Source: Candidatus Avelusimicrobium pullarium (GTDB taxonomy: Bacteria; Elusimicrobiota; Elusimicrobia; Elusimicrobiales; Elusimicrobiaceae). Taken from it: DNA of 64,000 nt. The position numbers and the translations under genes are program-made. How positions within the stretch are numbered: position 1 is the first letter of the stretch; each line of letters opens with the position of its first letter. The stretch covers positions 248,001 through 312,000 of the forward strand of contig CALUTQ010000002.1 of assembly GCA_944323745.1 (NCBI GenBank), in the 5' to 3' direction. Positions 1 to 64,000 of the stretch are shown here, piece by piece. The notes beneath the pieces were generated by a model that made no database searches, had not been told where the DNA came from, and saw only the letters and a list, made by a program, of their open reading frames with translations.

Positions 1-25
1 CGCCGTTGCCTTCCGTTTACGCCAT

Positions 26-56
26 AAAAAACCCCGCCTTTGTCAGGCGGGGTTTT
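26..56. terminator. Bidirectional hairpin terminator
   Basis: An 11-bp GC-rich stem flanked by an A run and a T run lies just beyond the etfA stop codon. It can end the minus-strand etf operon and also a plus-strand transcript arriving from outside the window. Confidence 0.75.
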
Positions 57-70
57 GGCTGCAAAACAAA

Positions 71-1057
71 TTAATTTAGCGCTTCCAGCATAGCGGGCAC
101 TATATCATACAGGTCACCCTGCACGGCGTAGTGGGCCAGCTTCATAATGGGGGCTTCGGGGTCTTTGTTAATGGCCACAATCACGTCCGCACCCGAGCAA
201 CCCGCCATATGCTGTATCTGCCCCGAAATGCCGCAGGCAATATACAGTTTGGGCTTTACTGTGCGGCCCGTAAGACCGATTTGGCGGCGATATTCTATCC
301 AGCCGCTGTCCACCGGTGCGCGCGAAGCCGCCACCGTGCCGCCCAAGCGTTTGGCCAGTTTTTCCAAAAGGGCAAAGCCTTCGGGCTTGCCTAACCCACG
401 CCCGCCGGCCACGATTACTTCCGCTTCCGACAGGTCCAGCCCTTCGCCTTCGCTTTTGATAAATTTCAAAAACTTGGCCAAAGAGGTAAACTCTTTGTCG
501 TTAAAGGCAAATTCCACCACTTCGCCTTTTCTGCCTTCCGTGCGCGGCGCCTTGGCATAGGCCATCGGCCGCAGGGAGCACATTTCCGGCCGGGTATGCG
601 CACAGGTAATGGTGGCCATCAGGTTACCGCCAAAGGTCGGGCGTGTGGCGTGCAGCTGGCCGTCTTCTTTGTTAATGACCACTTCCGTGGCGTCTGCCGT
701 CAGACCGGTACCGGCAAAAATAGCCGTCTTGGCCGAAAGCGAACGACCCATATTGGTAGCGGGAAGCAAAAATTTGTTGGGCTTGTAGGCTTTAATCATT
801 GCCGAAAGCGTTTTGGCGTACACGTCATCTAGGTAATTTTCCAGCTGCGGTGCGTCGCACACGTACACCAAGTCGGCACCGTGTTCAAACAAATCGGCGG
901 CGAACTTTTTGACGTCTTTACCCAAAAGCACGGCGCAAAGTTTTTCGCCCAGAGCATCGGCCAAACCGCGGCCGGCATTTAACAGTTCATAGGCCGTAGG
1001 GCTTAACTTACCGCGGGATACTTCTGCAAAAATCCATACATTTTTCCAATCTTTCAT
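71..1057 (-). CDS. etfA: Electron transfer flavoprotein, alpha subunit
   Basis: This is a 328-residue EtfA, normal length for the family. The N-terminal half is the EtfA/FixB nucleotide-binding-like domain. The C-terminal FAD domain is clear from VAGGRGLG near residue 216 and the signature GISGQIQHMAG followed by VAINKDPEAPI near residues 275-300. With EtfB it carries electrons between a flavin dehydrogenase and a redox partner in the cytoplasm. It sits last in a minus-strand operon, 12 bases after etfB and downstream of an acyl-CoA dehydrogenase, which is the likely electron donor. Whether this pair bifurcates electrons to ferredoxin cannot be decided from sequence reading alone. Confidence 0.95.
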   Translation of the reverse strand: MKDWKNVWIFAEVSRGKLSPTAYELLNAGRGLADALGEKLCAVLLGKDVKKFAADLFEHGADLVYVCDAPQLENYLDDVYAKTLSAMIKAYKPNKFLLPATNMGRSLSAKTAIFAGTGLTADATEVVINKEDGQLHATRPTFGGNLMATITCAHTRPEMCSLRPMAYAKAPRTEGRKGEVVEFAFNDKEFTSLAKFLKFIKSEGEGLDLSEAEVIVAGGRGLGKPEGFALLEKLAKRLGGTVAASRAPVDSGWIEYRRQIGLTGRTVKPKLYIACGISGQIQHMAGCSGADVIVAINKDPEAPIMKLAHYAVQGDLYDIVPAMLEALN

Positions 1058-1069
1058 AAATTTGCTCGC

Positions 1070-1867
1070 TTAAATATATTTATTTTCTTTTAACAGTTCC
1101 ACCAGTTTGGCGGCTTTTTCTTTGCCGTTGGCGCCTTCCACCACCACGGCGTTGGCGTCGCGCTTGGGAGCAAACGATTTGACCACGCGCGTGGGGCAGT
1201 TTTTCACGCCCAGTTTGGTTTTGTCGGCACCGATGTCGTCGGCCGTCCATTTGGTTACCTCGGCGCGTTTGGCCGCCATACGGCCTTTTACGCTGCGCAC
1301 GCGGGGGTTGCTGATTTCTTTAACCACGCTGATTACGCACGGGTAAGGCAGCTCCAGCACTTCGGTACCGTCTTCGGTCAGGCGTTCTACGACAATGCTT
1401 TTATCGCCCGCCTGCACCACGCGGCGCACAAAAGCGGCGTTGGGAATGCCCAGCCAGGCGGAAATTTGCGGGCCGATGTGGCCGGTGTCGCTGTCGTTGG
1501 TTTGCTTGCCGCAAATGATTAAATCCACTTTTTCCAGCGAGTTGATTTTTTCCACCCCTTTGGACAAAGCATAACTGGTGGACCAGGTATCCGAACCGGC
1601 AAAAGCCATATCGCCCAATTGATACACTTTGTCTGCCCCGCGGGCAATACTGTCGCGCAGGACGTTTTCGGCCGCCGGAGGGCCCATCGTAATGACCGAC
1701 ACCGTACCGCCCAGCTGTTCTTTCAGCGTGACGGCTTCTTCCAAAGCGTATTCGTCAAAAGGGTTCATCGCGCTTTCGGCGCCGGAGCGAATTAAGCAGC
1801 CGGTGGCCGGGTCAATTTTGACGTTGTCGGACTTAGGGGTTTGTTTGACGCAGGCTAAAATGTGCAT
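1070..1867 (-). CDS. etfB: Electron transfer flavoprotein, beta subunit
   Basis: This 265-residue protein is a full-length EtfB/FixA. It starts MHILACVKQTPKSD and contains the family nucleotide-binding segment DLIICGKQTNDSDTGH near residue 119 and the PYPCVISV strand typical of EtfB. It pairs with EtfA to form the ETF heterodimer. Two bases separate its start from the stop of the upstream acyl-CoA dehydrogenase gene, so the three are almost certainly co-transcribed and translationally coupled. Confidence 0.95.
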   Translation of the reverse strand: MHILACVKQTPKSDNVKIDPATGCLIRSGAESAMNPFDEYALEEAVTLKEQLGGTVSVITMGPPAAENVLRDSIARGADKVYQLGDMAFAGSDTWSTSYALSKGVEKINSLEKVDLIICGKQTNDSDTGHIGPQISAWLGIPNAAFVRRVVQAGDKSIVVERLTEDGTEVLELPYPCVISVVKEISNPRVRSVKGRMAAKRAEVTKWTADDIGADKTKLGVKNCPTRVVKSFAPKRDANAVVVEGANGKEKAAKLVELLKENKYI

Positions 1868-1869
1868 AC

Positions 1870-3099
1870 TTATTCTCCTTTGGCGGCATATTCTTTGGTT
1901 AAAGCCGAGATAATTTCATTTTTTTGGATATGTACGGTGCCTTCGTAAATTTGCGTAATTTTGGCATCGCGCATATATTTTTCAAGCGGAAAATCGCGCA
2001 TATAGGCAATGCCGCCGCAAAGCGTAACGCATTCGTCGGCCACTTCCATAGCGGTATTGGCGCAGAAAAGTTTGGCCATTGCACTGTATTTGGTCCAGCG
2101 TCCGCCTTTAATTTTTTTCAGTTCATCGTGCACGGTGGTACCGTTTTCCAGCGCGGCTTTGACGGCCGGCAAAAATTCTTCGTCCATACGGTGCGTAATG
2201 CTGTACACCAGCGCGCGGCCGGCTTCGGTCTTGGCGGCCAGTTCGGCCACTTTATGGCCCAAAGCCTGAAAGGTGATAATGGGCTGGCCAAACTGTTTGC
2301 GCGTGCGCAAATAAGGAATCGTTTCATCCAGCGCTCCCTGGGCAATGCCCACGGCCTGCGCCGCCACGCCCGGGCGGGAATAGTCCAGCGTTTCCTGCAC
2401 GTACAAAAGGCCGCGGCCTTCGCTGCCTAACAGGTTTTCTTTGGGGACGCGCACGTTTTCAAAAATCAATTCATAAGTCGGGTTGGTGCGGATGCCCATT
2501 TTTTCTTCTTTCTTGCCGAAAGAAAACCCCGGCGTGCCCTTTTCTATTACCAAAAGGGAAATACCGCGCGCCCCGCGCGACGGGTTGGTGTTGACGGCCA
2601 CGGTGTAAAAATCGGCCTCTTTGCCGGTGGAAATAAAATGCTTAGTGCCGTTGACCACATAATAGTCGCCGTCTTTCAAAGCGGTGGTTTTAAGGGCGGT
2701 AGCGTCGGAGCCGGCTTCCGGCTCGGTCAACGCAAAGGCCCACAGTTTTTTGCCGCTGGCCAAATCGTAGCACCAACGCTCGCGCTGCTCGGCCGTGGCG
2801 GCCAAAAACATCGGGATAGCGCCCAGCGCCGTCGTGCCCGGCGTTAAAGCCAAGCCCGCACACACGCGGGAGAGTTCTTCAAAGGCCATCGCCAGACAGG
2901 TAATCCCCCCGCCCAAGCCGCCGTATTTTTCCGGCAGCCACAGACCAAACATCCCGCTTTTGCGGAATTCTTCATACATCTCTTTGGAAAACTGTTCCTT
3001 GGCGTCCATTTCCGCGCGAAGGGGTTTTAGTTTCTTTTGGGCCAGTTCGCGGGTGGCGTTAAGGGTTTCCTGCTCCATTTCGTTAATTGCGTAATCCAT
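1870..3099 (-). CDS. Acyl-CoA dehydrogenase
   Basis: A 409-residue acyl-CoA dehydrogenase of the short/medium-chain type. The FAD and substrate signature FALTEPEAGSD appears near residue 130, and the C-terminal IYEGTVHIQ carries the expected catalytic glutamate (about residue 386). Family members oxidise acyl-CoA or, in fermenters, work as crotonyl-CoA reductases with ETF. Linkage to etfBA favours a partnership with that ETF. Chain-length preference cannot be read from the sequence. Its ATG overlaps the stop of the glycosyltransferase gene (TAATG). Confidence 0.92.
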   Translation of the reverse strand: MDYAINEMEQETLNATRELAQKKLKPLRAEMDAKEQFSKEMYEEFRKSGMFGLWLPEKYGGLGGGITCLAMAFEELSRVCAGLALTPGTTALGAIPMFLAATAEQRERWCYDLASGKKLWAFALTEPEAGSDATALKTTALKDGDYYVVNGTKHFISTGKEADFYTVAVNTNPSRGARGISLLVIEKGTPGFSFGKKEEKMGIRTNPTYELIFENVRVPKENLLGSEGRGLLYVQETLDYSRPGVAAQAVGIAQGALDETIPYLRTRKQFGQPIITFQALGHKVAELAAKTEAGRALVYSITHRMDEEFLPAVKAALENGTTVHDELKKIKGGRWTKYSAMAKLFCANTAMEVADECVTLCGGIAYMRDFPLEKYMRDAKITQIYEGTVHIQKNEIISALTKEYAAKGE

Positions 3100-4337
3100 T
3101 AGTTATTGTCTCCCGTGGGATTAAATTTGCGCCGCGCGCCGTGTTTGTGGCGGCGGAAAAACGGTTTTTTGCCGCTGTGTTTGCGCGGCATTAAAGAGCG
3201 GTACAGCTGCTCCTGACGGCGAATCATAACGGGGACGGTAAATTCCCCAAAATCGCGGCGGGCGATATTTTCTTTAAAGCGTTCGCGCAGGCCGTTGTTG
3301 CGCAGCAGGGCTTTTACTTTTTCGGCCAGCGAAGAAATATCGTTTACTTTGACCAAAAAGCCCGTGCGATTGTCCGACACCACTTCGCTGATGCCGTCCA
3401 CGTCATAGCACACGGCAGGCACGCGGTGGGCTTGCGCTTCCAGCAAAGACATAGGCACGCCTTCGCGCAGGGATGTGCTGACGTACACGTCGCTGATGGC
3501 CAGCAATTCGTCGGTATCGCCGCGCCAGCCCGGGAAAAGGACCTTTTTTTCTATCCCCAAATGTTCGGCCAAATTGCTGGCCGTTTGTTTAAGCGGCCCG
3601 TCACCGGTGTAAATAAAATACACATTTTTGATTTGGCTGAGCACTTTATAGGCGGCCAACACAAAGTGAATGGGGTTTTTTAGCGGCTTAAAGTTGGCAA
3701 TGGCCAGCACCACGCGGGACGTGGGCGGCAGGCGAAGGGCGTTTTTCTTGGCGGCCGGGTTAAAATTGCGCGGCAGGCGGCGGTCAAAATCAATGCCGGC
3801 GCGGATGATTTCGCTGCGCACGCCTTTGCCGATGCCCAGTTGTGCGGCCTCGGCGGCGTTCTTTTTGGACACAAAGACCAGCACGTCAGTCAAAGACGCG
3901 CAAAACTTTTCCGTTTTGACAAAGAAATCAAAATGCTTTTCCCCGTGTTCTTTAGCAAAGCCCAAGCCGTGAAACGTGTGCACCACTTTTGCCTTACGCC
4001 AAAAAATGCGCGCGGCCAAGCGGCCCAAAATACCGGCTTTGGGGGCATTGGTGTGCACAATGTCGGGGCGTATTTTGCGCATCAGCAGGCCCATTTGCAA
4101 TATGGCCAACGCATCGTGGAAAAAATAACGCGCCCGCACATCGTGTTTTAATGCGGGGATAAAAAACAGGTTTTTATGTTCCCTTTTGGCTTTGCCGTCC
4201 AGCCGGCCGCCTTTGCCGGCGGCCAGATAGGGTTCAAACTCCCGCTTATCCAGACGTTTGATGGTGGTAAGCACGCTGTTTTGCGCGCCGCCTTGATCCA
4301 ACGCCGTGATGAAATACAAAATTTTTGTCTTATCCAT
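3099..4337 (-). CDS. Glycosyltransferase family 4
   Basis: A 412-residue GT-B fold glycosyltransferase. The N-terminal half starts with a Rossmann strand and the GGAQNSVL motif seen in many GT4 enzymes. The C-terminal half has the donor-binding segment EGVPMSLLEAQ (EX7E motif) followed by VCYDVDGISEVV. It should transfer an activated sugar to a lipid or polysaccharide acceptor at the cytoplasmic membrane; donor and acceptor are unknown. The last ~30 residues are very basic (RRHKHGARRKF). It is the first gene of an operon with beta-oxidation-type genes, an unexpected neighbourhood, and starts 3 bases after the upstream SpoIID-like gene ends. Confidence 0.85.
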   Translation of the reverse strand: MDKTKILYFITALDQGGAQNSVLTTIKRLDKREFEPYLAAGKGGRLDGKAKREHKNLFFIPALKHDVRARYFFHDALAILQMGLLMRKIRPDIVHTNAPKAGILGRLAARIFWRKAKVVHTFHGLGFAKEHGEKHFDFFVKTEKFCASLTDVLVFVSKKNAAEAAQLGIGKGVRSEIIRAGIDFDRRLPRNFNPAAKKNALRLPPTSRVVLAIANFKPLKNPIHFVLAAYKVLSQIKNVYFIYTGDGPLKQTASNLAEHLGIEKKVLFPGWRGDTDELLAISDVYVSTSLREGVPMSLLEAQAHRVPAVCYDVDGISEVVSDNRTGFLVKVNDISSLAEKVKALLRNNGLRERFKENIARRDFGEFTVPVMIRRQEQLYRSLMPRKHSGKKPFFRRHKHGARRKFNPTGDNN

Positions 4338-4339
4338 TG

Positions 4340-6556
4340 TTAATGCAACTCTCCGGTTTGTGTGTCTAGGATACGGGCATACGGGAAATAATATTTAATG
4401 ATACCCTGATAGTCGCTCCCGTCTTTTGCCAGCCCGTCTGCACCGGCCACGCATAAACCCACGCCCGTGCCGGTGTCATACCCGCGCACGAGCACGCGCT
4501 GAATATTTTTGCCTTTATACATCGGCACAAAATCAAAGAAAGTGGAGCGCAGCGTGCCGGCGCTTAAGAGGTAGTCCACTTCCTGCGGCGTTTGCGCAAG
4601 GTAACTGCCCTTGCTGCCCTCAAAGCGCATAGAAAGAATGCGTCCTTGAGGAGACAACTTCTGCGGCACCAAGGCGCGCAGTTTGCCTATTTTGCTGCGT
4701 GTATTAACGCGGGCGGCAATTTCCTGCCCGTCATAGAGATACACCCATTTGACCGCTGACCACTGCGTCGGATCCTGCGGGGCGGAGTACAAGTCCGCCG
4801 GCGGGTTGGACAGCATATACTTGACCAGATTGGCCGGAGAATAGGTGTAATCGGGGCGTGCTTCTGTATTGGCTAGGGCGTCGTAAGACACCGTGCCGCA
4901 GGAAGCATAATAACCCAAACTCGTGTTGGACAATTCCAGCCCGCGCGAAGACTTCGCCGCGTCCAGCATTGCCTGTATGGTCAGGTTAATGCCCTTAAAC
5001 TTAAAATACACGTCGTTATCGGTAATATGATACGGTTCTTGCGCATTGTTTTGGAGCGCTTCTTTCAAAGCGGCGCGGAACACCACCGACAAGGCTTGCA
5101 GGGCGGCAGCTTCCTCTACGTTGCGCGCCTGCGTAGCCAGCAAAGCGGGTATCAAATCTTCTACGTTGACTTCGTTAATTAACAGCATTCCGTTTTCGGC
5201 CGGCACCACCCAAAGCGAACCTTTCAGTTCTTTATCGCTCATATCGGCGGCAAACAAATCGGGCCCGACGGCATTTTTAACCAGCAGGGTTTTGTCGTCT
5301 TTATCGGTGCGGACCACAAAAGGACGGCGGGCCGAAAATTCCACGTGACCTCTTGCGTCTTTAAAATCTATGCCTTTGGTCTGCGCATTAAACTCCAGCA
5401 CGCGCGTTACATAAGAAGGAGACTGCAGCACCTGCCCCAAGCGTTCGTCGTGCACGCTCATTACGCCCGAAGGCATAAGCGTTACGCTTTGCAGCTGCAC
5501 CGGCTGCTGCCAGCGGTCTGCATACAAAGCCATTTTTATTTTTTCCGACGGGGTGGAAGCCATTTCCTGCACAATGGGCTGGTCCAAACGCAAATAGAAC
5601 AGATAGGCGGACGGATCGGCCTTTAAATCTTTGGCATATTTTTGCACTTTTTTGCCGGCCTTTTTGTTGGTCGGGTCCAAACTATAGAGGGTAGAATAGT
5701 ATTGGAAAGAAACGGTTTTGTTTTCTTTGTCTTTTTCCGACAATTTGGCCAGCAGCTGCATTGCCGGATAGTTATGGGAGTCGTGGCTTAAGGCCTGCTG
5801 CAAAAACACCGGCGCCAATTTGCGCGAATCTTTGCGGGAAGAAGCAATCTGCCCCATCATATACGCCGCAAAAGAAATTAAATACGGGTTAGAAGTGTAA
5901 ATATATTGAAAGTCCGCCGCGGCCTGCTCTTTATTTCCTTCAAAATAATAAGCCAGCGCCGTGCCCAGTTTGGCCGAAGAAGCATATTCAAAATCGGCCG
6001 TCAGATAAAGCATATCGGCAAACGACTTGCGGGCCTGTTTATATTTGCCGGCGGAAAACAGCGTCCAGCCGCGCGTAAGTTCCACAAAAGGGTCATCGGG
6101 CGTTAATGAAGCGGCTTTGTTGATATAGGCCAGCGCCTGTTTAACCAGCCCGCGCTGTAAAGAAAGGATAGACAGCTCCACATTGGCCCGTGCCGCCACG
6201 GCAGGGTCGGCGGCGTTTTCAAACGCTTTGTAGGAAAAATAACAGTCGTCCGTTTCCCCCGCGGCGCATTTTTGGGCCACATCGGCCAGTTCCGAAGGTT
6301 GGCTGTAGTCTATAACGGAGGAATGCAAAATATTGTCGCTTAGCTGTAAATTAACCCGCGTTACCAACGCGTTTTTGCTCACTGTACCGGCGGGCAGCGT
6401 ATCCGTGCCGGAAGCCGCCGCGTCTTGCGCCGCATAAGAAGCGTCCCCCACGGCGGGCGCAACGGCAGAAGCCGGGGCCGCCATAGCCTGACGGGCAGAC
6501 AAACAAGGCGCCGCACACAGCGCCAAAATACTTAACAGCACGGTATATTTTCTCAT
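4340..6556 (-). CDS. Exported TPR protein with SpoIID/LytB-like C-terminal domain
   Basis: A 738-residue protein starting at ATG 6556; an upstream in-frame TTG at 6562 is less likely. An N-terminal signal peptide of ~26 residues is followed by an Ala-rich linker. TPR-like helical pairs occupy residues ~95-330. The C-terminal ~300 residues resemble SpoIID/LytB, a peptidoglycan lytic transglycosylase family. In the key motif (family form LEDYLxGVVxxEM) this protein has VEDLIPALLATQA, so the position of the catalytic glutamate appears to be Gln (~476). It may therefore be a non-catalytic wall-binding or scaffold protein. The -10-like TATAAT ends 6 bases before the ATG and there is no Shine-Dalgarno sequence. 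Confidence 0.7.
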   Translation of the reverse strand: MRKYTVLLSILALCAAPCLSARQAMAAPASAVAPAVGDASYAAQDAAASGTDTLPAGTVSKNALVTRVNLQLSDNILHSSVIDYSQPSELADVAQKCAAGETDDCYFSYKAFENAADPAVAARANVELSILSLQRGLVKQALAYINKAASLTPDDPFVELTRGWTLFSAGKYKQARKSFADMLYLTADFEYASSAKLGTALAYYFEGNKEQAAADFQYIYTSNPYLISFAAYMMGQIASSRKDSRKLAPVFLQQALSHDSHNYPAMQLLAKLSEKDKENKTVSFQYYSTLYSLDPTNKKAGKKVQKYAKDLKADPSAYLFYLRLDQPIVQEMASTPSEKIKMALYADRWQQPVQLQSVTLMPSGVMSVHDERLGQVLQSPSYVTRVLEFNAQTKGIDFKDARGHVEFSARRPFVVRTDKDDKTLLVKNAVGPDLFAADMSDKELKGSLWVVPAENGMLLINEVNVEDLIPALLATQARNVEEAAALQALSVVFRAALKEALQNNAQEPYHITDNDVYFKFKGINLTIQAMLDAAKSSRGLELSNTSLGYYASCGTVSYDALANTEARPDYTYSPANLVKYMLSNPPADLYSAPQDPTQWSAVKWVYLYDGQEIAARVNTRSKIGKLRALVPQKLSPQGRILSMRFEGSKGSYLAQTPQEVDYLLSAGTLRSTFFDFVPMYKGKNIQRVLVRGYDTGTGVGLCVAGADGLAKDGSDYQGIIKYYFPYARILDTQTGELH

Positions 6557-6568
6557 ATACAAATTATA
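6557..6568 (-). promoter_or_regulatory. Promoter abutting the start codon (leaderless type)
   Basis: On the minus strand TGTTATAAT, an extended -10, is followed by six bases and then the ATG of the SpoIID-like gene. Normal initiation 6-8 bases after the -10 would begin the mRNA at or next to the start codon. Confidence 0.6.
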
Positions 6569-6601
6569 ACAAATTGGGAGGAAAAACCCGCACCCTGCCC
6601 G

Positions 6602-7264
6602 TTAAAACCGTTTGGACAAAAACACCGCGGTCTGATAAGCGTTGCGGGAAGAATAATGGTAGAGAAAGTCAAAGTCGGTTTTCTGCATATACATCAGCCG
6701 AAAGCTGATATCCAGCGTCCAGCCGCGGCCCAGCCCAAAGCAATCGCCCGTGCCGAAGAAGAACACCGCCCCCGCCAATTTGCTTTTGCTGCCGGTAAAA
6801 AGCTCCAGCCGGAAGGAAGTTTGCATATAGCCTGCGCCGCCTTCCAGCCATAAAAAGGGCAGCGTGTCCGGCAAGGGATAGGCGCGCAGCGACAAATAGA
6901 CCGTTTGTGACTCCAAATCGGACGTAAAAGGCACTTTCTTACGCGGCGCAAAAAAATACTGCCCGCCAAAGCCGGCGGCCAGCGCCCGCGTAAAATAAAA
7001 TCTGGTTCCGCCTTCCGCGCCGTACATCCAGTCCGATACCGTAAAATATTGGGCATCCGCCAAAGGCTGAAAAGACGCCGCCGGACCGGCAAAAAATTCC
7101 CACCGCTGCGCAGGCCGCGCATAAAACAGACGCTTGTCGGCCTCGGTTGAGGCAAAAGGGGATAACCAGTTTGTGTTTTGCGCTTGAAGAGGGCTGTATA
7201 TCCCAGCCAGACACGCGGCCGCGCAAACCCCAATTGTTGCCCAAAGCCGTCGTCTTATCTTCAT
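6602..7264 (-). CDS. Predicted outer-membrane beta-barrel protein
   Basis: A 220-residue exported protein with an N-terminal signal peptide of about 28 residues (basic start, hydrophobic core, cleavage near PLQA/QN). The rest alternates aromatic and small residues in a beta-barrel pattern and ends in SKRF, a C-terminal Phe typical of proteins inserted by the BAM machinery. No enzyme motif is seen. It may be a small barrel of the OmpW or OprF-like size class; function unknown. A TACAAT box ends 8 bases before the ATG and no Shine-Dalgarno is present. Confidence 0.6.
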   Translation of the reverse strand: MKIRRRLWATIGVCAAACLAGIYSPLQAQNTNWLSPFASTEADKRLFYARPAQRWEFFAGPAASFQPLADAQYFTVSDWMYGAEGGTRFYFTRALAAGFGGQYFFAPRKKVPFTSDLESQTVYLSLRAYPLPDTLPFLWLEGGAGYMQTSFRLELFTGSKSKLAGAVFFFGTGDCFGLGRGWTLDISFRLMYMQKTDFDFLYHYSSRNAYQTAVFLSKRF

Positions 7265-7278
7265 CTTTATTTATTGTA
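7265..7278 (-). promoter_or_regulatory. Promoter abutting the start codon (leaderless type)
   Basis: TACAAT lies 8 bases before the ATG at 7264. The arrangement CTACAATAAATA is nearly identical to that before the DUF177 gene at 43356. Confidence 0.5.
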
Positions 7279-7346
7279 GAAAAGGCCCTCTGCTCTGCCC
7301 TATACGCCGTTTTATATAAAAAAATAAAAATTATTAGTTATAAAAA

Positions 7347-7374
7347 AAGGGAAACGTCTTAAAACGTTTCCCTT
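7347..7374 (-). terminator. Terminator of the MATE gene
   Basis: An 11-bp stem (AAGGGAAACGT and complement) followed on the minus strand by a run of seven T, 21 bases past the MATE stop codon. Confidence 0.75.
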
Positions 7375-7394
7375 GACGGTAATAAAAAACAGAC

Positions 7395-8768
7395 TTATGC
7401 GTTGCTTTTTTTGCGGGCAAAAGCTTTGCTGGTCCATTTACGGCTGTGCCAACGTATTTCAAACACTACGGCGCGAACGGTTTCATCCATAGCCATAGCC
7501 ACCCAAATACCAGCCAGCCCCCAGCCCAGCCAAATACCTAAGATATAACTGAACAAGGTGGCCACCCCCCACATTACAATAACGCCCGTAATAAGCGGAT
7601 AAAACACGTCTCCGGCCGCGTTTAAAGAGTTGACGGAAGTAATGTTTACCGCACGGCCCAGTTCCAGCACAACATCAATATAAAGCACCACCGCCCCCAT
7701 ACGTATAATTTCGGGATTATTGGTCAGCAGTTTAAAAATATTGGTGCCCATCAAAGCCGACAATACCGACACGACCAGCGTTACAAGCAACGCCAGGCGA
7801 ATGGAATATTGTTCCACGGTATAGGCGGCGTCGTCACGGTCGCGGCCGATAAAGTGCCCTATGGATATGGCAGCCCCCTGCCCGATGGCCGAGGCAAACA
7901 CATAGGAAAACATCACAATGTTCATCGCATACGCCCGCGCCGCCACGGCTGCCGTGCCCAGCATCACCGTAAAATACGTAATGACTACCTGCGAAAAACT
8001 GTACGAAAACTGTTCCCCTGCCGCCGGCAGCCCTACGGTAAGCAGGTTTTTAAGTTTATCTGTCGGAAAAGGCCGAAACAACCGTAAAGGCAAAGAGGGA
8101 ATCAGTTTTTTAAACAAAATATACGTCAGCAGGCACAGCGCCACCAAACGGCAAAGCGAGGTGGACACCGCCGCCCCCGTTACCCCCAGCGCCGGAAAGC
8201 CGAACTTGCCGAAAATAAGCATATAGTTGCCTGCAATGTTTACGATGTTTACTACCGCGGTAACCGCCATAGGGTAATAGGCTTTGTTATGGGCGCGCAG
8301 CACGGCCGAAAGCGTCATAGAAAGCGCCTGCAAAAAGGCAAAGCCGCCCACAATTTCCATATACATCACCCCGTCGGAAATCAGTGCGTCTTCCAGCCCC
8401 ATCAGGCGCAAAAGCTGCGGCGCAAAAAAATACAGCCCCGCGCTGACGGCCAGCCCCACCAAAAAGTTCATCGCCAGCGAAAGACCCACCACCTGTTTGA
8501 CGCTGTCTTTCTGCTCCGCCCCCAAATACTGCGAGCATAAAACCGACGTACCCAGCGTGGTGATGCCAAAAAGCAGGAACACCAAATTAAGCAGCTGATT
8601 TACCACCCCCACCGCTGCCACCGTTTGGTCGGAATAGCGGCTAAGCATAAATACGTCCACCGAGCCCAAAAGCATAATCAGCAGCATTTCTATAAAAATG
8701 GGGCTGGTCAGGTTAAACAGCTGGCGGCGTACGGCGTGTCTGTAAACGGGTTTATGTTTTTCCTTCAT
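7395..8768 (-). CDS. MATE family multidrug/Na+ antiporter
   Basis: A 457-residue polytopic membrane protein with about 12 hydrophobic segments, the MATE number. Two halves of similar pattern are seen, beginning NLTSPIFIEMLLI and VGLPAAGEQFSY. MATE proteins export cationic drugs or metabolites using Na+ or H+ gradients; the substrate is unknown. I place the start at ATG 8768 (or 8774). The longer open frame to 8837 would run through the nadE terminator hairpin and into nadE. There is no clear Shine-Dalgarno; an AT-rich -10-like TTATAT sits just upstream, so this may also be a leaderless message. Confidence 0.88.
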   Translation of the reverse strand: MKEKHKPVYRHAVRRQLFNLTSPIFIEMLLIMLLGSVDVFMLSRYSDQTVAAVGVVNQLLNLVFLLFGITTLGTSVLCSQYLGAEQKDSVKQVVGLSLAMNFLVGLAVSAGLYFFAPQLLRLMGLEDALISDGVMYMEIVGGFAFLQALSMTLSAVLRAHNKAYYPMAVTAVVNIVNIAGNYMLIFGKFGFPALGVTGAAVSTSLCRLVALCLLTYILFKKLIPSLPLRLFRPFPTDKLKNLLTVGLPAAGEQFSYSFSQVVITYFTVMLGTAAVAARAYAMNIVMFSYVFASAIGQGAAISIGHFIGRDRDDAAYTVEQYSIRLALLVTLVVSVLSALMGTNIFKLLTNNPEIIRMGAVVLYIDVVLELGRAVNITSVNSLNAAGDVFYPLITGVIVMWGVATLFSYILGIWLGWGLAGIWVAMAMDETVRAVVFEIRWHSRKWTSKAFARKKSNA

Positions 8769-8783
8769 AGGCATATAACGCGG

Positions 8784-8813
8784 CAAAAAATCCCGCGGGC
8801 GGCGCCGCGGGAT
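8784..8813 (-). terminator. Terminator after nadE
   Basis: A very GC-rich inverted repeat (ATCCCGCGG and complement) followed on the minus strand by six T, immediately after the nadE stop. Confidence 0.75.
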
Positions 8814-8820
8814 GAATAAG

Positions 8821-10329
8821 TTACCATTGCGGCTCAATTTTTTTGGCTATCGGACGCAAGCGCTCGCTAAGGGCAAAACGGCTTATTTGCGTAACGGGCG
8901 GACATTGACGGCGTTTAAAATCATTCCCGTCTATGCGGGCCGTTACATAGGCCACGACGTCTTTGGCAATTTTGTATTTTTTGGCAATTTCAGCCGCGGG
9001 CAGTTGTTCTTCCCAATAGGCGCGGATAATTTTATCCAGCACCGGATAAGGCGGCAAACTGTCTTGATCTTTTTGGCCGGTGGCCAGTTCGGCCGTGGGG
9101 GCGCGGTCTATAATGCCCTGCGGAATGATTTCTTTATCCTTATTAATATACTGCGCCAATTTATACAAATCGCTTTTATACACATCGCCCAGCGGCATAA
9201 GGCCGCCGCACGTGTCTCCATACAAGGTGCAATAGCCCACGGCCGCTTCGCTCTTGTTGCCGCAGCTGAGCACCATCGCCCCCAGCTCCGAAGACAGCGT
9301 CATCAGTATCGTGCCGCGCAGGCGGGCTTGCAGGTTTTGTTCGGTCAAATCTTTCGGGTGCGAAGAAATATGCAGTACCCCCGCTTTGACCCCTTCAAAA
9401 GCGTCATATAAGGGAATACGCTCGTGATTGATTTTCAAATTATGCGCCAGTTGCTCTGCCAGCTGTTTGCTCAGCTCGCTGGTATAGCGGAAAGGCAGGC
9501 CCACGGCCCACACACTTTCGCCCCCCAGCGCGCGTGCGGCCAGCACGGCCACTACGGCAGAGTCCAGCCCGCCGGAAAGCCCCAGCACGGCCTTATCCAT
9601 ACCGCATTTGTTGAGTTGGTCTTTGATGGAAAACGTCAGTGCTTCCAGCAGCTCCTGCATTTCATCATATTTAAACGCAAACGGTTCCGTCCGCTCGGCC
9701 GGCTCCCACACAAAAGACTGCTCTTTAAAAGGTGCGCTGACAAAGGTATACTCCCCTTTGCGGTTTAAAGAGGCACACACGCCGTCAAACACCAGTCCGT
9801 CCCCGCCGCCCAGTAAATTAAGCGACAAGAGCGGCGCGCCTGCTTTTTTGGCCGCCTTTTTTAGGCTTTCAATGCGCGCGGGCGTTTCGCCTTGGCGGTA
9901 GACAATGGCACAGGGGTTTAACACCAAGTCGGCATCTTCAAAATTTTTATACTGGGCCATATTGCCCGGGCAAATCATTACGTTTTGGCCCTGAAATGAC
10001 ACGGTTTCGTAATCAAAAAACTTGGTTATCTTTCCTTTATGTATAAACGCAAAGGCACTGGCGGGCTGTTTGTCCAGATAGTCCACATATCCCAGCACGC
10101 AGGCAATGTCTTTGGTATATTTGGCAATTTCTTTTAAAGCATCCAGATTTTGCTTGATGATGCGTTTGTCTTCAAACAAATCATACAGCGGGCAGCCGGT
10201 AAGGGCGGCTTCCGGCAAAAGCACCAGATCCGCCTGCGGGGCAGCCGTTTTGAGCAGACGGATAATGTTTTCGGCATTGGCCGCAATATCGGCCGAACGC
10301 GGGTTAAAAGAAGATGCGTATATTTTCAT
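8821..10329 (-). CDS. nadE: NAD+ synthetase with N-terminal nitrilase-type domain
   Basis: A 502-residue two-domain protein. Residues ~1-235 form a nitrilase-type glutaminase domain; the rest is the ATP-dependent NAD synthase domain, with the P-loop LGLSGGLDSAV near 245 and DRAPTAELATGQKDQDSLPPY near 410. It converts deamido-NAD to NAD using ammonia released from glutamine. The N-terminal domain is short for the family. The Glu (PEAALTG) and Cys (MIC) triad positions are present, but the usual CED reads CPG and the Lys region is compressed. Glutamine use may be altered. A good Shine-Dalgarno (AAGGAT) precedes the ATG. Confidence 0.9.
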   Translation of the reverse strand: MKIYASSFNPRSADIAANAENIIRLLKTAAPQADLVLLPEAALTGCPLYDLFEDKRIIKQNLDALKEIAKYTKDIACVLGYVDYLDKQPASAFAFIHKGKITKFFDYETVSFQGQNVMICPGNMAQYKNFEDADLVLNPCAIVYRQGETPARIESLKKAAKKAGAPLLSLNLLGGGDGLVFDGVCASLNRKGEYTFVSAPFKEQSFVWEPAERTEPFAFKYDEMQELLEALTFSIKDQLNKCGMDKAVLGLSGGLDSAVVAVLAARALGGESVWAVGLPFRYTSELSKQLAEQLAHNLKINHERIPLYDAFEGVKAGVLHISSHPKDLTEQNLQARLRGTILMTLSSELGAMVLSCGNKSEAAVGYCTLYGDTCGGLMPLGDVYKSDLYKLAQYINKDKEIIPQGIIDRAPTAELATGQKDQDSLPPYPVLDKIIRAYWEEQLPAAEIAKKYKIAKDVVAYVTARIDGNDFKRRQCPPVTQISRFALSERLRPIAKKIEPQW

Positions 10330-10463
10330 AAATATCCTTTTATATATTTTACTATTTTATGGGGCCGCTTTATGCGCCTGCGCTTCTAACCCTAAATTTC
10401 CTTTTACGTTGTGCGGCAGGTTTTATATAAATAAATCAGCCGTACTAATTAAAGGAGGATGTT

Positions 10464-10976
10464 ATGAAAAAATTAGCTGTATTAGTTGCCTTGACTTTGC
10501 TGGCGGGGCCGGTTTTTGCCGCGTCCGGCGCGCTGAAACTGTCTTTATGGGACCGTGCCGCCATTGCCATTCCCAACAATATTGACGACGTAAAAGGGTT
10601 GGAATTGGGCATTGGCTCCAGCGCAGACAACTTTACGGGGGTTCAGTTTGATTTGCTTTATGCCAACACGCACGAAAAAACCGTAGGTTTAAGCCACGCC
10701 TTGGTAGATTTTGCCAATCATATGGTGGGCGTGCAGGGCGGTTTTTTGACCAAAGCCGCCAACGTGCAGGGCGTACAATGGGGTACCATCAACCTGACCA
10801 CGGAAGAAATGACGGGTTTGCAGTGGGGGTTTTATAACCAGGCCGAATCGGTAACCGGCGTGCAGCTGGGGTTTGTCAACTATGCCAAAAACATTTACGG
10901 GTTACAGCTGGGCGTGCTGAACATTGCCGAAAACGGCTGGCTGCCCGCAATGGTTATTGTAAACGGACGTTTCTGA
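10464..10976 (+). CDS. Exported surface-repeat protein (LA_2272-like), paralog 1
   Basis: A 170-residue protein with a clear signal peptide (~19 residues, cleavage near VFA/AS) and a strong ribosome site (AAAGGAGG). The mature part begins with SLWDRAAIAIPNN and then carries seven ~14-residue repeats of the form G[VL]Q.GF.N.A...., ending NGWLPAMVIVNGRF. Such arrays resemble what is annotated as LA_2272 family surface repeat proteins; the function is unknown. The terminal Phe and repeats of alternating polarity suggest a beta-structured outer-membrane or surface protein. It is followed by its own terminator and then by a paralog with the same ends. Confidence 0.7.
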   Translation: MKKLAVLVALTLLAGPVFAASGALKLSLWDRAAIAIPNNIDDVKGLELGIGSSADNFTGVQFDLLYANTHEKTVGLSHALVDFANHMVGVQGGFLTKAANVQGVQWGTINLTTEEMTGLQWGFYNQAESVTGVQLGFVNYAKNIYGLQLGVLNIAENGWLPAMVIVNGRF

Positions 10977-10988
10977 TTTTACGTCCCC

Positions 10989-11021
10989 AAAAAACGGACG
11001 CTTTAACGGCGTCCGTTTTTT
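10989..11021 (+). terminator. Rho-independent terminator
   Basis: A stem of AAAAACGGACG with its complement and a T run, 12 bases after the first surface-repeat gene. Confidence 0.8.
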
Positions 11022-11100
11022 TATAAAAAATTTTTGCCGCGGCGGCAGAAAAAAGTTACAATAAAAAGGTCTTACATTTTTGACAAAGGAGAAGGCCTGA

Positions 11101-11664
11101 ATGAAAAAACTCGTCCTGACACTTGCACTGGCTGTGGCGGCTTTGCCGGCTATGGCTTATGGAAACTCCAACATTAAAGTTTCGTTGTGGGACCGCATTG
11201 CCGCGGCCGCACCCAATAACAATATTGATGAAATCACCGGTTTGGATATCGGTATCGGCTCTACGGCCGAACACGTGTCCGGCGTGCAGTTTGATTTCAT
11301 CTACGCCAACACCAAAAATGATTTTATCGGCGTACAATGGGCCTGGATCTTGGCTGTCACGCCGGAATTTAAAGGCTGGCAGTCCGCTTTGCTGAATATG
11401 TCCGACCAGTTCATAGGTTTGCAGTCCGGTTTTGTAAACTACAACAAATACAATTTTACCGGCGTGCAATGGGGCTTGGCCAACATTACAGACTCTTTCA
11501 AAGGCGCCCAATTGGGTTTTGTCAACTACGCCAAATCGGTAAACGGTCTGCAGTTCGGCTTTGTCAACTATACCGAAAACATCTACGGCTTGCAGGTGGG
11601 CTTGCTGAACATTGCCCGCAACGGCTGGCTGCCCGCGATGGTCATCGTAAACGGCCGCTTCTAA
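11101..11664 (+). CDS. Exported surface-repeat protein (LA_2272-like), paralog 2
   Basis: A 187-residue paralog of the preceding gene. Signal peptide of ~19 residues (cleavage near AMA/YG), the same SLWDRIAAAAPNNN block, then eight ~14-residue repeats (GVQWGLANITDSFK, GAQLGFVNYAKSVN, GLQFGFVNYTENIY and others) and the identical C-terminus NGWLPAMVIVNGRF. One more repeat than paralog 1 explains most of the length difference, so gain or loss of repeat units is likely. Shine-Dalgarno AAAGGAGAAGG precedes the ATG. It has its own terminator. Function unknown; surface or outer-membrane location is inferred. Confidence 0.7.
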   Translation: MKKLVLTLALAVAALPAMAYGNSNIKVSLWDRIAAAAPNNNIDEITGLDIGIGSTAEHVSGVQFDFIYANTKNDFIGVQWAWILAVTPEFKGWQSALLNMSDQFIGLQSGFVNYNKYNFTGVQWGLANITDSFKGAQLGFVNYAKSVNGLQFGFVNYTENIYGLQVGLLNIARNGWLPAMVIVNGRF

Positions 11665-11682
11665 ACAACAGCTGTTTTTTAC

Positions 11683-11710
11683 ACCGCGCCCGCAAGGCGC
11701 GGTTTTTTTT
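11683..11710 (+). terminator. Rho-independent terminator
   Basis: An ACCGCGCC stem and complement followed by eight T, after the second surface-repeat gene and just before the rpsB promoter. Confidence 0.8.
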
Positions 11711-11718
11711 GCTATAAT
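11710..11718 (+). promoter_or_regulatory. Extended -10 promoter of rpsB-tsf
   Basis: TGCTATAAT is a perfect extended -10. It gives an rpsB leader of roughly 120 bases, long enough for ribosomal-protein autoregulation, but I recognise no specific leader structure. Confidence 0.55.
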
Positions 11719-11847
11719 ATTAATAAGTTTATGACCGGCAGGGCGCAACCTGTTTGCAAATCAAAGTCCTTCCCTTCATAAACCCGGGCGAAAGCCGCCG
11801 GGGAATCCCCTTCCCTAATTTTGGCCTAGCCTCACAAGGAGAGTATA

Positions 11848-12933
11848 ATGAGCAACGTATCTATGAAGTCTATGTTGGAAGCGGGCGTGCATTTCGGGCA
11901 CCAAACCTCCCGCTGGAACCCCAAAATGAGCCGCTTTATCTTCGGCGAACGCAACGGGGTGCATATCTTAGATTTACAAAAAACCGCCAAAGAACTTAAA
12001 AAAGCCTGCGCTTTTGTAAAAGAAGAAGCTAAAAAAGGCTCCAAATTTTTGTTTGTCGGCACCAAGAAACAAGCCCAGGAAGCCATCGCCGCTGAAGCCC
12101 AGCGCGCCGGCGCTTACTGCATTCACGAAAAATGGCTCGGCGGTACGCTGACCAACTTCCAAACCGTTAAAAAATCCATTGAACGGATGAACGAACTGGA
12201 AAAATGGGAAGCTTCCGGCGTGTTTAAAGCCATTTCCAAAAAAGAAGCCAGCCGCTTGAGCAAAGAACTCAACCGCTTGCAGAAACTGTTGGGCGGCATC
12301 CGCGATATGAAAGTGCTGCCGGACGTGGTGTTTGTTATTGACCCGGTGGATACCGCCGGCGCCGTGCGCGAATCTCACGTATTGGGTATCCCCGTGGTGG
12401 CCGTCTGCGACACCAACTGCGACCCCGATTTGATTGACGTGCCCGTGCCGGGTAACGACGATGCGGCCCGCTCCATTAAACTGTTCTGCGCCGCTATTGC
12501 CGACGCCGTGCTGGAAGGCCGCGCCGAAGCCGAAGCTGCCAAACAGCCTGCCGAAGCGGCCGCCAATGCCGAAGAAGGCGAAAAAGCCCCGGCCAACCCG
12601 GTAATGGCCAAAGCCTTTGAAAGCGCTATGCTGGCCGGTGAAAAAGAAGAAAAAGCCGCAGAAGCCAAGGCTCAGGAAGCCAAAACCGAAACGGAAGCAA
12701 AAGCCGAAGCCAAGGCCGAAGAAGTAAAAGCCGAAGCGGAAACCAAAGCCGAAGAAGCCAAAGCTGAAGAAGCCCCGGCCGAAGAAAAAAAGGCTAAAAC
12801 CGCTAAAAAAACCACGGCTAAAAAACCGGCCGCCAAAAAAACCACGGCCAAAAAAACCACGACTAAAAAAGCCGTAAAAGCTGAAGAAAAACCGGAAGCC
12901 AAAGCCGAAGAAGCCGCTTCCGAAGCGAAATAA
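11848..12933 (+). CDS. rpsB: 30S ribosomal protein S2 with long C-terminal tail
   Basis: Residues ~1-225 are a normal S2 ([19 protein letters not shown] start, [19 protein letters not shown], and [15 protein letters not shown]), the small-subunit protein that joins late and helps dock S1. The family usually ends near 230-260 residues; here the chain runs to 361. The extra ~130 residues are low-complexity: Ala/Glu/Lys repeats ([10 protein letters not shown]) and then a Lys/Ala/Thr block ([12 protein letters not shown]) like histone H1 tails. The tail is in frame without a break and is followed directly by tsf. Whether it binds RNA, DNA or nothing is unknown. Confidence 0.95.
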
Positions 12934-12940
12934 ACTTTCC

Positions 12941-12969
12941 TTCCAAGCCGGCACGAAGCCGGCTTGGAA
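12941..12969 (+). promoter_or_regulatory. Perfect hairpin between rpsB and tsf
   Basis: TTCCAAGCCGGC pairs perfectly with its complement around a 5-base ACGAA loop. No T run follows, so it is more likely an mRNA-stabilising or partial-attenuation hairpin than a full terminator. Confidence 0.6.
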
Positions 12970-12997
12970 AGCCGATTTGACTGTTTAGGAGAAAACA

Positions 12998-13822
12998 ATG
13001 TCTTTATCTGAAAACATTAAGATTCTGAGAGAAAAAACGGGCGCCGGTCTGATGGCCTGCAAAAAAGCCCTGGAAGAAAACAACAACGATATGGAACAGG
13101 CTATTGTCGCCCTGCGCAAAAAAGGCTTGGCCGATATGGCCAAACGCGCCGACAGAGCCACCAAAGAAGGCCGCGTTTCCGTTAAAACCGACGGCAAACA
13201 CTTTGCTATGGCCTACTTGGGCTGCGAAACTGACTTTGTGGCCAAAACGCCGGACTTTATCGCCTTGGTGGACGCCATTGCCGAATATGTGTTGCAACAC
13301 CCCGAAATTGCCGACTATGCCGCTGACGAACACATCAAAAATATGATTGTGGAAAAAGCCCCCAAATTCGGCGAAAACACCACCTTCAAAGGTGCCTATA
13401 ACTGGGCAGCCGCCGACGGTAACGTGATTGCCTCTTACGTACACTCCGACAACAAGAAAGCTTCTTTGCTGGAGCTTTCCGCCCAAGGCTGCACCAATTT
13501 GGAAAAAGCGGCCGAAATCGCCCGCGGGTTGGCTATGCACACCGTAGGTATGCAAAGTATGTGGGTGGACGCCAAGGACATTCCGCAGGCCGATATTGAC
13601 AGAGAGCTTGACATCTATCGCACCCAGGCCAAGAATGACGGCAAATCGGACGAGATGATTGCCAAAATGCTGCCCGGCAAAATCAAAAAGTTCGCCAAAG
13701 AAACCTGCCTTTTGGAACAGCCGACCATTAAAGACAACAAGAAAACCGTTGCCGACTATTTGGCCGAAGAATCCAAAGCGCTTGGCTGCGAACTTAAGGT
13801 TGTCCGTTTCGTTCGCTTCTAG
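12998..13822 (+). CDS. tsf: Translation elongation factor Ts
   Basis: A 274-residue EF-Ts, the nucleotide exchange factor for EF-Tu. The N-terminal UBA-like domain has the signature REKTGAGLMACKKAL, and the core has the conserved YLGCETDFVAKT segment. A GGAGAA ribosome site precedes the ATG. It follows rpsB in the near-universal bacterial order, and a strong terminator closes the operon. Confidence 0.96.
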   Translation: MSLSENIKILREKTGAGLMACKKALEENNNDMEQAIVALRKKGLADMAKRADRATKEGRVSVKTDGKHFAMAYLGCETDFVAKTPDFIALVDAIAEYVLQHPEIADYAADEHIKNMIVEKAPKFGENTTFKGAYNWAAADGNVIASYVHSDNKKASLLELSAQGCTNLEKAAEIARGLAMHTVGMQSMWVDAKDIPQADIDRELDIYRTQAKNDGKSDEMIAKMLPGKIKKFAKETCLLEQPTIKDNKKTVADYLAEESKALGCELKVVRFVRF

Positions 13823-13825
13823 TTT

Positions 13826-13853
13826 TAAAGCCCCTCGCCAGAGGGGCTTTTTT
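13826..13853 (+). terminator. Terminator of rpsB-tsf
   Basis: A stem of AAAGCCCCTC around GCCA with its complement, followed by T residues, directly after the tsf stop. Confidence 0.8.
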
Positions 13854-14017
13854 CTGCCCTGATTTTGTCGGGGCGGGAAAGAGCCTCCGCCTTGGAGCGT
13901 ATTTTGGGCCGTCTGGGCGCACACGCAACGCGTATGCGCTTTGGCATAGGCGGCCGATGTCCCACAACGGAAGGCGCCGCAAAACGATGCAAGAACAATG
14001 TTTTCCCCCTTGTTTTT

Positions 14018-14026
14018 TGCTAGAAT
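14018..14026 (+). promoter_or_regulatory. Extended -10 promoter of pyrH
   Basis: TGCTAGAAT lies 22 bases before the pyrH start and resembles the TGCTATAAT elements at rpsB and frr. No good -35 is seen. The 160 bases between the tsf terminator and here hold nothing I recognise. Confidence 0.5.
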
Positions 14027-14048
14027 AAAAAAAACGCGAGAGGAGTTT

Positions 14049-14768
14049 ATGGTTACCAAAAAGCCCTGCAAAAGAAGAATTTTACTCAAACTTTCCGGCG
14101 AAGCTCTCAGCCAAGACGGCTGCCGCGGCGTGGATCCCAAACCGCTTAAAGACATTTCCTTAGAAATTGCGCAAGTGCACAAAACGGGCTGCCAGCTGGC
14201 CATCGTCATCGGCGGCGGCAATATCTGGCGCGGCTTGCGCGACGGCGGCGGCGTAATTGACCGCGTCAATTCCGACAGTATGGGTATGCTGGCCACCGTC
14301 ATCAACGCCATTGCCCTTCAGTCTGCGCTGGAAGAAATCGGCGTGCCGACCCGCGTGCAAACCTCCATTAACATTTATCAAATGGCCGAGCCTTTTGTGC
14401 GCCGCCGCGCGCTGCGCCATCTGGAAAAGGGCCGTATCGTCATCTTTGCAGGCGGCACCGGCAACCCCTATTTTACCACCGACAGCGCTGCGGCGCTGCG
14501 TGCCTCTGAAATCAATGCAGACGTTCTGTTAAAAGCCACCCAAGTGGACGGCGTCTACGACAGCGACCCCAAGAAAAACCCCAAAGCCAAACGCATTAAA
14601 AAGATTTCCTTTAAAGATGCCATTGCCAAACATTTGCAGTTTATGGATACGGCCGCCTTGGCCATTTGTATGGAAAACAAAGTGCCCGTACAAGTGTTCA
14701 ACCTGCACAAAAAAGGCAATATCAAACGGGCCGTCTGCGGCGAAGACATCGGCACCGTAATCTACTGA
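14049..14768 (+). CDS. pyrH: UMP kinase
   Basis: A 239-residue bacterial UMP kinase of the amino-acid-kinase fold, making UDP from UMP in pyrimidine synthesis. Motifs include LLKLSGEAL near residue 12, the IVIGGGNIWRG glycine loop, FAGGTGNPYFTTDSAA and KATQVDGVYDSDP. I choose ATG 14049 because AGAGGAG lies 6 bases upstream; a longer frame from 13998 lacks a ribosome site. The pyrH-frr neighbourhood after tsf is conserved in bacteria, but here a lipoprotein gene is inserted between them. Confidence 0.96.
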   Translation: MVTKKPCKRRILLKLSGEALSQDGCRGVDPKPLKDISLEIAQVHKTGCQLAIVIGGGNIWRGLRDGGGVIDRVNSDSMGMLATVINAIALQSALEEIGVPTRVQTSINIYQMAEPFVRRRALRHLEKGRIVIFAGGTGNPYFTTDSAAALRASEINADVLLKATQVDGVYDSDPKKNPKAKRIKKISFKDAIAKHLQFMDTAALAICMENKVPVQVFNLHKKGNIKRAVCGEDIGTVIY

Positions 14769-15526
14769 TGAAACACCACCTGTGGGGACTATGCGCCCTG
14801 GGCGCGTGTATGTGTACGGCAGGATGTTTTTCCGGCCGCGCGCAAACGGTTACTACGGCCCTTGCGCAGAAGAAAGTTCCCGCTACCACACAAACGGCTT
14901 TGCCTCCCGCGCAGCAAACGGCGCAGGAGGCTTCTTTTCTGTCGGCCGAGGCGCAGCCTCCGCTGCTCTGGCAAAATACCGATTGCGCCGCACTGCCTAT
15001 TCCGACGCAAACCCAAGGCACGCTCACCTGCCGCAAAACAAACAAAGCATTTTGCGCTTTGTTTGAAAAAAACGGTCAGGTTTTTTATTGTCAAACAACC
15101 GACGGTACGCTTTCGCACCAAAGCAATATTTGGGGTTCTTCGCTTACCGTTACCCGATATGACCAAACGGGCCGAATGCTGCAACAGCGCTATTATGCGT
15201 ATGGCCAACTGGCCCGCGCGGCCGATTTTGATTATATGCAAAATAACGTATGGCGCTTTTGGTGGGAAGACAACCAAATACGCCTTACTCAACAAGACGT
15301 ATATGGTAAAATACGCAATAAATTTTATTTTCCTTTCGGCAAGCCCTATATCCACTACCCCGACGGAAACGATATGGGCGAGCGTAACGGCGTTTGGGAA
15401 ATAAAAGACGGATATATTTTTATTGACGGCGCACTTTTGTGCCCCTTGCCGCCGCGCACCCCCGCCCCCGACAGCTGCACGGTTTTTGCGGGAGTCTGCC
15501 CCGCAGCGCAAACAGAATTGCTATAA
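14768..15526 (+). CDS. Predicted lipoprotein of unknown function
   Basis: A 252-residue protein whose ATG overlaps the last base of the pyrH stop (TGATG), implying translational coupling. The N-terminus MKHHLWGLCALGACMCTAGC has a lipobox-like end (CTAGC), predicting a lipid-modified Cys at ~20. After a Gln/Thr/Pro-rich linker, residues ~75-210 contain RYDQTGRMLQQRYYAYG and similar strands reminiscent of MORN/YD-like antitoxin-type repeats, but the resemblance is weak. I do not recognise the family. Its position inside the rpsB-tsf-pyrH-frr region suggests constitutive expression. Confidence 0.65.
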   Translation: MKHHLWGLCALGACMCTAGCFSGRAQTVTTALAQKKVPATTQTALPPAQQTAQEASFLSAEAQPPLLWQNTDCAALPIPTQTQGTLTCRKTNKAFCALFEKNGQVFYCQTTDGTLSHQSNIWGSSLTVTRYDQTGRMLQQRYYAYGQLARAADFDYMQNNVWRFWWEDNQIRLTQQDVYGKIRNKFYFPFGKPYIHYPDGNDMGERNGVWEIKDGYIFIDGALLCPLPPRTPAPDSCTVFAGVCPAAQTELL

Positions 15527-15527
15527 T
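15519..15527 (+). promoter_or_regulatory. Extended -10 promoter of frr
   Basis: TGCTATAAT overlaps the stop codon of the lipoprotein gene and lies 28 bases before the frr ATG. Confidence 0.5.
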
Positions 15528-15555
15528 AATAAAAACTTAATCTAAGAGGACTTTT

Positions 15556-16119
15556 ATGGAAGCAATCAACGAATTTATCAGCAAAGGCAAAAACGAAATG
15601 GCCACCCACGTGGAAAAACTCCGCCAGGATCTGGCCACCATCCGCACCGGCCGCGCCAGCGCGCAGCTGCTGGAAAATATCCGCGTGGAATATTACGGCA
15701 CGCCCACGCCGCTTAAACAAATGGCGATGATTAATATATTGGACGCCAGAACGCTGGAAATACAGCCGTGGGATATGTCCTCTTTAAACGATATTGACAA
15801 AGCCCTGCAAAAAGCCGATTTGGGGGCCAGCCCGGTAAACGACGGCAAAGTGGTGCGCATTACCCTGCCTTCTATGACCGAAGAACGCCGCAAAACGCTG
15901 GCAAAAAACATTGCCAAGATGAGTGAAGATTTTAAAGTAGCCGTGCGCAACACCCGCCGCGACATTTTGGAAAAAGTCAAAAAAGCCCAAAAAGCCGGCG
16001 AAGTGACCGAAGACGACCTTAAACGCTACGAAGCCGACGTACAAAAAGCTACCGACGCCAACATTGCCAACATTGACAAACTGGTAGCCGAAAAAGAAGC
16101 CGAAATTATGAAGGTCTGA
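15556..16119 (+). CDS. frr: Ribosome recycling factor
   Basis: A 187-residue RRF, standard length. Conserved features: LRTGRASAQLL-type segment (IRTGRASAQLLENIRVEYYG), PLKQMA, and the C-terminal LKRYEADVQKATD helix. It splits post-termination ribosomes with EF-G. A GAGGA ribosome site precedes the ATG and a terminator follows 16 bases after the stop. Confidence 0.96.
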   Translation: MEAINEFISKGKNEMATHVEKLRQDLATIRTGRASAQLLENIRVEYYGTPTPLKQMAMINILDARTLEIQPWDMSSLNDIDKALQKADLGASPVNDGKVVRITLPSMTEERRKTLAKNIAKMSEDFKVAVRNTRRDILEKVKKAQKAGEVTEDDLKRYEADVQKATDANIANIDKLVAEKEAEIMKV

Positions 16120-16135
16120 TTTCTTCTTTGCCTAC

Positions 16136-16167
16136 AAAAAACGCTCCGCAAATGCGGAGCGTTTTTT
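16136..16167 (+). terminator. Terminator of frr
   Basis: An ACGCTCCGCA stem with its complement and a T run immediately after frr. Confidence 0.8.
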
Positions 16168-16194
16168 ATGCCACAATATTCTCAAAGCGCTATT

Positions 16195-16402
16195 TCATAA
16201 ACACGCCAAAGCCCTGCTAAACCCGCTGTAAGAGATATACATTCCACAATTTTCCGTTATGTTCCCACAGAAAAAGCCTTTGCATATTTCTTCCCCTTTA
16301 TAGTCGCTGCGGGCTACGCAGTAAAATTTACTTCTCGTGTAATGGCATAGTTATTTTAAGTTTTCTTCATTATCAAAAAAACAATGCAAGCCGTTATAAA
16401 AA
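16195..16402 (-). pseudogene. Decayed type IV pilin-like gene with its promoter
   Basis: The minus strand still shows the pilin promoter block AACGGCTTGCATTG, seven T, then GATAATG, nearly identical to that upstream of the pilin at 23768 except that the T run is 7 instead of 12. The coding part is broken: ATGAAGAAAACTTAA stops after four codons and the conserved GFTLIELL helix is missing. A 51-codon frame at 16195-16350 then reads YCVARSDYKGEEICKG..., matching the C-terminal Cys...CK loop of the intact pilins. This looks like a pilin that lost its middle by deletion. The rest of the frr-typA gap shows nothing else. Confidence 0.55.
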
Positions 16403-16512
16403 TACCGGCTTCTGCCAAAACACGACCCTTTCTATCCCAAGCGGAAGAAGCCCCCTTCCAAACGCCAAAAATTTCGGGTACACCCCGCCGGCTGCTGCCG
16501 CTTTGCAAACAT

Positions 16513-16543
16513 AAAAAACCGGCCCTTTAAAAGGGCCGGTTTT
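16513..16543 (-). terminator. Terminator of typA
   Basis: An AAACCGGCCCTT stem and complement, ending in a T run on the minus strand, 18 bases past the typA stop. Confidence 0.8.
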
Positions 16544-16560
16544 CGGTATCAACAAATACA

Positions 16561-18411
16561 TCAGGCGGCATCGCCTTCCAACATCTTTTCTTCGGCAATG
16601 GCCGCACGCTTGCGCAGGTGGTGCACCAAAATTTTCTTGCGCAGACGCAGCGATTTGGGCGTAATTTCCACCAGTTCATCCGGGGCGATATATTCCACCG
16701 CTTGTTCCAAACTCATACGGCGCGGCGGCGTGAGCGTGTAGGACTCGTCGCTGGAAGAACTGCGCATATTGCTTAAATGTTTGGCTTTGCAGGGGTTGAC
16801 CACCAAGTCATTATCGCGGGAGTTTTCCCCCACGATTTCCCCCCCGTAAACTTTTTCACCGGGGCCCAAGAAAAGCTCCCCGCCGTTTTCCAGCGCAAAC
16901 AGGGCATAGGCTGTGGTAACGCCGTCTTCTTTGGCTACCAGTACGCCGTTGTGGCGCAGGGGCGGCAAGTTCACCTTGGGATAAAAACCGTTAAAGCTGT
17001 GGTGCATAATACCCGTGCCGCGGGTGCCGGTCAAAAAGTCGTTTTTAAAGCCGATCAGCGCGCGGGACGGAATCAAATATTCCAAGCGCAGGCGGTCCTG
17101 TCCTTCGGCCACCATATTTTCCAAACGGGCGGCACGCTGGCCCACCAGCGTAAACACCGCACCCTGATATTCGGACTTGATATCCAGCACCAAGTCTTCC
17201 ATAGGTTCCAAAATCTGCCCGTTTTCTTCTTTATAAATCACTTCCGGCGAAGACACAGCCAGCTCAAACCCTTCGCGGCGCATATTTTCAATCAACACCG
17301 TTAAATGCAGTTCGCCGCGTCCGTACACTTTAAATTTGCCTTCGCCTTCCAGGGGCACCACTTTTAGGCCCACATTGGTTTGGGCTTCTTTTTCCAAACG
17401 GTTTTTAAGGTGGCGGCTGGTAACAAATTTACCTTCCTGACCGGAGAAGGGACTGTCGTTGACCATAAAGTCCATAGACATTGTCGGCTCGTCAATGGCC
17501 AGCGGCGGCAGCGGCATAGGGAAATCCGGCTGGCAGACGGTGTCGCCCACGTCCACGCCTTCCAAACCGGCGATGGACACGATGTCGCCCGCTTCGGCGC
17601 TTTCCACCTCTTTTTTGCCCAAGCCTTCAAACATTTCAATTTTAACGGCTTTGGCCGGGGTTTGCTTGCCGTCGTGGTGGATGAGCACCACGCTTTGGCC
17701 GCGGGTAATTTTGCCTGCCAAAATGCGGCCTATGCCTACGTGGCCCAAAAAATTGTTATAGTCCAGCATCGTTACCTGCATTTGCAGGGGATCATTGGGC
17801 ATAGCCACCGGCGCGGGCACGTGCTCAATAATCGTGTCCAGCAACGGGGCAATGTCTTTGCCTTTTTCTTCCATTTTGGTGCTGGCCCAGCCTTCGCGGC
17901 CGGAAGCGTAAAGAATAGGGAAATCTAACTGTTCGTCGGTGGCGCCCAGTTCCATAAACAGGTTGAACACCTCGTCCACCACTTCGCTGGGGCGGATATG
18001 TTCGCGGTCCATTTTATTGATGACCACAATCGGGCGCAGGCCCAAAGCCAAGGCTTTGCGCAGCACAAAACGGGTTTGCGGCATAGGGCCTTCCACCGCG
18101 TCCACCATCAGAATAGCGCCGTCCACCATACGCAGCACGCGTTCCACCTCGCTGCCGAAGTCGGCGTGTCCCGGGGTGTCAACAATGTTAATGGTATGCC
18201 CCTTATATTTCACGGACGTACATTTAGACAAAATGGTAATACCGCGTTCCCGTTCCAAGGGGTTGGAGTCCAACACGGTTTCCTGCGCCTGGTCGTCTTT
18301 TACGTTAAACTCGCCGGCCAATTTTAAAAGCGCGTCCACGACGGTCGTTTTGCCGTGGTCCACGTGGGCAATAATAGCCACGTTGCGTACGTCACTGCGA
18401 ACATTACTCAT
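16561..18411 (-). CDS. typA: Translational GTPase TypA/BipA
   Basis: A 616-residue ribosome-associated GTPase of the EF-G family. G1 AHVDHGKTT (residues ~15-23), G3 [16 protein letters not shown] and G4 NKMD are all intact, followed by the EF-G-like domains III and V and the TypA-specific C-terminal domain ([18 protein letters not shown] near 440). BipA helps large-subunit assembly and stress or low-temperature growth in other bacteria. Single-gene unit on the minus strand with its own terminator. Confidence 0.96.
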
Positions 18412-18624
18412 AAACTCTTTCTTCTTCCGTAACTAGAATTTCCGCAAAAAACAACCTCACCGCTGCGCTTGAGGTTTTTGCCTGCGGCCCGTGCCGCTTT
18501 CGTCCACTTTGCAGATGATATATTTTATCATTTTTCCTATTGGCCGGCCAACGCCCAAAGACCTATTTCCCGTCTGGGCTCAAAGGCCCTTGCGCAGACA
18601 GTACTTTTAAAATATGCTGAAAAT

Positions 18625-20100
18625 ATGAAACACCGTTTTTTATTTTTCTTTCTTTGTTTGTTTGCGGCCGCGCCGGCGGCGGCTTGGAGCCATTGGAAAA
18701 ATTTTAACCCCGTTTTGGCAAAAGACGAAAAACCGTTTTTGGTGCACCGTTTGGCCGGCCCCGCCCGAAACGGGGAAATTACCTTTTGCACGGGAGGGAA
18801 CTTCCCACCGGAAAAATCCGCCTATTTTGCCGCCTGCGTTACGCGCAGTGTAAACCGGTGGCTTTCTGCCGTCCCGTTTTACATTCGCCGCGCCGGCGCG
18901 GAACAACAATTTGCAGATCTTTTGCCCCTGTTTGACACGCCCCTCTACGTGCGGCAAATACCCTGCCCGCAAAGCCCGTCCGACCCGCAGCCCGACCTGC
19001 ACCTGTTTATTGCCCCCCGCCAAGACATACAGCAACGCCTCCCCCGCCTGACAGGCGGCGCTTTTAAATGGGACCGTTCCGTATTGTATTTGGACACCTC
19101 TTTTTTTGACGAAGAAAAATTTGAACGCACCCTCACCCACGAACTGGGCCACGCTTTTGGCTTGGCCGACCGCTACAGCCCCGGCGCCGCCGCAGACGGG
19201 AGCGTGTTTTACTCCACGTCGGTTTTTTATCCGGCCGTAATGAACACTTCCTACCAAATAGAATGTGATGACGCCGAAGGCATCATCAATTTACTGGACC
19301 GCATTACCCCCTCCCCCCGCAGCCGCTACGGCTGGAAAACGATTTGCCGCCCCAACGAACAAAGTCCCGTTTTTTACCGTAACGGCAAGCCCGAACCGCA
19401 GCGCCTCTTTCCCGATAAGTTTTGGGCCGGAGCCGGCCTGCAGCGCATAGACGGCAAAGAACACTATTTTGCTTGGGATGCACTGGCTTTGGCAACCCCC
19501 GGCAAACGGCTTTACGCCGCCGGCCCGTTTACGCAGCTGCAGTACAATGACCGCGGGCTCCCCGCCTATACCGTAACGGCAGACGGTACATATGCTTATT
19601 ATTTTTACGGAATCGGCCGGTTTGCCGTTTTATTGGGAAAGACCCCCTGTCAGCCCGACGTGCCCTTTGAAGACGGCAAAACAGCCTGCCGTATTGCCTT
19701 TGAAGAACAAATCATCGTAACACAAGACGAAGAAAACCCGCGCACCCTTTTATGGAGCAAAACCCGACGCCAGGCACAGTCTCCGCTCCGCCAAGGAAAA
19801 CAGCAAGTCCTTAATTTAGTGCAGGACGGCACAATTGAGGTGCACAAAAACGGCACGGCGGACGCGGAAATACAATGCAATTATTCCGATGACATTGAGC
19901 CGATGCGCTTTAAAATAAAGGCTGGCGGCAAACCTGTCTCCGTGCCAGGCACCCCTCCGCCCCAAACGCCGCAGCAAGCTGTAGCCGACGCGCTGGAAAA
20001 CGCCGTTACCCCAAACGGGCTTTCCTGCCCGCAGGCCTGCCGACAAGAAATTGCCTTTTTGACCGGCTTGGCTGCCCGATATTTTGCGCTGAGCCGTTAA
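18625..20100 (+). CDS. Exported metzincin-like zinc metalloprotease
   Basis: I start this protein at ATG 18625 (491 residues) because a signal peptide begins there (MKHRFLFFFLCLFAAAPAAA). The longer frame from 18469 adds an implausible N-terminus. The zinc site HELGHAFGLAD (H172, E173, H176, with D182 as third ligand) is the metzincin form HExxHxxGxxD, and VMNTS near residue 206 could be the Met-turn. Many Cys residues suggest disulfides in a periplasmic or secreted protein. The C-terminal ~290 residues are unrecognised. The substrate is unknown; matrixin-like or gametolysin-like subfamilies are possible. Confidence 0.65.
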   Translation: MKHRFLFFFLCLFAAAPAAAWSHWKNFNPVLAKDEKPFLVHRLAGPARNGEITFCTGGNFPPEKSAYFAACVTRSVNRWLSAVPFYIRRAGAEQQFADLLPLFDTPLYVRQIPCPQSPSDPQPDLHLFIAPRQDIQQRLPRLTGGAFKWDRSVLYLDTSFFDEEKFERTLTHELGHAFGLADRYSPGAAADGSVFYSTSVFYPAVMNTSYQIECDDAEGIINLLDRITPSPRSRYGWKTICRPNEQSPVFYRNGKPEPQRLFPDKFWAGAGLQRIDGKEHYFAWDALALATPGKRLYAAGPFTQLQYNDRGLPAYTVTADGTYAYYFYGIGRFAVLLGKTPCQPDVPFEDGKTACRIAFEEQIIVTQDEENPRTLLWSKTRRQAQSPLRQGKQQVLNLVQDGTIEVHKNGTADAEIQCNYSDDIEPMRFKIKAGGKPVSVPGTPPPQTPQQAVADALENAVTPNGLSCPQACRQEIAFLTGLAARYFALSR

Positions 20101-20104
20101 TACC

Positions 20105-20134
20105 TTCGCACGGAAAAACGATTTTTATTATAAT
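20105..20134 (+). promoter_or_regulatory. Promoter abutting the start codon (leaderless type)
   Basis: TTCGCA, an 18-base spacer and a perfect TATAAT are followed by GAACTT and the ATG. With six bases between -10 and ATG the transcript would start at or beside the ATG, and no Shine-Dalgarno is present. Confidence 0.6.
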
Positions 20135-20140
20135 GAACTT

Positions 20141-20776
20141 ATGGAAAGACTCCCCTCTATTTTACTGGGCATAGCGCTGCTGTACGTGTTTTATGTAGTG
20201 GGCACGCGCAAGTGGGATTATGCCTCCGAAGCCAAGCGCGAAGCGCTAAAAGAACAGCTAAAAAAAGCGGGTTTGTCCACGTGCTATTATTTTATTCCGG
20301 CAAGACGCTTTTTGGTTTTAAATGTGCTTGGCGGCGGACTGTTTGTATTTTATTGGGCCTACAAACAATGGCAGGCCGTACTTGCCGGCTACAAAAACAC
20401 GGCCGGCACCTTGCCCAAAGGCGGCCCGATATGGCGGGCGGTTTTTATTGCATTTTCTTTTTATCAGCTGACGGCCATCGTTAACCGCACGTGCCTGTAT
20501 TTGCGCAAGAGACCTTCCTTTTCGCATTGGCTGTGGGGAACGGTATTTTGGGCGGGGCTGGCCGCGGCCTTATTGCCGATGCTGCCCGCTTGGGCGCGCG
20601 CAGTGGGAGCGGCTTTATTTATTTTAGCGCCTTATTATATTCAAAAACGCATTAATTCTATGCCCAAAGAGTTGCCGCCTTCTCGTGTTAAAAAGGCAGA
20701 AATAGCTTGGCTGATTGTCTGCTGGGGGCTGTGGGCAATACTTGCTTTTGCCTTAACACATTACGGCATACTGTAA
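20141..20776 (+). CDS. Membrane protein of unknown function
   Basis: A 211-residue protein with about five hydrophobic segments (residues ~4-20, 62-78, 99-113, 127-165 as two, 183-208). The soluble stretch DYASEAKREALKEQLKKAG lies between the first two. No known motif is seen. Its 3' end overlaps the 3' end of the convergent pilin gene by 16 bases, so transcription of either could affect the other. Confidence 0.6.
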   Translation: MERLPSILLGIALLYVFYVVGTRKWDYASEAKREALKEQLKKAGLSTCYYFIPARRFLVLNVLGGGLFVFYWAYKQWQAVLAGYKNTAGTLPKGGPIWRAVFIAFSFYQLTAIVNRTCLYLRKRPSFSHWLWGTVFWAGLAAALLPMLPAWARAVGAALFILAPYYIQKRINSMPKELPPSRVKKAEIAWLIVCWGLWAILAFALTHYGIL

Positions 20777-21294
20777 CGGTCAAACTCACCCACCCAACTG
20801 CTAAAAGAACCCAGTTTGCTGCCGCCGTAGCTTTTGCATACCCGTTCGGCAGTTTCATTATCCTGCAAGGCCAGGCATTCGGTTTGGCCGGCTCTGTCCG
20901 GATGTTCGGCAGGGTTATCGTAATAAATCAAAAAACCGTTAATATCGGTAAAACCGGCTGCGTCGCCCAACACATCCATATGGCCGACGTCGTATTTCGT
21001 CTTGCCGCAGACGGCCTGCCCGCCGCCCTGGTCCGTGCAGCCGCCCGGCAAAACGCCGCCCATCGTGTCTAACGAATCTTCATAAGCACCATTGGCCAAA
21101 TACAACATTTCCTGGACGTTTTTTAAGGCACGGGTTACGGCCATAACCGTAGCCAAACGGCTTTTGGCTACCGCTACCTGATATTGCGGCAACGCAATGG
21201 CAGAGAGTATGCCTATAATCAGCACCACCACCAAAAGTTCAATAAGCGTAAAACCCGCACGGGAAGTACGGCGGAGAAAATAAAATGTTTTCAT
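20761..21294 (-). CDS. Type IV pilin-like protein (prepilin), copy P1
   Basis: A 177-residue prepilin. Residues 1-13 form a basic leader ending RAG, then the processing site G/FTLIELL with Glu5 and the hydrophobic helix [18 protein letters not shown]. The leader would be cut before F by the prepilin peptidase and the helix packs in the pilus or pseudopilus core. The C-terminal globular part is unique apart from a Cys pair ending VCKS that probably closes a disulfide loop. Single-gene unit. A TATACT box lies six bases before the ATG with no Shine-Dalgarno. Confidence 0.85.
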   Translation of the reverse strand: MKTFYFLRRTSRAGFTLIELLVVVLIIGILSAIALPQYQVAVAKSRLATVMAVTRALKNVQEMLYLANGAYEDSLDTMGGVLPGGCTDQGGGQAVCGKTKYDVGHMDVLGDAAGFTDINGFLIYYDNPAEHPDRAGQTECLALQDNETAERVCKSYGGSKLGSFSSWVGEFDRYSMP

Positions 21295-21300
21295 CTATTC

Positions 21301-21329
21301 AGTATAGGTAAAAAAATTCAATTTTTCCA
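21301..21329 (-). promoter_or_regulatory. Promoter abutting the start codon of pilin P1
   Basis: On the minus strand TGGAAA, a 17-base spacer and TATACT are followed by GAATAG and the ATG, a leaderless arrangement. Confidence 0.55.
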
Positions 21330-21359
21330 TACTTTTGCCCCGATACGCGATAGGCATAC

Positions 21360-21391
21360 AAAAAAGCCGCCCCGTAAGAGGCGGCTTTTAG
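21360..21391 (-). terminator. Terminator of the GGGtGRT operon
   Basis: An AAAAGCCGCC stem with its complement and a run of T on the minus strand, just past the stop at 21407. Confidence 0.75.
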
Positions 21392-21406
21392 AGCTAAAAA
21401 CAACGT

Positions 21407-22402
21407 TTATTTGGCTTCGGCCACGGCCACCGCAACGGCTACCGTCGCGCCGACCATCGGGTTGTTACCCATACCGATAAGGCCCATCATTTCCACGTGC
21501 GCAGGCACGGAGGAAGAACCGGCAAACTGCGCATCGCTGTGCATACGGCCCATCGTATCGGTCATACCGTAAGAGGCAGGACCGGCGGCCATATTGTCCG
21601 GGTGCAGCGTGCGGCCCGTGCCGCCGCCGGAAGCCACGGAGAAATATTTTTTGCCGTTTTCAATGGCCCATTTTTTGTACGTGCCGGCAACCGGATGCTG
21701 GAAGCGGGTCGGGTTGGTGGAGTTACCGGTGATGGACACGTCCACGCCTTCGTGGCGCATAATGGCTACGCCTTCGTTGACGTCATCGGCGCCGTAGCAT
21801 TTTACTTTGGCGCGGTCCCCGTCGGAGAAAGCCTTTTCGCTCACGATTTTGAGCTCGCCGGTTTTGTAGTTATATTCCGTTTCCACGGAGGTAAAACCGT
21901 TGATGCGGGAAATAATGTAGGCGGCGTCTTTGCCCAAACCGTTCAAGATAACGCGAAGCGGCGTTTTGCGCACTTTGTTAGCCGTGCGGGCGATGCCGAT
22001 GGCGCCTTCGGCCGCGGCAAAGCTTTCGTGGCCGGCCAAAAAGCAGAAGCATTTGGTTTCTTCGCGCAAAAGCATAGCGCCCAAGTTACCGTGGCCAAGG
22101 CCCACGGCGCGCTGGTCCGCCACGGAGCCGGGGATGCAGAAGCTCTGCAAGCCTACGCCAATTTTTTCGGCGGCTTCGGCGGCCGTTTTTACGCCGGATT
22201 TCAACGCGATAGCCGCACCGACCGTATAGGCCCAAACGGCGTTGTCAAAAGCGATAGGCTGAATGCCCTTGACGATTTTTTCCACGTCAATGCCTTTGTC
22301 CAGGCAGATTTGGCGCGCTTCTTCCAAATCTTTAATACCGGCTGCTTTCAGCGCGGCATTGATTTTGTCAATTCTTCTTTCGTATCCTTCAAACGTAATC
22401 AT
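21407..22402 (-). CDS. GGGtGRT family protein
   Basis: A 331-residue protein recognised by the family-naming motif SGGGTGRTLHPDNMAAGP near residue 259, together with FLAGHESFAAAEGAIGIA and VSITGNSTNPTRFQHPVAG. The biochemical role of this family is, as far as I know, not established. It is often found beside a NifU-like iron-sulphur scaffold, and that is the case here: the gene starts 17 bases after the scaffold gene's stop. A role in metal-cluster or anaerobic metabolism is inferred from context only. Good AGGAGAG ribosome site. Confidence 0.85.
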   Translation of the reverse strand: MITFEGYERRIDKINAALKAAGIKDLEEARQICLDKGIDVEKIVKGIQPIAFDNAVWAYTVGAAIALKSGVKTAAEAAEKIGVGLQSFCIPGSVADQRAVGLGHGNLGAMLLREETKCFCFLAGHESFAAAEGAIGIARTANKVRKTPLRVILNGLGKDAAYIISRINGFTSVETEYNYKTGELKIVSEKAFSDGDRAKVKCYGADDVNEGVAIMRHEGVDVSITGNSTNPTRFQHPVAGTYKKWAIENGKKYFSVASGGGTGRTLHPDNMAAGPASYGMTDTMGRMHSDAQFAGSSSVPAHVEMMGLIGMGNNPMVGATVAVAVAVAEAK

Positions 22403-22419
22403 AAATTTCTCTCCTGGGC

Positions 22420-23121
22420 TTACTCTTTGCGGGGGTCAATTTTCTTGACGGCTTCGTTAAAGCGGCCATAGGTTTTGACGTTGTCTTCAAAGGCTTTTTT
22501 GGCGTCGGTGCCTTCTTTGATGGCGTCCATCATCTTGCCCAGGTTAACGAATTTGTAGCCGATGATTTCGTTGTTTTTGTCCAAGCCGATTTCCAGCACA
22601 TAGCCTTCGGCCATTTCCAAATAGCGGGGGCCTTTGGCTTCGGTGCCGTACATCGTGCCGACTTGGCTGCGGTGGCCTTTGCCCAAGTCTTCCATACCGG
22701 CGCCGATAGGCAAGCCGTCATCGGAAAAAGCGCTCTGCGTGCGGCCGTAAACAATTTGCAGGAACAGTTCGCGCATAGCGGTGTTAATGGCGTCGCAAAC
22801 CAAGTCGGAGTTTAAGGCTTCCAAAATGGTTTTGCCCGGCAGAATTTCGGCAGCCATAGCGGCCGAGTGCGTCATACCGGAGCAGCCCAAGGTTTCCACC
22901 AAGGCTTCTTTAATCACGCCGTTTTTGACGTTTAGCGTCAGTTTGCAGGCGCCCTGTTGCGGGGCGCACCAACCCACACCGTGGGTCAAACCGCTGATAT
23001 CGCCAATTTGTTTGGCTTTAACCCATTTTCCTTCTTCAGGAATCGGGGCCGGATCGTGCTTGGCGCCTTTGCAGACGCAGCACATTTCTTTGACTTCGGG
23101 GGTGCATTTTTCGCAGCTCAT
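22420..23121 (-). CDS. NifU-like iron-sulphur cluster scaffold protein
   Basis: A 233-residue protein. The N-terminus has CEKC and CCVC pairs. The middle matches the IscU/NifU N-domain: GVGWCAPQQGACKL, then ETLGCSGMTHSAAMA with the conserved Cys. It probably assembles or carries Fe-S clusters for the co-transcribed GGGtGRT protein. The extra Cys-rich N-terminal segment could form a small metal-binding knuckle. A TTAGGAG ribosome site precedes the ATG. Confidence 0.8.
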   Translation of the reverse strand: MSCEKCTPEVKEMCCVCKGAKHDPAPIPEEGKWVKAKQIGDISGLTHGVGWCAPQQGACKLTLNVKNGVIKEALVETLGCSGMTHSAAMAAEILPGKTILEALNSDLVCDAINTAMRELFLQIVYGRTQSAFSDDGLPIGAGMEDLGKGHRSQVGTMYGTEAKGPRYLEMAEGYVLEIGLDKNNEIIGYKFVNLGKMMDAIKEGTDAKKAFEDNVKTYGRFNEAVKKIDPRKE

Positions 23122-23243
23122 GAAAGTCTCCTAATGAAAATAATAAATCTTACCTATATATTTTACAACATTTGCTCCCGCACCTATAACAACCTTGGCA
23201 ACGGGAGCCGTAATTTTTTTAGAAAATTGACCGAAACAGACTT

Positions 23244-23768
23244 TTAAATATGTATTACATAACGACCGTTTTCTTCCTTAAAGCCCAGGCTTTTGCACCA
23301 ATTCTCTCCTTCTGCCCCATTTGAGACTAGACAATTCAAAAGGTTCTGTGCTGGTGCAATATTAATAATTTGCCAACCGAAAGAATATTTAATATTGCAG
23401 GCGAAATTTCCATTTCCTCTACTGTCAAAAGAACAATATCCCCAAGGATACCAATAATCAATTTCTGCCCCTGAGCTTGTTGTACGTTCCCATTTGGGCA
23501 ATTCAATGTCTAAATCTTCCATAGACGTAGGATATTGCCCGTTGGCCATATAATACACGTCAATTGCTTTTTTCATACTCATCAGCAACGTGATAGCTTG
23601 CGAGGAACGGGCTTTATCAACTGCTCTTTCATACTGCGGCAAGGCCACCGCGGCCAAAATGCCGATAATCAGCACCACCACCAAAAGCTCTATAAGCGTA
23701 AAACCGCCAAAATGGCGCTTTGCGGGTTTTTGTTCGTCGGAAAGGTTTTTTTGATAAATTTTGCTCAT
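23244..23768 (-). CDS. Type IV pilin-like protein (prepilin), copy P2
   Basis: A 174-residue prepilin. I start at ATG 23768; the frame also opens at a TTG two codons earlier. A leader of ~22 residues (MSKIYQKNLSDEQKPAKRHF) is longer than classical type IVa leaders and precedes [30 protein letters not shown]. The C-terminal domain is unique and ends in a Cys...WCKS loop. No Shine-Dalgarno; the -10-like GATAAA lies 8 bases before the ATG and is preceded by a 12-T run. Single-gene unit near the NifU-like operon. Confidence 0.85.
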   Translation of the reverse strand: MSKIYQKNLSDEQKPAKRHFGGFTLIELLVVVLIIGILAAVALPQYERAVDKARSSQAITLLMSMKKAIDVYYMANGQYPTSMEDLDIELPKWERTTSSGAEIDYWYPWGYCSFDSRGNGNFACNIKYSFGWQIINIAPAQNLLNCLVSNGAEGENWCKSLGFKEENGRYVIHI

Positions 23769-23776
23769 AGGCAAAA

Positions 23777-23802
23777 TTTATCAAAAAAAAAAAACAATGC
23801 AA
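23777..23802 (-). promoter_or_regulatory. Pilin P2 promoter with a 12-T spacer tract
   Basis: Minus strand: TTGCAT (-35-like), then TG plus a run of 12 T (14-base spacer), then GATAAA (-10-like), 8 bases and ATG. The flanks match the pilin remnant at 16.4 kb, where the run is 7 T. The spacer is shorter than the 16-18 bases usual for a housekeeping promoter. Confidence 0.5.
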
Positions 23803-23843
23803 GCCGTTTTAAATAAAACGCCCTCTTTACGGCAAAACGGGGC

Positions 23844-23872
23844 TTGCTTTTTAACCGGAACATTTTTACAAT
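23844..23872 (+). promoter_or_regulatory. Promoter of the serC-serA operon
   Basis: TTGCTT, a 17-base spacer and TACAAT, placed 28 bases before the serC ATG. Confidence 0.6.
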
Positions 23873-23900
23873 GGGGGTAGACGCAAAAAAGGAGACTACT

Positions 23901-25076
23901 ATGACCGTAAAAATACCGACCGACCAACTGCCTACTTCCACCTTTACCTGCGGCCCCAGCCAAGGCCACCCCGTCGTGCGCGAAACGCCGCTTTATAAAA
24001 CGTATTTTGAACGCAGCCACCGCGCCAAAGACATTTCCACCGACGGTTTGTATAAAGAAGCCGCCGACAATTTGCGCCAACTTTTAGACCTGCCCGCCGA
24101 CTATACCGTTATCTTTTTTATGGGCGGCGCCACACCGGCTTTGGACGCCGTGGCCTGGAGCTTGACGACAAACTCCATTTCCGGCTTAAGTTTTGGGGCG
24201 TTTTCCAAACTGTGGTGCAAAAAAATCGCTTCCTGTCTGGAAGACAGCGTCAAAAAAGATTTTAAAGAGCCGGCCGAAGGCGAGTTCTTCCCCGCGCAAA
24301 AACCCGACTACAATGCCAGCTTGGTCGTGCTGACGCCCAACGAAACCTCCACGGGCACGCAAATTCCCAACGAATATTTGGAAGAAGCCTGGAAAAGCAA
24401 AGGCCCCGACACATTAATTGCCTGGGACTGCACCTCCTGCGCCGGTGGGCGCGTTTTGCCCAAAAACAAATTTGACGTAATGGTTTTTTCTATGCAAAAA
24501 TGCTTTGGCGTGGGCGGCGGAAGCAGCGTCATCATCTTAAGCCCGGCCGCGGTTAAACGCATTGAAGAAGCCAAAAAATACCGCCGCATTCCCTATTCGT
24601 TAGATTTGACGGAAGCCGTCAAAAAAGCGCAGGAAAAGGCCCAAACCGTAAACACCCCCTCCACCACCAATATTTGGATGTTTAACGAAGCCTGCAAATG
24701 GATGAACGACAACGGCGGCCTGCAAGCAATGGACGCGCTGTGCCGCAAACACTACGACTACCTGATGAAATGGGTGAACGGCACGGACTGGCTGGCCCCG
24801 CTGATTAAAAATGAAGCCAACCGCTCCTACACTACGCTGACGCTGGAAATTACGGACCCGAAAATTGACGGGGCCGAAATCAGCAAAGCGCTCAAAGCCA
24901 CGGGCCTGCCCAACTTGCAGGACGGCATCAAAAAATATTCTTCCGTCAAACAAAACTCGCTGCGTATTGCGTGCTTCCCGTTTGTGGACATTCACGGTAC
25001 GCAGCAATATGAAAAACTGACCAAGGCCGTAGACGCCATCGTGGCCGATTTGCGCGCCAATGCGGAGGGCAAATGA
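23901..25076 (+). CDS. serC: Phosphoserine aminotransferase
   Basis: A 391-residue PLP enzyme of aminotransferase class V converting 3-phosphohydroxypyruvate and glutamate to phosphoserine. It begins with the TFTCGPSQGHP form of the substrate loop, has FMGGATPALDAV near residue 70 and the PLP-lysine region VFSMQKCFGVGGG near residue 197. ATG 23901 follows AAAGGAGA; a longer frame from 23844 overlaps the promoter. Its stop overlaps the serA start (ATGA). Confidence 0.92.
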   Translation: MTVKIPTDQLPTSTFTCGPSQGHPVVRETPLYKTYFERSHRAKDISTDGLYKEAADNLRQLLDLPADYTVIFFMGGATPALDAVAWSLTTNSISGLSFGAFSKLWCKKIASCLEDSVKKDFKEPAEGEFFPAQKPDYNASLVVLTPNETSTGTQIPNEYLEEAWKSKGPDTLIAWDCTSCAGGRVLPKNKFDVMVFSMQKCFGVGGGSSVIILSPAAVKRIEEAKKYRRIPYSLDLTEAVKKAQEKAQTVNTPSTTNIWMFNEACKWMNDNGGLQAMDALCRKHYDYLMKWVNGTDWLAPLIKNEANRSYTTLTLEITDPKIDGAEISKALKATGLPNLQDGIKKYSSVKQNSLRIACFPFVDIHGTQQYEKLTKAVDAIVADLRANAEGK

Positions 25077-26026
25077 AAATATTAATTGCAGATAAATTTC
25101 CGTCCCACTGGACCGAAGTGCTGGCCAAACAGGGCAATCAAATCACGTCCGACCCGTCTTTGGACGAAAACACGTTGGTCGGCGCCATTAAAGACAACGA
25201 AATTTTAATCGTGCGCAGCACCAAAGTTCCCGCCGCCGTCATTGATGCGGGCACGGCGTTAAAACTGATTATCCGCGCCGGCGCGGGCACCAATACCATT
25301 GACGTCAAACACGCCGCCGAAAAAGGCGTGGCCGTGTGTAACTGCCCGGGCACCAACTCCATTGCCGTGGCGGAACTGACACTGGGCCTTATTCTGGCCC
25401 TGGACAGACGCATTTACCACAACACCAAGGACTTGCGCGAAGGCAAATGGAACAAAGGCGAATACGGCAAGGCCAAGGGGCTTTTCGGACGCACGCTGGG
25501 CATTATCGGCTTGGGGCACATCGGCAAAGAAGTGGCCAAACGGGCCGAAGCTTTTGGTATGAATGTGGTGGCCTATGACCCCAACGACAAGGCCGAAGAA
25601 TTCCGCGCCATCGGCGTTACGCCCGAGCCGGACATTTATACGCTGGCCCAAATGAGCGACGTGATAACCGTACACGTGCCCGAAACGCCGCAAACCAAGG
25701 GCCTTTTTAACAAAAAGTTTTTTGACGCGATGAAGCCCGGCGCCATTTTCGTCAATGCCGCGCGCGGCGGGCTGGTGGTAGCCAAAGACTTGGCAGAAGC
25801 CGTAAAAACCAAAGGCATTAAAGCCGGCTTGGACGTGTATGAAACCGAGCCCAAAGCCAACGACACCGTCTTTGACTATTCCCCCTACCTGGGCGCGGAA
25901 AATATTTACGGCACGCACCATATAGGCGCCAGCACCGACCAGGCGCAGGACGCCGTGGCCGAATGTACGGTTAAAATTATCAACGAATATGCCGCTACGG
26001 GCAAATTTTTGCACAAGGTGAACTAA
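25073..26026 (+). CDS. serA: D-3-phosphoglycerate dehydrogenase (short form)
   Basis: A 317-residue 2-hydroxyacid dehydrogenase. The NAD-binding GLGHIGKEVAKRAEAFG lies near residue 145, the catalytic Arg is in NAARGGLV, and the His in THHIGAST. It makes phosphohydroxypyruvate from 3-phosphoglycerate, the first step of serine synthesis. It lacks the C-terminal ACT domain, so serine feedback through ACT is not expected. Coupled to serC by a 4-base overlap and to the DUF1015 gene by TAATG. Confidence 0.92.
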   Translation: MKILIADKFPSHWTEVLAKQGNQITSDPSLDENTLVGAIKDNEILIVRSTKVPAAVIDAGTALKLIIRAGAGTNTIDVKHAAEKGVAVCNCPGTNSIAVAELTLGLILALDRRIYHNTKDLREGKWNKGEYGKAKGLFGRTLGIIGLGHIGKEVAKRAEAFGMNVVAYDPNDKAEEFRAIGVTPEPDIYTLAQMSDVITVHVPETPQTKGLFNKKFFDAMKPGAIFVNAARGGLVVAKDLAEAVKTKGIKAGLDVYETEPKANDTVFDYSPYLGAENIYGTHHIGASTDQAQDAVAECTVKIINEYAATGKFLHKVN

Positions 26027-27258
26027 TGGCTACCGTTAAACCGTTCAGAGGCTACCGCCCTGATAACCACGCAGAACAAATTGCGTGCCCGCCCTATGAC
26101 GTGATTAACTCGCGCGAAGCGCGCGAAATGGCCAAAGGCAATCCGCTCTCTTTCCTGCACGTGGAAAAGCCGGAAATAGACCTGCCCGAAGATGTGGACT
26201 TATACGACGAGCGCGTATATGCCAAAGGCCGCGAAAATTTGGATAAATTTATTGAGCGCGGCATTTTAAAACAGGACCGCAAACCCTGCTTTTACATCTA
26301 TGCGCAAACGATGGACGGACGCACCCAGTACGGTCTGGTGGCCGCCGTCAGCGCAGAAGAATACGACAAAGGCATTATCCGCAAACACGAACTGACGCGC
26401 AAAGATAAAGAAGCCGACCGCACCCGCCACGTGGACACCTTGGGCGCCACCACGGGGCCTGTCTTTTTAACTTATCCGCACCAAAAAGAAATGGACGATC
26501 TGGTCAGCGCGGTAACGCAAAACCCGCCGCACTATAAGTTTACCACGCCCGACGGCATCGGTCATACGTTTTGGGTAATGCACGAAGATAAAGACATTGC
26601 CCGCGTAATCAAAATCTTTGACGCGCTGCCCGTGTTGTATATTGCCGACGGGCACCACCGCTCCGCTTCCGCCGCCAATGTGGCGCGCAAACGCAAAGCG
26701 GCTAACCCGCACCACACGGGGCAGGAAAGCTATAACTTTTTTCTGGCGGTTATCTTTCCCGCCGAACAGCTTTATGTGATGGACTACAACCGCTTGGTCA
26801 AAGATTTAAACGGCCTTTCCAAAGAAGCCTTTCTGGAAAAAGCGGCCCAAAAGTTTGACGTACAAGCCACGGGCCAGGCCAAGCCGCAGGCCCGACACCA
26901 GTTTGGTATGTATTTGGACGGGCAGTGGTACACGCTGAAAGCCAAGGACGGCTCTTTTGACGCCAAAGACCCGGTGGCCGCGCTGGACGTGAGCATTTTG
27001 CAGAACAACCTGCTGGCCCCCATATTGGGCATTGGCGACCCGCGCACCGACAAACGCATTAATTTCGTCGGCGGCATACGCGGGTTGAAAGAACTGCAAA
27101 AACGCGTGGACAGCGGAGAATATAAGGTGGCGTTTGCGATGTATCCTACATCTATGGAGGAACTGATGAAGGTGGCCGACGCCAACCTGATTATGCCGCC
27201 AAAATCCACCTGGTTTGAGCCCAAACTGCGCAGCGGCCTGGTAACGTATAAATACTAA
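26026..27258 (+). CDS. DUF1015 family protein
   Basis: A 410-residue protein matching DUF1015: PFRGYRPDNHAEQIACPPYDV at the start, KHELTRKDKEADRTRHVD near residue 125, and IADGHHRSASAANVARKR near residue 206. Its third position after serC and serA with overlapping codons suggests a role in serine metabolism. No separate serB phosphatase is seen in the window, so a missing serine-pathway step is one possibility, but this is inference from context. The His-rich GHHR and KHE motifs may be catalytic. Confidence 0.85.
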   Translation: MATVKPFRGYRPDNHAEQIACPPYDVINSREAREMAKGNPLSFLHVEKPEIDLPEDVDLYDERVYAKGRENLDKFIERGILKQDRKPCFYIYAQTMDGRTQYGLVAAVSAEEYDKGIIRKHELTRKDKEADRTRHVDTLGATTGPVFLTYPHQKEMDDLVSAVTQNPPHYKFTTPDGIGHTFWVMHEDKDIARVIKIFDALPVLYIADGHHRSASAANVARKRKAANPHHTGQESYNFFLAVIFPAEQLYVMDYNRLVKDLNGLSKEAFLEKAAQKFDVQATGQAKPQARHQFGMYLDGQWYTLKAKDGSFDAKDPVAALDVSILQNNLLAPILGIGDPRTDKRINFVGGIRGLKELQKRVDSGEYKVAFAMYPTSMEELMKVADANLIMPPKSTWFEPKLRSGLVTYKY

Positions 27259-27313
27259 ACCGCCACACAACGGCCGTTTTGCTCATAACGCCCCGCCAAA
27301 CGGGTGCGTTTAA

Positions 27314-27345
27314 TAAAAACCCCGCCGGTTTCGGCGGGGGTTTTA
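27314..27345. terminator. Bidirectional terminator
   Basis: An AAAAACCCCGCC stem with complement and T runs on both sides, between the convergent DUF1015 gene and pilin P3. Confidence 0.75.
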
Positions 27346-27391
27346 GTTTGCACTAGGTGGAAACTCATTCCTGCAAAAATTATTTAGATAA

Positions 27392-27901
27392 TTAACGCTT
27401 CCAACAATGCGAAGTATGTCCTGTGAACATTTCGCCCCCTAGGACCGACTTGCATAACCAATCTGCCGCATTATTATCTGAAGGATATGCACAGCACCAG
27501 ACACGACCGGTATTAAAAAAAATAGTATAGGCAAAATCAGGATTTGCCCCCCCGCAATCCATTCGCTCTTCAAGCAAATGGCAATTGCCTGCGTCCCAAT
27601 ATACATAAGTTTCCGTCACATTATTCCCTTTTATTTCTATATCTAAATCTTCAAAAGAACTTGCATATTGCCCATTCGCCATATAATAACGAACTTGGGC
27701 CTCATAAATACTTTTTGCCCCGGTTACTATCTGCATAAAACGGCTTTTTTTAACCGCACGCTCATATTGTGGCAGGGCAATGGCGGCTAATATGCCAATT
27801 ATCAGCACCACCACCAAAAGCTCAATAAGGGTAAAGCCGTCAAAACGGCGTTTTACAGGGCTTTTTACGCCGAAAATATTTTTTTGATAAATTTGTTTCA
27901 T
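27392..27901 (-). CDS. Type IV pilin-like protein (prepilin), copy P3
   Basis: A 169-residue prepilin with a ~22-residue basic leader (MKQIYQKNIFGVKSPVKRRF), the processing site before FTLIELL and the helix [21 protein letters not shown]. The C-terminal half is Cys-rich (CHLLEERMDC, VWCCAY, WLCKS, HCWKR), so more than one disulfide is possible. It is a tandem duplicate of P4: the first ~50 codons and the flanking DNA are nearly identical while the rest has diverged. The promoter contains 12 T and there is no Shine-Dalgarno. Confidence 0.85.
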   Translation of the reverse strand: MKQIYQKNIFGVKSPVKRRFDGFTLIELLVVVLIIGILAAIALPQYERAVKKSRFMQIVTGAKSIYEAQVRYYMANGQYASSFEDLDIEIKGNNVTETYVYWDAGNCHLLEERMDCGGANPDFAYTIFFNTGRVWCCAYPSDNNAADWLCKSVLGGEMFTGHTSHCWKR

Positions 27902-27909
27902 AAGCCAAA

Positions 27910-27935
27910 TTTATCAAAAAAAAAAAATGAGTCAA
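27910..27935 (-). promoter_or_regulatory. Pilin P3 promoter with a 12-T spacer tract
   Basis: Minus strand: TTGACT (-35), CA plus 12 T (14-base spacer), GATAAA (-10-like), TTTGGCTT and ATG. The same layout as the P2 promoter. Confidence 0.55.
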
Positions 27936-27991
27936 GGCCTTTCAAAAGCCCTTACCCAAAAACTTATTTTAAACGCCACCAAAAACTCTCT

Positions 27992-28073
27992 GCTAAAATC
28001 GGCCGGGGGTGGGCAACGCCGGCAACTTTCTTTTTTTATTAAAAAACCCCCGCCGAAACTGGCGGGGGTTTTG
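27992..28073 (-). repeat. Conserved intercassette element, copy 1
   Basis: Starting at GCTAAAATCGGCCGGGG on the plus strand, about 62 bases here match the segment starting at 28696 with two differences. The block includes GGGCAACGCCGGCAAC and runs into the terminator at 28039-28073. It is part of the ~705-bp pilin cassette duplication. Confidence 0.7.
28039..28073 (-). terminator. Terminator of pilin P4
   Basis: A CCCCCGCC stem with complement and T runs, 10 bases past the P4 stop. Its sequence is repeated at 28744. Confidence 0.75.
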
Positions 28074-28082
28074 GAAAAAAAT

Positions 28083-28607
28083 TTATTCTATTACGTAATA
28101 AGTCCCCTCTATCATCTTAGTAGAGTAAGATTTGCAAAACTCCACTCCTTTCTCTGTCTTGCCGTTGCAATAAATTTTATTGTCTGCAGGACGAATGTGC
28201 AAAGAATAAAAAGAATTTCGCGGCAACCGGTTTGCCAACGCAATACCAAGGGCAGCCATATCCGCAGGTTTTGCCGAATATTCAAAAAATTTCGTTTCTT
28301 TACGTTTTTGTCCTTGGTAAGAACTGTCTGTCCCGGGGATTTCGATATCCAACACACTCAAATCATCGGTATATTCGCCGGTTGCCATATAATAACGGCG
28401 GTTTGCATCTGCAATAGAACGCATAATAATCATTGCTTCGGCTGCACGGCTTTTTTCCACGGCTTTTTCATACTGCGGCAGAGCAATGGCGGCTAATATG
28501 CCAATTATCAGCACCACCACCAAAAGCTCAATAAGGGTAAAACCGTCAAAATGGCGTTTTACGGGGTTTTTTGCGTCGGTAATATTTCGCTGGCAAATCT
28601 GTTTCAT
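28083..28607 (-). CDS. Type IV pilin-like protein (prepilin), copy P4
   Basis: A 174-residue prepilin, tandem duplicate of P3. Leader MKQICQRNITDAKNPVKRHF, processing before FTLIELL, then [21 protein letters not shown]. The C-terminal domain differs from P3 and ends with a single YC...FCKS loop. The promoter has a 16-base T-rich but interrupted spacer, closer to the optimum than in P2 and P3, so P4 may be the best expressed of the three. No Shine-Dalgarno. Confidence 0.85.
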   Translation of the reverse strand: MKQICQRNITDAKNPVKRHFDGFTLIELLVVVLIIGILAAIALPQYEKAVEKSRAAEAMIIMRSIADANRRYYMATGEYTDDLSVLDIEIPGTDSSYQGQKRKETKFFEYSAKPADMAALGIALANRLPRNSFYSLHIRPADNKIYCNGKTEKGVEFCKSYSTKMIEGTYYVIE

Positions 28608-28615
28608 AAGCCAAA

Positions 28616-28643
28616 TTTATCAAAAACAAAAGAAACGCGTCAA
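28616..28643 (-). promoter_or_regulatory. Pilin P4 promoter, interrupted T-rich spacer
   Basis: Minus strand: TTGACG (-35), a 16-base T-rich spacer broken by C and G, GATAAA (-10-like), TTTGGCTT and ATG. The interruptions should make the tract stable. Confidence 0.55.
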
Positions 28644-28695
28644 GGCTTTCTAAAACGCCAAACCCAAATACTTATTTAAACAACAAAATACCCCC

Positions 28696-28776
28696 GCTAA
28701 AATCGGCCGGGGATGGGCAACGCCGGCAACTTTCTTTTCTTATTAAAAAACCCCCGCCGGTTTCGGCGGGGGTTTA
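28696..28776 (-). repeat. Conserved intercassette element, copy 2
   Basis: Second copy of the element at 27992, offset by 704 bases. It precedes the P4 promoter region and contains the ABC transporter terminator at 28744-28776. Confidence 0.7.
28744..28776 (-). terminator. Terminator of the ABC exporter gene
   Basis: A CCCCCGCCG stem with complement and a T run on the minus strand, 17 bases beyond the stop at 28793. Confidence 0.75.
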
Positions 28777-28792
28777 ATTTGTGAAACAGGCT

Positions 28793-30577
28793 TTATTTTC
28801 TGTGTTTAAACTGCGCATTGTAGAGGGCTTTATAGGCGCCGTCTGGCAAGGTTAAAAGCTCCTCGTGGGAGCCGGCTTCCACAATTTCCCCTCCGTTAAG
28901 CACCACAATCTTATCAGCATTAACGACCGTAGACAAGCGGTGCGCGATAACAAACACCGTGCGGTTCTTCATCAAATTGTCCAGTGCCTTTTGCACAATG
29001 GCTTCGGACTTATTGTCCAATGCGCTGGTGGCTTCGTCCAGCACCACGACGGGGGCATTGCGGATAAACGCACGCGCAATAGCCACGCGCTGGCGCTGCC
29101 CGCCCGAAAGGGTCAGTCCGCGTTCGCCCAGTTCGGTATCCAAGCCGTCTTTAAGCGTGGCGATAAAATCTTCCAAGTGGGCGTTTTTGACGGCTTCCTG
29201 CAAATCAGCCTGCGTGGCGCCTTTGCGCCCGATCATAATATTGTCGCGGATAGAGCCGGAAAACAAAAAGTTATCCTGAAATACCACGGCAATTTGGTCG
29301 CGCAGAGAAGCAAGCGTAAAATCGCGTATATCCTGCCCGTCAAAGGTAATGCGCCCCTGCTGCACGTCATAAAAACGCGGCAACAGATTAACCAGCGTGC
29401 TTTTGCCGCCGCCGGAATTGCCCACAATGGCCAGCGTGCTGCCAACGGGCACCGTAAGGTTAATATCTTTAAGCACGGGCTGGCCTTCTTTATAAGAGAA
29501 GGTAACGTCTTCAAATTTAATTTCTTTTTGAATGCCCGTCAATTTTTTGGCGTCTTTGGCGTCTTTAATGGCGGGTTTAAGCGCAAAAATTTCAAAAATG
29601 CGGTCAATGGCCAACAGGGCTTTTTTAATGTCCACATAATCGTCGCCCACCGTTTTAAGCGGCGTATACAAAAGCAGCAAGGCTGCCACAAAAGAGGTAA
29701 AGTTACCGCTGGTAATTACCCCTTTGACGATTAAAGAGCTGCTCTGCCAAATTACAAACGCCAACCCCAGCGAAATGATAAAATGCATCACGGGAGAAAG
29801 CCAGCCCGTGTGTTTGACAATACCCATATTTAAGTTAAAAATGCGCTCCATCAGTTTATTAAAAGCCCCCTGCTGGTCTTTTTGCAGGTTATAGGCGGCA
29901 ATGGTACGGTTGCCGCTGAACGCTTCGTTATAGGCTTTCATCGCCACGGAGCCGACCTGTATGGTGCCGCGCACCAGTTCTTCCATTTTGCGCCGCACAA
30001 TGTAGATGGGCACAAAAGCCACCAGCACCGCGCCTACGGCAATAATGGTCAGCTGCCAAGAGTTATAAAACAGCACACACACCAACGCCAGCGAAGAAAA
30101 CACCTTGGAAATGACCAAGCGCAAGTTGTTTATCAACCCGTTGCAGGCGGTGTCTGCGTCGTTGTTAAAGCGCATCATCACGTGGCCGGAGTTGTTTTCG
30201 TCAAAATAAGCGGTGTTAAGCGAAAGCAGTTTGGCAAAAAGTTTTTTGCGCACGTCTAACGTAATTTTATTGCCCACCCAAGTGGTCAAATATTTTACGC
30301 TGTAGTTGAGTATGCTTTGCACCAGCACAAAGCCGATAATAAGCAAAGGGATATACGAAGCAAACGTGGCGTTTTTGGCTACCAGCACATCATCGGTATA
30401 CGGCTTTAAAAACAAAGCCACCACCGAGTCCAGCGCGCCTACGGGCACCGCCAGCGCCACGCCCAAAAAGGCGCGGAACCAATAGGGCTTAATATACGGC
30501 CACATTCGTTTATAATTCACGACCAAAGAGTTTTTTAAAATAAGCTCTTTTATAGGGGTGTTGAATACATTTTTCAT
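28793..30577 (-). CDS. ABC exporter, MsbA-like (membrane domain fused to ATPase)
   Basis: A 594-residue half-transporter. Residues ~35-330 form the six-helix exporter membrane domain, the rest the ATPase: Walker A GNSGGGKST near 385, signature LSGGQRQRVAIARA near 490, Walker B VVVLDEATSALD. Homodimers of this architecture flip lipids (MsbA-type) or export drugs. MsbA-like lipid A-core export is plausible in a diderm, but the context does not prove it. Single-gene unit, divergent from the DksA-like gene. Confidence 0.85.
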   Translation of the reverse strand: MKNVFNTPIKELILKNSLVVNYKRMWPYIKPYWFRAFLGVALAVPVGALDSVVALFLKPYTDDVLVAKNATFASYIPLLIIGFVLVQSILNYSVKYLTTWVGNKITLDVRKKLFAKLLSLNTAYFDENNSGHVMMRFNNDADTACNGLINNLRLVISKVFSSLALVCVLFYNSWQLTIIAVGAVLVAFVPIYIVRRKMEELVRGTIQVGSVAMKAYNEAFSGNRTIAAYNLQKDQQGAFNKLMERIFNLNMGIVKHTGWLSPVMHFIISLGLAFVIWQSSSLIVKGVITSGNFTSFVAALLLLYTPLKTVGDDYVDIKKALLAIDRIFEIFALKPAIKDAKDAKKLTGIQKEIKFEDVTFSYKEGQPVLKDINLTVPVGSTLAIVGNSGGGKSTLVNLLPRFYDVQQGRITFDGQDIRDFTLASLRDQIAVVFQDNFLFSGSIRDNIMIGRKGATQADLQEAVKNAHLEDFIATLKDGLDTELGERGLTLSGGQRQRVAIARAFIRNAPVVVLDEATSALDNKSEAIVQKALDNLMKNRTVFVIAHRLSTVVNADKIVVLNGGEIVEAGSHEELLTLPDGAYKALYNAQFKHRK

Positions 30578-30615
30578 CGGGGGCAGGCTCCCTGTTCTAT
30601 AGTTAAATACAGTTT

Positions 30616-30630
30616 ATTATAACAATTATA
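30616..30630 (-). promoter_or_regulatory. Tandem -10 boxes before the ABC exporter
   Basis: Two perfect TATAAT hexamers nine bases apart on the minus strand, about 40-50 bases before the ABC ATG. Confidence 0.5.
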
Positions 30631-30637
30631 ACCCCTC

Positions 30638-30666
30638 TTGCATTCATCTTCCGTATTTGCTAAATT
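30638..30666 (+). promoter_or_regulatory. Promoter of the DksA-like gene
   Basis: TTGCAT, a 17-base spacer and TGCTAAATT (extended -10), with a leader of about 55 bases to the ATG. Confidence 0.6.
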
Positions 30667-30725
30667 AGACAAACGGCGTATAAATGCCGCCAAACGATTT
30701 GAACTGTTAAAGGAGCAGCCGGACT

Positions 30726-31103
30726 ATGGTAACCAAGAAGAATAATAAAGACGCATTGACCGCGGCCGAAATTAAAGAAATTAAAAAACATTTGGAAGAA
30801 TTGAAAGCCGACACAGAGAAAAGACTGAAAGAAAAAAAGAATATGGATATGCCGGAAGCGGAAGTGGGCGACCCCATTGACGCGGCCAGCCAAAGCTTGG
30901 ACAAAGAAATTTTGTTTGAACTTTCCGGCAATTCCCACAACACCATCGGCCAGATTGAAGCCGCCCTGCGCAAAATTGAAAAAGGTATTTACGGCCGCTG
31001 CGAACTGTGCCGCCAGCCTATCCCCAAAAAACGCATTAAGGCTATGCCGTTTGCGCGCTATTGCATCCATTGTCAGACGTCTTCGGAAAGCAACCGCAAT
31101 TAA
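30726..31103 (+). CDS. DksA/TraR family zinc-finger regulator
   Basis: A 125-residue protein with the DksA plan: two helices forming a coiled coil (residues ~12-75) with DPIDAASQ, then a C4 zinc finger CELC...CIHC near residues 96-118. DksA-type proteins reach into the RNA polymerase secondary channel and, with ppGpp, adjust rRNA and amino-acid gene transcription. The short N-terminus means it could be a DksA or a shorter paralog, so I give no symbol. GGAG lies ~10 bases upstream of the ATG. Confidence 0.85.
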   Translation: MVTKKNNKDALTAAEIKEIKKHLEELKADTEKRLKEKKNMDMPEAEVGDPIDAASQSLDKEILFELSGNSHNTIGQIEAALRKIEKGIYGRCELCRQPIPKKRIKAMPFARYCIHCQTSSESNRN

Positions 31104-31106
31104 TTT

Positions 31107-31137
31107 AAAGCCCGGGTTTAAAAGCCCGGGTTTTTAT
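31107..31137 (+). terminator. Terminator of the DksA-like gene
   Basis: Two self-complementary CCCGGG blocks can pair around TTTAAAAG, flanked by an A run and a T run, directly after the stop. Confidence 0.65.
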
Positions 31138-31280
31138 TTTTTTATCTTGGCTGATTTATAAAAGCTTCCGTTTTTGCGCCGGCGTCCTTTTTGCCATTTG
31201 CGCTTAACTGCTTGCCCGTGGTAAAGGCAAGGGCAGTTTTTCCCGCGGGGCCCCTATGTTTCGTTGCAAAGACGGTGCAT

Positions 31281-31309
31281 AAAAAACCCTCCGTTAAAGG
31301 AGGGTTTTT
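31281..31309. terminator. Terminator of the RDD protein gene
   Basis: An AAAACCCTCC stem and complement with T runs on both strands, just past the RDD stop. The 140 bases between this and the DksA terminator show only a weak inverted repeat (CTGCTTGCC...GGCAAGGGCAG). Confidence 0.75.
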
Positions 31310-31312
31310 GCA

Positions 31313-32161
31313 TTAAAGCGTGGGGTAAAAAACTTTTGTTTTTTTACTGTCTTTGGCGCGGGCCTGTATTTTATAGGTTCCGTCCTGACTGACACCAATG
31401 CGGAAGTCCCGATTATACAAAGCGTCCTGCGTATCTCGCTGGAATTGCACCGGATCGCCCGAAAGCAACGAAAGGCGCAGCAAGTCGTTGGTGTAATAAC
31501 CGTATTGCAGAAAATGCAGTTCTTCCAGATAGCCGATATCGGCCACTTGCTGCTGCGCGCGCGAGATTAAACGCTGCTGCACAATGGAACCGCTGCCAAA
31601 AAGCTGATTGTAAAAATAACCGCAGAAGATAATCATCAGCACGCTGCCCGTTAAGGTAAGCAGGGTCTTTTCCCCCCAGCTTTTACTGCGGCTTTGCATT
31701 ACAATAGAGCCGGATAAATAATCGTGCAGGGCTCTTTTGTTCGTGTCTATCATCGCCAGCAAAAAACCGCACATCAGCAACGCCGCGCTGATGTAATAGC
31801 CGATGGTGCGTACAAACGCGCCGACAAAGCCAAGCGGCTCGCCGGTTTGGAAATTAACGACCCGAATGCCCACCAGTTTTTTGCCCAACGTGCTGCGCCC
31901 GCCGCAGGAAAAAATAGTCTCATAAATAATAAACGGAATATTGACTCCGGCAAACACGCAGTAAATCTGTTCCAAGCTCAAAAACGAACGGTTCACATAC
32001 CAAGCCGCCAGCAACTGATACGGAATGCTGATAATGCTCCAATCAATCAGCAAAGCAACAAAACGTTCCGCCACGCCTGCCGGCTTGGCTTCTTCTTCCT
32101 GCTCGGCCGGAGCAGCTGCCGCGGGGGCGTCTTCCATAATATTAATGCGGTGTTCTTCCAT
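31313..32161 (-). CDS. RDD family membrane protein
   Basis: A 282-residue protein. Residues ~25-165 are an RDD domain: AERFVALLIDWSIISIPYQ with the Arg/Asp pattern, a second segment near SLEQIYCVFAGVNIPFIIYE, then GRSTLGKKLVGIRVVN and DTNKRALHDYLSGSIV. A further membrane segment near residue 170 precedes a ~100-residue tail with no recognised domain. The N-terminus is acidic and Ala-rich. RDD proteins are small polytopic proteins of varied and mostly unknown function. Ribosome site GGGAGAG. Confidence 0.8.
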   Translation of the reverse strand: MEEHRINIMEDAPAAAAPAEQEEEAKPAGVAERFVALLIDWSIISIPYQLLAAWYVNRSFLSLEQIYCVFAGVNIPFIIYETIFSCGGRSTLGKKLVGIRVVNFQTGEPLGFVGAFVRTIGYYISAALLMCGFLLAMIDTNKRALHDYLSGSIVMQSRSKSWGEKTLLTLTGSVLMIIFCGYFYNQLFGSGSIVQQRLISRAQQQVADIGYLEELHFLQYGYYTNDLLRLSLLSGDPVQFQRDTQDALYNRDFRIGVSQDGTYKIQARAKDSKKTKVFYPTL

Positions 32162-32243
32162 AAGCTCTCCCTAAAAAATCCTATTTGTATTATAACAAGT
32201 TTTTTAGGCGGCGCAACAGGTTTTTGCACGCTTTGCCGAAAAC

Positions 32244-32275
32244 AAAAAGGCGCCCCGCAACGGGACGCCTTTTTG
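32244..32275 (-). terminator. Terminator of the symporter gene
   Basis: An AAAAAGGCG stem extending through CCCG with one mismatch, then a T run on the minus strand, 15 bases after the stop. Confidence 0.7.
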
Positions 32276-32289
32276 AGTTTTCGTTCTGT

Positions 32290-33921
32290 TTACGCGGCAA
32301 TGCCGAATTTGGAAAATATCACATAAACGGCAAACACACACAGCACGATGATTACGCTCAGCGTCACGCCGCTCTTCCACGGAGTGGTGTCCACAATGTG
32401 CAGGTCCTTGCTGTCATCGTAGCGGCTGGCGGAAGAAGGCCACAGTTTGCCCGTCAAATACATAAAGGCAATGGCAATAACAAACAGAATAGCCATTACG
32501 TGCAGGAAGTGCACCGTTTTCAGCCACCCCAGCACCGGCACCGAAGATGTCCAGTCCATCGGTATTTGCGTCAAACCGTAGGCAATAATAAAGAATACCA
32601 ACGTCACTTTGGCAGACCAAGCCGGAGCGGTTTTGTTAAGCATACCGAAAATAATCAGCGTAAAAATAGGCACGTTGTAAAAACCGTTTACCATTTGCAG
32701 GTAGTTAAACAAGCCCGAAGGCGCCTTGGCAATCAGCGGGGCCACACACATAGAAAACACCGCCAAAATAATCGCCACCACTTTGCCGGCAAACACCACC
32801 TGCTTGTCGGTAGCATCCGGTTTAATGTAAGGCTTATAAACGTTTAACATAAATAAGGTGGACGTAGAGTTCAACGCCGCGTTAAAAGAGCTTAAAATAG
32901 CCCCGAATAACACAGCGGCAAAGAAGCCCGTCAGATAAAAAGGCAGCACCTTATTGACCAGCATCGGGTAGGCCATATCGCCGATTTTAAGCGGATTGTC
33001 CTGAAAGATATGGAAGGCCACCACCCCGGGGATAATTAAGTACAAAGGTCCGAACAATTTAAACACGGCCGCCAGCAGCAAGCCTTTTTGGCCTTCTTTG
33101 AGGTTTTTGGCCGCCAAAGCGCGCTGGATAATGGTCTGGTTGCAGCCCCAATAAAACAGGTTTACCAAAATCATCCCCGTAAACATCGTCAGGAAGGGCA
33201 CGGGGTCGTTAGGGCCGCCGATGGCGTTAAATTTTTCGGGGTGGGCTTGCACCACCGTTTTCAGGCCGCCCAGCATATCCCCGCCGCCTACGTACATCAG
33301 GGCAAATACGGGAATCATCAACCCGCCGACAATCAACCCGATGCCGTTTAACGTGTCGGCCACGGCCATAATGCGCAGGCCGCCCGCCAAGCTGTAAATG
33401 ACGCCCAATACGCCAATGGCAACCACCACTACGATGATGGCCGACATATAGTCAATATTAAAGGTGCCCATAATGTCAAAAATACCGCCCATACCGATAG
33501 CGCCGGAATATAATACCGTCGGCAGCAAAATCAGCACATAGCCGGCCAAAAACAAGAAGTTGACCATTTGTTTGGTGGCGGCGTCGTAGCGGTCCCCGAT
33601 GAAATCGGGAATAGTGGCGTAGCCTTTTTTCAGGTAACGGGGCAGAAAAAAGAACGCTACCGCTATTAACACCAGCGAAGCGCCCAATTCGTAACCGATA
33701 CCCGATATATTGAACATATAGCCTTGTCCGTTCAGGCCCACCATTTGCTCGGTGGATAGGTTGGTCAGCAGCAGTGATGCGGCAATGATCCAGCCCGTCA
33801 GTCCGCGGCCGGCCAAGAAATATCCTTCCTGTGAAGAAGAATCGTTCTTGCGTGTCAGGAAATACGACAAGCCCAACACCAGCGCGGTGAAACCTACAAA
33901 CGATATGATTGTCAGTAACAT
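32290..33921 (-). CDS. Sodium/solute symporter (SSS family)
   Basis: A 543-residue protein with about 14 hydrophobic helices, the SSS/SLC5 pattern. Near the N-terminus LLLTNLSTEQMVGLNGQGY matches the sugar-type (SglT/YidK-like) branch, and GYATIPDFIGDRYD is the family loop after helix 2. It should import a sugar or related solute with Na+. The exact substrate is not readable. Single-gene unit with GGGAGG upstream. Confidence 0.88.
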   Translation of the reverse strand: MLLTIISFVGFTALVLGLSYFLTRKNDSSSQEGYFLAGRGLTGWIIAASLLLTNLSTEQMVGLNGQGYMFNISGIGYELGASLVLIAVAFFFLPRYLKKGYATIPDFIGDRYDAATKQMVNFLFLAGYVLILLPTVLYSGAIGMGGIFDIMGTFNIDYMSAIIVVVVAIGVLGVIYSLAGGLRIMAVADTLNGIGLIVGGLMIPVFALMYVGGGDMLGGLKTVVQAHPEKFNAIGGPNDPVPFLTMFTGMILVNLFYWGCNQTIIQRALAAKNLKEGQKGLLLAAVFKLFGPLYLIIPGVVAFHIFQDNPLKIGDMAYPMLVNKVLPFYLTGFFAAVLFGAILSSFNAALNSTSTLFMLNVYKPYIKPDATDKQVVFAGKVVAIILAVFSMCVAPLIAKAPSGLFNYLQMVNGFYNVPIFTLIIFGMLNKTAPAWSAKVTLVFFIIAYGLTQIPMDWTSSVPVLGWLKTVHFLHVMAILFVIAIAFMYLTGKLWPSSASRYDDSKDLHIVDTTPWKSGVTLSVIIVLCVFAVYVIFSKFGIAA

Positions 33922-34027
33922 CCGTCCTCCCTGCGAGACTTAATTTTTTAAACTTCCCGTGCCTATAAGGCACGTCCTTCGCACACAAATCGGCTGCACC
34001 GTAAGAAGTGCTCGTAACAAAACGGAC

Positions 34028-34056
34028 TTGATTAAAAGAAAATTAACGGCTATACT
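34028..34056 (+). promoter_or_regulatory. Promoter of the first LemA gene
   Basis: TTGATT, a 17-base spacer and TATACT, giving a leader of ~55 bases with AGGAGG before the ATG. The -10 lies inside an imperfect inverted repeat GGCTATAC...GGTATACC, a possible operator. Confidence 0.55.
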
Positions 34057-34117
34057 GTCGGTATACCCTCATTGTAAAAATAAAACAGACATACGTCAAT
34101 TTTTTTAGGAGGCAACT

Positions 34118-34657
34118 ATGCTGGTATGGTTTATTTTCGGGTTTATGTGTGCAGCAGTAGCAGTGCTGGCGGCGGCTTATTTTAAATTTGTTTCCCTGCG
34201 CAAGGCGGTGCTGCACGCACGGTTGCGCCTGGAAGTGTGCCTGCGAAACAGACGCGAGCTGCTGCCTTCGTTGGCGTGGTCGGCGGCGTCTTTGCCGGAA
34301 CTGGAAAGAGAATTTTCGTATGCGCTGGGCAAAATGAAAGAAAAATGTGCCGGGGCCGACACAATGCAGAAAAAAATTGAATGCGAAAGCGAAGTAAGCC
34401 AAAACCTTAAAAAAGTGTTCAGCACGCTTTCCAGCCATTCGGACTTAAAAAAAGACGAATATTTTTTAAAGCTGCAGCGCAGTGTGCTTTCGTCGGAAAG
34501 CAAAATTCAGCATTGCAAAAAACGCTATAACAGTGCCGTACGCGATTTTAATACGCTGGCCAATATTTTCCCGTTAAGCATAATGGCAAAAATATTAGAT
34601 TTCGACAAGTTTGAGTACTTTGATTTTGAGCCAAGCTTGGACAAAATTTTAAATTAA
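34118..34657 (+). CDS. LemA-like membrane-anchored protein, paralog
   Basis: A 179-residue protein with an N-terminal membrane helix (residues ~3-20) followed by an all-helical domain containing LRKAVLHARLRLEVCLRNRRELLPSLA and the YNSAVRDFNTLANIFPLSIMAKI segment that marks LemA. Compared with the canonical LemA in this window it is more diverged and lies on the opposite strand. LemA proteins often accompany M48 peptidases. The function is unclear; envelope stress or cell-surface roles have been suggested. Confidence 0.75.
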   Translation: MLVWFIFGFMCAAVAVLAAAYFKFVSLRKAVLHARLRLEVCLRNRRELLPSLAWSAASLPELEREFSYALGKMKEKCAGADTMQKKIECESEVSQNLKKVFSTLSSHSDLKKDEYFLKLQRSVLSSESKIQHCKKRYNSAVRDFNTLANIFPLSIMAKILDFDKFEYFDFEPSLDKILN

Positions 34658-34684
34658 AAAACCCCGCTTCGGCGGGGTTTTTTA
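34655..34684. terminator. Terminator of the first LemA gene
   Basis: An AAAAACCCCGC stem around TTCG with its complement and T run, starting at the stop codon. It could also serve the convergent M48 gene. Confidence 0.75.
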
Positions 34685-34760
34685 CGCTTCCACAAATTAT
34701 TCCTACTCAAATTACTGCCTCACCGGCTAACAAGCGCACGGCAAAAAAGCGGGTGCAAGA

Positions 34761-35774
34761 TTAATAGCCCCTGTCCATACGGCGCAGCGCCTCAATGCGT
34801 TTTTCCGTCGGCGGGTGCGTGGCAAACATACCGGACAATGCCGTAAACAAGGTATGTTTACCCAACGGGTTTTCAATACACATAGCCGCCATACTGGCGT
34901 GCGCATCCAAACTTTCCACCCGCGGATCAAGACTTATTTTGGCCAGCGCATTGGCCAAGGCCCCCGGGTTACGCGTCATTAACGCGGCCGTCGCATCGGC
35001 TTGATATTCCCGCGTGCGGGAAATAGCCAAACGGATAAGCGGCGCTATAATAAAACCGTATATGGCAAAAACAAGGCCCAGCGCAAAAAACACCAAAGCG
35101 GCCTGCCCTTTATTTTTGCCGCTTCTCCGGCCGGCACTAACCCCCATACGAAAGCAGAGTTCCGACAGAAAAGTAAAAAACGATATGCCCGCCACCGTAA
35201 TAAGCATTAGGCGGATGTCGCGGTTTTTAATGTGGGAAAGTTCGTGCGCCACCACGCCTTCCAGCTCGGCCCGCTCCAGCTTAAGGACGATGCCCTTGGT
35301 CAGCGCCACAGACGCGTGCTGCGGGTCCCGGCCGGTGGCAAAGGCATTTAAGGAGTCATCGTTAATAATATACACCCGCGGCGTAGGCAACCCCTGCGAA
35401 ATACAAAGGTTTTCCACCAGACGGTATATTTCCGGCTGGTCCTCCCGATGTATTTCCAGCGCATTGGCGCCGCGCAAAAGCATTTTGTCGCCGGAGTAAT
35501 AGGCTATCACGATCCACAGCATTGCCGCCAGCCACAGCCAGGGCAATACCTGCAGGGCCGTATGATTGGCCCGCACCAAGACATCCTCGGCAATATGATC
35601 ATTGGTTTGGTAATACGCGGCGGCAGACTCATCATACCGATAAGAGGAATTCTCCAGATAATGATAGCCCAGCAGGACGATATAACCCAGCAGGGCAAAC
35701 GTCAGCGGAAAAAGCAAAACAAGCAGCCAAGTCCGCCGCTTGTTTTGCGCAATAAAGTCGTATGTAGTAGGCAC
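34761..35774 (-). CDS. M48 family membrane metallopeptidase (HtpX-like)
   Basis: A 337-residue protein. Two hydrophobic helices (residues ~16-36 and ~77-92) precede the protease domain with the zinc motif HELSH (177-181) and HIKNRDI; a further pair of membrane segments lies near 190-245. The downstream SRTREYQADATAA carries the third-ligand Glu. HtpX-type proteases degrade damaged membrane proteins. The start is GTG at 35774 with AAGAGGG six bases upstream. It follows lemA by 9 bases, the common lemA-htpX pairing. Confidence 0.88.
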   Translation of the reverse strand: MPTTYDFIAQNKRRTWLLVLLFPLTFALLGYIVLLGYHYLENSSYRYDESAAAYYQTNDHIAEDVLVRANHTALQVLPWLWLAAMLWIVIAYYSGDKMLLRGANALEIHREDQPEIYRLVENLCISQGLPTPRVYIINDDSLNAFATGRDPQHASVALTKGIVLKLERAELEGVVAHELSHIKNRDIRLMLITVAGISFFTFLSELCFRMGVSAGRRSGKNKGQAALVFFALGLVFAIYGFIIAPLIRLAISRTREYQADATAALMTRNPGALANALAKISLDPRVESLDAHASMAAMCIENPLGKHTLFTALSGMFATHPPTEKRIEALRRMDRGY

Positions 35775-35783
35775 GAAACCCTC

Positions 35784-36347
35784 TTAGAATTTAACGGAAA
35801 CGGGTTTTTTGGCTTCCTGTTCCGTTTCGTCAAGTTCAAAGAATTCTTCTTTTTCAAACTTGCATATGCCGGCTACGGCATTGCTGGGAAAGAGTTCCGC
35901 CTTGGTATTATACGCCAGCACATTGCCGTTGTAAAAACGGCGCGCCGCCTGCAGTTTGTCTTCCGTATCGCGCAGTTCGCGCTGCAATTCCAAAAAGTTT
36001 TGGTTTGCTTTTAAATCAGGATAGTTTTCGCTCAAAGCAAAAATGCTTTTTAAAGCCCCGCTGAGTATATTTTCGGACTGGGCCACATCCTTTATATTTT
36101 CGTGCGGCGCCATTGCCATATTGCGCGCCTGAATTACTTTCTCCAGCGTGCTGCTTTCGTGTTTGGCATAGCCTTTTACCGTTTCCACCAGATTGGGGAT
36201 CAGGTCGTAGCGGCGTTTCATCTGCACTTCAATGTCGCTCCAAGCTTCTTTAACGCGGTTGCGCAAGGTAACAAACGCGTTGTATGTTACGGCAAAATAA
36301 ATTCCTACAATAACAACAATCAGTATGGCTATGGAAATACCGCTCAT
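35784..36347 (-). CDS. lemA: LemA family protein
   Basis: A 187-residue canonical LemA: membrane helix at residues ~4-22, then VTYNAFVTLRNRVKEAWSDIEVQMKRRYDLIPNLVE in pieces, and ARRFYNGNVLAYNTKAELFPSN. It is directly upstream of the M48 protease on the same strand and downstream of the sulfatase by 75 bases, so the three may share a transcript. Ribosome site GGAGAG. Confidence 0.9.
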   Translation of the reverse strand: MSGISIAILIVVIVGIYFAVTYNAFVTLRNRVKEAWSDIEVQMKRRYDLIPNLVETVKGYAKHESSTLEKVIQARNMAMAPHENIKDVAQSENILSGALKSIFALSENYPDLKANQNFLELQRELRDTEDKLQAARRFYNGNVLAYNTKAELFPSNAVAGICKFEKEEFFELDETEQEAKKPVSVKF

Positions 36348-36422
36348 AGTCTCTCCTTAATGTATTTTTCTGTTTTTTACAACCCTTTACTTACGGCGGC
36401 CGTACGGACGGGGCCGCTTGGT

Positions 36423-38444
36423 TTAATTGTCCGCTTCGTTATTTTTGTGATTATTGTACAACAAATATTTAGACGTTTCAAACAAACCCATCGTCATTTT
36501 TTTCATATATTCGTAACGTTGCGGTTCTTCCTGCGCCAAATTGCGGTTAAAGTCTTTTTCGGCGTATTTATACAAGCCGTCGGGGCCGTCCGTGCCCAAA
36601 ATGCTGTAAAAATATTCGCCCTGCACAAAGCCCATCGGGTGCGGGGTTTGCGCCCAGGAATAGATAAAGGCGCCCGGTTCATACTTGTCGTTTAAAGCGT
36701 CGCGGCCGATGGCGCGGGTAAAATACGGGCGCCCCAAAAAGCCCATAATGGTGGGGATAACGTCCACCTGGCTGGCCGTTCTGTCAATTTTCTGCGGCTC
36801 TTTAATCATATCCCCTGCCAAGATAAGCGGCACTTGATGGTTAATCAGGTTCAGCTCCACATAACCGCGGGGCATATTTTCAGATTCCGGTGCCGAAAGA
36901 CCGTGGTCGCCAAAGATTACAAAAAGCGTATTTTTGTAATAGTCCGATTTTTCCGCCATACGGAAAAACTCCGCCAAAAAGTGGTCGGAAAGTTTTAACG
37001 AGTTAAACTCCGCCACGCTGACAAAGCTGCGTTTTTTGGCTTGTTCTTCCGTGATAGTGGTGTTGGGCACAAAGCCGGCATTGTCTTTGGGAATGGTATA
37101 AGGGCGGTGATAGCCGGCCGTTTGTACCACGGCAAAGAAGGGTTTGCCCGTTTTCTTTTGGTCTTCTTCCAAGATGCGGTTCACTTCGCGGAACAGATCC
37201 AAGTCGGAAATACCCCACACGTCGTTGCGGTGTTCGTGTTCAAACTTGCCTTCTTCATACATATGCACATCACTCAGGTTATGTTCAATCACGCCGCGGA
37301 TATTGCCCCAGCTGGAGCTGCCGCCGATGAAATAATATTTTTCGTAATCGGTCAGCGCGTTGGCGGCAATATGCTGGTCCACAATCAGCGGGTTACGGGA
37401 GCTGGTTTCCACATCCGTCACGTCGGGCACGCCGGTCAGCGTGGCAAACACGGCACGCGCCGTGGCGGAAGTGGGCGTAAAGAAATGCGTAAACAAAATG
37501 GACTTTTCGGCCAGTTTTTTGACAAACGGCGTCGGATCCAAATCGGGGTTGGTAAACGACGTCTTATTCCAAGCCAAAGATTCCATAAAAATAATGACTA
37601 CGTTATAGTTTTTCGGGTCTTTGGAACCTTCAAACGTACGCAAAAAGTTCAGCGTTTCGGCATTGGGTTTATCCACCTGCAAAAATTTGGATATTTCCGG
37701 ATAATACTGACGCACCAAATCGGCATTATAGGCGTTGGCATTGGCAAAACGGTAGGTGTCAAACAGGTTCAGCGCCGGGTTAAGCGTCAGGTTGCAAATA
37801 AAATTATTGGTGGAGTGATAGGCATTGCTCCAGCGCAGAGGATATTGGCTGATTTGGCCAAACATCAAAGCCCCCGTCAAAAGCAGTCCGCCGAAAAACC
37901 AGCCCAAATTGCCTTTCCAGCGGTATTTATCGTCGCGCCCGAAGGCATAGGTCAGCAACTTTTTGGTAAAGAAATAACCGACTATTCCCCACACCAACAG
38001 TCCCAAGGCTATCCACACAATGGGGTAGGTTTCCCATAGCATTTGGGCAGAAATAAGGGCATTTTCGGAATAGGTAAAAACGGAGGAATTGATGCGCATA
38101 GAAATATAGGCATAGTGTCCGAAATCGGCAAAATACACCGCCATTACAGCCACTTCCAGCAAGGCACACAACCAGCAAACGGCTTTTTTAATATACGATG
38201 CTTTATGCCAAAACGCATACACCGTTAAATACAGTCCCAGCGGTATGGCTACCGCGCCGGCCAGACGCATATCAAACTTGGCGCCGATATAAAACGTGGT
38301 CCAAAGTTCGTGGTAATGTTGCGGCGTCAGTGCACCGCGGAACACATACATAAAAATTAACCGCAGCAACCCGAACACGACCCAGTTGCCGAGCATAAAT
38401 AGAAAGTACGACTGTATCCAACGGGGTACGACAAACTTTTTCAT
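36423..38444 (-). CDS. LTA synthase-type membrane sulfatase/phosphotransferase
   Basis: A 673-residue protein. Five membrane helices fill residues ~10-200. The extracytoplasmic domain is of alkaline-phosphatase-like sulfatase fold: IIFMESLAWNKTSF near 283 supplies the metal-binding Glu, a candidate catalytic Thr lies in FTPTSATARAVFATLTG, and VIFGDHGLSAPES near 540 gives metal ligands. In Gram-positives this family makes lipoteichoic acid; in diderms relatives (OpgB type) put phosphoglycerol on periplasmic glycans. The latter is more likely here. Ribosome site GGAGG. Confidence 0.85.
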   Translation of the reverse strand: MKKFVVPRWIQSYFLFMLGNWVVFGLLRLIFMYVFRGALTPQHYHELWTTFYIGAKFDMRLAGAVAIPLGLYLTVYAFWHKASYIKKAVCWLCALLEVAVMAVYFADFGHYAYISMRINSSVFTYSENALISAQMLWETYPIVWIALGLLVWGIVGYFFTKKLLTYAFGRDDKYRWKGNLGWFFGGLLLTGALMFGQISQYPLRWSNAYHSTNNFICNLTLNPALNLFDTYRFANANAYNADLVRQYYPEISKFLQVDKPNAETLNFLRTFEGSKDPKNYNVVIIFMESLAWNKTSFTNPDLDPTPFVKKLAEKSILFTHFFTPTSATARAVFATLTGVPDVTDVETSSRNPLIVDQHIAANALTDYEKYYFIGGSSSWGNIRGVIEHNLSDVHMYEEGKFEHEHRNDVWGISDLDLFREVNRILEEDQKKTGKPFFAVVQTAGYHRPYTIPKDNAGFVPNTTITEEQAKKRSFVSVAEFNSLKLSDHFLAEFFRMAEKSDYYKNTLFVIFGDHGLSAPESENMPRGYVELNLINHQVPLILAGDMIKEPQKIDRTASQVDVIPTIMGFLGRPYFTRAIGRDALNDKYEPGAFIYSWAQTPHPMGFVQGEYFYSILGTDGPDGLYKYAEKDFNRNLAQEEPQRYEYMKKMTMGLFETSKYLLYNNHKNNEADN

Positions 38445-38583
38445 ACGGCCTCCGATAAAATGCTTTTCTATATTTTATCAAAATAGAACGAAAAACGGGG
38501 GCGCCTTTCCGTCTGACATTTTGTCTTGTTGTTTTCCTGCAGGCAAGCTGCGGCGGCCAAGTAAATTTCGTACGCAAAGCCAC

Positions 38584-38617
38584 AAAAAACCCCGCTGAAT
38601 TCTCAGCGGGGTTTTTT
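38584..38617 (-). terminator. Terminator of the fatty-acid/rnc/ankyrin operon
   Basis: An AAAACCCCGCTGA stem with complement and T runs, 13 bases past the ankyrin gene stop. Confidence 0.8.
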
Positions 38618-38629
38618 GCAAAAATGGGG

Positions 38630-39844
38630 CTAGCGGGTTGCGGCGGCCTGGTTTTGCGCCGCTTCCGCTTCTGCCTGGCGGGCTTCGGCCGCGGCGCGGG
38701 CGGCCATTTTGGACTCCTGATCTCGGTTAAAAAGGTCTTTTACGTCGTTCACCGGCATTTCCAAAAGTTTAATAACTTCTTTTCTTTTATATTTTTTGGC
38801 CGCATCCAGCGCCGTCATACCGGCATTGGTTTTTAAGTCTTTGTTGGCGTCGTTTGCCAGCAGAATTTTAACCACCGGCGCATATCCTTTTAAGGCGGCC
38901 CAATACAAAGCCGTTTCACCTTTTTTATTTTGCATATTAATATCGGCCCGATACTGCATCGTTAAAGGTGCCAGCAGGGCAAGCACCGTTTCCGGATGAT
39001 TATAGCGGGCGGCATAAATCATAGCGGTATTACCGTCGTTATTGGCCTCATTTACGTCGGCACGGTAAGCCAGCAGGGCCTGCACGCTGCGCGTATCGCC
39101 CAACGAGGCGGAAATAATCAGCGGTGTGTTGCCGGGAGCATTTTTTACATTGGGGCTCACCCCCCCTTTAAGCATAGCCAAAACACCGATGTAATTTTTT
39201 TGCGCACTGGCCCGCAGCAGCGTTTCTCCGTCCAAGCCGGCTTTAACGCCGTTTGTCAGGAATAAATCAATTAATTGGCCTTTTTGTTTTTCCACGGCCA
39301 ATCCCATCGGGGTTTGACGGTAATTGTTAGGAAGGTTTAAATTGGCGTCGGCATAAATAAGCACCTGGGTAATTTCGTCGTGGTCGCCGTACACACTGCG
39401 CAAAATGGGCGTGTCGCGCGTATAAGAGTTTTGCTTATTTACATCGGCCCCCATTGCCACCAGACGCTGCACGGCTTCCAAATTGCCCAAAGTGGCGGCC
39501 GCCAGCAAAAGCGTATCGCCGTGGCTGTTGACGATATTGGGGTCTTTTACTTTGCGGTCCAAAATGTCAAAAAAAGCGTTTGAGTCCCCTTTTTGCAAAG
39601 CCAGGGTGGCTTCTTCGGCAATTTCCTGCGGGGTTTGGCTGGAAACGACTACATCAATATTGGCCGCTTTGCGCGAGCGGGTAAAGGAAGAACTGCCTTT
39701 GATGGTAAAAACTAAAAGGGCAAACAAAGGAATTAAAGCCAAAATGCCGATTAAAACAGCCGGTCTTTTTTTGGCTTTGTCAACCGCTTTGCGCACCTGC
39801 TTGGGCGGGGTTATGGAAATTTTAGTCGTATTTTTTTTAAACAC
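38630..39844 (-). CDS. Membrane-anchored ankyrin-repeat protein
   Basis: A 404-residue protein. A basic N-terminus and one membrane helix (about residues 29-48) are followed by roughly eight ankyrin repeats from ~105 to ~370 (for example GDTLLLAAATLGNLEAVQRL and GNTAMIYAARYNHPETVLAL) and an Ala/Glu-rich tail. The repeats are protein-binding and probably lie outside the cytoplasmic membrane, though topology is not certain. The start appears to be GTG at 39844 with GGAGGAAAGAGG upstream. It is the last gene after rnc. Partners unknown. Confidence 0.82.
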   Translation of the reverse strand: MFKKNTTKISITPPKQVRKAVDKAKKRPAVLIGILALIPLFALLVFTIKGSSSFTRSRKAANIDVVVSSQTPQEIAEEATLALQKGDSNAFFDILDRKVKDPNIVNSHGDTLLLAAATLGNLEAVQRLVAMGADVNKQNSYTRDTPILRSVYGDHDEITQVLIYADANLNLPNNYRQTPMGLAVEKQKGQLIDLFLTNGVKAGLDGETLLRASAQKNYIGVLAMLKGGVSPNVKNAPGNTPLIISASLGDTRSVQALLAYRADVNEANNDGNTAMIYAARYNHPETVLALLAPLTMQYRADINMQNKKGETALYWAALKGYAPVVKILLANDANKDLKTNAGMTALDAAKKYKRKEVIKLLEMPVNDVKDLFNRDQESKMAARAAAEARQAEAEAAQNQAAATR

Positions 39845-39867
39845 CGCCTCTTTCCTCCGTAACAGAT

Positions 39868-40548
39868 TTATTTCTTTTCGGACGCTTCTTTTAAGCGGGC
39901 ATACGCATCGCGCGCGGCGTCCTGTTCGGCCAGTTTTTTGTTTTTACCTTTGCCGGTGCCCAACCGTTTGCCGTCCAGTGATACTTCCACCGTAAACACT
40001 TTGTCGTGTTCCGGCCCTACGGTTTGCACCACTTCATACTGCGGCGTATGGCGGCTGCGTTTTTGGATAAATTCCTGCAGCGTGCTTTTATAGTCGCCGC
40101 TGTCCTGCGTAAGCTGTTGGGTGCGCACCCACGGCAGGACCACTTGTTCCGCCGCCGGATAGCCGCCGTCTATGTACACGGCGCCGATGACGGCTTCCAT
40201 CGCGTTAGACAAAATACTGTCGCGCTGGCGGCCGCCGGTGGCCAATTCCCCGTGCCCAAGGCACAAAAAGCGCCCCAGTTCCAACTCTTTGGCCCAGAGA
40301 TACAAATTGTGTCTGGATACCAAATTAGACTTGATTTTAGAAAGCACCCCCTCCTCGCTGTGCGGGCATTGGCAATAGATATAATCGGCCACGATAGCGC
40401 CCAATATACTGTCGCCCAGGAACTCCAGCCGCTCGTTGTGGTGAGCGGAGCGGTGTTCCCCCGCAAAGGATTTATGAGTGAGTGCTTCCTTTAAAATCGC
40501 CTGGTCTTTAAAGCAATAACCAATGAGGTTTTCTAACTCTGTCGGCAC
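39868..40548 (-). CDS. rnc: Ribonuclease III
   Basis: A 226-residue RNase III. The catalytic signature HNERLEFLGDSILG lies near residue 38, and the C-terminal double-stranded-RNA-binding domain is present (YKSTLQEFIQKR and GKGKNKKLAEQDAARDA). It processes rRNA precursors and structured RNA. The start is GTG (40548), 6 bases after the acpP stop. The acpP-rnc order is widespread in bacteria. Confidence 0.95.
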   Translation of the reverse strand: MPTELENLIGYCFKDQAILKEALTHKSFAGEHRSAHHNERLEFLGDSILGAIVADYIYCQCPHSEEGVLSKIKSNLVSRHNLYLWAKELELGRFLCLGHGELATGGRQRDSILSNAMEAVIGAVYIDGGYPAAEQVVLPWVRTQQLTQDSGDYKSTLQEFIQKRSRHTPQYEVVQTVGPEHDKVFTVEVSLDGKRLGTGKGKNKKLAEQDAARDAYARLKEASEKK

Positions 40549-40554
40549 GTTGCT

Positions 40555-40800
40555 TTATTTTTTCGCGTTGGCTTCAATATAGCTGATTGCTTCGCCCACG
40601 GTTTTGATTTTTTCGGCTTTATCGTCCGGAATTTCGATGTCAAATTCTTCTTCCAGCGCCATAATCAATTCCACGGTGTCCAAAGAATCGGCACCCAAAT
40701 CGTTTACGAACTGGGCTTCCGGTTTAACCTGGTCGGCTTCCACGCCCAACTGTTCCACGATAATATTTTTCACTCTTTCTTGCACATTTTCTACAGACAT
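40555..40800 (-). CDS. acpP: Acyl carrier protein
   Basis: An 81-residue acidic protein with the phosphopantetheine site [10 protein letters not shown] (Ser near residue 39). It carries growing acyl chains in type II fatty acid synthesis. Ribosome site CGGAGG. Lies between fabG and rnc. Confidence 0.97.
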
Positions 40801-40821
40801 TTTGTCCTCCGAATGTATACT

Positions 40822-41565
40822 TTAAATATAAAGTCCGCCGTTGACGGCCAACACGTGCCCCGTTATATAGGACGCGTCCTGGCTGGCCAAAAACATAACT
40901 GCTTTGGCGATATCCTGCGGTTCTGCAAATCGTTTAAGCGGAATGGCTTCAAAGGCTTTTTCTTTCATTTCATCGCTTAAGGCATCGGTCATAGCCGTAC
41001 GCACAAAACCGGGGGCTACGGCGTTTACACGCACCCCGCGGGAGCCGAACTCTTTGGCTAACGACTTGGTCAGCCCGATAATGCCCGCCTTGCTGGCGGC
41101 ATAATTGGCCTGGCCGGCGTTACCCATCTCGCCGATGACGGAAGCAATGTTGACAATGTTTCCGCTTCTTTGTTTAAACATCACTTTCAAAGCAGCCTTG
41201 GACATCAAAAACGTTCCGGTCAGGTTCACGTTAATCACGCTGTTCCAGTCTTCGGGGCGCATACGCACCACCAGCCCGTCTTTGGTAATACCGGCATTGT
41301 TTACCAGCACGTCCAAACCGCCTAATTCTTTTACCGCGGCAGCCACAAAGGCGTCGCAGTCTTCCGCTTTGGAAATATCCGCTTTCAGCGCACACACTTT
41401 GCCGCCGAAAGAGAGTAAATGTTCTTTTGTTTTGTTTAACGCTTCTTCGTGCGTGCCGCATACGGCCACGTCGGCACCGGCTTGGGCAAAAGCTTCTGCA
41501 ATGGCCAGCCCTATGCCGCGCGTAGCGCCGGTAACGGCTACTTTTTGGCCTTTAAAATCAGTCAT
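40822..41565 (-). CDS. fabG: 3-oxoacyl-ACP reductase
   Basis: A 247-residue short-chain dehydrogenase: NADP-binding TGATRGIGLAIAEAF, NNAGITKDG, and the Ser-Tyr-Lys triad in NIASVIGEMGNAGQANYAASKAG-type sequence (Tyr ~155, Lys ~159). It reduces 3-oxoacyl-ACP in fatty acid elongation. Its start overlaps the plsX end by 8 bases. Confidence 0.95.
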   Translation of the reverse strand: MTDFKGQKVAVTGATRGIGLAIAEAFAQAGADVAVCGTHEEALNKTKEHLLSFGGKVCALKADISKAEDCDAFVAAAVKELGGLDVLVNNAGITKDGLVVRMRPEDWNSVINVNLTGTFLMSKAALKVMFKQRSGNIVNIASVIGEMGNAGQANYAASKAGIIGLTKSLAKEFGSRGVRVNAVAPGFVRTAMTDALSDEMKEKAFEAIPLKRFAEPQDIAKAVMFLASQDASYITGHVLAVNGGLYI

Positions 41566-42613
41566 TCTTTTCCCCCTCGTGGGCGCATTCGGCCTCTATG
41601 CGCGCAAATGTGTCTTTCAGGGTGGCCATACGGGCGGCCACGTCCCCTATAAAATCTTTCTTTACCAATTTTTCAGCCGTTTTTAAAGCATTAAAAATGG
41701 CTATCTCGTTAGATTTGCCGTGCGAAATAATCGCCACACCGTTCACCCCCACCAGCGGCGCACCGCCGTAATTGTCGGGGTTAGTGTGTTTTTTGACGGC
41801 TTTAAACGCGCATTTAGACAAAAGCGCACCCAAAACAGCCAGCGGGCGTTTTTTGATTTCGCGTTTAATCATTTTCATCATTGTTTTGGCCAAGCCTTCA
41901 GCCATTTTAAGCACGATGTTGCCCACAAAGCCGTCGCAGACGATCACGTCCGTATCGCCGGTGTTCACATCGCGTCCTTCCACGGTACCTTTAAAATTAA
42001 TTCCGATTTGATGCATATACGGCACCGTGCATTTAACCAAATGGTTGCCCTTGGTTTCTTCTTCGCCGATAGACAAAATGCCTACGGAAGGGTTGCTTAC
42101 TTCAAACACCTTTTCCATATAGGCCGAACCCATTACGGCAAACTGCAGCAGGTGAATGGGTTTGCAGTCGGCATTGGCGCCGCCGTCCAAAAGCAAACTG
42201 ACGCCCTTGTACGTCGGCATCGGGGTGGCAATGGCCGGGCGGACCACGCCTTTAATGCGCCCCATACGCAAAAGCGCCGCCACCATAGCCGCGCCGCTGT
42301 GGCCGGCAGACACAAACGCATCGGCCTGACCTTTGTGCACCAATTCGGCGCAGACCACAATGCTGGCCGTTTTTTTGGCGCGCACTTCCCGCGCGGGGTC
42401 GGCCCCCATATCAATGACATCGGGGGCGTTCACCACGGAAATATTTTTGGGCAAAGAAGAATAGCCCAGGTCGCACAGCTCGCGGCGGATAACGGTTTGG
42501 TCTCCGACCAAAATAATTTCCGCGTCCAAGCATTTGGCCGCTTTTACAGCGCCAAGCACATTGGGTTTGGCTCCAAAATCCCCGCCTAAAGCGTCGAGGG
42601 CTATTCTGATCAT
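41558..42613 (-). CDS. plsX: Phosphate acyltransferase PlsX
   Basis: A 351-residue PlsX: starts IRIALDALGGDFGAKPNVLGA, has SAGHSGAAMVAALLRMGRI near residue 100, LLDGGANADCKP and FVGNIVLKMAEGLAK. It makes acyl-phosphate from acyl-ACP for phospholipid synthesis. The C-terminus is extended a little past the usual end (~335). Follows rpmF by 7 bases. Confidence 0.95.
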   Translation of the reverse strand: MIRIALDALGGDFGAKPNVLGAVKAAKCLDAEIILVGDQTVIRRELCDLGYSSLPKNISVVNAPDVIDMGADPAREVRAKKTASIVVCAELVHKGQADAFVSAGHSGAAMVAALLRMGRIKGVVRPAIATPMPTYKGVSLLLDGGANADCKPIHLLQFAVMGSAYMEKVFEVSNPSVGILSIGEEETKGNHLVKCTVPYMHQIGINFKGTVEGRDVNTGDTDVIVCDGFVGNIVLKMAEGLAKTMMKMIKREIKKRPLAVLGALLSKCAFKAVKKHTNPDNYGGAPLVGVNGVAIISHGKSNEIAIFNALKTAEKLVKKDFIGDVAARMATLKDTFARIEAECAHEGEKND

Positions 42614-42620
42614 AGGAAGA

Positions 42621-42824
42621 TTATTTTGCTTCTTCTTTTTTGGCCGCTTTTTGAGCGACGACTACACGGTCTTTATAAAACCCGCAGGAAGGGCACACAT
42701 TGTGGGGCAGGCGCATTGCCTTGCAGTTAGGGCATTCCACCAGTTGAGCCACTTCAATCACAGAGTTGTGAGAACGTCTCATATCTCTTCTGGAACGGGT
42801 ATGTTTTTTCTTCGGATTAGGCAT
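42621..42824 (-). CDS. rpmF: 50S ribosomal protein L32
   Basis: A 67-residue L32 beginning MPNPKKKHTRSRRDMRRSH with a four-cysteine zinc ribbon (CPNC...CPSC). This C4 form is the zinc-dependent version. The order DUF177-rpmF-plsX is conserved in many bacteria. Ribosome site GGAG. Confidence 0.96.
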   Translation of the reverse strand: MPNPKKKHTRSRRDMRRSHNSVIEVAQLVECPNCKAMRLPHNVCPSCGFYKDRVVVAQKAAKKEEAK

Positions 42825-42861
42825 TGTATTTACTCCTCTGCATTTGACACAGCAAATGAAT

Positions 42862-43356
42862 TTACTTAAATTTTCCTTTTAACGCCGCAAACGGCGATAA
42901 AACTTCCGGTTGGCAATTGCACGGGCCTTCGTTCAAATCTTTACCGCAATGCGGGCACAGCCCTTTACAGTCCGGCTGGCATAAAAATTGAATTTCTTCG
43001 GTCAACGCAAGCGTTTGCCGCACAAGTAACATTATATCAATTATTTCGCTTTGTACGCTATAACTCTCTAAAAACGCTTCATCAAAGTTCTGCACCGTTT
43101 CTTTAAGGCAGCGGTCGCAGCGCACCGTTCGCTTGCCCCACACCCGTCCGCGCACCATCATTTCTTTGCCGGCGGGCCAAAACTCCAGTTCGGTGTGCAC
43201 TTCGGTAATTTTATTGGGCGGCGTAAAAATGTCTTCAAAATATTTGGGCGCCAGTTTGGCAGAACACTTCAACCCGCCGTTGCGCAAAATATCCTGCGTA
43301 CGAAAGCGCAAATCTTCGGGCACTTCATAATTTCTGTAAAAATCGTTTTCCGTCAT
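42862..43356 (-). CDS. DUF177/YceD family protein
   Basis: A 164-residue protein of the DUF177 family, found before rpmF across bacteria and linked to 23S rRNA or large-subunit biogenesis. The centre has VRCDRCL (CxxC) and the C-terminus FLCQPDCKGLCPHCGKDLN, giving a Cys-rich metal site. First gene of the operon, with TACAAT placed 8 bases before the ATG and no strong Shine-Dalgarno. Confidence 0.85.
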   Translation of the reverse strand: MTENDFYRNYEVPEDLRFRTQDILRNGGLKCSAKLAPKYFEDIFTPPNKITEVHTELEFWPAGKEMMVRGRVWGKRTVRCDRCLKETVQNFDEAFLESYSVQSEIIDIMLLVRQTLALTEEIQFLCQPDCKGLCPHCGKDLNEGPCNCQPEVLSPFAALKGKFK

Positions 43357-43370
43357 ACCTATTTATTGTA
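43357..43370 (-). promoter_or_regulatory. Promoter abutting the start codon of the DUF177 gene
   Basis: Minus strand GCTACAATAAATAGGT then ATG: the -10 ends 8 bases before the start codon. Nearly the same arrangement is seen before the barrel protein at 7264. Confidence 0.55.
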
Positions 43371-43413
43371 GCAAATTAACACCGGGGCGGCTGCAGCAAA
43401 AAAGCGGAAAACA

Positions 43414-43442
43414 TTTCCTTTTTTGGGGAAAAAAGCTACAAT
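43414..43442 (+). promoter_or_regulatory. Promoter of the OmpA lipoprotein gene
   Basis: TTTCCT, a 17-base spacer and TACAAT, with a ~55-base leader and a good AAGGAG before the ATG at 43502. Confidence 0.5.
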
Positions 43443-43501
43443 ATACCGGTTAATAAAATTCGTTCCGGTGGTTCTGCTGCCGAAACATAAGGAGAATGCT
43501 T

Positions 43502-44155
43502 ATGAAGAAAATCATCTTGCTCGGCAGTGCAGTCTGCCTTTTGCTTACCGCGTGCACCACGCCGGGTAAACGTACGGCTATCGGTGCCGGCGGCGGGGCC
43601 GCTATCGGCGCGTTGGCCGGGGCCATTATCGCCAACAACACCGGCGGCAAAAGCGAAGCCGGCGCCATTTACGGTGCTTTGGCCGGGGCCGCGGCCGGCG
43701 GTTTGCTGGGCAACTATTACGATAAACAAGCCAAAGAACTGGCCGCCATTGCCGACGTGCAAAAAGTAAAAGACGCCAACGGCAACACCATTCGCTTGGT
43801 CATTACGCTTAAAAACGACATTTTGTTTGACAGCAACAACGCCGCTTTGTCCGCCGCGTCCGTAACAACGCTTAACGACTTGCTGCGCGTGCTGAAAAAA
43901 TATCCCAAAAACAACATCATCGTAGCCGGTTATACCGATTCCACCGGTTCCGATGCCATCAACAACCCGCTTTCCACCCAGCGTGCCAAAGCCGTGTATG
44001 ACTATCTGGTCGGCAACGGCTTGAAAACGCTGAGCATTCAGTATGTCGGGTACGGTTCTTCCAACCCGGTAGCTTCCAACAATACGGCTGCCGGCCGTGC
44101 GATGAACCGCCGCGTAGAGCTTTTAATTACCGCTAACGAAAAAGACATTCAATAA
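43502..44155 (+). CDS. OmpA-family peptidoglycan-binding lipoprotein
   Basis: A 217-residue lipoprotein. I choose ATG 43502 because AAGGAG is 7 bases upstream; ATG 43496 is too close. The lipobox LLTAC puts the lipidated Cys near residue 18. Then come a Gly-rich YMGG/Gly-zipper segment (IGAGGGAAIGALAGAIIANN) and the OmpA C-like domain with GYTDSTGSDAINNPLSTQRA, which binds diaminopimelate-type peptidoglycan. It tethers the outer membrane to the wall, like YiaD. Own promoter and terminator. Confidence 0.92.
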   Translation: MKKIILLGSAVCLLLTACTTPGKRTAIGAGGGAAIGALAGAIIANNTGGKSEAGAIYGALAGAAAGGLLGNYYDKQAKELAAIADVQKVKDANGNTIRLVITLKNDILFDSNNAALSAASVTTLNDLLRVLKKYPKNNIIVAGYTDSTGSDAINNPLSTQRAKAVYDYLVGNGLKTLSIQYVGYGSSNPVASNNTAAGRAMNRRVELLITANEKDIQ

Positions 44156-44170
44156 ATGAGCTCTTTTTGC

Positions 44171-44200
44171 AAACCCCGCCCAAAAGGCGGGGTTTTTTAT
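44171..44200 (+). terminator. Terminator of the OmpA lipoprotein gene
   Basis: An AAACCCCGCC stem around CAAAA with its complement and a T run. Confidence 0.8.
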
Positions 44201-44305
44201 CGGGTTTCAGCCTCAGGCGGTTTCCTTGCCTGCCGGACTCGCTGCCGCCAGTCAACTGCCGCCTGTACTGAGCGTCAAATTATTTCCCCAAAAAGGCCCT
44301 AAATT

Positions 44306-44314
44306 TGCTATATA
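44306..44314 (+). promoter_or_regulatory. Extended -10 promoter abutting the start codon
   Basis: TGCTATATA is followed by TAAAGT and the ATG at 44321: six bases, no Shine-Dalgarno. Confidence 0.55.
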
Positions 44315-44320
44315 TAAAGT

Positions 44321-45163
44321 ATGCCAAGGACCGAAAACAGCCAAATTAAAGCGCTTATTAATCTGCTTGACAGCGAAAAAGGCCCCGGCGCCGATGTGCT
44401 GCGCCAGGAGCTGGCCCGTATTGTCAAAGAGCATCCCCGCCAACTGCACGAGGTGATAGAGCAAGATTTTCACTCGTCCGTGCCGGCGGCTTTAATTATG
44501 GCGTTGGAAGAAGTCTGCTGGGAAGAGCTGGTCCAAGCCTGCGCCCGTTTTGCGGCCAAAATCAACCCCGATGCCGAAGAAGGCCTGGCCATCGCCACGC
44601 GCTTTGTGAACCCGGCCGTCAGCCGCGACGAAACCACACGGGAGCTTGACAGCGAGGCCCGCCTTTTAAAGCCGTTGCTTTCCACCTGTGTTTCTGCGGC
44701 GGAAATGTGCCAAACGATGAGCCGCTTCTTCTATAAAAGCCAAGGCTTTATTGTGCTGCCCTGCGCACGGGATATTAAAGACGTGTCTTTCGGCCGCTTT
44801 TTACAAAAAAAACAGGGCTCGGCCTTTTGTATGGCCTGCCTGTATGCCGCCATCGGTAATCGTTTTGGCTTGGACGCAGGCGTAGTGGATATGGCCGGCC
44901 GCGTGTTGGCGTGCTTCCGCCCTGAAAACGAAGCCCCCCTCTTTGCAGATCCGGCCGATTACGGCAAACTGCTTACCTTAAATGACTGCAAAGACTACAT
45001 TTTTTCGCGCAATTTGGAATGGAGCGAGGCCTTTGCCGCGCCGCTTTCTTCCCGCGCGCTTTTACGGCGCTGTCTGGGAAATATGATTTTTATTCTTAAT
45101 AAATTGCGCGACGAACGGCGCCTGTCCTATTTGCGCCGGTATATGGATATTCTCAAAAATTAA
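44321..45163 (+). CDS. SirB1/transglutaminase-like family protein
   Basis: A 280-residue protein resembling the SirB1 (transglutaminase core 2) family. An all-helical N-terminal third is followed by a segment with a Cys (GSAFCMACLYAAIGNRFGL near residue 164), VVDMAGRVLACF, and the C-terminal SSRALLRRCLGNMIFILNKL that marks the family. The family His (in the loop usually reading GHF) appears absent: the sequence there is MAGRVLACF. A role in peptide amide chemistry is therefore doubtful. The message appears leaderless. Confidence 0.65.
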   Translation: MPRTENSQIKALINLLDSEKGPGADVLRQELARIVKEHPRQLHEVIEQDFHSSVPAALIMALEEVCWEELVQACARFAAKINPDAEEGLAIATRFVNPAVSRDETTRELDSEARLLKPLLSTCVSAAEMCQTMSRFFYKSQGFIVLPCARDIKDVSFGRFLQKKQGSAFCMACLYAAIGNRFGLDAGVVDMAGRVLACFRPENEAPLFADPADYGKLLTLNDCKDYIFSRNLEWSEAFAAPLSSRALLRRCLGNMIFILNKLRDERRLSYLRRYMDILKN

Positions 45164-45190
45164 TTCCGGCTTTGTTATACAGGAGGAGAA

Positions 45191-45637
45191 ATGGCTTATT
45201 ACGTCTATTTTATCTTGGGCGTGATGTGTTTTATCGGGGAAGTGTTTACGATGGACTTCTCTCTTATGTGCATCGGGCTTGGTCTGCTGGGCGCCGGGGG
45301 TGCTTCTTGGCTGGGGCTGGGTTTTGGCTGGCAGGTGCTCATTTTTATTGTGCTGGCGCTGGCACTGTTTACCGGCATACGTCCGCTTGCCTTAAAACAC
45401 CTCTACCACAAAAACAAAAATATTAAGATGAATGTGGACGCCCTCATCGGCCGTACGGTAGTGGTGCTGACACCGCCCAACCCGCAGGATAATATCGGCC
45501 GCGTGCAAACCGACGGGGACAACTGGCGGGCGCACTTTTCGGCACCGGCTCAAAAAGGGCAGGACGTAAAAGTGGAAAAAATAGACGGCAACACGCTTTT
45601 TGTAACACCCATTCAAAAAACGGAGGAAAACAAATAA
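45191..45637 (+). CDS. NfeD-like membrane protein
   Basis: A 148-residue protein with membrane helices in the first ~75 residues and a C-terminal OB-fold-like domain (DALIGRTVVVLTPPNPQDNIGRVQTDGDNWRA). NfeD proteins partner SPFH/stomatin proteins, and such a gene follows immediately (1-base overlap). Together they may organise membrane microdomains. Ribosome site AGGAGGAG. Confidence 0.88.
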   Translation: MAYYVYFILGVMCFIGEVFTMDFSLMCIGLGLLGAGGASWLGLGFGWQVLIFIVLALALFTGIRPLALKHLYHKNKNIKMNVDALIGRTVVVLTPPNPQDNIGRVQTDGDNWRAHFSAPAQKGQDVKVEKIDGNTLFVTPIQKTEENK

Positions 45638-46644
45638 TGGACTTGTATGTATCTTTTCTTGTCATCGTCGCTTTCTTTGCGGTGGTGCTGATTGCAAAGG
45701 GTATTATTATGGTACGCCAAGCACAGGTTATCATCATTGAACGCTTTGGCAAATTTCACGGGGTGCTTTATCCGGGCATTAACTGGATTATTCCGGTTAT
45801 GGACAAACCCCATCTGATGCAATGGCGTTCTTATAAAGAATATCTAGACCGCAACGGCCGCCCTACCTCTATGCCTTATATGGAAATGCGCAGCATTATT
45901 GATATGCGCGAAACGGTATATGACTTTCCGCGCCAAAGCGTAATTACCAAAGACAATGCCACCATTGAAATCAGCACGGTATTGTTCTTTCAAATTACAG
46001 ACCCCGTAAAGGCCGCCTATGAGGTGGAATCGCTGCCCGACGCCATTGAAAAACTGACCCAAACCACCCTGCGCAATATCTTCGGCGAGCTGGAACTGGA
46101 CCAAACCTACACCGCGCGCGAAAACATCAACAGCAAACTGCTGGTTACGCTGGATAATGCCGCCAACAAATGGGGCGTAAAAGTAAACCGTGTGGAATTG
46201 CAGGATATTATTCCCCCCGCCGCCATTCGCGAAGCGATGGAGAAACAGATGAAGGCCGAACGCGACCGCCGCGCCACCGTGACGGAAGCGGAAGGGTTAA
46301 AAACCTCGCAAATTTTAAAGGCAGAAGCCGTGCGGGAAGCGGAAATCAAAAAGGCCGAAGGTATGAAGCAGGCCGCCATTTTGCAGGCGGAAGGTATTGC
46401 CGAGGCTAAAATTAAAGTGGCCAACGCCGAAGCCGAAGCCGTCAAAATTATTGCTTCCGGCATTGGGCAAAGCGCCAACCCGGCCAGCTATCAGGTGTCT
46501 TTAAAATACATTGACGCGCTGACTAAAATGACCGAAGGCAAAGATAACAAAATTATCTATATGCCCTACGAAGCCAGCAATGTGCTGGGCGCCGTGGCCG
46601 CCATTAAAGATTTAACGGGCGGAGCGCCGCAGCCAAACAAATAA
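45637..46644 (+). CDS. SPFH/stomatin family protein
   Basis: A 335-residue protein. One membrane helix (residues ~4-24), the SPFH/band 7 domain (IIERFGKFHGVLYPGINWIIP, then RQSVITKDNATIEISTVLFFQI), and a long coiled coil rich in KAEAVREAEIKKAEG (~215-275). Similar to the YbbK/QmcA group, whose partner is the NfeD protein YbbL; here the NfeD gene lies just upstream. It oligomerises at the membrane, with roles in protein quality control suggested for relatives. Confidence 0.92.
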   Translation: MDLYVSFLVIVAFFAVVLIAKGIIMVRQAQVIIIERFGKFHGVLYPGINWIIPVMDKPHLMQWRSYKEYLDRNGRPTSMPYMEMRSIIDMRETVYDFPRQSVITKDNATIEISTVLFFQITDPVKAAYEVESLPDAIEKLTQTTLRNIFGELELDQTYTARENINSKLLVTLDNAANKWGVKVNRVELQDIIPPAAIREAMEKQMKAERDRRATVTEAEGLKTSQILKAEAVREAEIKKAEGMKQAAILQAEGIAEAKIKVANAEAEAVKIIASGIGQSANPASYQVSLKYIDALTKMTEGKDNKIIYMPYEASNVLGAVAAIKDLTGGAPQPNK

Positions 46645-46654
46645 CGCCAGCCTT

Positions 46655-46683
46655 TTAAAACCCCGCTTCGGCGGGGTTTTTTG
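46655..46683 (+). terminator. Terminator of the NfeD-SPFH operon
   Basis: An AAAACCCCGC stem around TTCG with its complement and six T, shortly after the stop. Confidence 0.8.
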
Positions 46684-46792
46684 CAGGTTTTAAAACATAC
46701 ACTTGCAGTCCCCCTTCTCTGCATTTGGCAGCGGTGCAAAAACCGCACGGGTGTCAGGTTAAACGCAAACGGGGTTGGCGTCTTTTACAACA

Positions 46793-46826
46793 AAACGGCC
46801 CGAGCGCAATATGCTCGGGCCGTTTG
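46793..46826 (-). terminator. Terminator of the NYN gene
   Basis: An AACGGCCCGAGC stem with complement, ending in T residues on the minus strand, 26 bases past the stop. Confidence 0.75.
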
Positions 46827-46851
46827 CAAGTTTAAGCAAAACGCAGGTTCT

Positions 46852-47559
46852 CTACGCCGTAGCGCCTCCCACCGGAGGCAGCCGGAAACAAGTGGAAGAC
46901 AGCCCGTCAATGTGTTCAAACAAATCAGAAGATATGGGCTGCCACATCGGATCTAATATAAATTCAATGCCTTCCCGTCTGGCCAATTTGGCTGCCGGCA
47001 CAAAGTCGGAATCGCCGGAAATCAGAACAATGCGCTCGGCCTGCTTTTTATACGATACGGAAGCAATATCAATGCCTATTTTCATATCTACGCTTTTTTG
47101 ACGGACTTCGTATGAAAAATCGTCATCCGTCAAATCTTCAAAAGCCACTGTTTTCTCCAGCAGGTTTTTTAACACATCCGGCTTAATTTTCCAACCGCCC
47201 ATATCCTGCAGTTTGCCTAAACGCAAAGCCGTTTTGGGTTTGCGTTTTAAACACTCCAGTATGGCCAGACGAAGCTTATACTGTTCCGTGGTGGAAAAAT
47301 CAAAGCTATCCTTTGAGATAGGTTTAGAAACTCTTTTAGACAAAGGCAGACAATCATAGAAAAAAATACGATACAAATCGTGCGCACGGTCATATTCGCC
47401 GGTCTCTTTGTTTTTTTGATTCAAATGACGGTAACAAATATTTTCCAGCTCCGACACGATGGACTCCGCATTAGTCGTATCAAAATCTCTTTTTTTCTTA
47501 TATAAATATTGTATTCTTCTGATAAAAAAAGCGCCGTCTACAAATATAGCTGTTTTCAT
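46852..47559 (-). CDS. NYN domain protein (LabA/DUF88-like)
   Basis: A 235-residue protein starting at ATG 47559, which has AGAGGAT upstream; the longer frame to 47739 lacks support. It begins KTAIFVDGAFFIRRIQYLY and ends the domain with VLISGDSDFVPAAKLARREG, the two acidic motifs of the NYN (PIN-like) nuclease fold. It probably cleaves RNA using the Asp cluster (D8, DSD near 178). Related proteins act in RNA turnover or phage defence; this one has no adjacent helicase or restriction genes. Confidence 0.85.
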   Translation of the reverse strand: MKTAIFVDGAFFIRRIQYLYKKKRDFDTTNAESIVSELENICYRHLNQKNKETGEYDRAHDLYRIFFYDCLPLSKRVSKPISKDSFDFSTTEQYKLRLAILECLKRKPKTALRLGKLQDMGGWKIKPDVLKNLLEKTVAFEDLTDDDFSYEVRQKSVDMKIGIDIASVSYKKQAERIVLISGDSDFVPAAKLARREGIEFILDPMWQPISSDLFEHIDGLSSTCFRLPPVGGATA

Positions 47560-47861
47560 AAATATCCTCTTTGTGCTATTTAATTTAAACAAAAAAATGG
47601 CCCCAAGGTTTGGCTTTTCGGGAATATAAAGAAAAGCGTACTGCTTGAGGCGGTATATAAACAGTATAACGCTTTTAAAATTCAAAGTCAATCCGTCCGG
47701 CTGGCGCTTAGGAAGGCTTTCTGCTATGGCTGGCGCCATTTGTAAAGTATGTTGCGTTTGCTTGCATCAGGGTATTTAAGGGATAGGGCAATCTGCCCGA
47801 TAAGGTTTTGCCATACGGACACAGCAATTTAAAACGGTTTTTGACAAAGAATTATCTTTAT
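47560..47861. other. Upstream region of the NYN gene
   Basis: About 300 bases without a supported gene. It holds an inverted repeat AAAAGCGTACTG...CAGTATAACGCTTTT (47631-47675) that includes a minus-strand TATACT, a possible promoter/operator for the NYN gene with a leader of ~100 bases. Nothing else is recognised. Confidence 0.4.
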
Positions 47862-48239
47862 AAAAAAAGCCCGCTCGCCGCGGGCTGTAAAGTAAGCCAA
47901 GACGGGACCTCGCCTTCCGGTCATTTGCCTGACGCCAAATGCCTGCAGGCCGGGCTCGCGGTTTTTGCCTTTCGCTTCGCTCAAACAAAAGCATCGCTCC
48001 GCCTTTCGATCCCCCTCGCACGCCAAGCAGTTGGCGTGCTGTCTTGCCATAAAAAAAGCCCGCTCGCCGCGGGCTGTAAATTAAGCCAAGACGGGACCTC
48101 GCCTTCCGGTCATTTGCCTGACGCCAAATGCCTGCAGGCCGGGCTCGCGGTTTTTGCCTTTCGCTTCGCTCAAACAAAAGCATCGCTCCGCCTTTCGATC
48201 CCCCTCGCACGCCAAGCAGTTGGCGTGCTGTCTTGCCAT
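47862..48239 (-). repeat. Two 189-bp tandem repeats carrying tRNA-Thr 3' ends
   Basis: Unit 1 (47862-48050) and unit 2 (48051-48239) are nearly identical; I see one clear difference (GTAAAG versus GTAAAT). On the minus strand each unit has a spacer of ~142 bases, then CCCGTCTTGGCT (the last 12 bases of the adjacent tRNA-Thr), a short linker and the terminator hairpin AGCCCGCGGCGAGCGGGCT with seven T. The spacer holds a perfect 9-bp hairpin GCACGCCAA/TTGGCGTGC and CATTTG/CAAATG arms. Because 189 is 63 codons, frames run through both copies, but I see no reason to think they are translated. Confidence 0.8.
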
Positions 48240-48266
48240 AAAAAAAGCCCGCTCGCCGCGGGCTGT
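48240..48266 (-). terminator. Terminator of tRNA-Thr
   Basis: A 7-bp GC stem (AGCCCGC and complement) with seven T on the minus strand, just after the tRNA. The same hairpin is copied in both repeat units. Confidence 0.75.
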
Positions 48267-48272
48267 AAAGTA

Positions 48273-48345
48273 AGCCAAGACGGGGGATCGAACCCCGGAC
48301 CTGCCGCTTACGAAGCGGCTGCTCTACCAGCTGAGCTATCTTGGC
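48273..48345 (-). tRNA. tRNA-Thr, anticodon CGU
   Basis: A 73-base cloverleaf on the minus strand: acceptor stem GCCAAGA with TCTTGGC, D-arm GCTCAGCTGGTAGAGC, anticodon stem CCGC/GCGG with loop TTCGTAA (CGU, reads ACG) and T-loop GTTCGATC. Discriminator U. CCA is not encoded. It reads outward into the 189-bp repeats, which carry copies of its 3' end. Confidence 0.95.
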
Positions 48346-48475
48346 GAAAATCGTTTTTTAACTACCTATATATTTTACAAAAAACAAACTTTTTTTGCAC
48401 TGCTTTCCTTATTTTTTCAAAGACACACAAGACAAACTATTTTTGGCACCTGCGGGCCTGCCGCATTGTAATGCG

Positions 48476-50845
48476 TTATTTATCTTCGGACGTCTTGTCT
48501 TTCCCAGCCGGAAAATAATTAAACGGCGGCTGACGCAAACGCTGTTCCAGCTGGTCCATACGGGCATTGTGCTTATGGGTTTGCAAGAAGGCTTCCTCCG
48601 TCACTTCTTCCGGGCCGCGGCGGTAAGCGTCTATCCAAGCTTGCGCGGAAGCAGGGTCGCGCTCCATCATACTGATGCTGGCCATATAGGCATAGGTTGC
48701 CTCGTTGACAGGGTCCAACAATAAAGAACGTTTAAAACTTTTTTTGGCCAGCTCCATATTTTCCACGGCTTTCTTTTCATACTCCTGCCGCTGATACGCT
48801 ACAGGCGCCGTCATAGAAAGTTTGGTAAAATACACCGCATACGCATAATAAAACTCCCCGTACGCCTGATGCAAAAGCGAATGATTGGGCGAACGGCGCT
48901 GCACGGTGTCCAAATCACGCAGAACGCGGTCGTAATCGTTTAACGGTTCTTCCCCCGCGGCCGGTTTTTTGTCCCCTTTGACGGGAGCATAAGTCCGCTG
49001 CATATCCATCGTCTGGCGCAAAATATACGCGCGATATTGGTAATACGAAGCTTCCAGCGGGTTGTATGCGATGGCTTTGCGGTAATATTCCAGCGCCCCG
49101 TCAAACATCCCCCGACGGGAAAATTCCGCCGCTATGCCGTAATAATGATTGGACAAAAACAGCCCGTATACAAAATGCAAGGGCCAAATACTAAGCAGCA
49201 ATACCAACGGCACGCGCACCCATTTGGCCAAAAATGCCGCCCGCATATACAGCCACGCTCCACCCAGCGTCAGTGCGCAAAGCACCGCCCAAGCCGTTAT
49301 TTTTAACAGTCCTTCTCCCGCATTTTGCACGCCGGCATTGCCGGCCGTTTGCCAAAACATATAAATATAATAGCCGGCCAGCCAAATTACCGCTGCCGCC
49401 AGTGCCAAACGCGTTGCCCACAGCCAAGCCCCCCCGCGGCCGGACGCAACAGCCCTATCTTCCGCCGGCACCGGCATAGCTAAACGCACCAAAAGCGCAC
49501 TGAACACCGCAAAGAAAAGCCCCGTAGACACAAACCGTATGCTGACGTCAAAACAGTTGTGCACCATAATGCCAAAGAAGGCGGACGCATAGCCCAAAAG
49601 CCACCAAATAGTGTCGTCTTTTTTCCCTTCCGTTTTTGCGGCAAGCGCACGGGTTTTAAGCGCACGTACGGCAGCATAAAGCACAAAAAACAGCAGCCAC
49701 AAAAACAAGGCCAACCCCACCGTGCCCGCCGTGGCCCATTGTTCCAAATATTCGTTTTCGGCGTGTTGGGTTTCGTTATTGTGCATTTTTTCTATATAGA
49801 AAATTTGCGCTTTGCGATAGGCAGGATAAATGGTTTTAAAACTGCCCACGCCCGTGCCCGTAACGGGGCTGTCCTGCACCATAGCAAAAGTGGCCGCCCA
49901 CGTATACGCGCGGAAGCTGACCGACTGAAAACGTTTGGCGGCGTACACCCCTACCAAAAGCCCCGCCCCCAGTAAAAACACCAAGGCCAAGATATTCAGT
50001 TTGCGTATGTGTTTTTTTAAAAAATGACTGATATAATTGGCGTACAGCACGGCGCAAAATACGGCAGAAGCGGCAAAGCCCAGCCAGGCGCCTTTGCTTT
50101 CGGTAAAGAACAAATCAACGGCGCCGATGCCCAGCAAAATAAGCAGGCGTTTTTGTCTGGTGCGCAAAAACTCCGCCAATACAATAAAGAAAGAGAAAAC
50201 AACAAAATCGGCAAAAAAATTCGGGTTGGCGTGGGTGGAAAAAATACGCGTGCCAAAAAAGCCTCTCCAAGGCATTATATCCAACCCGGGCAGCCACCGG
50301 TCCAACACTTGCACAAAACCGTACAGACAAGATATCCACGCCGCCAGCACAATGCATTTGCTCAGCACGCGGGCGGACTCTTTGGTAAAGCGATCCAAAA
50401 TACACCAGCCCAGCAGAAAATACAACACATAACGCAGCAGTTCTTCAAACCCTTCCGTTTTATAAGGGCTGATGGCATAGACGAAAAAATTCCAACCGAA
50501 ATAAATCAAAAAAGGCAGCAGCCAAGGCAGGGTTTTTTTGTTTACCGGCCAGCGCTTTTGCGCCGCCAACAAGGCAAACCACAAAAAACTTAATACTATA
50601 CCACCCGCTTGAAGCAACGTAATTTTTACAAAAGCCGTATCATACGTGCCCGTATAAAAGCTGACGGATACCAATAAACACAAAAGGCCCATTCCCCAAG
50701 ACAGGGCTTTATCGGTAAAAGAAACAAAGTGTTTCCCGTCGCTTTCAGCAGTCCGTGCCGCGGTACTTGGGGCCGACGCCAAAGCCGGAAGCGCTTTGCC
50801 GCCTGCAGGCGTATTTTTTTTATTTTTTGAGGAACGTTTAGCCAT
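48476..50845 (-). CDS. O-antigen ligase-like (Wzy/WaaL) protein with TPR-like tail
   Basis: A 789-residue polytopic protein. After a basic, Ala-rich N-terminus come about 12-14 membrane helices (residues ~45-555). Between ~300 and 360 the periplasmic loop SPVTGTGVGSFKTIYPAYRK matches the Wzy_C/O-antigen ligase motif. Residues ~580-760 are helical repeats of TPR type (DGALEYYRKAIAYNPLEASYY), periplasmic by prediction. It may polymerise or ligate surface glycan or glycosylate pilin (PglL/PilO-type ligases share this fold). Pilin genes follow divergently, which makes the last idea worth testing. No Shine-Dalgarno before the ATG. Confidence 0.78.
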   Translation of the reverse strand: MAKRSSKNKKNTPAGGKALPALASAPSTAARTAESDGKHFVSFTDKALSWGMGLLCLLVSVSFYTGTYDTAFVKITLLQAGGIVLSFLWFALLAAQKRWPVNKKTLPWLLPFLIYFGWNFFVYAISPYKTEGFEELLRYVLYFLLGWCILDRFTKESARVLSKCIVLAAWISCLYGFVQVLDRWLPGLDIMPWRGFFGTRIFSTHANPNFFADFVVFSFFIVLAEFLRTRQKRLLILLGIGAVDLFFTESKGAWLGFAASAVFCAVLYANYISHFLKKHIRKLNILALVFLLGAGLLVGVYAAKRFQSVSFRAYTWAATFAMVQDSPVTGTGVGSFKTIYPAYRKAQIFYIEKMHNNETQHAENEYLEQWATAGTVGLALFLWLLFFVLYAAVRALKTRALAAKTEGKKDDTIWWLLGYASAFFGIMVHNCFDVSIRFVSTGLFFAVFSALLVRLAMPVPAEDRAVASGRGGAWLWATRLALAAAVIWLAGYYIYMFWQTAGNAGVQNAGEGLLKITAWAVLCALTLGGAWLYMRAAFLAKWVRVPLVLLLSIWPLHFVYGLFLSNHYYGIAAEFSRRGMFDGALEYYRKAIAYNPLEASYYQYRAYILRQTMDMQRTYAPVKGDKKPAAGEEPLNDYDRVLRDLDTVQRRSPNHSLLHQAYGEFYYAYAVYFTKLSMTAPVAYQRQEYEKKAVENMELAKKSFKRSLLLDPVNEATYAYMASISMMERDPASAQAWIDAYRRGPEEVTEEAFLQTHKHNARMDQLEQRLRQPPFNYFPAGKDKTSEDK

Positions 50846-50898
50846 ATGTATATGGTATCAATTTTCGTTTGTTTTTTCCGCAAAGGAAATATCTTTTC

Positions 50899-50907
50899 TG
50901 CTATACT
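50899..50907 (+). promoter_or_regulatory. Extended -10 promoter of pilin P5
   Basis: TGCTATACT, followed by a leader that resembles the P6 leader (AGGA, CACT, TGTGTG, then AAAGGAGAGA before the ATG). Confidence 0.5.
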
Positions 50908-50950
50908 GTTAAGGACACTGCTGTGTGGCTAATAACAAAAGGAGAGAATT

Positions 50951-51409
50951 ATGAAAAAAGGTTTTACCTTAATTGAATTGTTGGTAGTTGTCCTTATTAT
51001 CGGCATTCTGGCGGCTATTGCCTTGCCGCAATACCAAAAAGCTGTTTTAAAAGCCCGTGTACCGGAAGCAATGGTTCTGATGGACAAAATCCATAAAGAA
51101 GCGGAGCTTTATCGTCTGGCTAACGGAACTTGGCCTTCCGACTTAAATCTTTTAGACGTAACGACCACCGGTAAATATTACACCATTTTCCTGATGGCGT
51201 ACACCAATCCTTTTTCGGTAATCGCTTTTCCAATCGGGGTTACTCAAGACGATCCTAATTTCTATACGCTCTACCAGGAAGTAAGCCGCAACGAAACAAC
51301 AGGAGAGATAAACCATTCGCGCTATTGTATGGGAAGCGCTTCCGTTTGCAAAGCAATCTCTACCGCAAGCAATTGCAATCCCCAAACTTATTCCTCCTGC
51401 ACGTTCTAA
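50951..51409 (+). CDS. Type IV pilin-like protein (prepilin), copy P5
   Basis: A 152-residue prepilin with a very short leader (MKKG) and processing before [25 protein letters not shown]. The C-terminal region has a short Cys loop ([14 protein letters not shown]) and a second pair ([11 protein letters not shown]). Unlike P1-P4 it has a normal leader and a strong Shine-Dalgarno (AAAGGAGAGA). It lies just left of the second plus-strand pilin. Confidence 0.87.
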
Positions 51410-51550
51410 ACAGCACCCTTACCAAGGGCAACTTTTATGCGGAGTAAAATAAGCGCATAGCAAAAAACAGTAATAATCGAAAAACCTAAAGCGACATTTC
51501 TTCACAGTACTATAGGACATTTTTATTGATATTGTTTTTTCCTGTTTTTT

Positions 51551-51559
51551 TGCTATACT
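51551..51559 (+). promoter_or_regulatory. Extended -10 promoter of pilin P6
   Basis: TGCTATACT after a T-rich tract; TTGTTT lies 16 bases upstream as a weak -35. The ~200 bases between P5 and here hold no gene and no clear terminator. Confidence 0.5.
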
Positions 51560-51607
51560 ATTTAGGAGCACTAGTGTGTGCCTATTTTGTAACTAAAGGA
51601 GAGAGTT

Positions 51608-52081
51608 ATGAAGAAAGGTTTTACCTTAATTGAATTGCTGGTAGTGGTTCTCATTATCGGCATTTTGTCTGCTATTGCCTTGCCGCAATACACGACCGCT
51701 GTGGAAAAAGCCCGCTCTGCCGAAGCCCTGACTTTGTTGGGCAACCTGCGCTATGCGGCGGAACGCACCCGCTTGCAAACCGGCGCTTGGCCGACAGACT
51801 TTGACGTGCTGGATATTGAAGTCCCCGGTACGACGTCCGGCACGGGTACGTCTATGACGTTTTACACCAAAAACTTTAAGTTCTCCGCCACGGGCGGCGG
51901 CAGCTCTACGGCTAACTATGTTATTACCGCTCAGCGCGCCAACAACGGCACGGCTACGACTGGTACCTCTGCCTACAGCTTGGTGATGACCGTCGGAACG
52001 GATGGCGATGCGGTACGCAGCTGCACGGGCGATACCACCCTCTGCAAAGCAATTACCGCCGGCAAAACGACGGACTTCTAA
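51608..52081 (+). CDS. Type IV pilin-like protein (prepilin), copy P6
   Basis: A 157-residue prepilin with a short MKKG leader and the same [24 protein letters not shown] helix. The globular part is Thr/Ser/Gly-rich (TTSGTGTSMTFYTK) and ends in the conserved short Cys loop RSCTGDTTLCKA. Strong Shine-Dalgarno. Followed by a terminator and then, within 61 bases, the end of the prophage on the opposite strand. Confidence 0.87.
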   Translation: MKKGFTLIELLVVVLIIGILSAIALPQYTTAVEKARSAEALTLLGNLRYAAERTRLQTGAWPTDFDVLDIEVPGTTSGTGTSMTFYTKNFKFSATGGGSSTANYVITAQRANNGTATTGTSAYSLVMTVGTDGDAVRSCTGDTTLCKAITAGKTTDF

Positions 52082-52098
52082 TTTAATTGAAACGCCGT

Positions 52099-52130
52099 TA
52101 AAAAACCGCCCTTTAAGGGGCGGTTTTTTT
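52099..52130 (+). terminator. Terminator of pilin P6
   Basis: An AAAAACCGCCC stem with complement and seven T. It marks the last host feature before the prophage genes. Confidence 0.8.
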
Positions 52131-52141
52131 ATGTCTGCTTC

Positions 52142-52333
52142 TTACGGGCACAGCGCTTTAAAAGAGGCCAGTGCACGCACATTTTGCAGATTCAGTTTTT
52201 CTATGCCGCGGTCGGCGTAATCAAAACGTACGCGGCAGACGGCGGCGTTATTTTTGACCGTCGCGCAGCCGTTTAAGGCAATCATCGCGCCCCAAAGCAG
52301 CATAAGAAGCCAGAATTTTATCCGCTTCGGCAT
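52142..52333 (-). CDS. Small lipoprotein, candidate o-spanin (Rz1-like)
   Basis: A 63-residue lipoprotein starting MPKRIKFWLLMLLWG with lipobox IALNGC, so a mature peptide of ~40 residues. It starts inside the upstream gene in another frame, overlapping it by 86 bases. Size, lipobox and overlap match outer-membrane spanins (Rz1 type), which with the inner-membrane partner fuse the two membranes at lysis. Start chosen at ATG 52333. Confidence 0.65.
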   Translation of the reverse strand: MPKRIKFWLLMLLWGAMIALNGCATVKNNAAVCRVRFDYADRGIEKLNLQNVRALASFKALCP

Positions 52334-52454
52334 TTTCTTTCTCCCGTATTTTAAGTGCTTGGTGTTCGGCGCTTTTACGGCCGGCGCGGTAACACACCGC
52401 CGCAAACGTCCCCAGCCCTGCACATACCGCCAGCACCGTCAGTGCCGTCCACAT
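52248..52454 (-). CDS. Candidate i-spanin (Rz-like)
   Basis: A 68-residue protein: an N-terminal membrane helix (MWTALTVLAVCAGLGTFAAV) followed by a charged helix (AEHQALKIREKENAEADKIL) and the ending DDCLKRLRDGQK. This is the form of an inner-membrane spanin. Its ATG overlaps the holin stop (TAATG) and its 3' part overlaps the lipoprotein gene. Confidence 0.65.
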   Translation of the reverse strand: MWTALTVLAVCAGLGTFAAVCYRAGRKSAEHQALKIREKENAEADKILASYAALGRDDCLKRLRDGQK

Positions 52455-52642
52455 TATTTGCTCTTGCCCACGACGGAGCCGTCCGGGTTGACCAAAGACA
52501 AGGCAGACAGCACGGCCAAAATTTTGGCCCATACCGTGTCGTCCTTATCCGTGGCGGTCAGTTTGACCACTGTAGACACTACCACGACCACCCCGCCGAT
52601 AATGGCAAGCACGTCGTCCCAATGCGTTGTAATCCATTCCAT
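52454..52642 (-). CDS. Candidate phage holin
   Basis: A 62-residue protein with one or two hydrophobic stretches (VLAIIGGVVVVVSTVV and WAKILAVLSALSL). Size, position between endolysin and spanins, and GGAGCGAG ribosome site suit a holin that opens the inner membrane at lysis. No homology claim beyond that. Confidence 0.6.
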   Translation of the reverse strand: MEWITTHWDDVLAIIGGVVVVVSTVVKLTATDKDDTVWAKILAVLSALSLVNPDGSVVGKSK

Positions 52643-52674
52643 TTTCTCGCTCCTTTTCCCGCGCGTGGCGGGCG

Positions 52675-53061
52675 TTAACTTTTAATTTCAATGTGCGGAT
52701 AGTCCTTTAAACGGGCCCAGTCCGCGCCGTATTCAAACTCGCTTTCTATTTCCCCGCGCTCAAGCATAAGCCGCGCCAAGGCGTCAAAGCGGCAGAGCAT
52801 TTCCCGAAAGCGGGCCAAGTTGCTCCAGTCTATCGGGTATGGGGCAATGTCCACCGCCAAAGAAGGCTTTGCGTTGTGTTTGCTTTGCGGGTATTTTAAA
52901 CGGCTGTTGCCCGCGGCAAACGCCGCGTCCTGCTCGGCCTTGTTACGCCGGCCGCACAGCACAGAGAAGTCATACTGTTTAATCAGTTCGCGGCAGACGG
53001 CCTGCAAATCGGGGTGGCAGGTGCTTAAGCGCGCTTCACTCTTGGGGCTGAAAGAAGGCAT
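52675..53061 (-). CDS. M15 family endolysin (peptidoglycan peptidase)
   Basis: A 128-residue lysin of the L-alanyl-D-glutamate/D-Ala-D-Ala peptidase group. Zinc ligands are visible in SKHNAKPSLAVDIAP (His and Asp) and in the C-terminal DYPHIEIKS (His), with an acidic residue of the same type as in phage lysins. No signal peptide, so it needs the holin. Ribosome site GGGGGAG. Confidence 0.85.
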   Translation of the reverse strand: MPSFSPKSEARLSTCHPDLQAVCRELIKQYDFSVLCGRRNKAEQDAAFAAGNSRLKYPQSKHNAKPSLAVDIAPYPIDWSNLARFREMLCRFDALARLMLERGEIESEFEYGADWARLKDYPHIEIKS

Positions 53062-53062
53062 A

Positions 53063-53371
53063 TTACTCCCCCTGCGAAAGCAGCGTTTTAACGTCGGTTC
53101 TTAACTCACCCACCAAAGACGTAAGGTGTTTGATGTCGGCAGACGTTACCGCGTACTGCGCGCGTATTTCCGACAGGGTGGCCTCTGCCGAGCGTATTTT
53201 GCTTTTCACTTCCACCAGGTCGGCTCGGTGCGACTGCTCCACTTTGTCCAGGTTCTTTTCGGCCATATTCAGGCGCGTGGCCAAGTTTTCCAACTTTTTG
53301 TGCAAGGCCACCCACGTGCCCCCCACAGACACCGCCAACGTGCCCAGCAGTTTAAAAAGTTCGTCATTCAT
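53063..53371 (-). CDS. Phage protein with N-terminal hydrophobic segment and coiled coil
   Basis: A 102-residue protein: hydrophobic residues ~6-23 (LFKLLGTLAVSVGGTWVAL), then a long predicted coiled coil (LENLATRLNMAEKNLDKVEQ onwards). Located between the fibre-associated genes and the endolysin. A lysis-accessory or virion role is possible; I do not recognise the family. Confidence 0.55.
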   Translation of the reverse strand: MNDELFKLLGTLAVSVGGTWVALHKKLENLATRLNMAEKNLDKVEQSHRADLVEVKSKIRSAEATLSEIRAQYAVTSADIKHLTSLVGELRTDVKTLLSQGE

Positions 53372-53666
53372 TGGCCGCCTCTCTTAACGGGGCCGCAAGC
53401 GCTTCAATTTCCTGCGCCTGTGCACGCACGTAATCGCTTGCGCCCGAATTTCCCGCCAGCACCAGTTCGCGCACGGCACGCGTAAGACCCGTTTGGCTTT
53501 CCAATGCGTGCACCTGTTCCTGCACCGTCGGCACTGCCGGGGCCGCATTGGCTACAATGACGTATTGCCCGTCTTGCAGTTCAATATGCCTGTCCCCCGC
53601 TTTATTGCAGGCAATAGCCGCCTGCGTGTAGTTTTCTTTATCTACAATTTGTCCGATTTCAAACAT
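53364..53666 (-). CDS. Small phage protein following the tail fibre
   Basis: A 100-residue protein starting at ATG 53666 (MFEIGQIVDKENYTQAAI), overlapping the fibre stop (TAATG). The mid part has Ala/Pro-rich VANAAPAVPTVQEQV. Position suggests a fibre-associated or assembly protein. No recognised domain. Confidence 0.55.
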   Translation of the reverse strand: MFEIGQIVDKENYTQAAIACNKAGDRHIELQDGQYVIVANAAPAVPTVQEQVHALESQTGLTRAVRELVLAGNSGASDYVRAQAQEIEALAAPLREAANE

Positions 53667-55066
53667 TATTCCGCTCCTTGCCCGCAGGCGTACCATAACA
53701 AGGTGTTTCTATTGGTGGCATTTAGTTTAAATGAACTGACTGATTTATTGCTTACGATCCAATACCCTTTATCTGTACTGTCGGCCTCATTATACAGCTG
53801 TGCAGATACAAAATAATTTTCATTGGCCATTGACTGCAACAAACTGACCGTAACCAAAGTTCCGTTATTTGCAGTCAGTCCGCCCTGCTCCACCCAGCCG
53901 CTTTTATACTTGCGGTACCAGTTGCCGCTGGCGTCAGCATAATTTGCCACCACATAGTCCATCGTATCGGGCATAATGTTGTTAATATTGGCCTGCGTGG
54001 CTTTGGTGCCGTTGGAAAGGTCTTTGTTCGCTTTTGCGTTTAAGGCCGTCTGCACGGCAGAAGAAGCGGCAATGCTTGTCACGTTGGAAAGGTCTTTTTG
54101 GGCAGGCTCTCCGGCCAAGGCAATTAACTCCTCACATATCTGCGCGCTTTGGCTGGCCGAAGCGGCCGAAGACGCCGCCGCCGCCGAAGATGCCGCCGCC
54201 TGCGTTTGGGCGCTTTCGGCCGCATTTTGGGCGCTTTGCGCAGCGGTTTTGGCACTGCTTGCCGCCGTGGCCGACGCCGAAGCTTGCGCGGCCGAACCGG
54301 CCGCAGCACTGGCACTGCCTGCCGCGGCGGAGGCGTCTAATTGCGCCCCCTCTGCCGACGAAGCGGCCGAAGCGGCATCGGCCGCCGCCTTGGCGGCATA
54401 GTATTTGGCGCCGTAGCCTTCCCCCTGCACCACTTCCGCTTCGGTTTGCACCGCCCATTTTCGGGCCAGTTGTTTGGCTTCTTCTCCCGCTTGAACATAC
54501 GCTTCCAGCAAAGAGACGGCATCCGCCGCGCCTGCGGCCGCTTCCGCCGCGGTTTGGGCGCCCTGACGGGCGACCTCAAGCGTTTGGAGGGAAATTTGCT
54601 CAGCCTGTTGTGCCTGCTGCAATGTTTGCTGCAAATTTTGCAAATAGGCCGCCGCGTCGGTGGAAGATACATCGGCGTGCGCGGGGAATTTGACGGCACG
54701 GGCCAGCGCTTCGGCTTGTTCCTGCGCAATCATCATTGCTTTGTCGTAGCCTTCTTCCAGCACAAACGGGTCAAAGTTTTGCTGGGCCTGAAAATCGGTT
54801 TGCTGGGTCAGCGGCGTATGACGGCAAATCATCAGTTTATAGCCTTGCGCCAAAGGCGGGGTTTGGCTGCCCGGCATAGGATAGAACACCGCGTTTTCCG
54901 TCAAATCAACGCTAAAGTCCTGCTGCACCATTTGGCTTTCTCCTTGCGGAGTGATGCGCACAATTTGCAAATCGGACGCGTCTAAAAACGCAAAGGGAAT
55001 AGCCCATTTGGTATTTTGACCGTTGCCTTGATAAATCACTTTAGCCTGCGAATAAGAAAGGGTCAT
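53666..55066 (-). CDS. Podovirus tail fibre protein
   Basis: A 466-residue fibre. Residues ~1-135 resemble the T7 gp17-type N-terminal virion-attachment domain (KVIYQGNGQNTKWAIPFAFL, then FDPFVLEEGYDKAMMIAQEQ). Residues ~140-320 are a long Ala/Ser-rich coiled coil (AASAASSAEGAQLDASAAAG type). The C-terminus has NWYRKYKSGWVEQGGL, common in gp53-like fibre tips, probably the receptor-binding knob. It decides host range. No sign of a diversity-generating variable repeat is seen. Confidence 0.8.
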   Translation of the reverse strand: MTLSYSQAKVIYQGNGQNTKWAIPFAFLDASDLQIVRITPQGESQMVQQDFSVDLTENAVFYPMPGSQTPPLAQGYKLMICRHTPLTQQTDFQAQQNFDPFVLEEGYDKAMMIAQEQAEALARAVKFPAHADVSSTDAAAYLQNLQQTLQQAQQAEQISLQTLEVARQGAQTAAEAAAGAADAVSLLEAYVQAGEEAKQLARKWAVQTEAEVVQGEGYGAKYYAAKAAADAASAASSAEGAQLDASAAAGSASAAAGSAAQASASATAASSAKTAAQSAQNAAESAQTQAAASSAAAASSAASASQSAQICEELIALAGEPAQKDLSNVTSIAASSAVQTALNAKANKDLSNGTKATQANINNIMPDTMDYVVANYADASGNWYRKYKSGWVEQGGLTANNGTLVTVSLLQSMANENYFVSAQLYNEADSTDKGYWIVSNKSVSSFKLNATNRNTLLWYACGQGAE

Positions 55067-56577
55067 CAGTTACTCTCCTGCAATTGAAATATCCGGCGGA
55101 CCATACGGGCCGCTTCCAGCTGTTGCTGCCAGTCCTCGCCGGAAGAAAAGACAAAATGCGCAATCTGTTCGGCCGTCTGTTGCGCTAGGTGCTGGTTTTG
55201 GCAAAACTGCTTTACGGCCGCCCCCAGCAGCGCCTGACGCACGTCGGTTCCGTCGGCTTGGGCCGAAGCGCTGCGCGCTTTTAAACGCCAATAGTCGGCG
55301 GCATTCAGTTCTCCTTTTTGCAAAGCCTGCGCAATTTCTTTTTGCGGGTTTTCCCCCTGCCAAATTAAATTTTGCAGGCGGTTAAACGTTTGCGGCAAAG
55401 AGGTTTTTTGCGGCTGGGTTTGATACAAACGCAAAGCCTGCTGGTTTTGTTCAAAATCGGGCACACTAAAGCCGTCTTCTTCCATCAGTGCGGCAATATC
55501 CTGCGTGCCTCCCGCCGCTTGGGCCAAACGCCGGTAACTTTGCGCCTGCCGACGTAAATCTTTGTGTTGCTGGGCCTGCAAACGCGCCTGCAGCGCCTGC
55601 TGCAAATCGCGGCGGAACACTTCGTCTTTGTCTGCACTGTGCTGCTGCACAAAGGCGTTTAATTTTTCTTCGTTTAGGGTGCCGTCTTCCTGCGTGCAAT
55701 ATTGCCTGGCCGCCGGCCACAGGCTTTCGCCGCTTTGGTCTGCCTGGCGGGCCGTAATTTTGCGTGCAAGCAGTGCATTTTCCTGCGGGCTTAACCGGTT
55801 GGAAAAATGGGCAAAGACGGCTTGGGCCTGGCCGGTTTCCCCGGCTTGCAGCGCCGCCTGTATATTATGGCCTACGGCTTGCCCGTAAAGGGCGTTTATT
55901 TGCTCGCGGCTGCTTTCGGGCAGACCGTTCTGCCGGGCCTCGGCCTGTGCGGCCGCCAGATTATGCGCAATATAACTTTCCAACGCTTTTGGCGTACGTA
56001 TCATTGCGGCCGTTTGGACAAATGCCCCGGCCCCTTCAAGCAGGTTTTCCTGCTGCTGACGGCGGACTTCTTTATCCTGCAGATATTGCATTTCCCGCCG
56101 CAAAATAACGTAATCTTGCGCAAGCAAGTCTTCGTTAGCACCGCCGAAGCCGGAAGAAGCCAGAATACCGGCGAAATTTTCATCCAGTTTTTCTACGGCC
56201 GAGGACGCCGCTCCGGCCGTTTTATCGGCCGCAGGCTGCCACGCCTGGCTGCGGGCAAAGGCCAGCTGTTCCCGCCGCTGGGGAGCCGAAAAAGACGTTT
56301 CAGGCGCCGCCTTTTGGGTTGTTTGGGAGACGGCCGGTCGGGCCGCCGTTTCTTGGCCCAACGCCTGTTCAAAGGCACGGGCGGAAGCCTGATAGGCCTG
56401 CCCCGTGCGTTTGAGGGCAAACGGCAGCTGATACAAGCCGGTCATCACATCGCCTGCATCGGCGATATCGCTCCATTTACTCTTGCCCACGGACTGCAGG
56501 GTAGGCTGTGCCAGTGCTACATTGCGGGCATAGGCTTTTTCGTAACCTACGCGGGGTTGATAGACGGGTATTTTCAT
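55066..56577 (-). CDS. Large phage virion/core protein
   Basis: A 503-residue Gln/Ala-rich helical protein (for example NALLARKITARQADQSGESL). It lies after the gp14-like gene, where T7 has core protein gp15, and is of similar internal position; identity by sequence is not clear. It likely forms part of the internal ejection core. Its stop overlaps the fibre start (ATGA). Confidence 0.55.
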   Translation of the reverse strand: MKIPVYQPRVGYEKAYARNVALAQPTLQSVGKSKWSDIADAGDVMTGLYQLPFALKRTGQAYQASARAFEQALGQETAARPAVSQTTQKAAPETSFSAPQRREQLAFARSQAWQPAADKTAGAASSAVEKLDENFAGILASSGFGGANEDLLAQDYVILRREMQYLQDKEVRRQQQENLLEGAGAFVQTAAMIRTPKALESYIAHNLAAAQAEARQNGLPESSREQINALYGQAVGHNIQAALQAGETGQAQAVFAHFSNRLSPQENALLARKITARQADQSGESLWPAARQYCTQEDGTLNEEKLNAFVQQHSADKDEVFRRDLQQALQARLQAQQHKDLRRQAQSYRRLAQAAGGTQDIAALMEEDGFSVPDFEQNQQALRLYQTQPQKTSLPQTFNRLQNLIWQGENPQKEIAQALQKGELNAADYWRLKARSASAQADGTDVRQALLGAAVKQFCQNQHLAQQTAEQIAHFVFSSGEDWQQQLEAARMVRRIFQLQESN

Positions 56578-56586
56578 ACAAGCTCC

Positions 56587-57102
56587 TTAATAACGGTTCA
56601 TACCGCTGAACAAATTGCCCAACGTACTGCCCATTCTAAGCCACAAACTGGTGCGCGAATTATTGGTATTACGGTATTGCTGGGCTTGCGTACGCTGCTG
56701 CATCGCCTGCAAAGAGGCCGTTGTATTCATTTCCGAAACGGAACGCTGTATGTTGTCGTTAAGCATTTCCTGATCCATCAAGGCATTTAAACGGCTGTTT
56801 TTTAAAATCATTTGCGCCGTGGCCGACGTGCTGGACAAGCCGCTGGCCGCCAAAGCCGTTTTTTGCTGCCCCAGCAAAGACGCATAATTGCGCATCAGTT
56901 CACTGTTCTGGTAGCCCGCGTCTTCAAAGGCATACTGCGTATTGCGGCGGGCGGTTTCTTCCAGCTGTTTTGCCTGTGCTTCCGCCGTGGCGGCCATAGA
57001 TTCGTAATACTGGTCCTGCGCTTTGTCGGCCTCAATTAACGAGGCGGCGGTAGAAAGCACAGTCCCGCCGGTAAATAACCATCCTCCGATTGCTCCTCCC
57101 AT
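56587..57102 (-). CDS. Internal virion protein (T7 gp14-like)
   Basis: A 171-residue protein with an N-terminal Gly-rich hydrophobic stretch (MGGAIGGWLFTGGTVLSTAAS) and a helical body rich in Gln/Ala/Asn (ATAEAQAKQLEETARRNTQY, SGLSSTSATAQMIL). This is the plan of T7-type internal virion protein B, ejected into the host envelope to build the DNA channel. Confidence 0.65.
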   Translation of the reverse strand: MGGAIGGWLFTGGTVLSTAASLIEADKAQDQYYESMAATAEAQAKQLEETARRNTQYAFEDAGYQNSELMRNYASLLGQQKTALAASGLSSTSATAQMILKNSRLNALMDQEMLNDNIQRSVSEMNTTASLQAMQQRTQAQQYRNTNNSRTSLWLRMGSTLGNLFSGMNRY

Positions 57103-57138
57103 AGTTTTCTCCTTAGTTGAATTTTCCGTAAACGGTTT

Positions 57139-57612
57139 TTAAAAACGGTACAACTCAAAACGGGTTTCTTTGCCCGTCAAATAAAAGACATCGCCCGTAG
57201 GCCGCGCCCCCAAACGCCGCAAATAGCGGCCGGCTTGGCGGTAACGGCAGTCGCAGGCGGCAAACAAATGCGGATAAAACCGCTTAAAAACATCCCGCGC
57301 TACAAGCGATGCTTTCCAAAACGATTTAGGGCACTTTTCCACCCTCTGCCCCGTCCACGACCACACACACCCGCGCCGCCCCAGCAGGCTGGCCGGCTCC
57401 ACACCGGCGGCGGCCGCCACGCGCCCCTGATACAAAAAGGCCAGCGCCAGGGCCGAACGCTGCAGGCAAAGGGCCAAACTTTCCTGCGGGGGCAGACGGT
57501 AGGCGGCCCACATTTCGGCCTTGTCCTGTGCACGCAAATCGGCCGCCAATGGGGGTAAATGCGCTTTACAAAGGCGCACCAAACTACTATCATTAGAAAG
57601 AGTATTTTTCAT
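57139..57612 (-). CDS. Phage protein, T7 gp13-like (virion assembly)
   Basis: A 157-residue protein in the place of T7 gp13, between tail tube B and the gp14-like gene. It has an acetyltransferase-like pattern (AALAFLYQGRVAAAAGVEPA and a C-terminal FYLTGKETRFELYRF), as in the gp13/DUF2833 group. Its 5' end abuts, in opposite orientation, the lone plus-strand gene, leaving 18 bases between starts. Catalysis not shown. Confidence 0.55.
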   Translation of the reverse strand: MKNTLSNDSSLVRLCKAHLPPLAADLRAQDKAEMWAAYRLPPQESLALCLQRSALALAFLYQGRVAAAAGVEPASLLGRRGCVWSWTGQRVEKCPKSFWKASLVARDVFKRFYPHLFAACDCRYRQAGRYLRRLGARPTGDVFYLTGKETRFELYRF

Positions 57613-57630
57613 ATTTTTACAGGAGAGATT

Positions 57631-58401
57631 ATGATACTGTTAAGCTTGTTTGGCCTGATAGCACTGGCTGTTTTGTACGGCATTTTCTTTTTGATTTTTA
57701 AACTGATTTGGCTTTTGTGCAAAAGCAAACGCAATTTTTGGCCGCTTATTTTGGCCGGCGTATCATCGGTACTGGTAATTGCCGCCACGGTGCTGCTGGC
57801 CGTAAGCGCATTTAATCGGTTGGTAAAGCCCTTTACGCCCATTATGGAAGCGATGTCTTCTTCAGAGCCCGTATACGGCCAGCAGACATACACCAGCCCC
57901 GACAATGCCTTTTCTTTGACGCTTTATGACGGTATGGTGCCCAGCGACTGGATCCGTTTAAACGAATTGGAAGTGCTGGTCGGCTTAGATACCAATGCTC
58001 TTAAGGCTAAAAACGTATCCAAAAATTTATTAGACGGTTTTGTGCTTATAAAACAAACCAAGCCCGAAGACCGCACCCCCGAACAATTGCTTGAAGACCT
58101 CTCGGCCGCTATCCTGCAGTCCGAAGCGGGCGATAAAATAGATCTGGAAGCGGTTACCCCTTTTGACGCTGGTGCCAACAGCGCAGCCGCCATTGTGCAC
58201 GGAACGGTTTATTCCGATTCTTCCGACCAAATAATACCGACGGCTATATTAATTGCCAAAAAGGCAGACAAGACGTATTACGTCATCGGCGGAGGAATAA
58301 ACGAACGCGGCGGCGTGGCAACGGTGCAAAGCTTCCGTTTTCTGTCCCTTGCAGACCAAGTGCCGATGATATTCAGGCCAATGCTGCAACACAATAAATA
58401 A
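57631..58401 (+). CDS. Two-helix membrane protein on the opposite strand of the prophage (moron-like)
   Basis: A 256-residue protein starting at ATG 57631 with AGGAGAG just upstream. Two membrane helices (residues ~1-27 and ~37-61) are followed by ~195 residues, probably outside the membrane, with no known motif. It is the only plus-strand gene in the prophage and has its own terminator, the standard plan of a lysogenic-conversion or superinfection-exclusion gene. A chromosome-derived gene of unrelated function is also possible. Confidence 0.65.
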   Translation: MILLSLFGLIALAVLYGIFFLIFKLIWLLCKSKRNFWPLILAGVSSVLVIAATVLLAVSAFNRLVKPFTPIMEAMSSSEPVYGQQTYTSPDNAFSLTLYDGMVPSDWIRLNELEVLVGLDTNALKAKNVSKNLLDGFVLIKQTKPEDRTPEQLLEDLSAAILQSEAGDKIDLEAVTPFDAGANSAAAIVHGTVYSDSSDQIIPTAILIAKKADKTYYVIGGGINERGGVATVQSFRFLSLADQVPMIFRPMLQHNK

Positions 58402-58407
58402 TTTTGA

Positions 58408-58437
58408 AAGCGCCCGTTTTTCACCGGGCGCTTTTTT
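58408..58437. terminator. Bidirectional terminator between the moron-like gene and tail tube B
   Basis: An AAAGCGCCCG stem with complement and T runs on both strands, between convergent stops. Confidence 0.75.
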
Positions 58438-58438
58438 A

Positions 58439-61039
58439 TTACCCGATGCGCAAAATAATGGCCAACAAAGTAACGGGCAAGGGGTCATCCTGCACAAAAG
58501 TAACGGACGGAAAATACGAATGTGACGACGAAAAGACTTTTACATAATCGCACGTTTGCAGTTCAGGCGGCTGCCCGTAGGCCTTGGCAGGCGCGCTGAT
58601 TAACGCGTCCATCACACCGCCGGCGCCCACCCGTCCGCCGCGGCTGTCCATCACTTTAAGCATTACCTGAACGGGGCGGCGCAGGCGGTCCTGCTCGGTG
58701 CCGTCCGCCGCGGCAAAATCTACCGGCAACGTAGCCAGCTTAGCCTGATAGGCCAGCCCCGCGTGCGCCGTATAAACAGGCGCAGGCAGCGTAATTTTGC
58801 CGTTCTGCACGGTTAAAGCGCTTAACGGGCTTCCGTCGGCCAGTACGTTTACGCTTTGGCCTTCCAAATGCTCCAGCCCTTCCATTTGCGTAAAAGCCGT
58901 TGTTTGTTTTTTGGATACACTGCTGTCCAAAAACACTTGGTCTTGACTCTGTTTGCTGGTCAGGCGGGGCAGCAGGCGTTCTATGCAACGCACGCCGCCG
59001 CGCTGCACCACAAACCAAGTTTCGTCGTAACCGCGCGACGGTATGCTGCATATGCTTAAAAAAGTGCCTTGGGTTTCGTGGCGCGTCCAGGCGAATAAAT
59101 CTTCTTCGGCCAAATAGGTTAAAGAAAGCAAACTGCCGTCGTTAAGCACACACCAGATTAAATTATCCGGTTCCTGCTGGTAAGACATTTCTTTAATTTC
59201 TTTATTAAAAAACAAATGTTTGGCGCGCAAGGTCAAATCTCGTCCGGAATAAGAATCTACGTTATACTGGTAATAAAAATCGCGCAGTACGCTGCCGCGA
59301 GACTGCACATACAGCGTGCGGTTGCCCACCACGATGGGCGGCACTTTGCTGGCCCCGCGTTCGCCTTCCTGCCGAATTTCAATGTTATAGGGGGTTAACG
59401 CCCCGACGCTGCCCAAGCTCCATTCGCTGCCGGCGGTAAAAATAAGCAGTTTGGCGCCCACCGCCACGGAATTGATGGCATTAAGTTTTTTGCCGGAGAG
59501 GTTTAAACTGATTGCGTCGGAATCTTCCAGCGTGCGCAAATAACCGAAGTCGTCATATTCCCCCGTCTTGGAAAACCAAATGGTTTGCGGTTCTTTTTTG
59601 CTGCCGGCAAAACCCAAACGGTCCTGATAAAAAAACACACAGCCGGGGTAACCTGCCTCCGGACTGAAGGAGCCTTCGGCCCAGTCGCTGGTCCATTCTT
59701 CGTCCTGCCCGGGGCGGCGCTGCAGGCTGACCTGCATCTGTCGGGCGTTGACGTAGCTTTCCAGCTTTACAATGCCTTCCTGATTAAATGCGTCCGCCTG
59801 CAGCACATAGCCCATCTCGCCGCTGATGCCCAAACAGCGCAGACGCAAATAGTGCATTTTGGCCGAAATTTCCAAACTGCCTACGGTATTTAAATTGTCG
59901 TCTTCCTGTGCCTTGGTGAAATGTTTTACTTTTTCCCAGTTTTCATTGTCTAAAGAAGATTCCAACACAATTTCCCCGTACCAGTTGCCCGTCGTGCGAA
60001 AACGCCAATCGCCGCCGGTTTTAATTACTTTGGACACGCCTTCATACCCCAAGGTGCCGCTTTCGTAGGGGCTTTCTACGCGGTGGCGCAGCGCAAATAA
60101 AGCCCCCGCTTGGCCGGGGCGGAAAGCGTCAAAGTCCGCCTCCAAATACAATTTGCTTTCCCCTTGGCTGATAACTTCGCCGGCGTTGCAGCCGCCGCTC
60201 ATTACCTGGGTTACAATCAAATCGGGCGGGGCCACCACGCCTTTGCGGTAATGGATGACCAACTCCGCTCCGTTATAATCGCCGCCCGTAGCCTGCGGCG
60301 ATTCTATGCGGATAACGCCCCCCTGGTTATACGCTTTGCACCCGCCGGAAGCATAATGGGCATTAAAGGCATTAACTACTTCGGCCACATTAAAGCCGTA
60401 GCCGCCCGGATCGTAAAAGCGTTCCCCTTTCCAAAACGCCTGAATGAAATAGTCCGGATAACTGATAGGCAAGAAAGACAAAGAAGCTTTTACCCCTTCC
60501 GACAGCACCGTATCGCTTTTGGCAATCAGGCGCACTTTTTTGTTCTCGTCGGTATTGGCCAGCATAAAAGGGCCGTCTTTAACGGTTAAATTCTGCAGCG
60601 TAAAATATCCGTCGTCCCCCCGCACCAGTTTTTGCGGATAAAAATCGCAATGCACCAAAAACAGGGTTTGGTCGTATTGCACATAATTGACGTCCTGCAG
60701 GGCATTTTCTCCGTAGGGGGAAGCAATTTCGTACACCTCGCCTTGCGGGTTTAATAAAGTTCCCGCCGGCGCGTGCACACGGATATATTTGTCGCCCAGC
60801 TCCAGCACATAGGCTTCCTGTTCGCTTAATACAAAAGGAATCAGGCGGCAGGTTTTATCGGCGTATTTGGTCTGTGCCACAAAAGCCGTCCCCGGCCGGT
60901 TGGAAGCCCCCCCTTGCGGATGCACCAAAAAATTACACGCCGTTTTAAGCCACACGCCGCCCTGCATAGCGGCCTGACTGTAGAGGTGCGGGCTCACTTC
61001 CCCGCCGGAAAAATTGGTTTGTATGGTGTGTGTGGGCAT
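58439..61039 (-). CDS. Tail tubular protein B / nozzle (T7 gp12-like)
   Basis: An 866-residue beta-rich protein. The start TIQTNFSGGEVSPHLYSQA with RPGTAFVAQTKYA is the hallmark of podovirus nozzle/stabilisation proteins. Further: GCVFFYQDRLGFAGSKKEPQ near residue 470 and FSKTGEYDDFGY. T7 gp12 forms the hexameric nozzle below gp11. Two bases separate it from tail tube A. Confidence 0.85.
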   Translation of the reverse strand: MPTHTIQTNFSGGEVSPHLYSQAAMQGGVWLKTACNFLVHPQGGASNRPGTAFVAQTKYADKTCRLIPFVLSEQEAYVLELGDKYIRVHAPAGTLLNPQGEVYEIASPYGENALQDVNYVQYDQTLFLVHCDFYPQKLVRGDDGYFTLQNLTVKDGPFMLANTDENKKVRLIAKSDTVLSEGVKASLSFLPISYPDYFIQAFWKGERFYDPGGYGFNVAEVVNAFNAHYASGGCKAYNQGGVIRIESPQATGGDYNGAELVIHYRKGVVAPPDLIVTQVMSGGCNAGEVISQGESKLYLEADFDAFRPGQAGALFALRHRVESPYESGTLGYEGVSKVIKTGGDWRFRTTGNWYGEIVLESSLDNENWEKVKHFTKAQEDDNLNTVGSLEISAKMHYLRLRCLGISGEMGYVLQADAFNQEGIVKLESYVNARQMQVSLQRRPGQDEEWTSDWAEGSFSPEAGYPGCVFFYQDRLGFAGSKKEPQTIWFSKTGEYDDFGYLRTLEDSDAISLNLSGKKLNAINSVAVGAKLLIFTAGSEWSLGSVGALTPYNIEIRQEGERGASKVPPIVVGNRTLYVQSRGSVLRDFYYQYNVDSYSGRDLTLRAKHLFFNKEIKEMSYQQEPDNLIWCVLNDGSLLSLTYLAEEDLFAWTRHETQGTFLSICSIPSRGYDETWFVVQRGGVRCIERLLPRLTSKQSQDQVFLDSSVSKKQTTAFTQMEGLEHLEGQSVNVLADGSPLSALTVQNGKITLPAPVYTAHAGLAYQAKLATLPVDFAAADGTEQDRLRRPVQVMLKVMDSRGGRVGAGGVMDALISAPAKAYGQPPELQTCDYVKVFSSSHSYFPSVTFVQDDPLPVTLLAIILRIG

Positions 61040-61041
61040 AA

Positions 61042-61626
61042 TCAGCGGGCCTCCACAAAGGCGCTGCGGCCTTTATGTATGTCCACCCGCTCGGACATAT
61101 TGCTCCGGCGGGCTTCTTCCAACGTCCAGCTGTATTTTTGCAGCATTTGCCCGGCCAGTGCCTGATCGCCCGTCAAAGCCAGTGCCAAATCGGCCGCCAA
61201 CGCCAGCGAGAACGCTTTTACAAAAGCAGGGTCAAACAGGGTTTCGTCCGCAATATCCCGCGTATATTCGGCCTTGGCTTGGTCTGTGGCGGTTAAAATA
61301 ACGCGGGTATGCAAGGCAGGGTCAAACACTTCTTTAAAAGGGATAGCAGCCTGGCCCGCATTTTTACCAAATACACGCCGCAAAAACAGACAATCTTGCG
61401 GATAGGCATAGACAAAGGCCTCTCTATCCCCTTCTTTTTTGGCTAACAAAGCAAGGTCTTGTATGCAGCCGGCAAAGGCCCAATTATGGGTGCGGAGCAC
61501 TTCTTTTCTTACCGGATCATAAAACAAAGCACAGCGGCGGGCTCTTTCATCTTCTTGGCCCAGAGAGGAAACAGGTTCTTGCCCCAAATGAGCCAAGGCC
61601 ATATTGCAAATATCTATTTTTGACAT
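61042..61626 (-). CDS. Tail tubular protein A (T7 gp11-like)
   Basis: A 194-residue protein: ICNMALAHLGQEPVSSL start, LRTHNWAFA (gp11 signature) and a C-terminal helical part. It forms the ring linking portal and nozzle. Ribosome site AAGAGG. It is preceded, on its 5' side, by the ~1-kb non-coding gap. Confidence 0.85.
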   Translation of the reverse strand: MSKIDICNMALAHLGQEPVSSLGQEDERARRCALFYDPVRKEVLRTHNWAFAGCIQDLALLAKKEGDREAFVYAYPQDCLFLRRVFGKNAGQAAIPFKEVFDPALHTRVILTATDQAKAEYTRDIADETLFDPAFVKAFSLALAADLALALTGDQALAGQMLQKYSWTLEEARRSNMSERVDIHKGRSAFVEAR

Positions 61627-61701
61627 ATTTTTACCTCTTATTTTAATTTATATTAAAATTTAAATATTTTTTATTTTTATGTTTAAAAATAAAAAACATA
61701 G

Positions 61702-61858
61702 TTAATTTTGAAAATACTTATTTTTTAATACTTTTTAAAAACAAATATATTTTTAAACAATATATTTATCTATTTTTATAGTCTTTTTTAAAATGAAAAA
61801 ATATTTTTTAATTTAAATGATAATTTTAAAAATGCTTATTTTTTAAATATTTTTAAAA
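61702..61858. repeat. Imperfect 39-bp direct repeat in the AT-rich gap
   Basis: Copies at 61702-61740 and 61820-61858, 118 bases apart, sharing AATTTT, AAAAT, CTTATTTTTTAA and TTTTTAAAA blocks. Such AT repeats are known from origins and protein-binding regions but this is inference; low-complexity composition alone could also give similarity. Confidence 0.4.
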
Positions 61859-61905
61859 TTAACTATAATTTTGAATAAAAACATTTTAAATAAAAATACA
61901 AAAGA

Positions 61906-61922
61906 AACATTCGAGGAATGTT
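61906..61922. promoter_or_regulatory. Short perfect inverted repeat, possible operator
   Basis: AACATTC GAG GAATGTT, 7-bp arms around three bases, at the edge of the AT-rich tract. A plus-strand TATAAT lies at 61864-61869. It could bind a dimeric regulator, but no regulator is identified. Confidence 0.35.
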
Positions 61923-62592
61923 CCCGTTAGGACAGAGAAAAATTGAAGGAAAGAAAACCTATAAAGAGCATTTTTCTGAATAAAACAAGCTAAAAAATCT
62001 ATTTTGGAACAGCTTTTAGGGTATTTTTGGGGCTGTTTTCGCCGTTTTAAGGCATTACACGCGTTTTTATGGTCTCATCCTAATCTCTACACCCCTAAAT
62101 TGGCTTTAATGAGCCTAAAAACTGTCCAGACGCCGTTAAAAACGAGTTTTTGCACCGCACGGATGCTTTATCATTGTGCGCGCGGCCACATATTTAAAAA
62201 TTTCAGACTGGCTTATTTTCGGGGCGGCTTTCCGGCTGTATTTTGCGCCCGGGTCGTTTAAGCCGCCCCCGCCTTTTGTTTAATCTTCCGGTCTTGAACG
62301 CAAATTATGTTTTGTCCGCTCTTTATATCAGCCGTTTTATCGGGCGCAGATTTGGCACAGGCTTTGCCCCGCATTGGGCAGAAAAAGCCGTTTGGCTGCC
62401 CTTTTCCACGTTCGTCCGCCGCGGCACTTTGCCCGCATTGGACCGAAACAGCCGTTTTGCCGTTTTTATCCGCCCCGCCGTCTTAGCCAATTCAAACGGT
62501 TTTCCCGTCTACGCTAAAGCGGCAATTGTTTTGCAAAAATGTTTAACAAAGGGGACGGATAAGGTTTTTAAAAAAGAGAAAAATTGGTAATT

Positions 62593-62618
62593 TTCCGGGG
62601 CGTCCAAACGCCCCGGAA
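62593..62618 (-). terminator. Terminator-like hairpin after the capsid genes
   Basis: A perfect 11-bp stem (TTCCGGGGCGT and complement) around a 4-base loop, just past the cement gene stop. The following minus-strand sequence is only moderately T-rich, so termination may be partial. Confidence 0.6.
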
Positions 62619-62623
62619 CAGGT

Positions 62624-63001
62624 TTACATATCCGCCAGATCCGTTACAAATAACGAAATCTTGCCGGCAGAAGCACTGCCGCTGACGGTGTAGTATCCGC
62701 GAATATAACGCAAAGCACCGGCGGGAAGCACCATTTTTAACAAAGGCTTGCCTGCTTTTAAATCGGCCGCGTCAAACGTGGCAGACAAAAGCTCCGCAGC
62801 GGAAGCAAAGGTGCTCTGGCTGTCGGTTTGCAGGCTGATTTTTAAAGAAGTCAGGCCGGCAAAGTCTTCATCAACCAACGCTACTACCGTCAGGTGATTG
62901 TGGGCGTCCGCGGCGGCGGTTTGGTCAATGACGTGTTCCGACGCACAGGAAGCCGTAACTGCTTGCTTATTGGAAAGAACCAAGGTGGAATCAATCAACA
63001 T
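62624..63001 (-). CDS. Phage capsid cement/decoration protein (Bbp16-like)
   Basis: A 125-residue protein: MLIDSTLVLSNKQAVTAS start, then LTVVALVDEDFAG and a beta-rich C-terminal half (LPAGALRYIRGYYTV). It resembles the Bbp16-type cement protein of Bordetella phage BPP-1 and sits directly after the capsid gene, as in that group. It would decorate or stabilise the head. Ribosome site TTTAGGAGA. Confidence 0.7.
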   Translation of the reverse strand: MLIDSTLVLSNKQAVTASCASEHVIDQTAAADAHNHLTVVALVDEDFAGLTSLKISLQTDSQSTFASAAELLSATFDAADLKAGKPLLKMVLPAGALRYIRGYYTVSGSASAGKISLFVTDLADM

Positions 63002-63018
63002 ATTTTCTCCTAAAAACT

Positions 63019-63086
63019 AAAGGGAAATTTCCCTTTGCCGGGGCCTAAACAGGCCCCGGTCGTGCCGCCCTTTTGGGCAAAAGGGC
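63019..63086. promoter_or_regulatory. Three inverted repeats between capsid and cement genes
   Basis: An 18-bp perfect palindrome (AAAGGGAAA/TTTCCCTTT, 63019-63036), a 9-bp stem hairpin (CCGGGGCCT, 63038-63059) and an 8-bp stem hairpin (GCCCTTTT, 63067-63086) fill the 108-base gap. They may stabilise the capsid mRNA or reduce read-through into the cement gene. Confidence 0.5.
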
Positions 63087-63109
63087 AGGGGTATGCCACA
63101 GAAAACCGT

Positions 63110-64000
63110 TTATTTCACCACGTTTTCGGTGTCGTCAATCGCATCGCAGATATGGACGGGAATTTCGTTAAACGTCATCAGCGGGCGGGACGTAATTTGG
63201 TCCGGCGTGTACTGCACGTTTTGTTTGTTGCTGGTCAGTTTGCGCAAAGCCGCTTTAACGGTGCGGTTCATATACCAGAAGGGTTTACCCAGGCTGAGGC
63301 TTTGAATGCGTTCTTCCAGTTCGCACATATTGTCAATCAAACCCGCAGGTACGTTTTTAACGTCAATGTTGCAAATGCGCCCCGCATAGCGCCAGTCTTG
63401 CACGGCAAGGCCCAGTTTCCATTCAAAATATTCTTTGTAGGCGGGGTATTCGTTGCCGTCGGCGTCAATATGGTTGACCAAACCGTGGTCCACCCGTTGG
63501 ATGCCGGCTTTGGAGCCTTTGGGGAAGAAGGTGAACACTTTGTCCGTGTCCCACACCACCAGATAAATGGAGGAGTTCTGCCCGTCGGTTTCGCCGCCTG
63601 CGTCAATAACGTTGCGGGCGCTTTCGGCCTCGGTCAGCGTGTTATAGCGCGCGGCCAAACCGGTAAAGCGTTCGGGCGTTTCGCCGGCGTTGCCGTAAAT
63701 TAAGTTGCGCGCCATCGTGTTGGACATACCGGCAATAATGGCCTTGCTCTGCCCCGTGCGCACGGCCTGCAGGTTGCCGCCTTTTTCGGCAATCAGTTTA
63801 TCCACCACGGAATAGGCCGAAAGCGTGCCGTAGCTTTCCACCACCACTTTGGTCGTGGCTTTGGCCGGCTCAATGCCTTGATAGGCGCGGCGCCAGGTGC
63901 CTTCGGGGATACCCGTGCGCACGGCATATTCGTGGCCGCTGTCCAAGTTACTTTCGGTTACCATCGCATCGCCAATGATATCGTTAGATTTGCTAAGCAC
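63110..64000 (-). CDS. Major capsid protein (BPP-1-like), N-terminus beyond the window
   Basis: At least 296 residues of an HK97-fold capsid protein. Visible family features: YAVRTGIPEGTWRRAYQGI, YGNAGETPERFTGLAARYNT, TDKVFTFFPKGSKAG, and PFWYMNRTVKAALRK. The frame is open through base 64000, where the reading begins at an internal GTG, so probably some 20-30 N-terminal residues are missing. It forms the icosahedral head. Confidence 0.85.
   Translation of the reverse strand: MLSKSNDIIGDAMVTESNLDSGHEYAVRTGIPEGTWRRAYQGIEPAKATTKVVVESYGTLSAYSVVDKLIAEKGGNLQAVRTGQSKAIIAGMSNTMARNLIYGNAGETPERFTGLAARYNTLTEAESARNVIDAGGETDGQNSSIYLVVWDTDKVFTFFPKGSKAGIQRVDHGLVNHIDADGNEYPAYKEYFEWKLGLAVQDWRYAGRICNIDVKNVPAGLIDNMCELEERIQSLSLGKPFWYMNRTVKAALRKLTSNKQNVQYTPDQITSRPLMTFNEIPVHICDAIDDTENVVK

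What the first reader, a model, noticed from the sequence alone, without database searches (positions are those of the whole stretch)
47862..48345. Tandem repeats made of tRNA-Thr 3' ends plus terminator plus a structured insert
Two 189-bp units follow tRNA-Thr(CGU). Each ends with 12 bases of the tRNA 3' end and its terminator hairpin, so a ~47-base segment occurs three times, flanking two copies of a ~142-base GC-rich, hairpin-forming spacer. This is the geometry left by repeated site-specific insertion of a tiny circle at a tRNA attachment site, but no integrase is adjacent. Alternatives are a structured small RNA array processed from the tRNA transcript, or replication slippage. The spacer could be a mobile REP/MITE-like element.
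Basis: partly seen in the sequence, partly recalled or inferred. Interest (0 to 1): 0.6.

Follow-up and report, generated by a model that had tools for sequence, protein, structure and literature searches.

The report
tRNA-tail element with tRNA-matching guide arms
Behind one tRNA gene of a gut bacterium sits a small structured DNA element, found behind 26 kinds of tRNA across the phylum Elusimicrobiota, that carries a two-part mirror copy of the end of whichever tRNA it follows, which suggests that it finds or holds its place by base pairing with that tRNA gene.

Summary
In detail: two 189-bp units (99% identical) lie behind tRNA-Thr(CGU), minus strand. They are not a local duplication. The ~142-nt spacer belongs to a family without an Rfam match, found in 117 of 295 Elusimicrobiota genomes sampled. 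Of 117 copies examined, 111 follow a tRNA on the same strand (26 tRNA species). Each copy reads: linker, arm A', hairpin with near-invariant AACTGCTT loop, arm B', folded core, copy X of the tRNA 3' end. A' and B' together are antisense to positions ~54-71 of the adjacent tRNA, split at the T-stem/acceptor junction. The arms differ with the tRNA. Where X and tRNA differ, B' matches the tRNA (87 of 92 positions), not X. Stems covary strongly but almost lack G·U pairs (0.4-0.8%, versus 5-6% in tRNAs and terminators of the same loci), which points to folding as DNA. Filled and empty sites place the unit's boundary at the tRNA 3' end. Best reading: a non-autonomous, hairpin-ended element aimed by DNA base pairing, like an IS200/IS605 left end. 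No transposase was found. An rtT-like RNA and neutral template switching remain open.

The parts
48273..48345 (-). tRNA-Thr(CGU); its positions ~54-71 are the sequence matched by the arms
48238..48272 (-). linker t of the proximal unit, with a terminator-like hairpin and T-run; bounded by the repeat and by arm A'
   Evidence: sequence
48230..48237 (-). arm A' of proximal unit, GGCAAGAC, antisense (7 of 8) to the tRNA acceptor 3' strand
48207..48228 (-). hairpin GCACGCC-AACTGCTT-GGCGTGC; loop invariant in alignment A1
48194..48206 (-). arm B' GA-GGGGGATCGAA; the last 11 nt are antisense to the tRNA T-stem 3' strand and T-loop
   Evidence: (inverted repeat I3)
48096..48193 (-). conserved core with two covarying hairpins (P3 with conserved internal loop, P4 with GTCAG-type loop)
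48084..48095 (-). copy X of the tRNA 3' end, CCCGTCTTGGCT
48049..48083 (-). linker/terminator t of the distal unit
48041..48048 (-). arm A' of distal unit
   Evidence: 189-bp register
48018..48039 (-). hairpin of distal unit
48005..48017 (-). arm B' of distal unit
   Evidence: inverted repeat I2
47907..48004 (-). conserved core of distal unit
   Evidence: model hit 47906-48039
47895..47906 (-). last copy X of the tRNA 3' end
47860..47894 (-). last terminator-like hairpin

Best explanation
Each unit [linker t, arm A', hairpin, arm B', core, X] is a non-autonomous, hairpin-ended element that recognises the 3' end of a tRNA gene by DNA base pairing and is placed directly behind it. In the folded single strand, B' pairs with the T-loop and T-stem 3' strand of the tRNA gene, A' pairs with the acceptor 3' strand, and the AACTGCTT hairpin stands at the junction as the handle for a protein. 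The unit starts just after the tRNA end and finishes with its own copy X of that end, so every insertion rebuilds a target, and arrays can grow by reinsertion or by recombination between X copies. Shown here: anatomy, complementarity, tracking of the tRNA, placement, covariation, lack of G.U pairs, filled/empty sites. Inferred: single-stranded intermediate, cleavage at the tRNA end, an enzyme acting in trans (not found), direction of change (gain or loss) at each site.
For: Placement: 111 of 117 copies follow a tRNA on the same strand, 95 of them within 10-108 nt, 26 tRNA species. Arms match their own tRNA far beyond permuted assignments: A' z 15.4, B' z 17.5; related sequences inflate these z values. 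Where X and tRNA differ at positions 59-64, B' agrees with the tRNA in 87 cells, X in 1, neither in 4; a shift-tolerant comparison per element gives 39 to 1 for B' and 16 to 4 for A'. Within one isoacceptor, A' fits its own tRNA allele better than the others in 30 elements, worse in 5, tie in 30; in Leu(GAG), CGCGGGG, GCAGAG and GTGAGG arms go with different tRNA alleles. Folding: 97.3% of cells paired, 28 of 32 pairs with double changes, covariation score 0.545 against 0.165 shuffled. G.U share 0.4% in the hairpin and 0.75% in P4, against 5.1% in tRNAs and 6.3% in terminator hairpins of the same loci; G.T 12 and A.C 7 in hairpin plus P4, so neither strand is favoured. Boundary: G221 (empty) and G016 (filled) at tRNA-Leu differ by one unit placed exactly after ...CGCGCA. 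Cores are more alike within a genome across tRNAs, and within a tRNA across genomes, than expected (p 0.002 and <0.001). The layout 'target, linker, guide at 5' foot, hairpin, guide at 3' foot' is that of the IS608 left end with engineered extended pairing to 12-17 nt targets (PMC5934647).
Against: No cognate enzyme: Y1 transposase (PF01797) is absent from the own genome and 34 of 41 genus genomes, and none of eight Y1 loci examined shows the element or its hairpin; IS110 transposase is absent. No copy was found away from tRNA 3' ends. Filled/empty pairs fit loss by recombination between X copies as well as gain. It is unexplained how a unit that moved to another tRNA would obtain matching arms; exchange of the core alone among resident units is an alternative. 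Mismatches at the constrained arm positions lean to the wobble-tolerated kind on the tRNA-sense-strand product (27 against 11), which fits RNA pairing better. The core is more elaborate than IS200/IS605 ends need. E. coli rtT, a transcribed RNA, has a related layout.
Confidence: 0.42

Rival explanations
1. A functional RNA of the tRNA transcription unit, like E. coli rtT: read through from the tRNA promoter, folded as a closed domain, cut out by tRNA-processing enzymes, with the arms pairing to the tRNA 3' half in the precursor or in trans.
For: Same strand and directly behind tRNAs in 26 species; in several distant genomes (e.g. Tyr L194, Arg L209) only ~10-20 nt and no terminator separate tRNA and element; E. 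coli RtT units also end in the tRNA 3' end and begin with an antisense arm GGGGAAGGAT; RtT RNAs were seen on Northern blots in A. pleuropneumoniae (PMC4986893); arm mismatches lean to wobble type 27:11.
Against: In the own genus most copies lie behind an intrinsic-terminator-like hairpin. Stems almost lack G.U pairs and G.T is hardly commoner than A.C. The occurrence at any one tRNA locus is patchy among close relatives. Model R1 does not find RtT and Rfam RtT does not find the element.
Confidence: 0.25
2. Passive sequence evolution: the tRNA 3' end and A'/B' form an inverted repeat around the short linker t, and template switching at replication forks keeps recopying the tRNA into the arms; purifying selection fixes the tRNA side, so arms follow it. 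Copy number changes by recombination between X copies.
For: Explains why arms follow the tRNA and not X, why stems are perfect on both strands, and why terminator loops appear inverted between relatives (G020 TTGC versus G126 GCAA). Template switching homogenises inverted-repeat arms and inverts spacers (PMC8604942; E. coli quasipalindromes PMC7202029).
Against: Does not explain the origin of the unit, its phylum-wide conserved core and invariant hairpin loop, its strict confinement to tRNA ends, or why the arms are interrupted by a hairpin at the same tRNA position everywhere.
Confidence: 0.2
3. The unit is an attachment-site part of integrative islands: X copies act as surrogate attB sites that spare the tRNA, or units are relics of island ends.
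For: An island with a tyrosine integrase (PF00589, E 3e-26) lies between tRNA-Val plus unit and an orphan tRNA 3' half plus unit in G011 (L216); orphan tRNA 3' ends precede units in G028, G007 and G033.
Against: In G028 the island end at the tRNA carries no unit, so islands do not need it. An integrase site does not explain antisense arms, covarying stems or the invariant loop. No island lies next to the window copy.
Confidence: 0.06
4. Simple local duplication or slippage behind one tRNA.
For: The two window units are 99% identical, and the sister genome G010 has one unit.
Against: The spacer occurs behind many other tRNAs in this and other genomes. Duplication explains only the step from one unit to two.
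Confidence: 0.02

Closest known systems
RtT RNA of the E. coli tyrT operon (Rfam RF00391)
   Same: Tandem units behind a tRNA gene, each ending in the tRNA 3' end and starting its folded part with an arm antisense to it (GGGGAAGGAT, then GAGAA, a variant also seen in the Leu, His and Gln units here); GC-rich folded core; also reported near other tRNAs (PMC4986893).
   Different: No detectable sequence/structure match in either direction. RtT has an uninterrupted antisense arm without the AACTGCTT hairpin at the T-stem/acceptor junction. RtT is a detected transcript; here no expression data exist.
IS200/IS605 family ends (IS608, TnpA Y1, HUH)
   Same: Target, linker, guide at the 5' foot of a subterminal hairpin, further pairing at its 3' foot, presumed insertion 3' of the target, DNA-level hairpins. 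Extended pairing at the 3' foot was engineered in IS608 (PMC5934647).
   Different: Natural pairing of ~18 nt instead of 4; target always a tRNA 3' end; direct copy of the target at the right end; no Y1 transposase in most carriers.
REP/REPIN/BIME elements with RAYT
   Same: Short, dispersed, palindromic, intergenic, non-coding; small handle at the hairpin foot.
   Different: No GT[AG]G foot, no RAYT link, strict tRNA placement, arms specific for each locus.
3/4 external guide sequences and H/ACA guide RNAs (from memory, as works-like comparison)
   Same: Two antisense arms flanking a hairpin that pair with one contiguous target.
   Different: Not natural bacterial guide families of this kind; RNA-level; no partner proteins tested.

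Membership tests
RtT (RF00391) | match to the Rfam covariance model | tested here: not met
   Searches (window, gathering threshold; five element-bearing loci, E up to 1): RtT found only in E. coli
RtT (RF00391) | tandem units behind a tRNA, each ending in the tRNA 3' end | tested here: met
RtT (RF00391) | antisense arm closing the unit with the tRNA-end copy | tested here: inconclusive
   arms exist but are split by a hairpin and follow the tRNA better than X
RtT (RF00391) | released as a stable RNA | not testable with these tools
   needs RNA-seq or Northern blot
IS200/IS605 or its MITEs | Y1 HUH transposase present in carriers | tested here: not met
   PF01797 in 7 of 41 genus genomes, none in own genome; Y1 loci lack the element
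IS200/IS605 or its MITEs | subterminal DNA hairpin with guide pairing to the target | tested here: met
   as complementarity and covariation only
IS200/IS605 or its MITEs | precise junctions, insertion directly 3' of the target | tested here: inconclusive
   boundary at tRNA 3' end in G221/G016; direction gain or loss unknown, and units at Thr also show repeated t
REP/RAYT | GT[AG]G at the hairpin foot and linked tnpA-REP | tested here: not met
   arms are locus specific; no Y1 gene in own genome
IS110 bridge-RNA elements | DEDD transposase PF01548 in carriers | tested here: not met
Tyrosine-integrase island attachment site | integrase adjacent and unit required at both island ends | tested here: not met
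   G028 island end lacks the unit

The most novel reading that the evidence does not exclude
A new kind of natural guide element: a folded DNA (or RNA) with a bipartite ~18-nt guide, split by a protein-binding hairpin, that is kept complementary to the host's own tRNA genes and acts on them, either to home into tRNA genes with an unknown nuclease/recombinase or to act on the tRNA itself, across a whole phylum.
Probability: 0.35. Interest if true: 0.92.

Novelty: new variant of a known kind. Interest (0 to 1): 0.78.

Why it matters
If the guided-insertion reading is right, this would be a natural element that aims at a conserved, essential gene class with a long two-part DNA guide, the design that was engineered into IS608 in the laboratory, and it would point to an unknown enzyme. 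If the RNA reading is right, it is a phylum-wide family of RNAs tied to individual tRNAs and would make the role of E. coli rtT, noted in 1991 and still unclear, testable on many independent examples. Either way it explains a class of repeats at tRNA ends that would otherwise be called slippage.

Tried and rejected
Local duplication as the whole story (spacer is dispersed). Known RNA family: Rfam finds only the tRNA in the window and no credible match at E up to 1 in five element-bearing loci. RAYT/IS200 mobilisation by a resident Y1 enzyme. IS110 bridge RNA (also both arms are antisense to the same strand, unlike target loops of bridge RNAs). A TnpB-type guide RNA with X as guide: X begins right after the universal TTC of the T-loop, but it is the less conserved copy. 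Retroelement primer-binding site: arms stop short of CCA. Phage or plasmid carriage: no hits in viral contigs for a 22-mer; one pattern hit is a chance match in a phage gene; no hits in plasmids or phages. Coding function: the open frames in the repeat are by-products of a GAGCGAAGCGAAAGG-type sequence. Searching with the downstream NYN gene for orthologous sites failed because it is unique to this genome; the upstream O-antigen-ligase-like gene worked. Paper searches for a description of this element in Elusimicrobiota gave nothing relevant.

Full report
OBSERVATION. The repeat is real: two 189-bp units, 99% identical, and three copies of a 47-bp segment made of 12 nt of the tRNA-Thr(CGU) 3' end plus a terminator-like hairpin. 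The tRNA is on the minus strand (48345 to 48273), so everything reads leftwards.

NOT LOCAL. In the same genome (1.6 Mb, two contigs) the spacer recurs behind tRNA-Leu(GAG), one copy, and tRNA-Met(CAU), two tandem copies with a 167-bp period. A 28-mer of the core finds 44 stretches in the genome collection, all from Elusimicrobia/Elusimicrobium/Elusimicrobiaceae or unnamed gut bins. All 37 genomes of the own genus in the first sample carry it. A covariance model from 50 copies (R1) hits 117 of 295 Elusimicrobiota genomes in 23 of 90 genera and several families, including distant ones. It is absent from viral, phage and plasmid collections as far as searched.

PLACE. Of 117 model hits in fetched loci, 95 begin 10-108 nt (median 47) after a tRNA on the same strand and 16 are later copies in arrays, covering 26 tRNA species; six had no full tRNA in the fetched DNA. 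Of these six, L072 (two hits) and L063 (the same copy as in L224) follow orphan tRNA 3' ends, L062 follows a tRNA-Ser cut off by the end of the fetched stretch, and two are at contig ends.

ANATOMY. Reading 5' to 3' after the tRNA: linker t (often with a terminator-like hairpin); arm A' (7-8 nt); hairpin of 7-8 bp with loop AACTGCTT; arm B' (11 nt ending GAA); core with two hairpins; X, a copy of the tRNA 3' end. A' plus B' form one antisense copy of tRNA positions ~71 to 54 with the hairpin inserted between the antisense of 65 and 64, the T-stem/acceptor junction. Example Val(CAC) L213: AAGGTGGTAA-[hairpin]-GGCAGGATTTGAA against antisense TGGTGGGTGGTACAGGATTTGAAC. The position numbers are my assignment from the aligned sequences.

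ARMS FOLLOW THE tRNA. Own-tRNA complementarity exceeds permuted assignments by z 15.4 (A') and 17.5 (B'); relatedness inflates such z values, so I also used internal contrasts. At positions 59-64, B' equals the antisense of the tRNA in 229 of 243 cells where X agrees with the tRNA, and in 87 of 92 cells where X disagrees (X itself 1, neither 4). That cell count used ungapped X alignments; a shift-tolerant comparison per element gives 39:1. A' shows the same trend, more weakly (8:1 cells; 16:4 elements). Among alleles of one tRNA species, A' fits its own allele better in 30 cases, worse in 5, equal in 30. A recurrent exception is TC to GA at the two T-loop positions next to GAA in Leu, His, Gln and some Asn units.

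DNA OR RNA. The structure is strongly supported: 97.3% of cells paired, 28 of 32 pairs with compensatory changes, slid controls at 32-49%; the alignment was fitted to the model, but the unfitted alignment A1 also gives 26 of 35 pairs with double changes. G.U pairs are 3 of 784 in the hairpin and 9 of 1193 in P4, against 134 of 2624 in tRNAs and 59 of 939 in linker hairpins. G.T and A.C mispairs in hairpin plus P4 are 12 and 7. P3 has two invariant U.G contacts, which may be an internal loop. This symmetry suggests that the constraint acts on DNA. A counter-signal: arm mismatches at constrained positions are 27 of the wobble-tolerated kind against 11 of the opposite kind.

FILLED AND EMPTY SITES. 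At the tRNA-Thr locus, found through the upstream O-antigen-ligase-like gene, relatives have no unit, degenerate units, one or two. G020 (empty) and G126 (filled) differ by one unit, with X plus t (49 bp) on both sides. At tRNA-Leu(GAG), 13 of 27 loci have a unit, about ten are empty and a few keep only A'-hairpin or a decayed core (my reading of the printed sequences; the script's own tally was coarser). G221 (empty) continues from ...CGCGCAC straight into TTCACTATACAAGCCC; G016 (filled) has t, A', hairpin, B', core and X between them, with X followed by the homologous flank. So the unit is [t A' hairpin B' core X], bounded by tRNA 3' ends. Whether a given difference is gain or loss is not resolved; deletion between X copies would restore the empty site exactly.

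SPREAD. Cores from the same genome behind different tRNAs, and cores behind the same tRNA in different genomes, are both more alike than expected (p 0.002; <0.001). In the own genome Leu and Thr cores are 97% identical while their hairpins and arms differ. Either cores are exchanged among resident units or units move and obtain new arms.

ISLANDS. Integrative islands use the same tRNAs. In G011 a 13.6-kb stretch with a tyrosine integrase lies between tRNA-Val plus unit and an orphan tRNA 3' half plus unit. In G028 the island-side tRNA has no unit. The islands disturb the units but do not make them.

COMPARISON. E. coli rtT units share the layout of tRNA-end copy plus antisense arm, including the GAGAA variant, but no model match exists in either direction and rtT lacks the junction hairpin. 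The IS608 left end recognises its target by base pairing with a guide at the 5' foot of a hairpin, and pairing at the 3' foot was engineered to give 12-17-nt targets (PMC5934647); the unit here has that geometry with ~18 nt. But Y1 transposases are missing from most carriers, so it is not filed as IS200/IS605. It is therefore a new family; I rate the kind as a variant, because its best-supported action resembles known hairpin-ended elements, and give the categorically new reading 0.35.

VERDICT. The most likely mechanism is placement at tRNA ends by DNA base pairing with an unknown enzyme (0.42), followed by an rtT-like RNA (0.25) and template switching (0.2). The complementarity, placement and covariation are shown; the mechanism is inferred.

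Noticed in passing
L216:1254-15176 (G011:C34): Island of ~13.6 kb with a tyrosine integrase (10337-11449) in tRNA-Val(GAC); the displaced tRNA 3' half keeps its own unit.
   Followed up: partly
L217:548-16665 (G028:C3): ~16 kb between intact tRNA-Val(GAC) and an orphan tRNA-Val 3' half with a unit; the intact tRNA has no unit.
   Followed up: partly
L215:711-1495 (E. coli tyrT): E. coli RtT units carry an arm antisense to tRNA-Tyr (GGGGAAGGAT) followed by GAGAA, the same TC-to-GA variant seen in Leu/His/Gln units here.
   Followed up: partly
L231 versus L229/L230 (tRNA-Thr linker): The terminator loop is TTGC in G020 and GCAA in G001/G126, a reverse complement, as expected from template switching at a hairpin.
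   Followed up: no
L235, L272, L275, L285, L187: Relic right-hand copies or solo copies stop inside or just after the hairpin or B'; solo tRNA-linker-A'-hairpin occurs in G176.
   Followed up: no
window:46852-47559: NYN-domain gene (PF01936) next to the array, found in no other of 61 genus genomes searched.
   Followed up: partly
L007:2475-3497 / G000:C2:64977-68236: Phage-like genes (my reading of the first one as a phage head gene is from memory) behind the tRNA-Leu unit; no integrase found, probably a decayed prophage.
   Followed up: partly
L213:1751-1811: Fluoride riboswitch (RF01734, 61 bits) shortly behind a tRNA-Val unit.
   Followed up: no
window:50951-52081: Two pilin-like genes ([19 protein letters not shown]) in a row near the array.
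   Followed up: no
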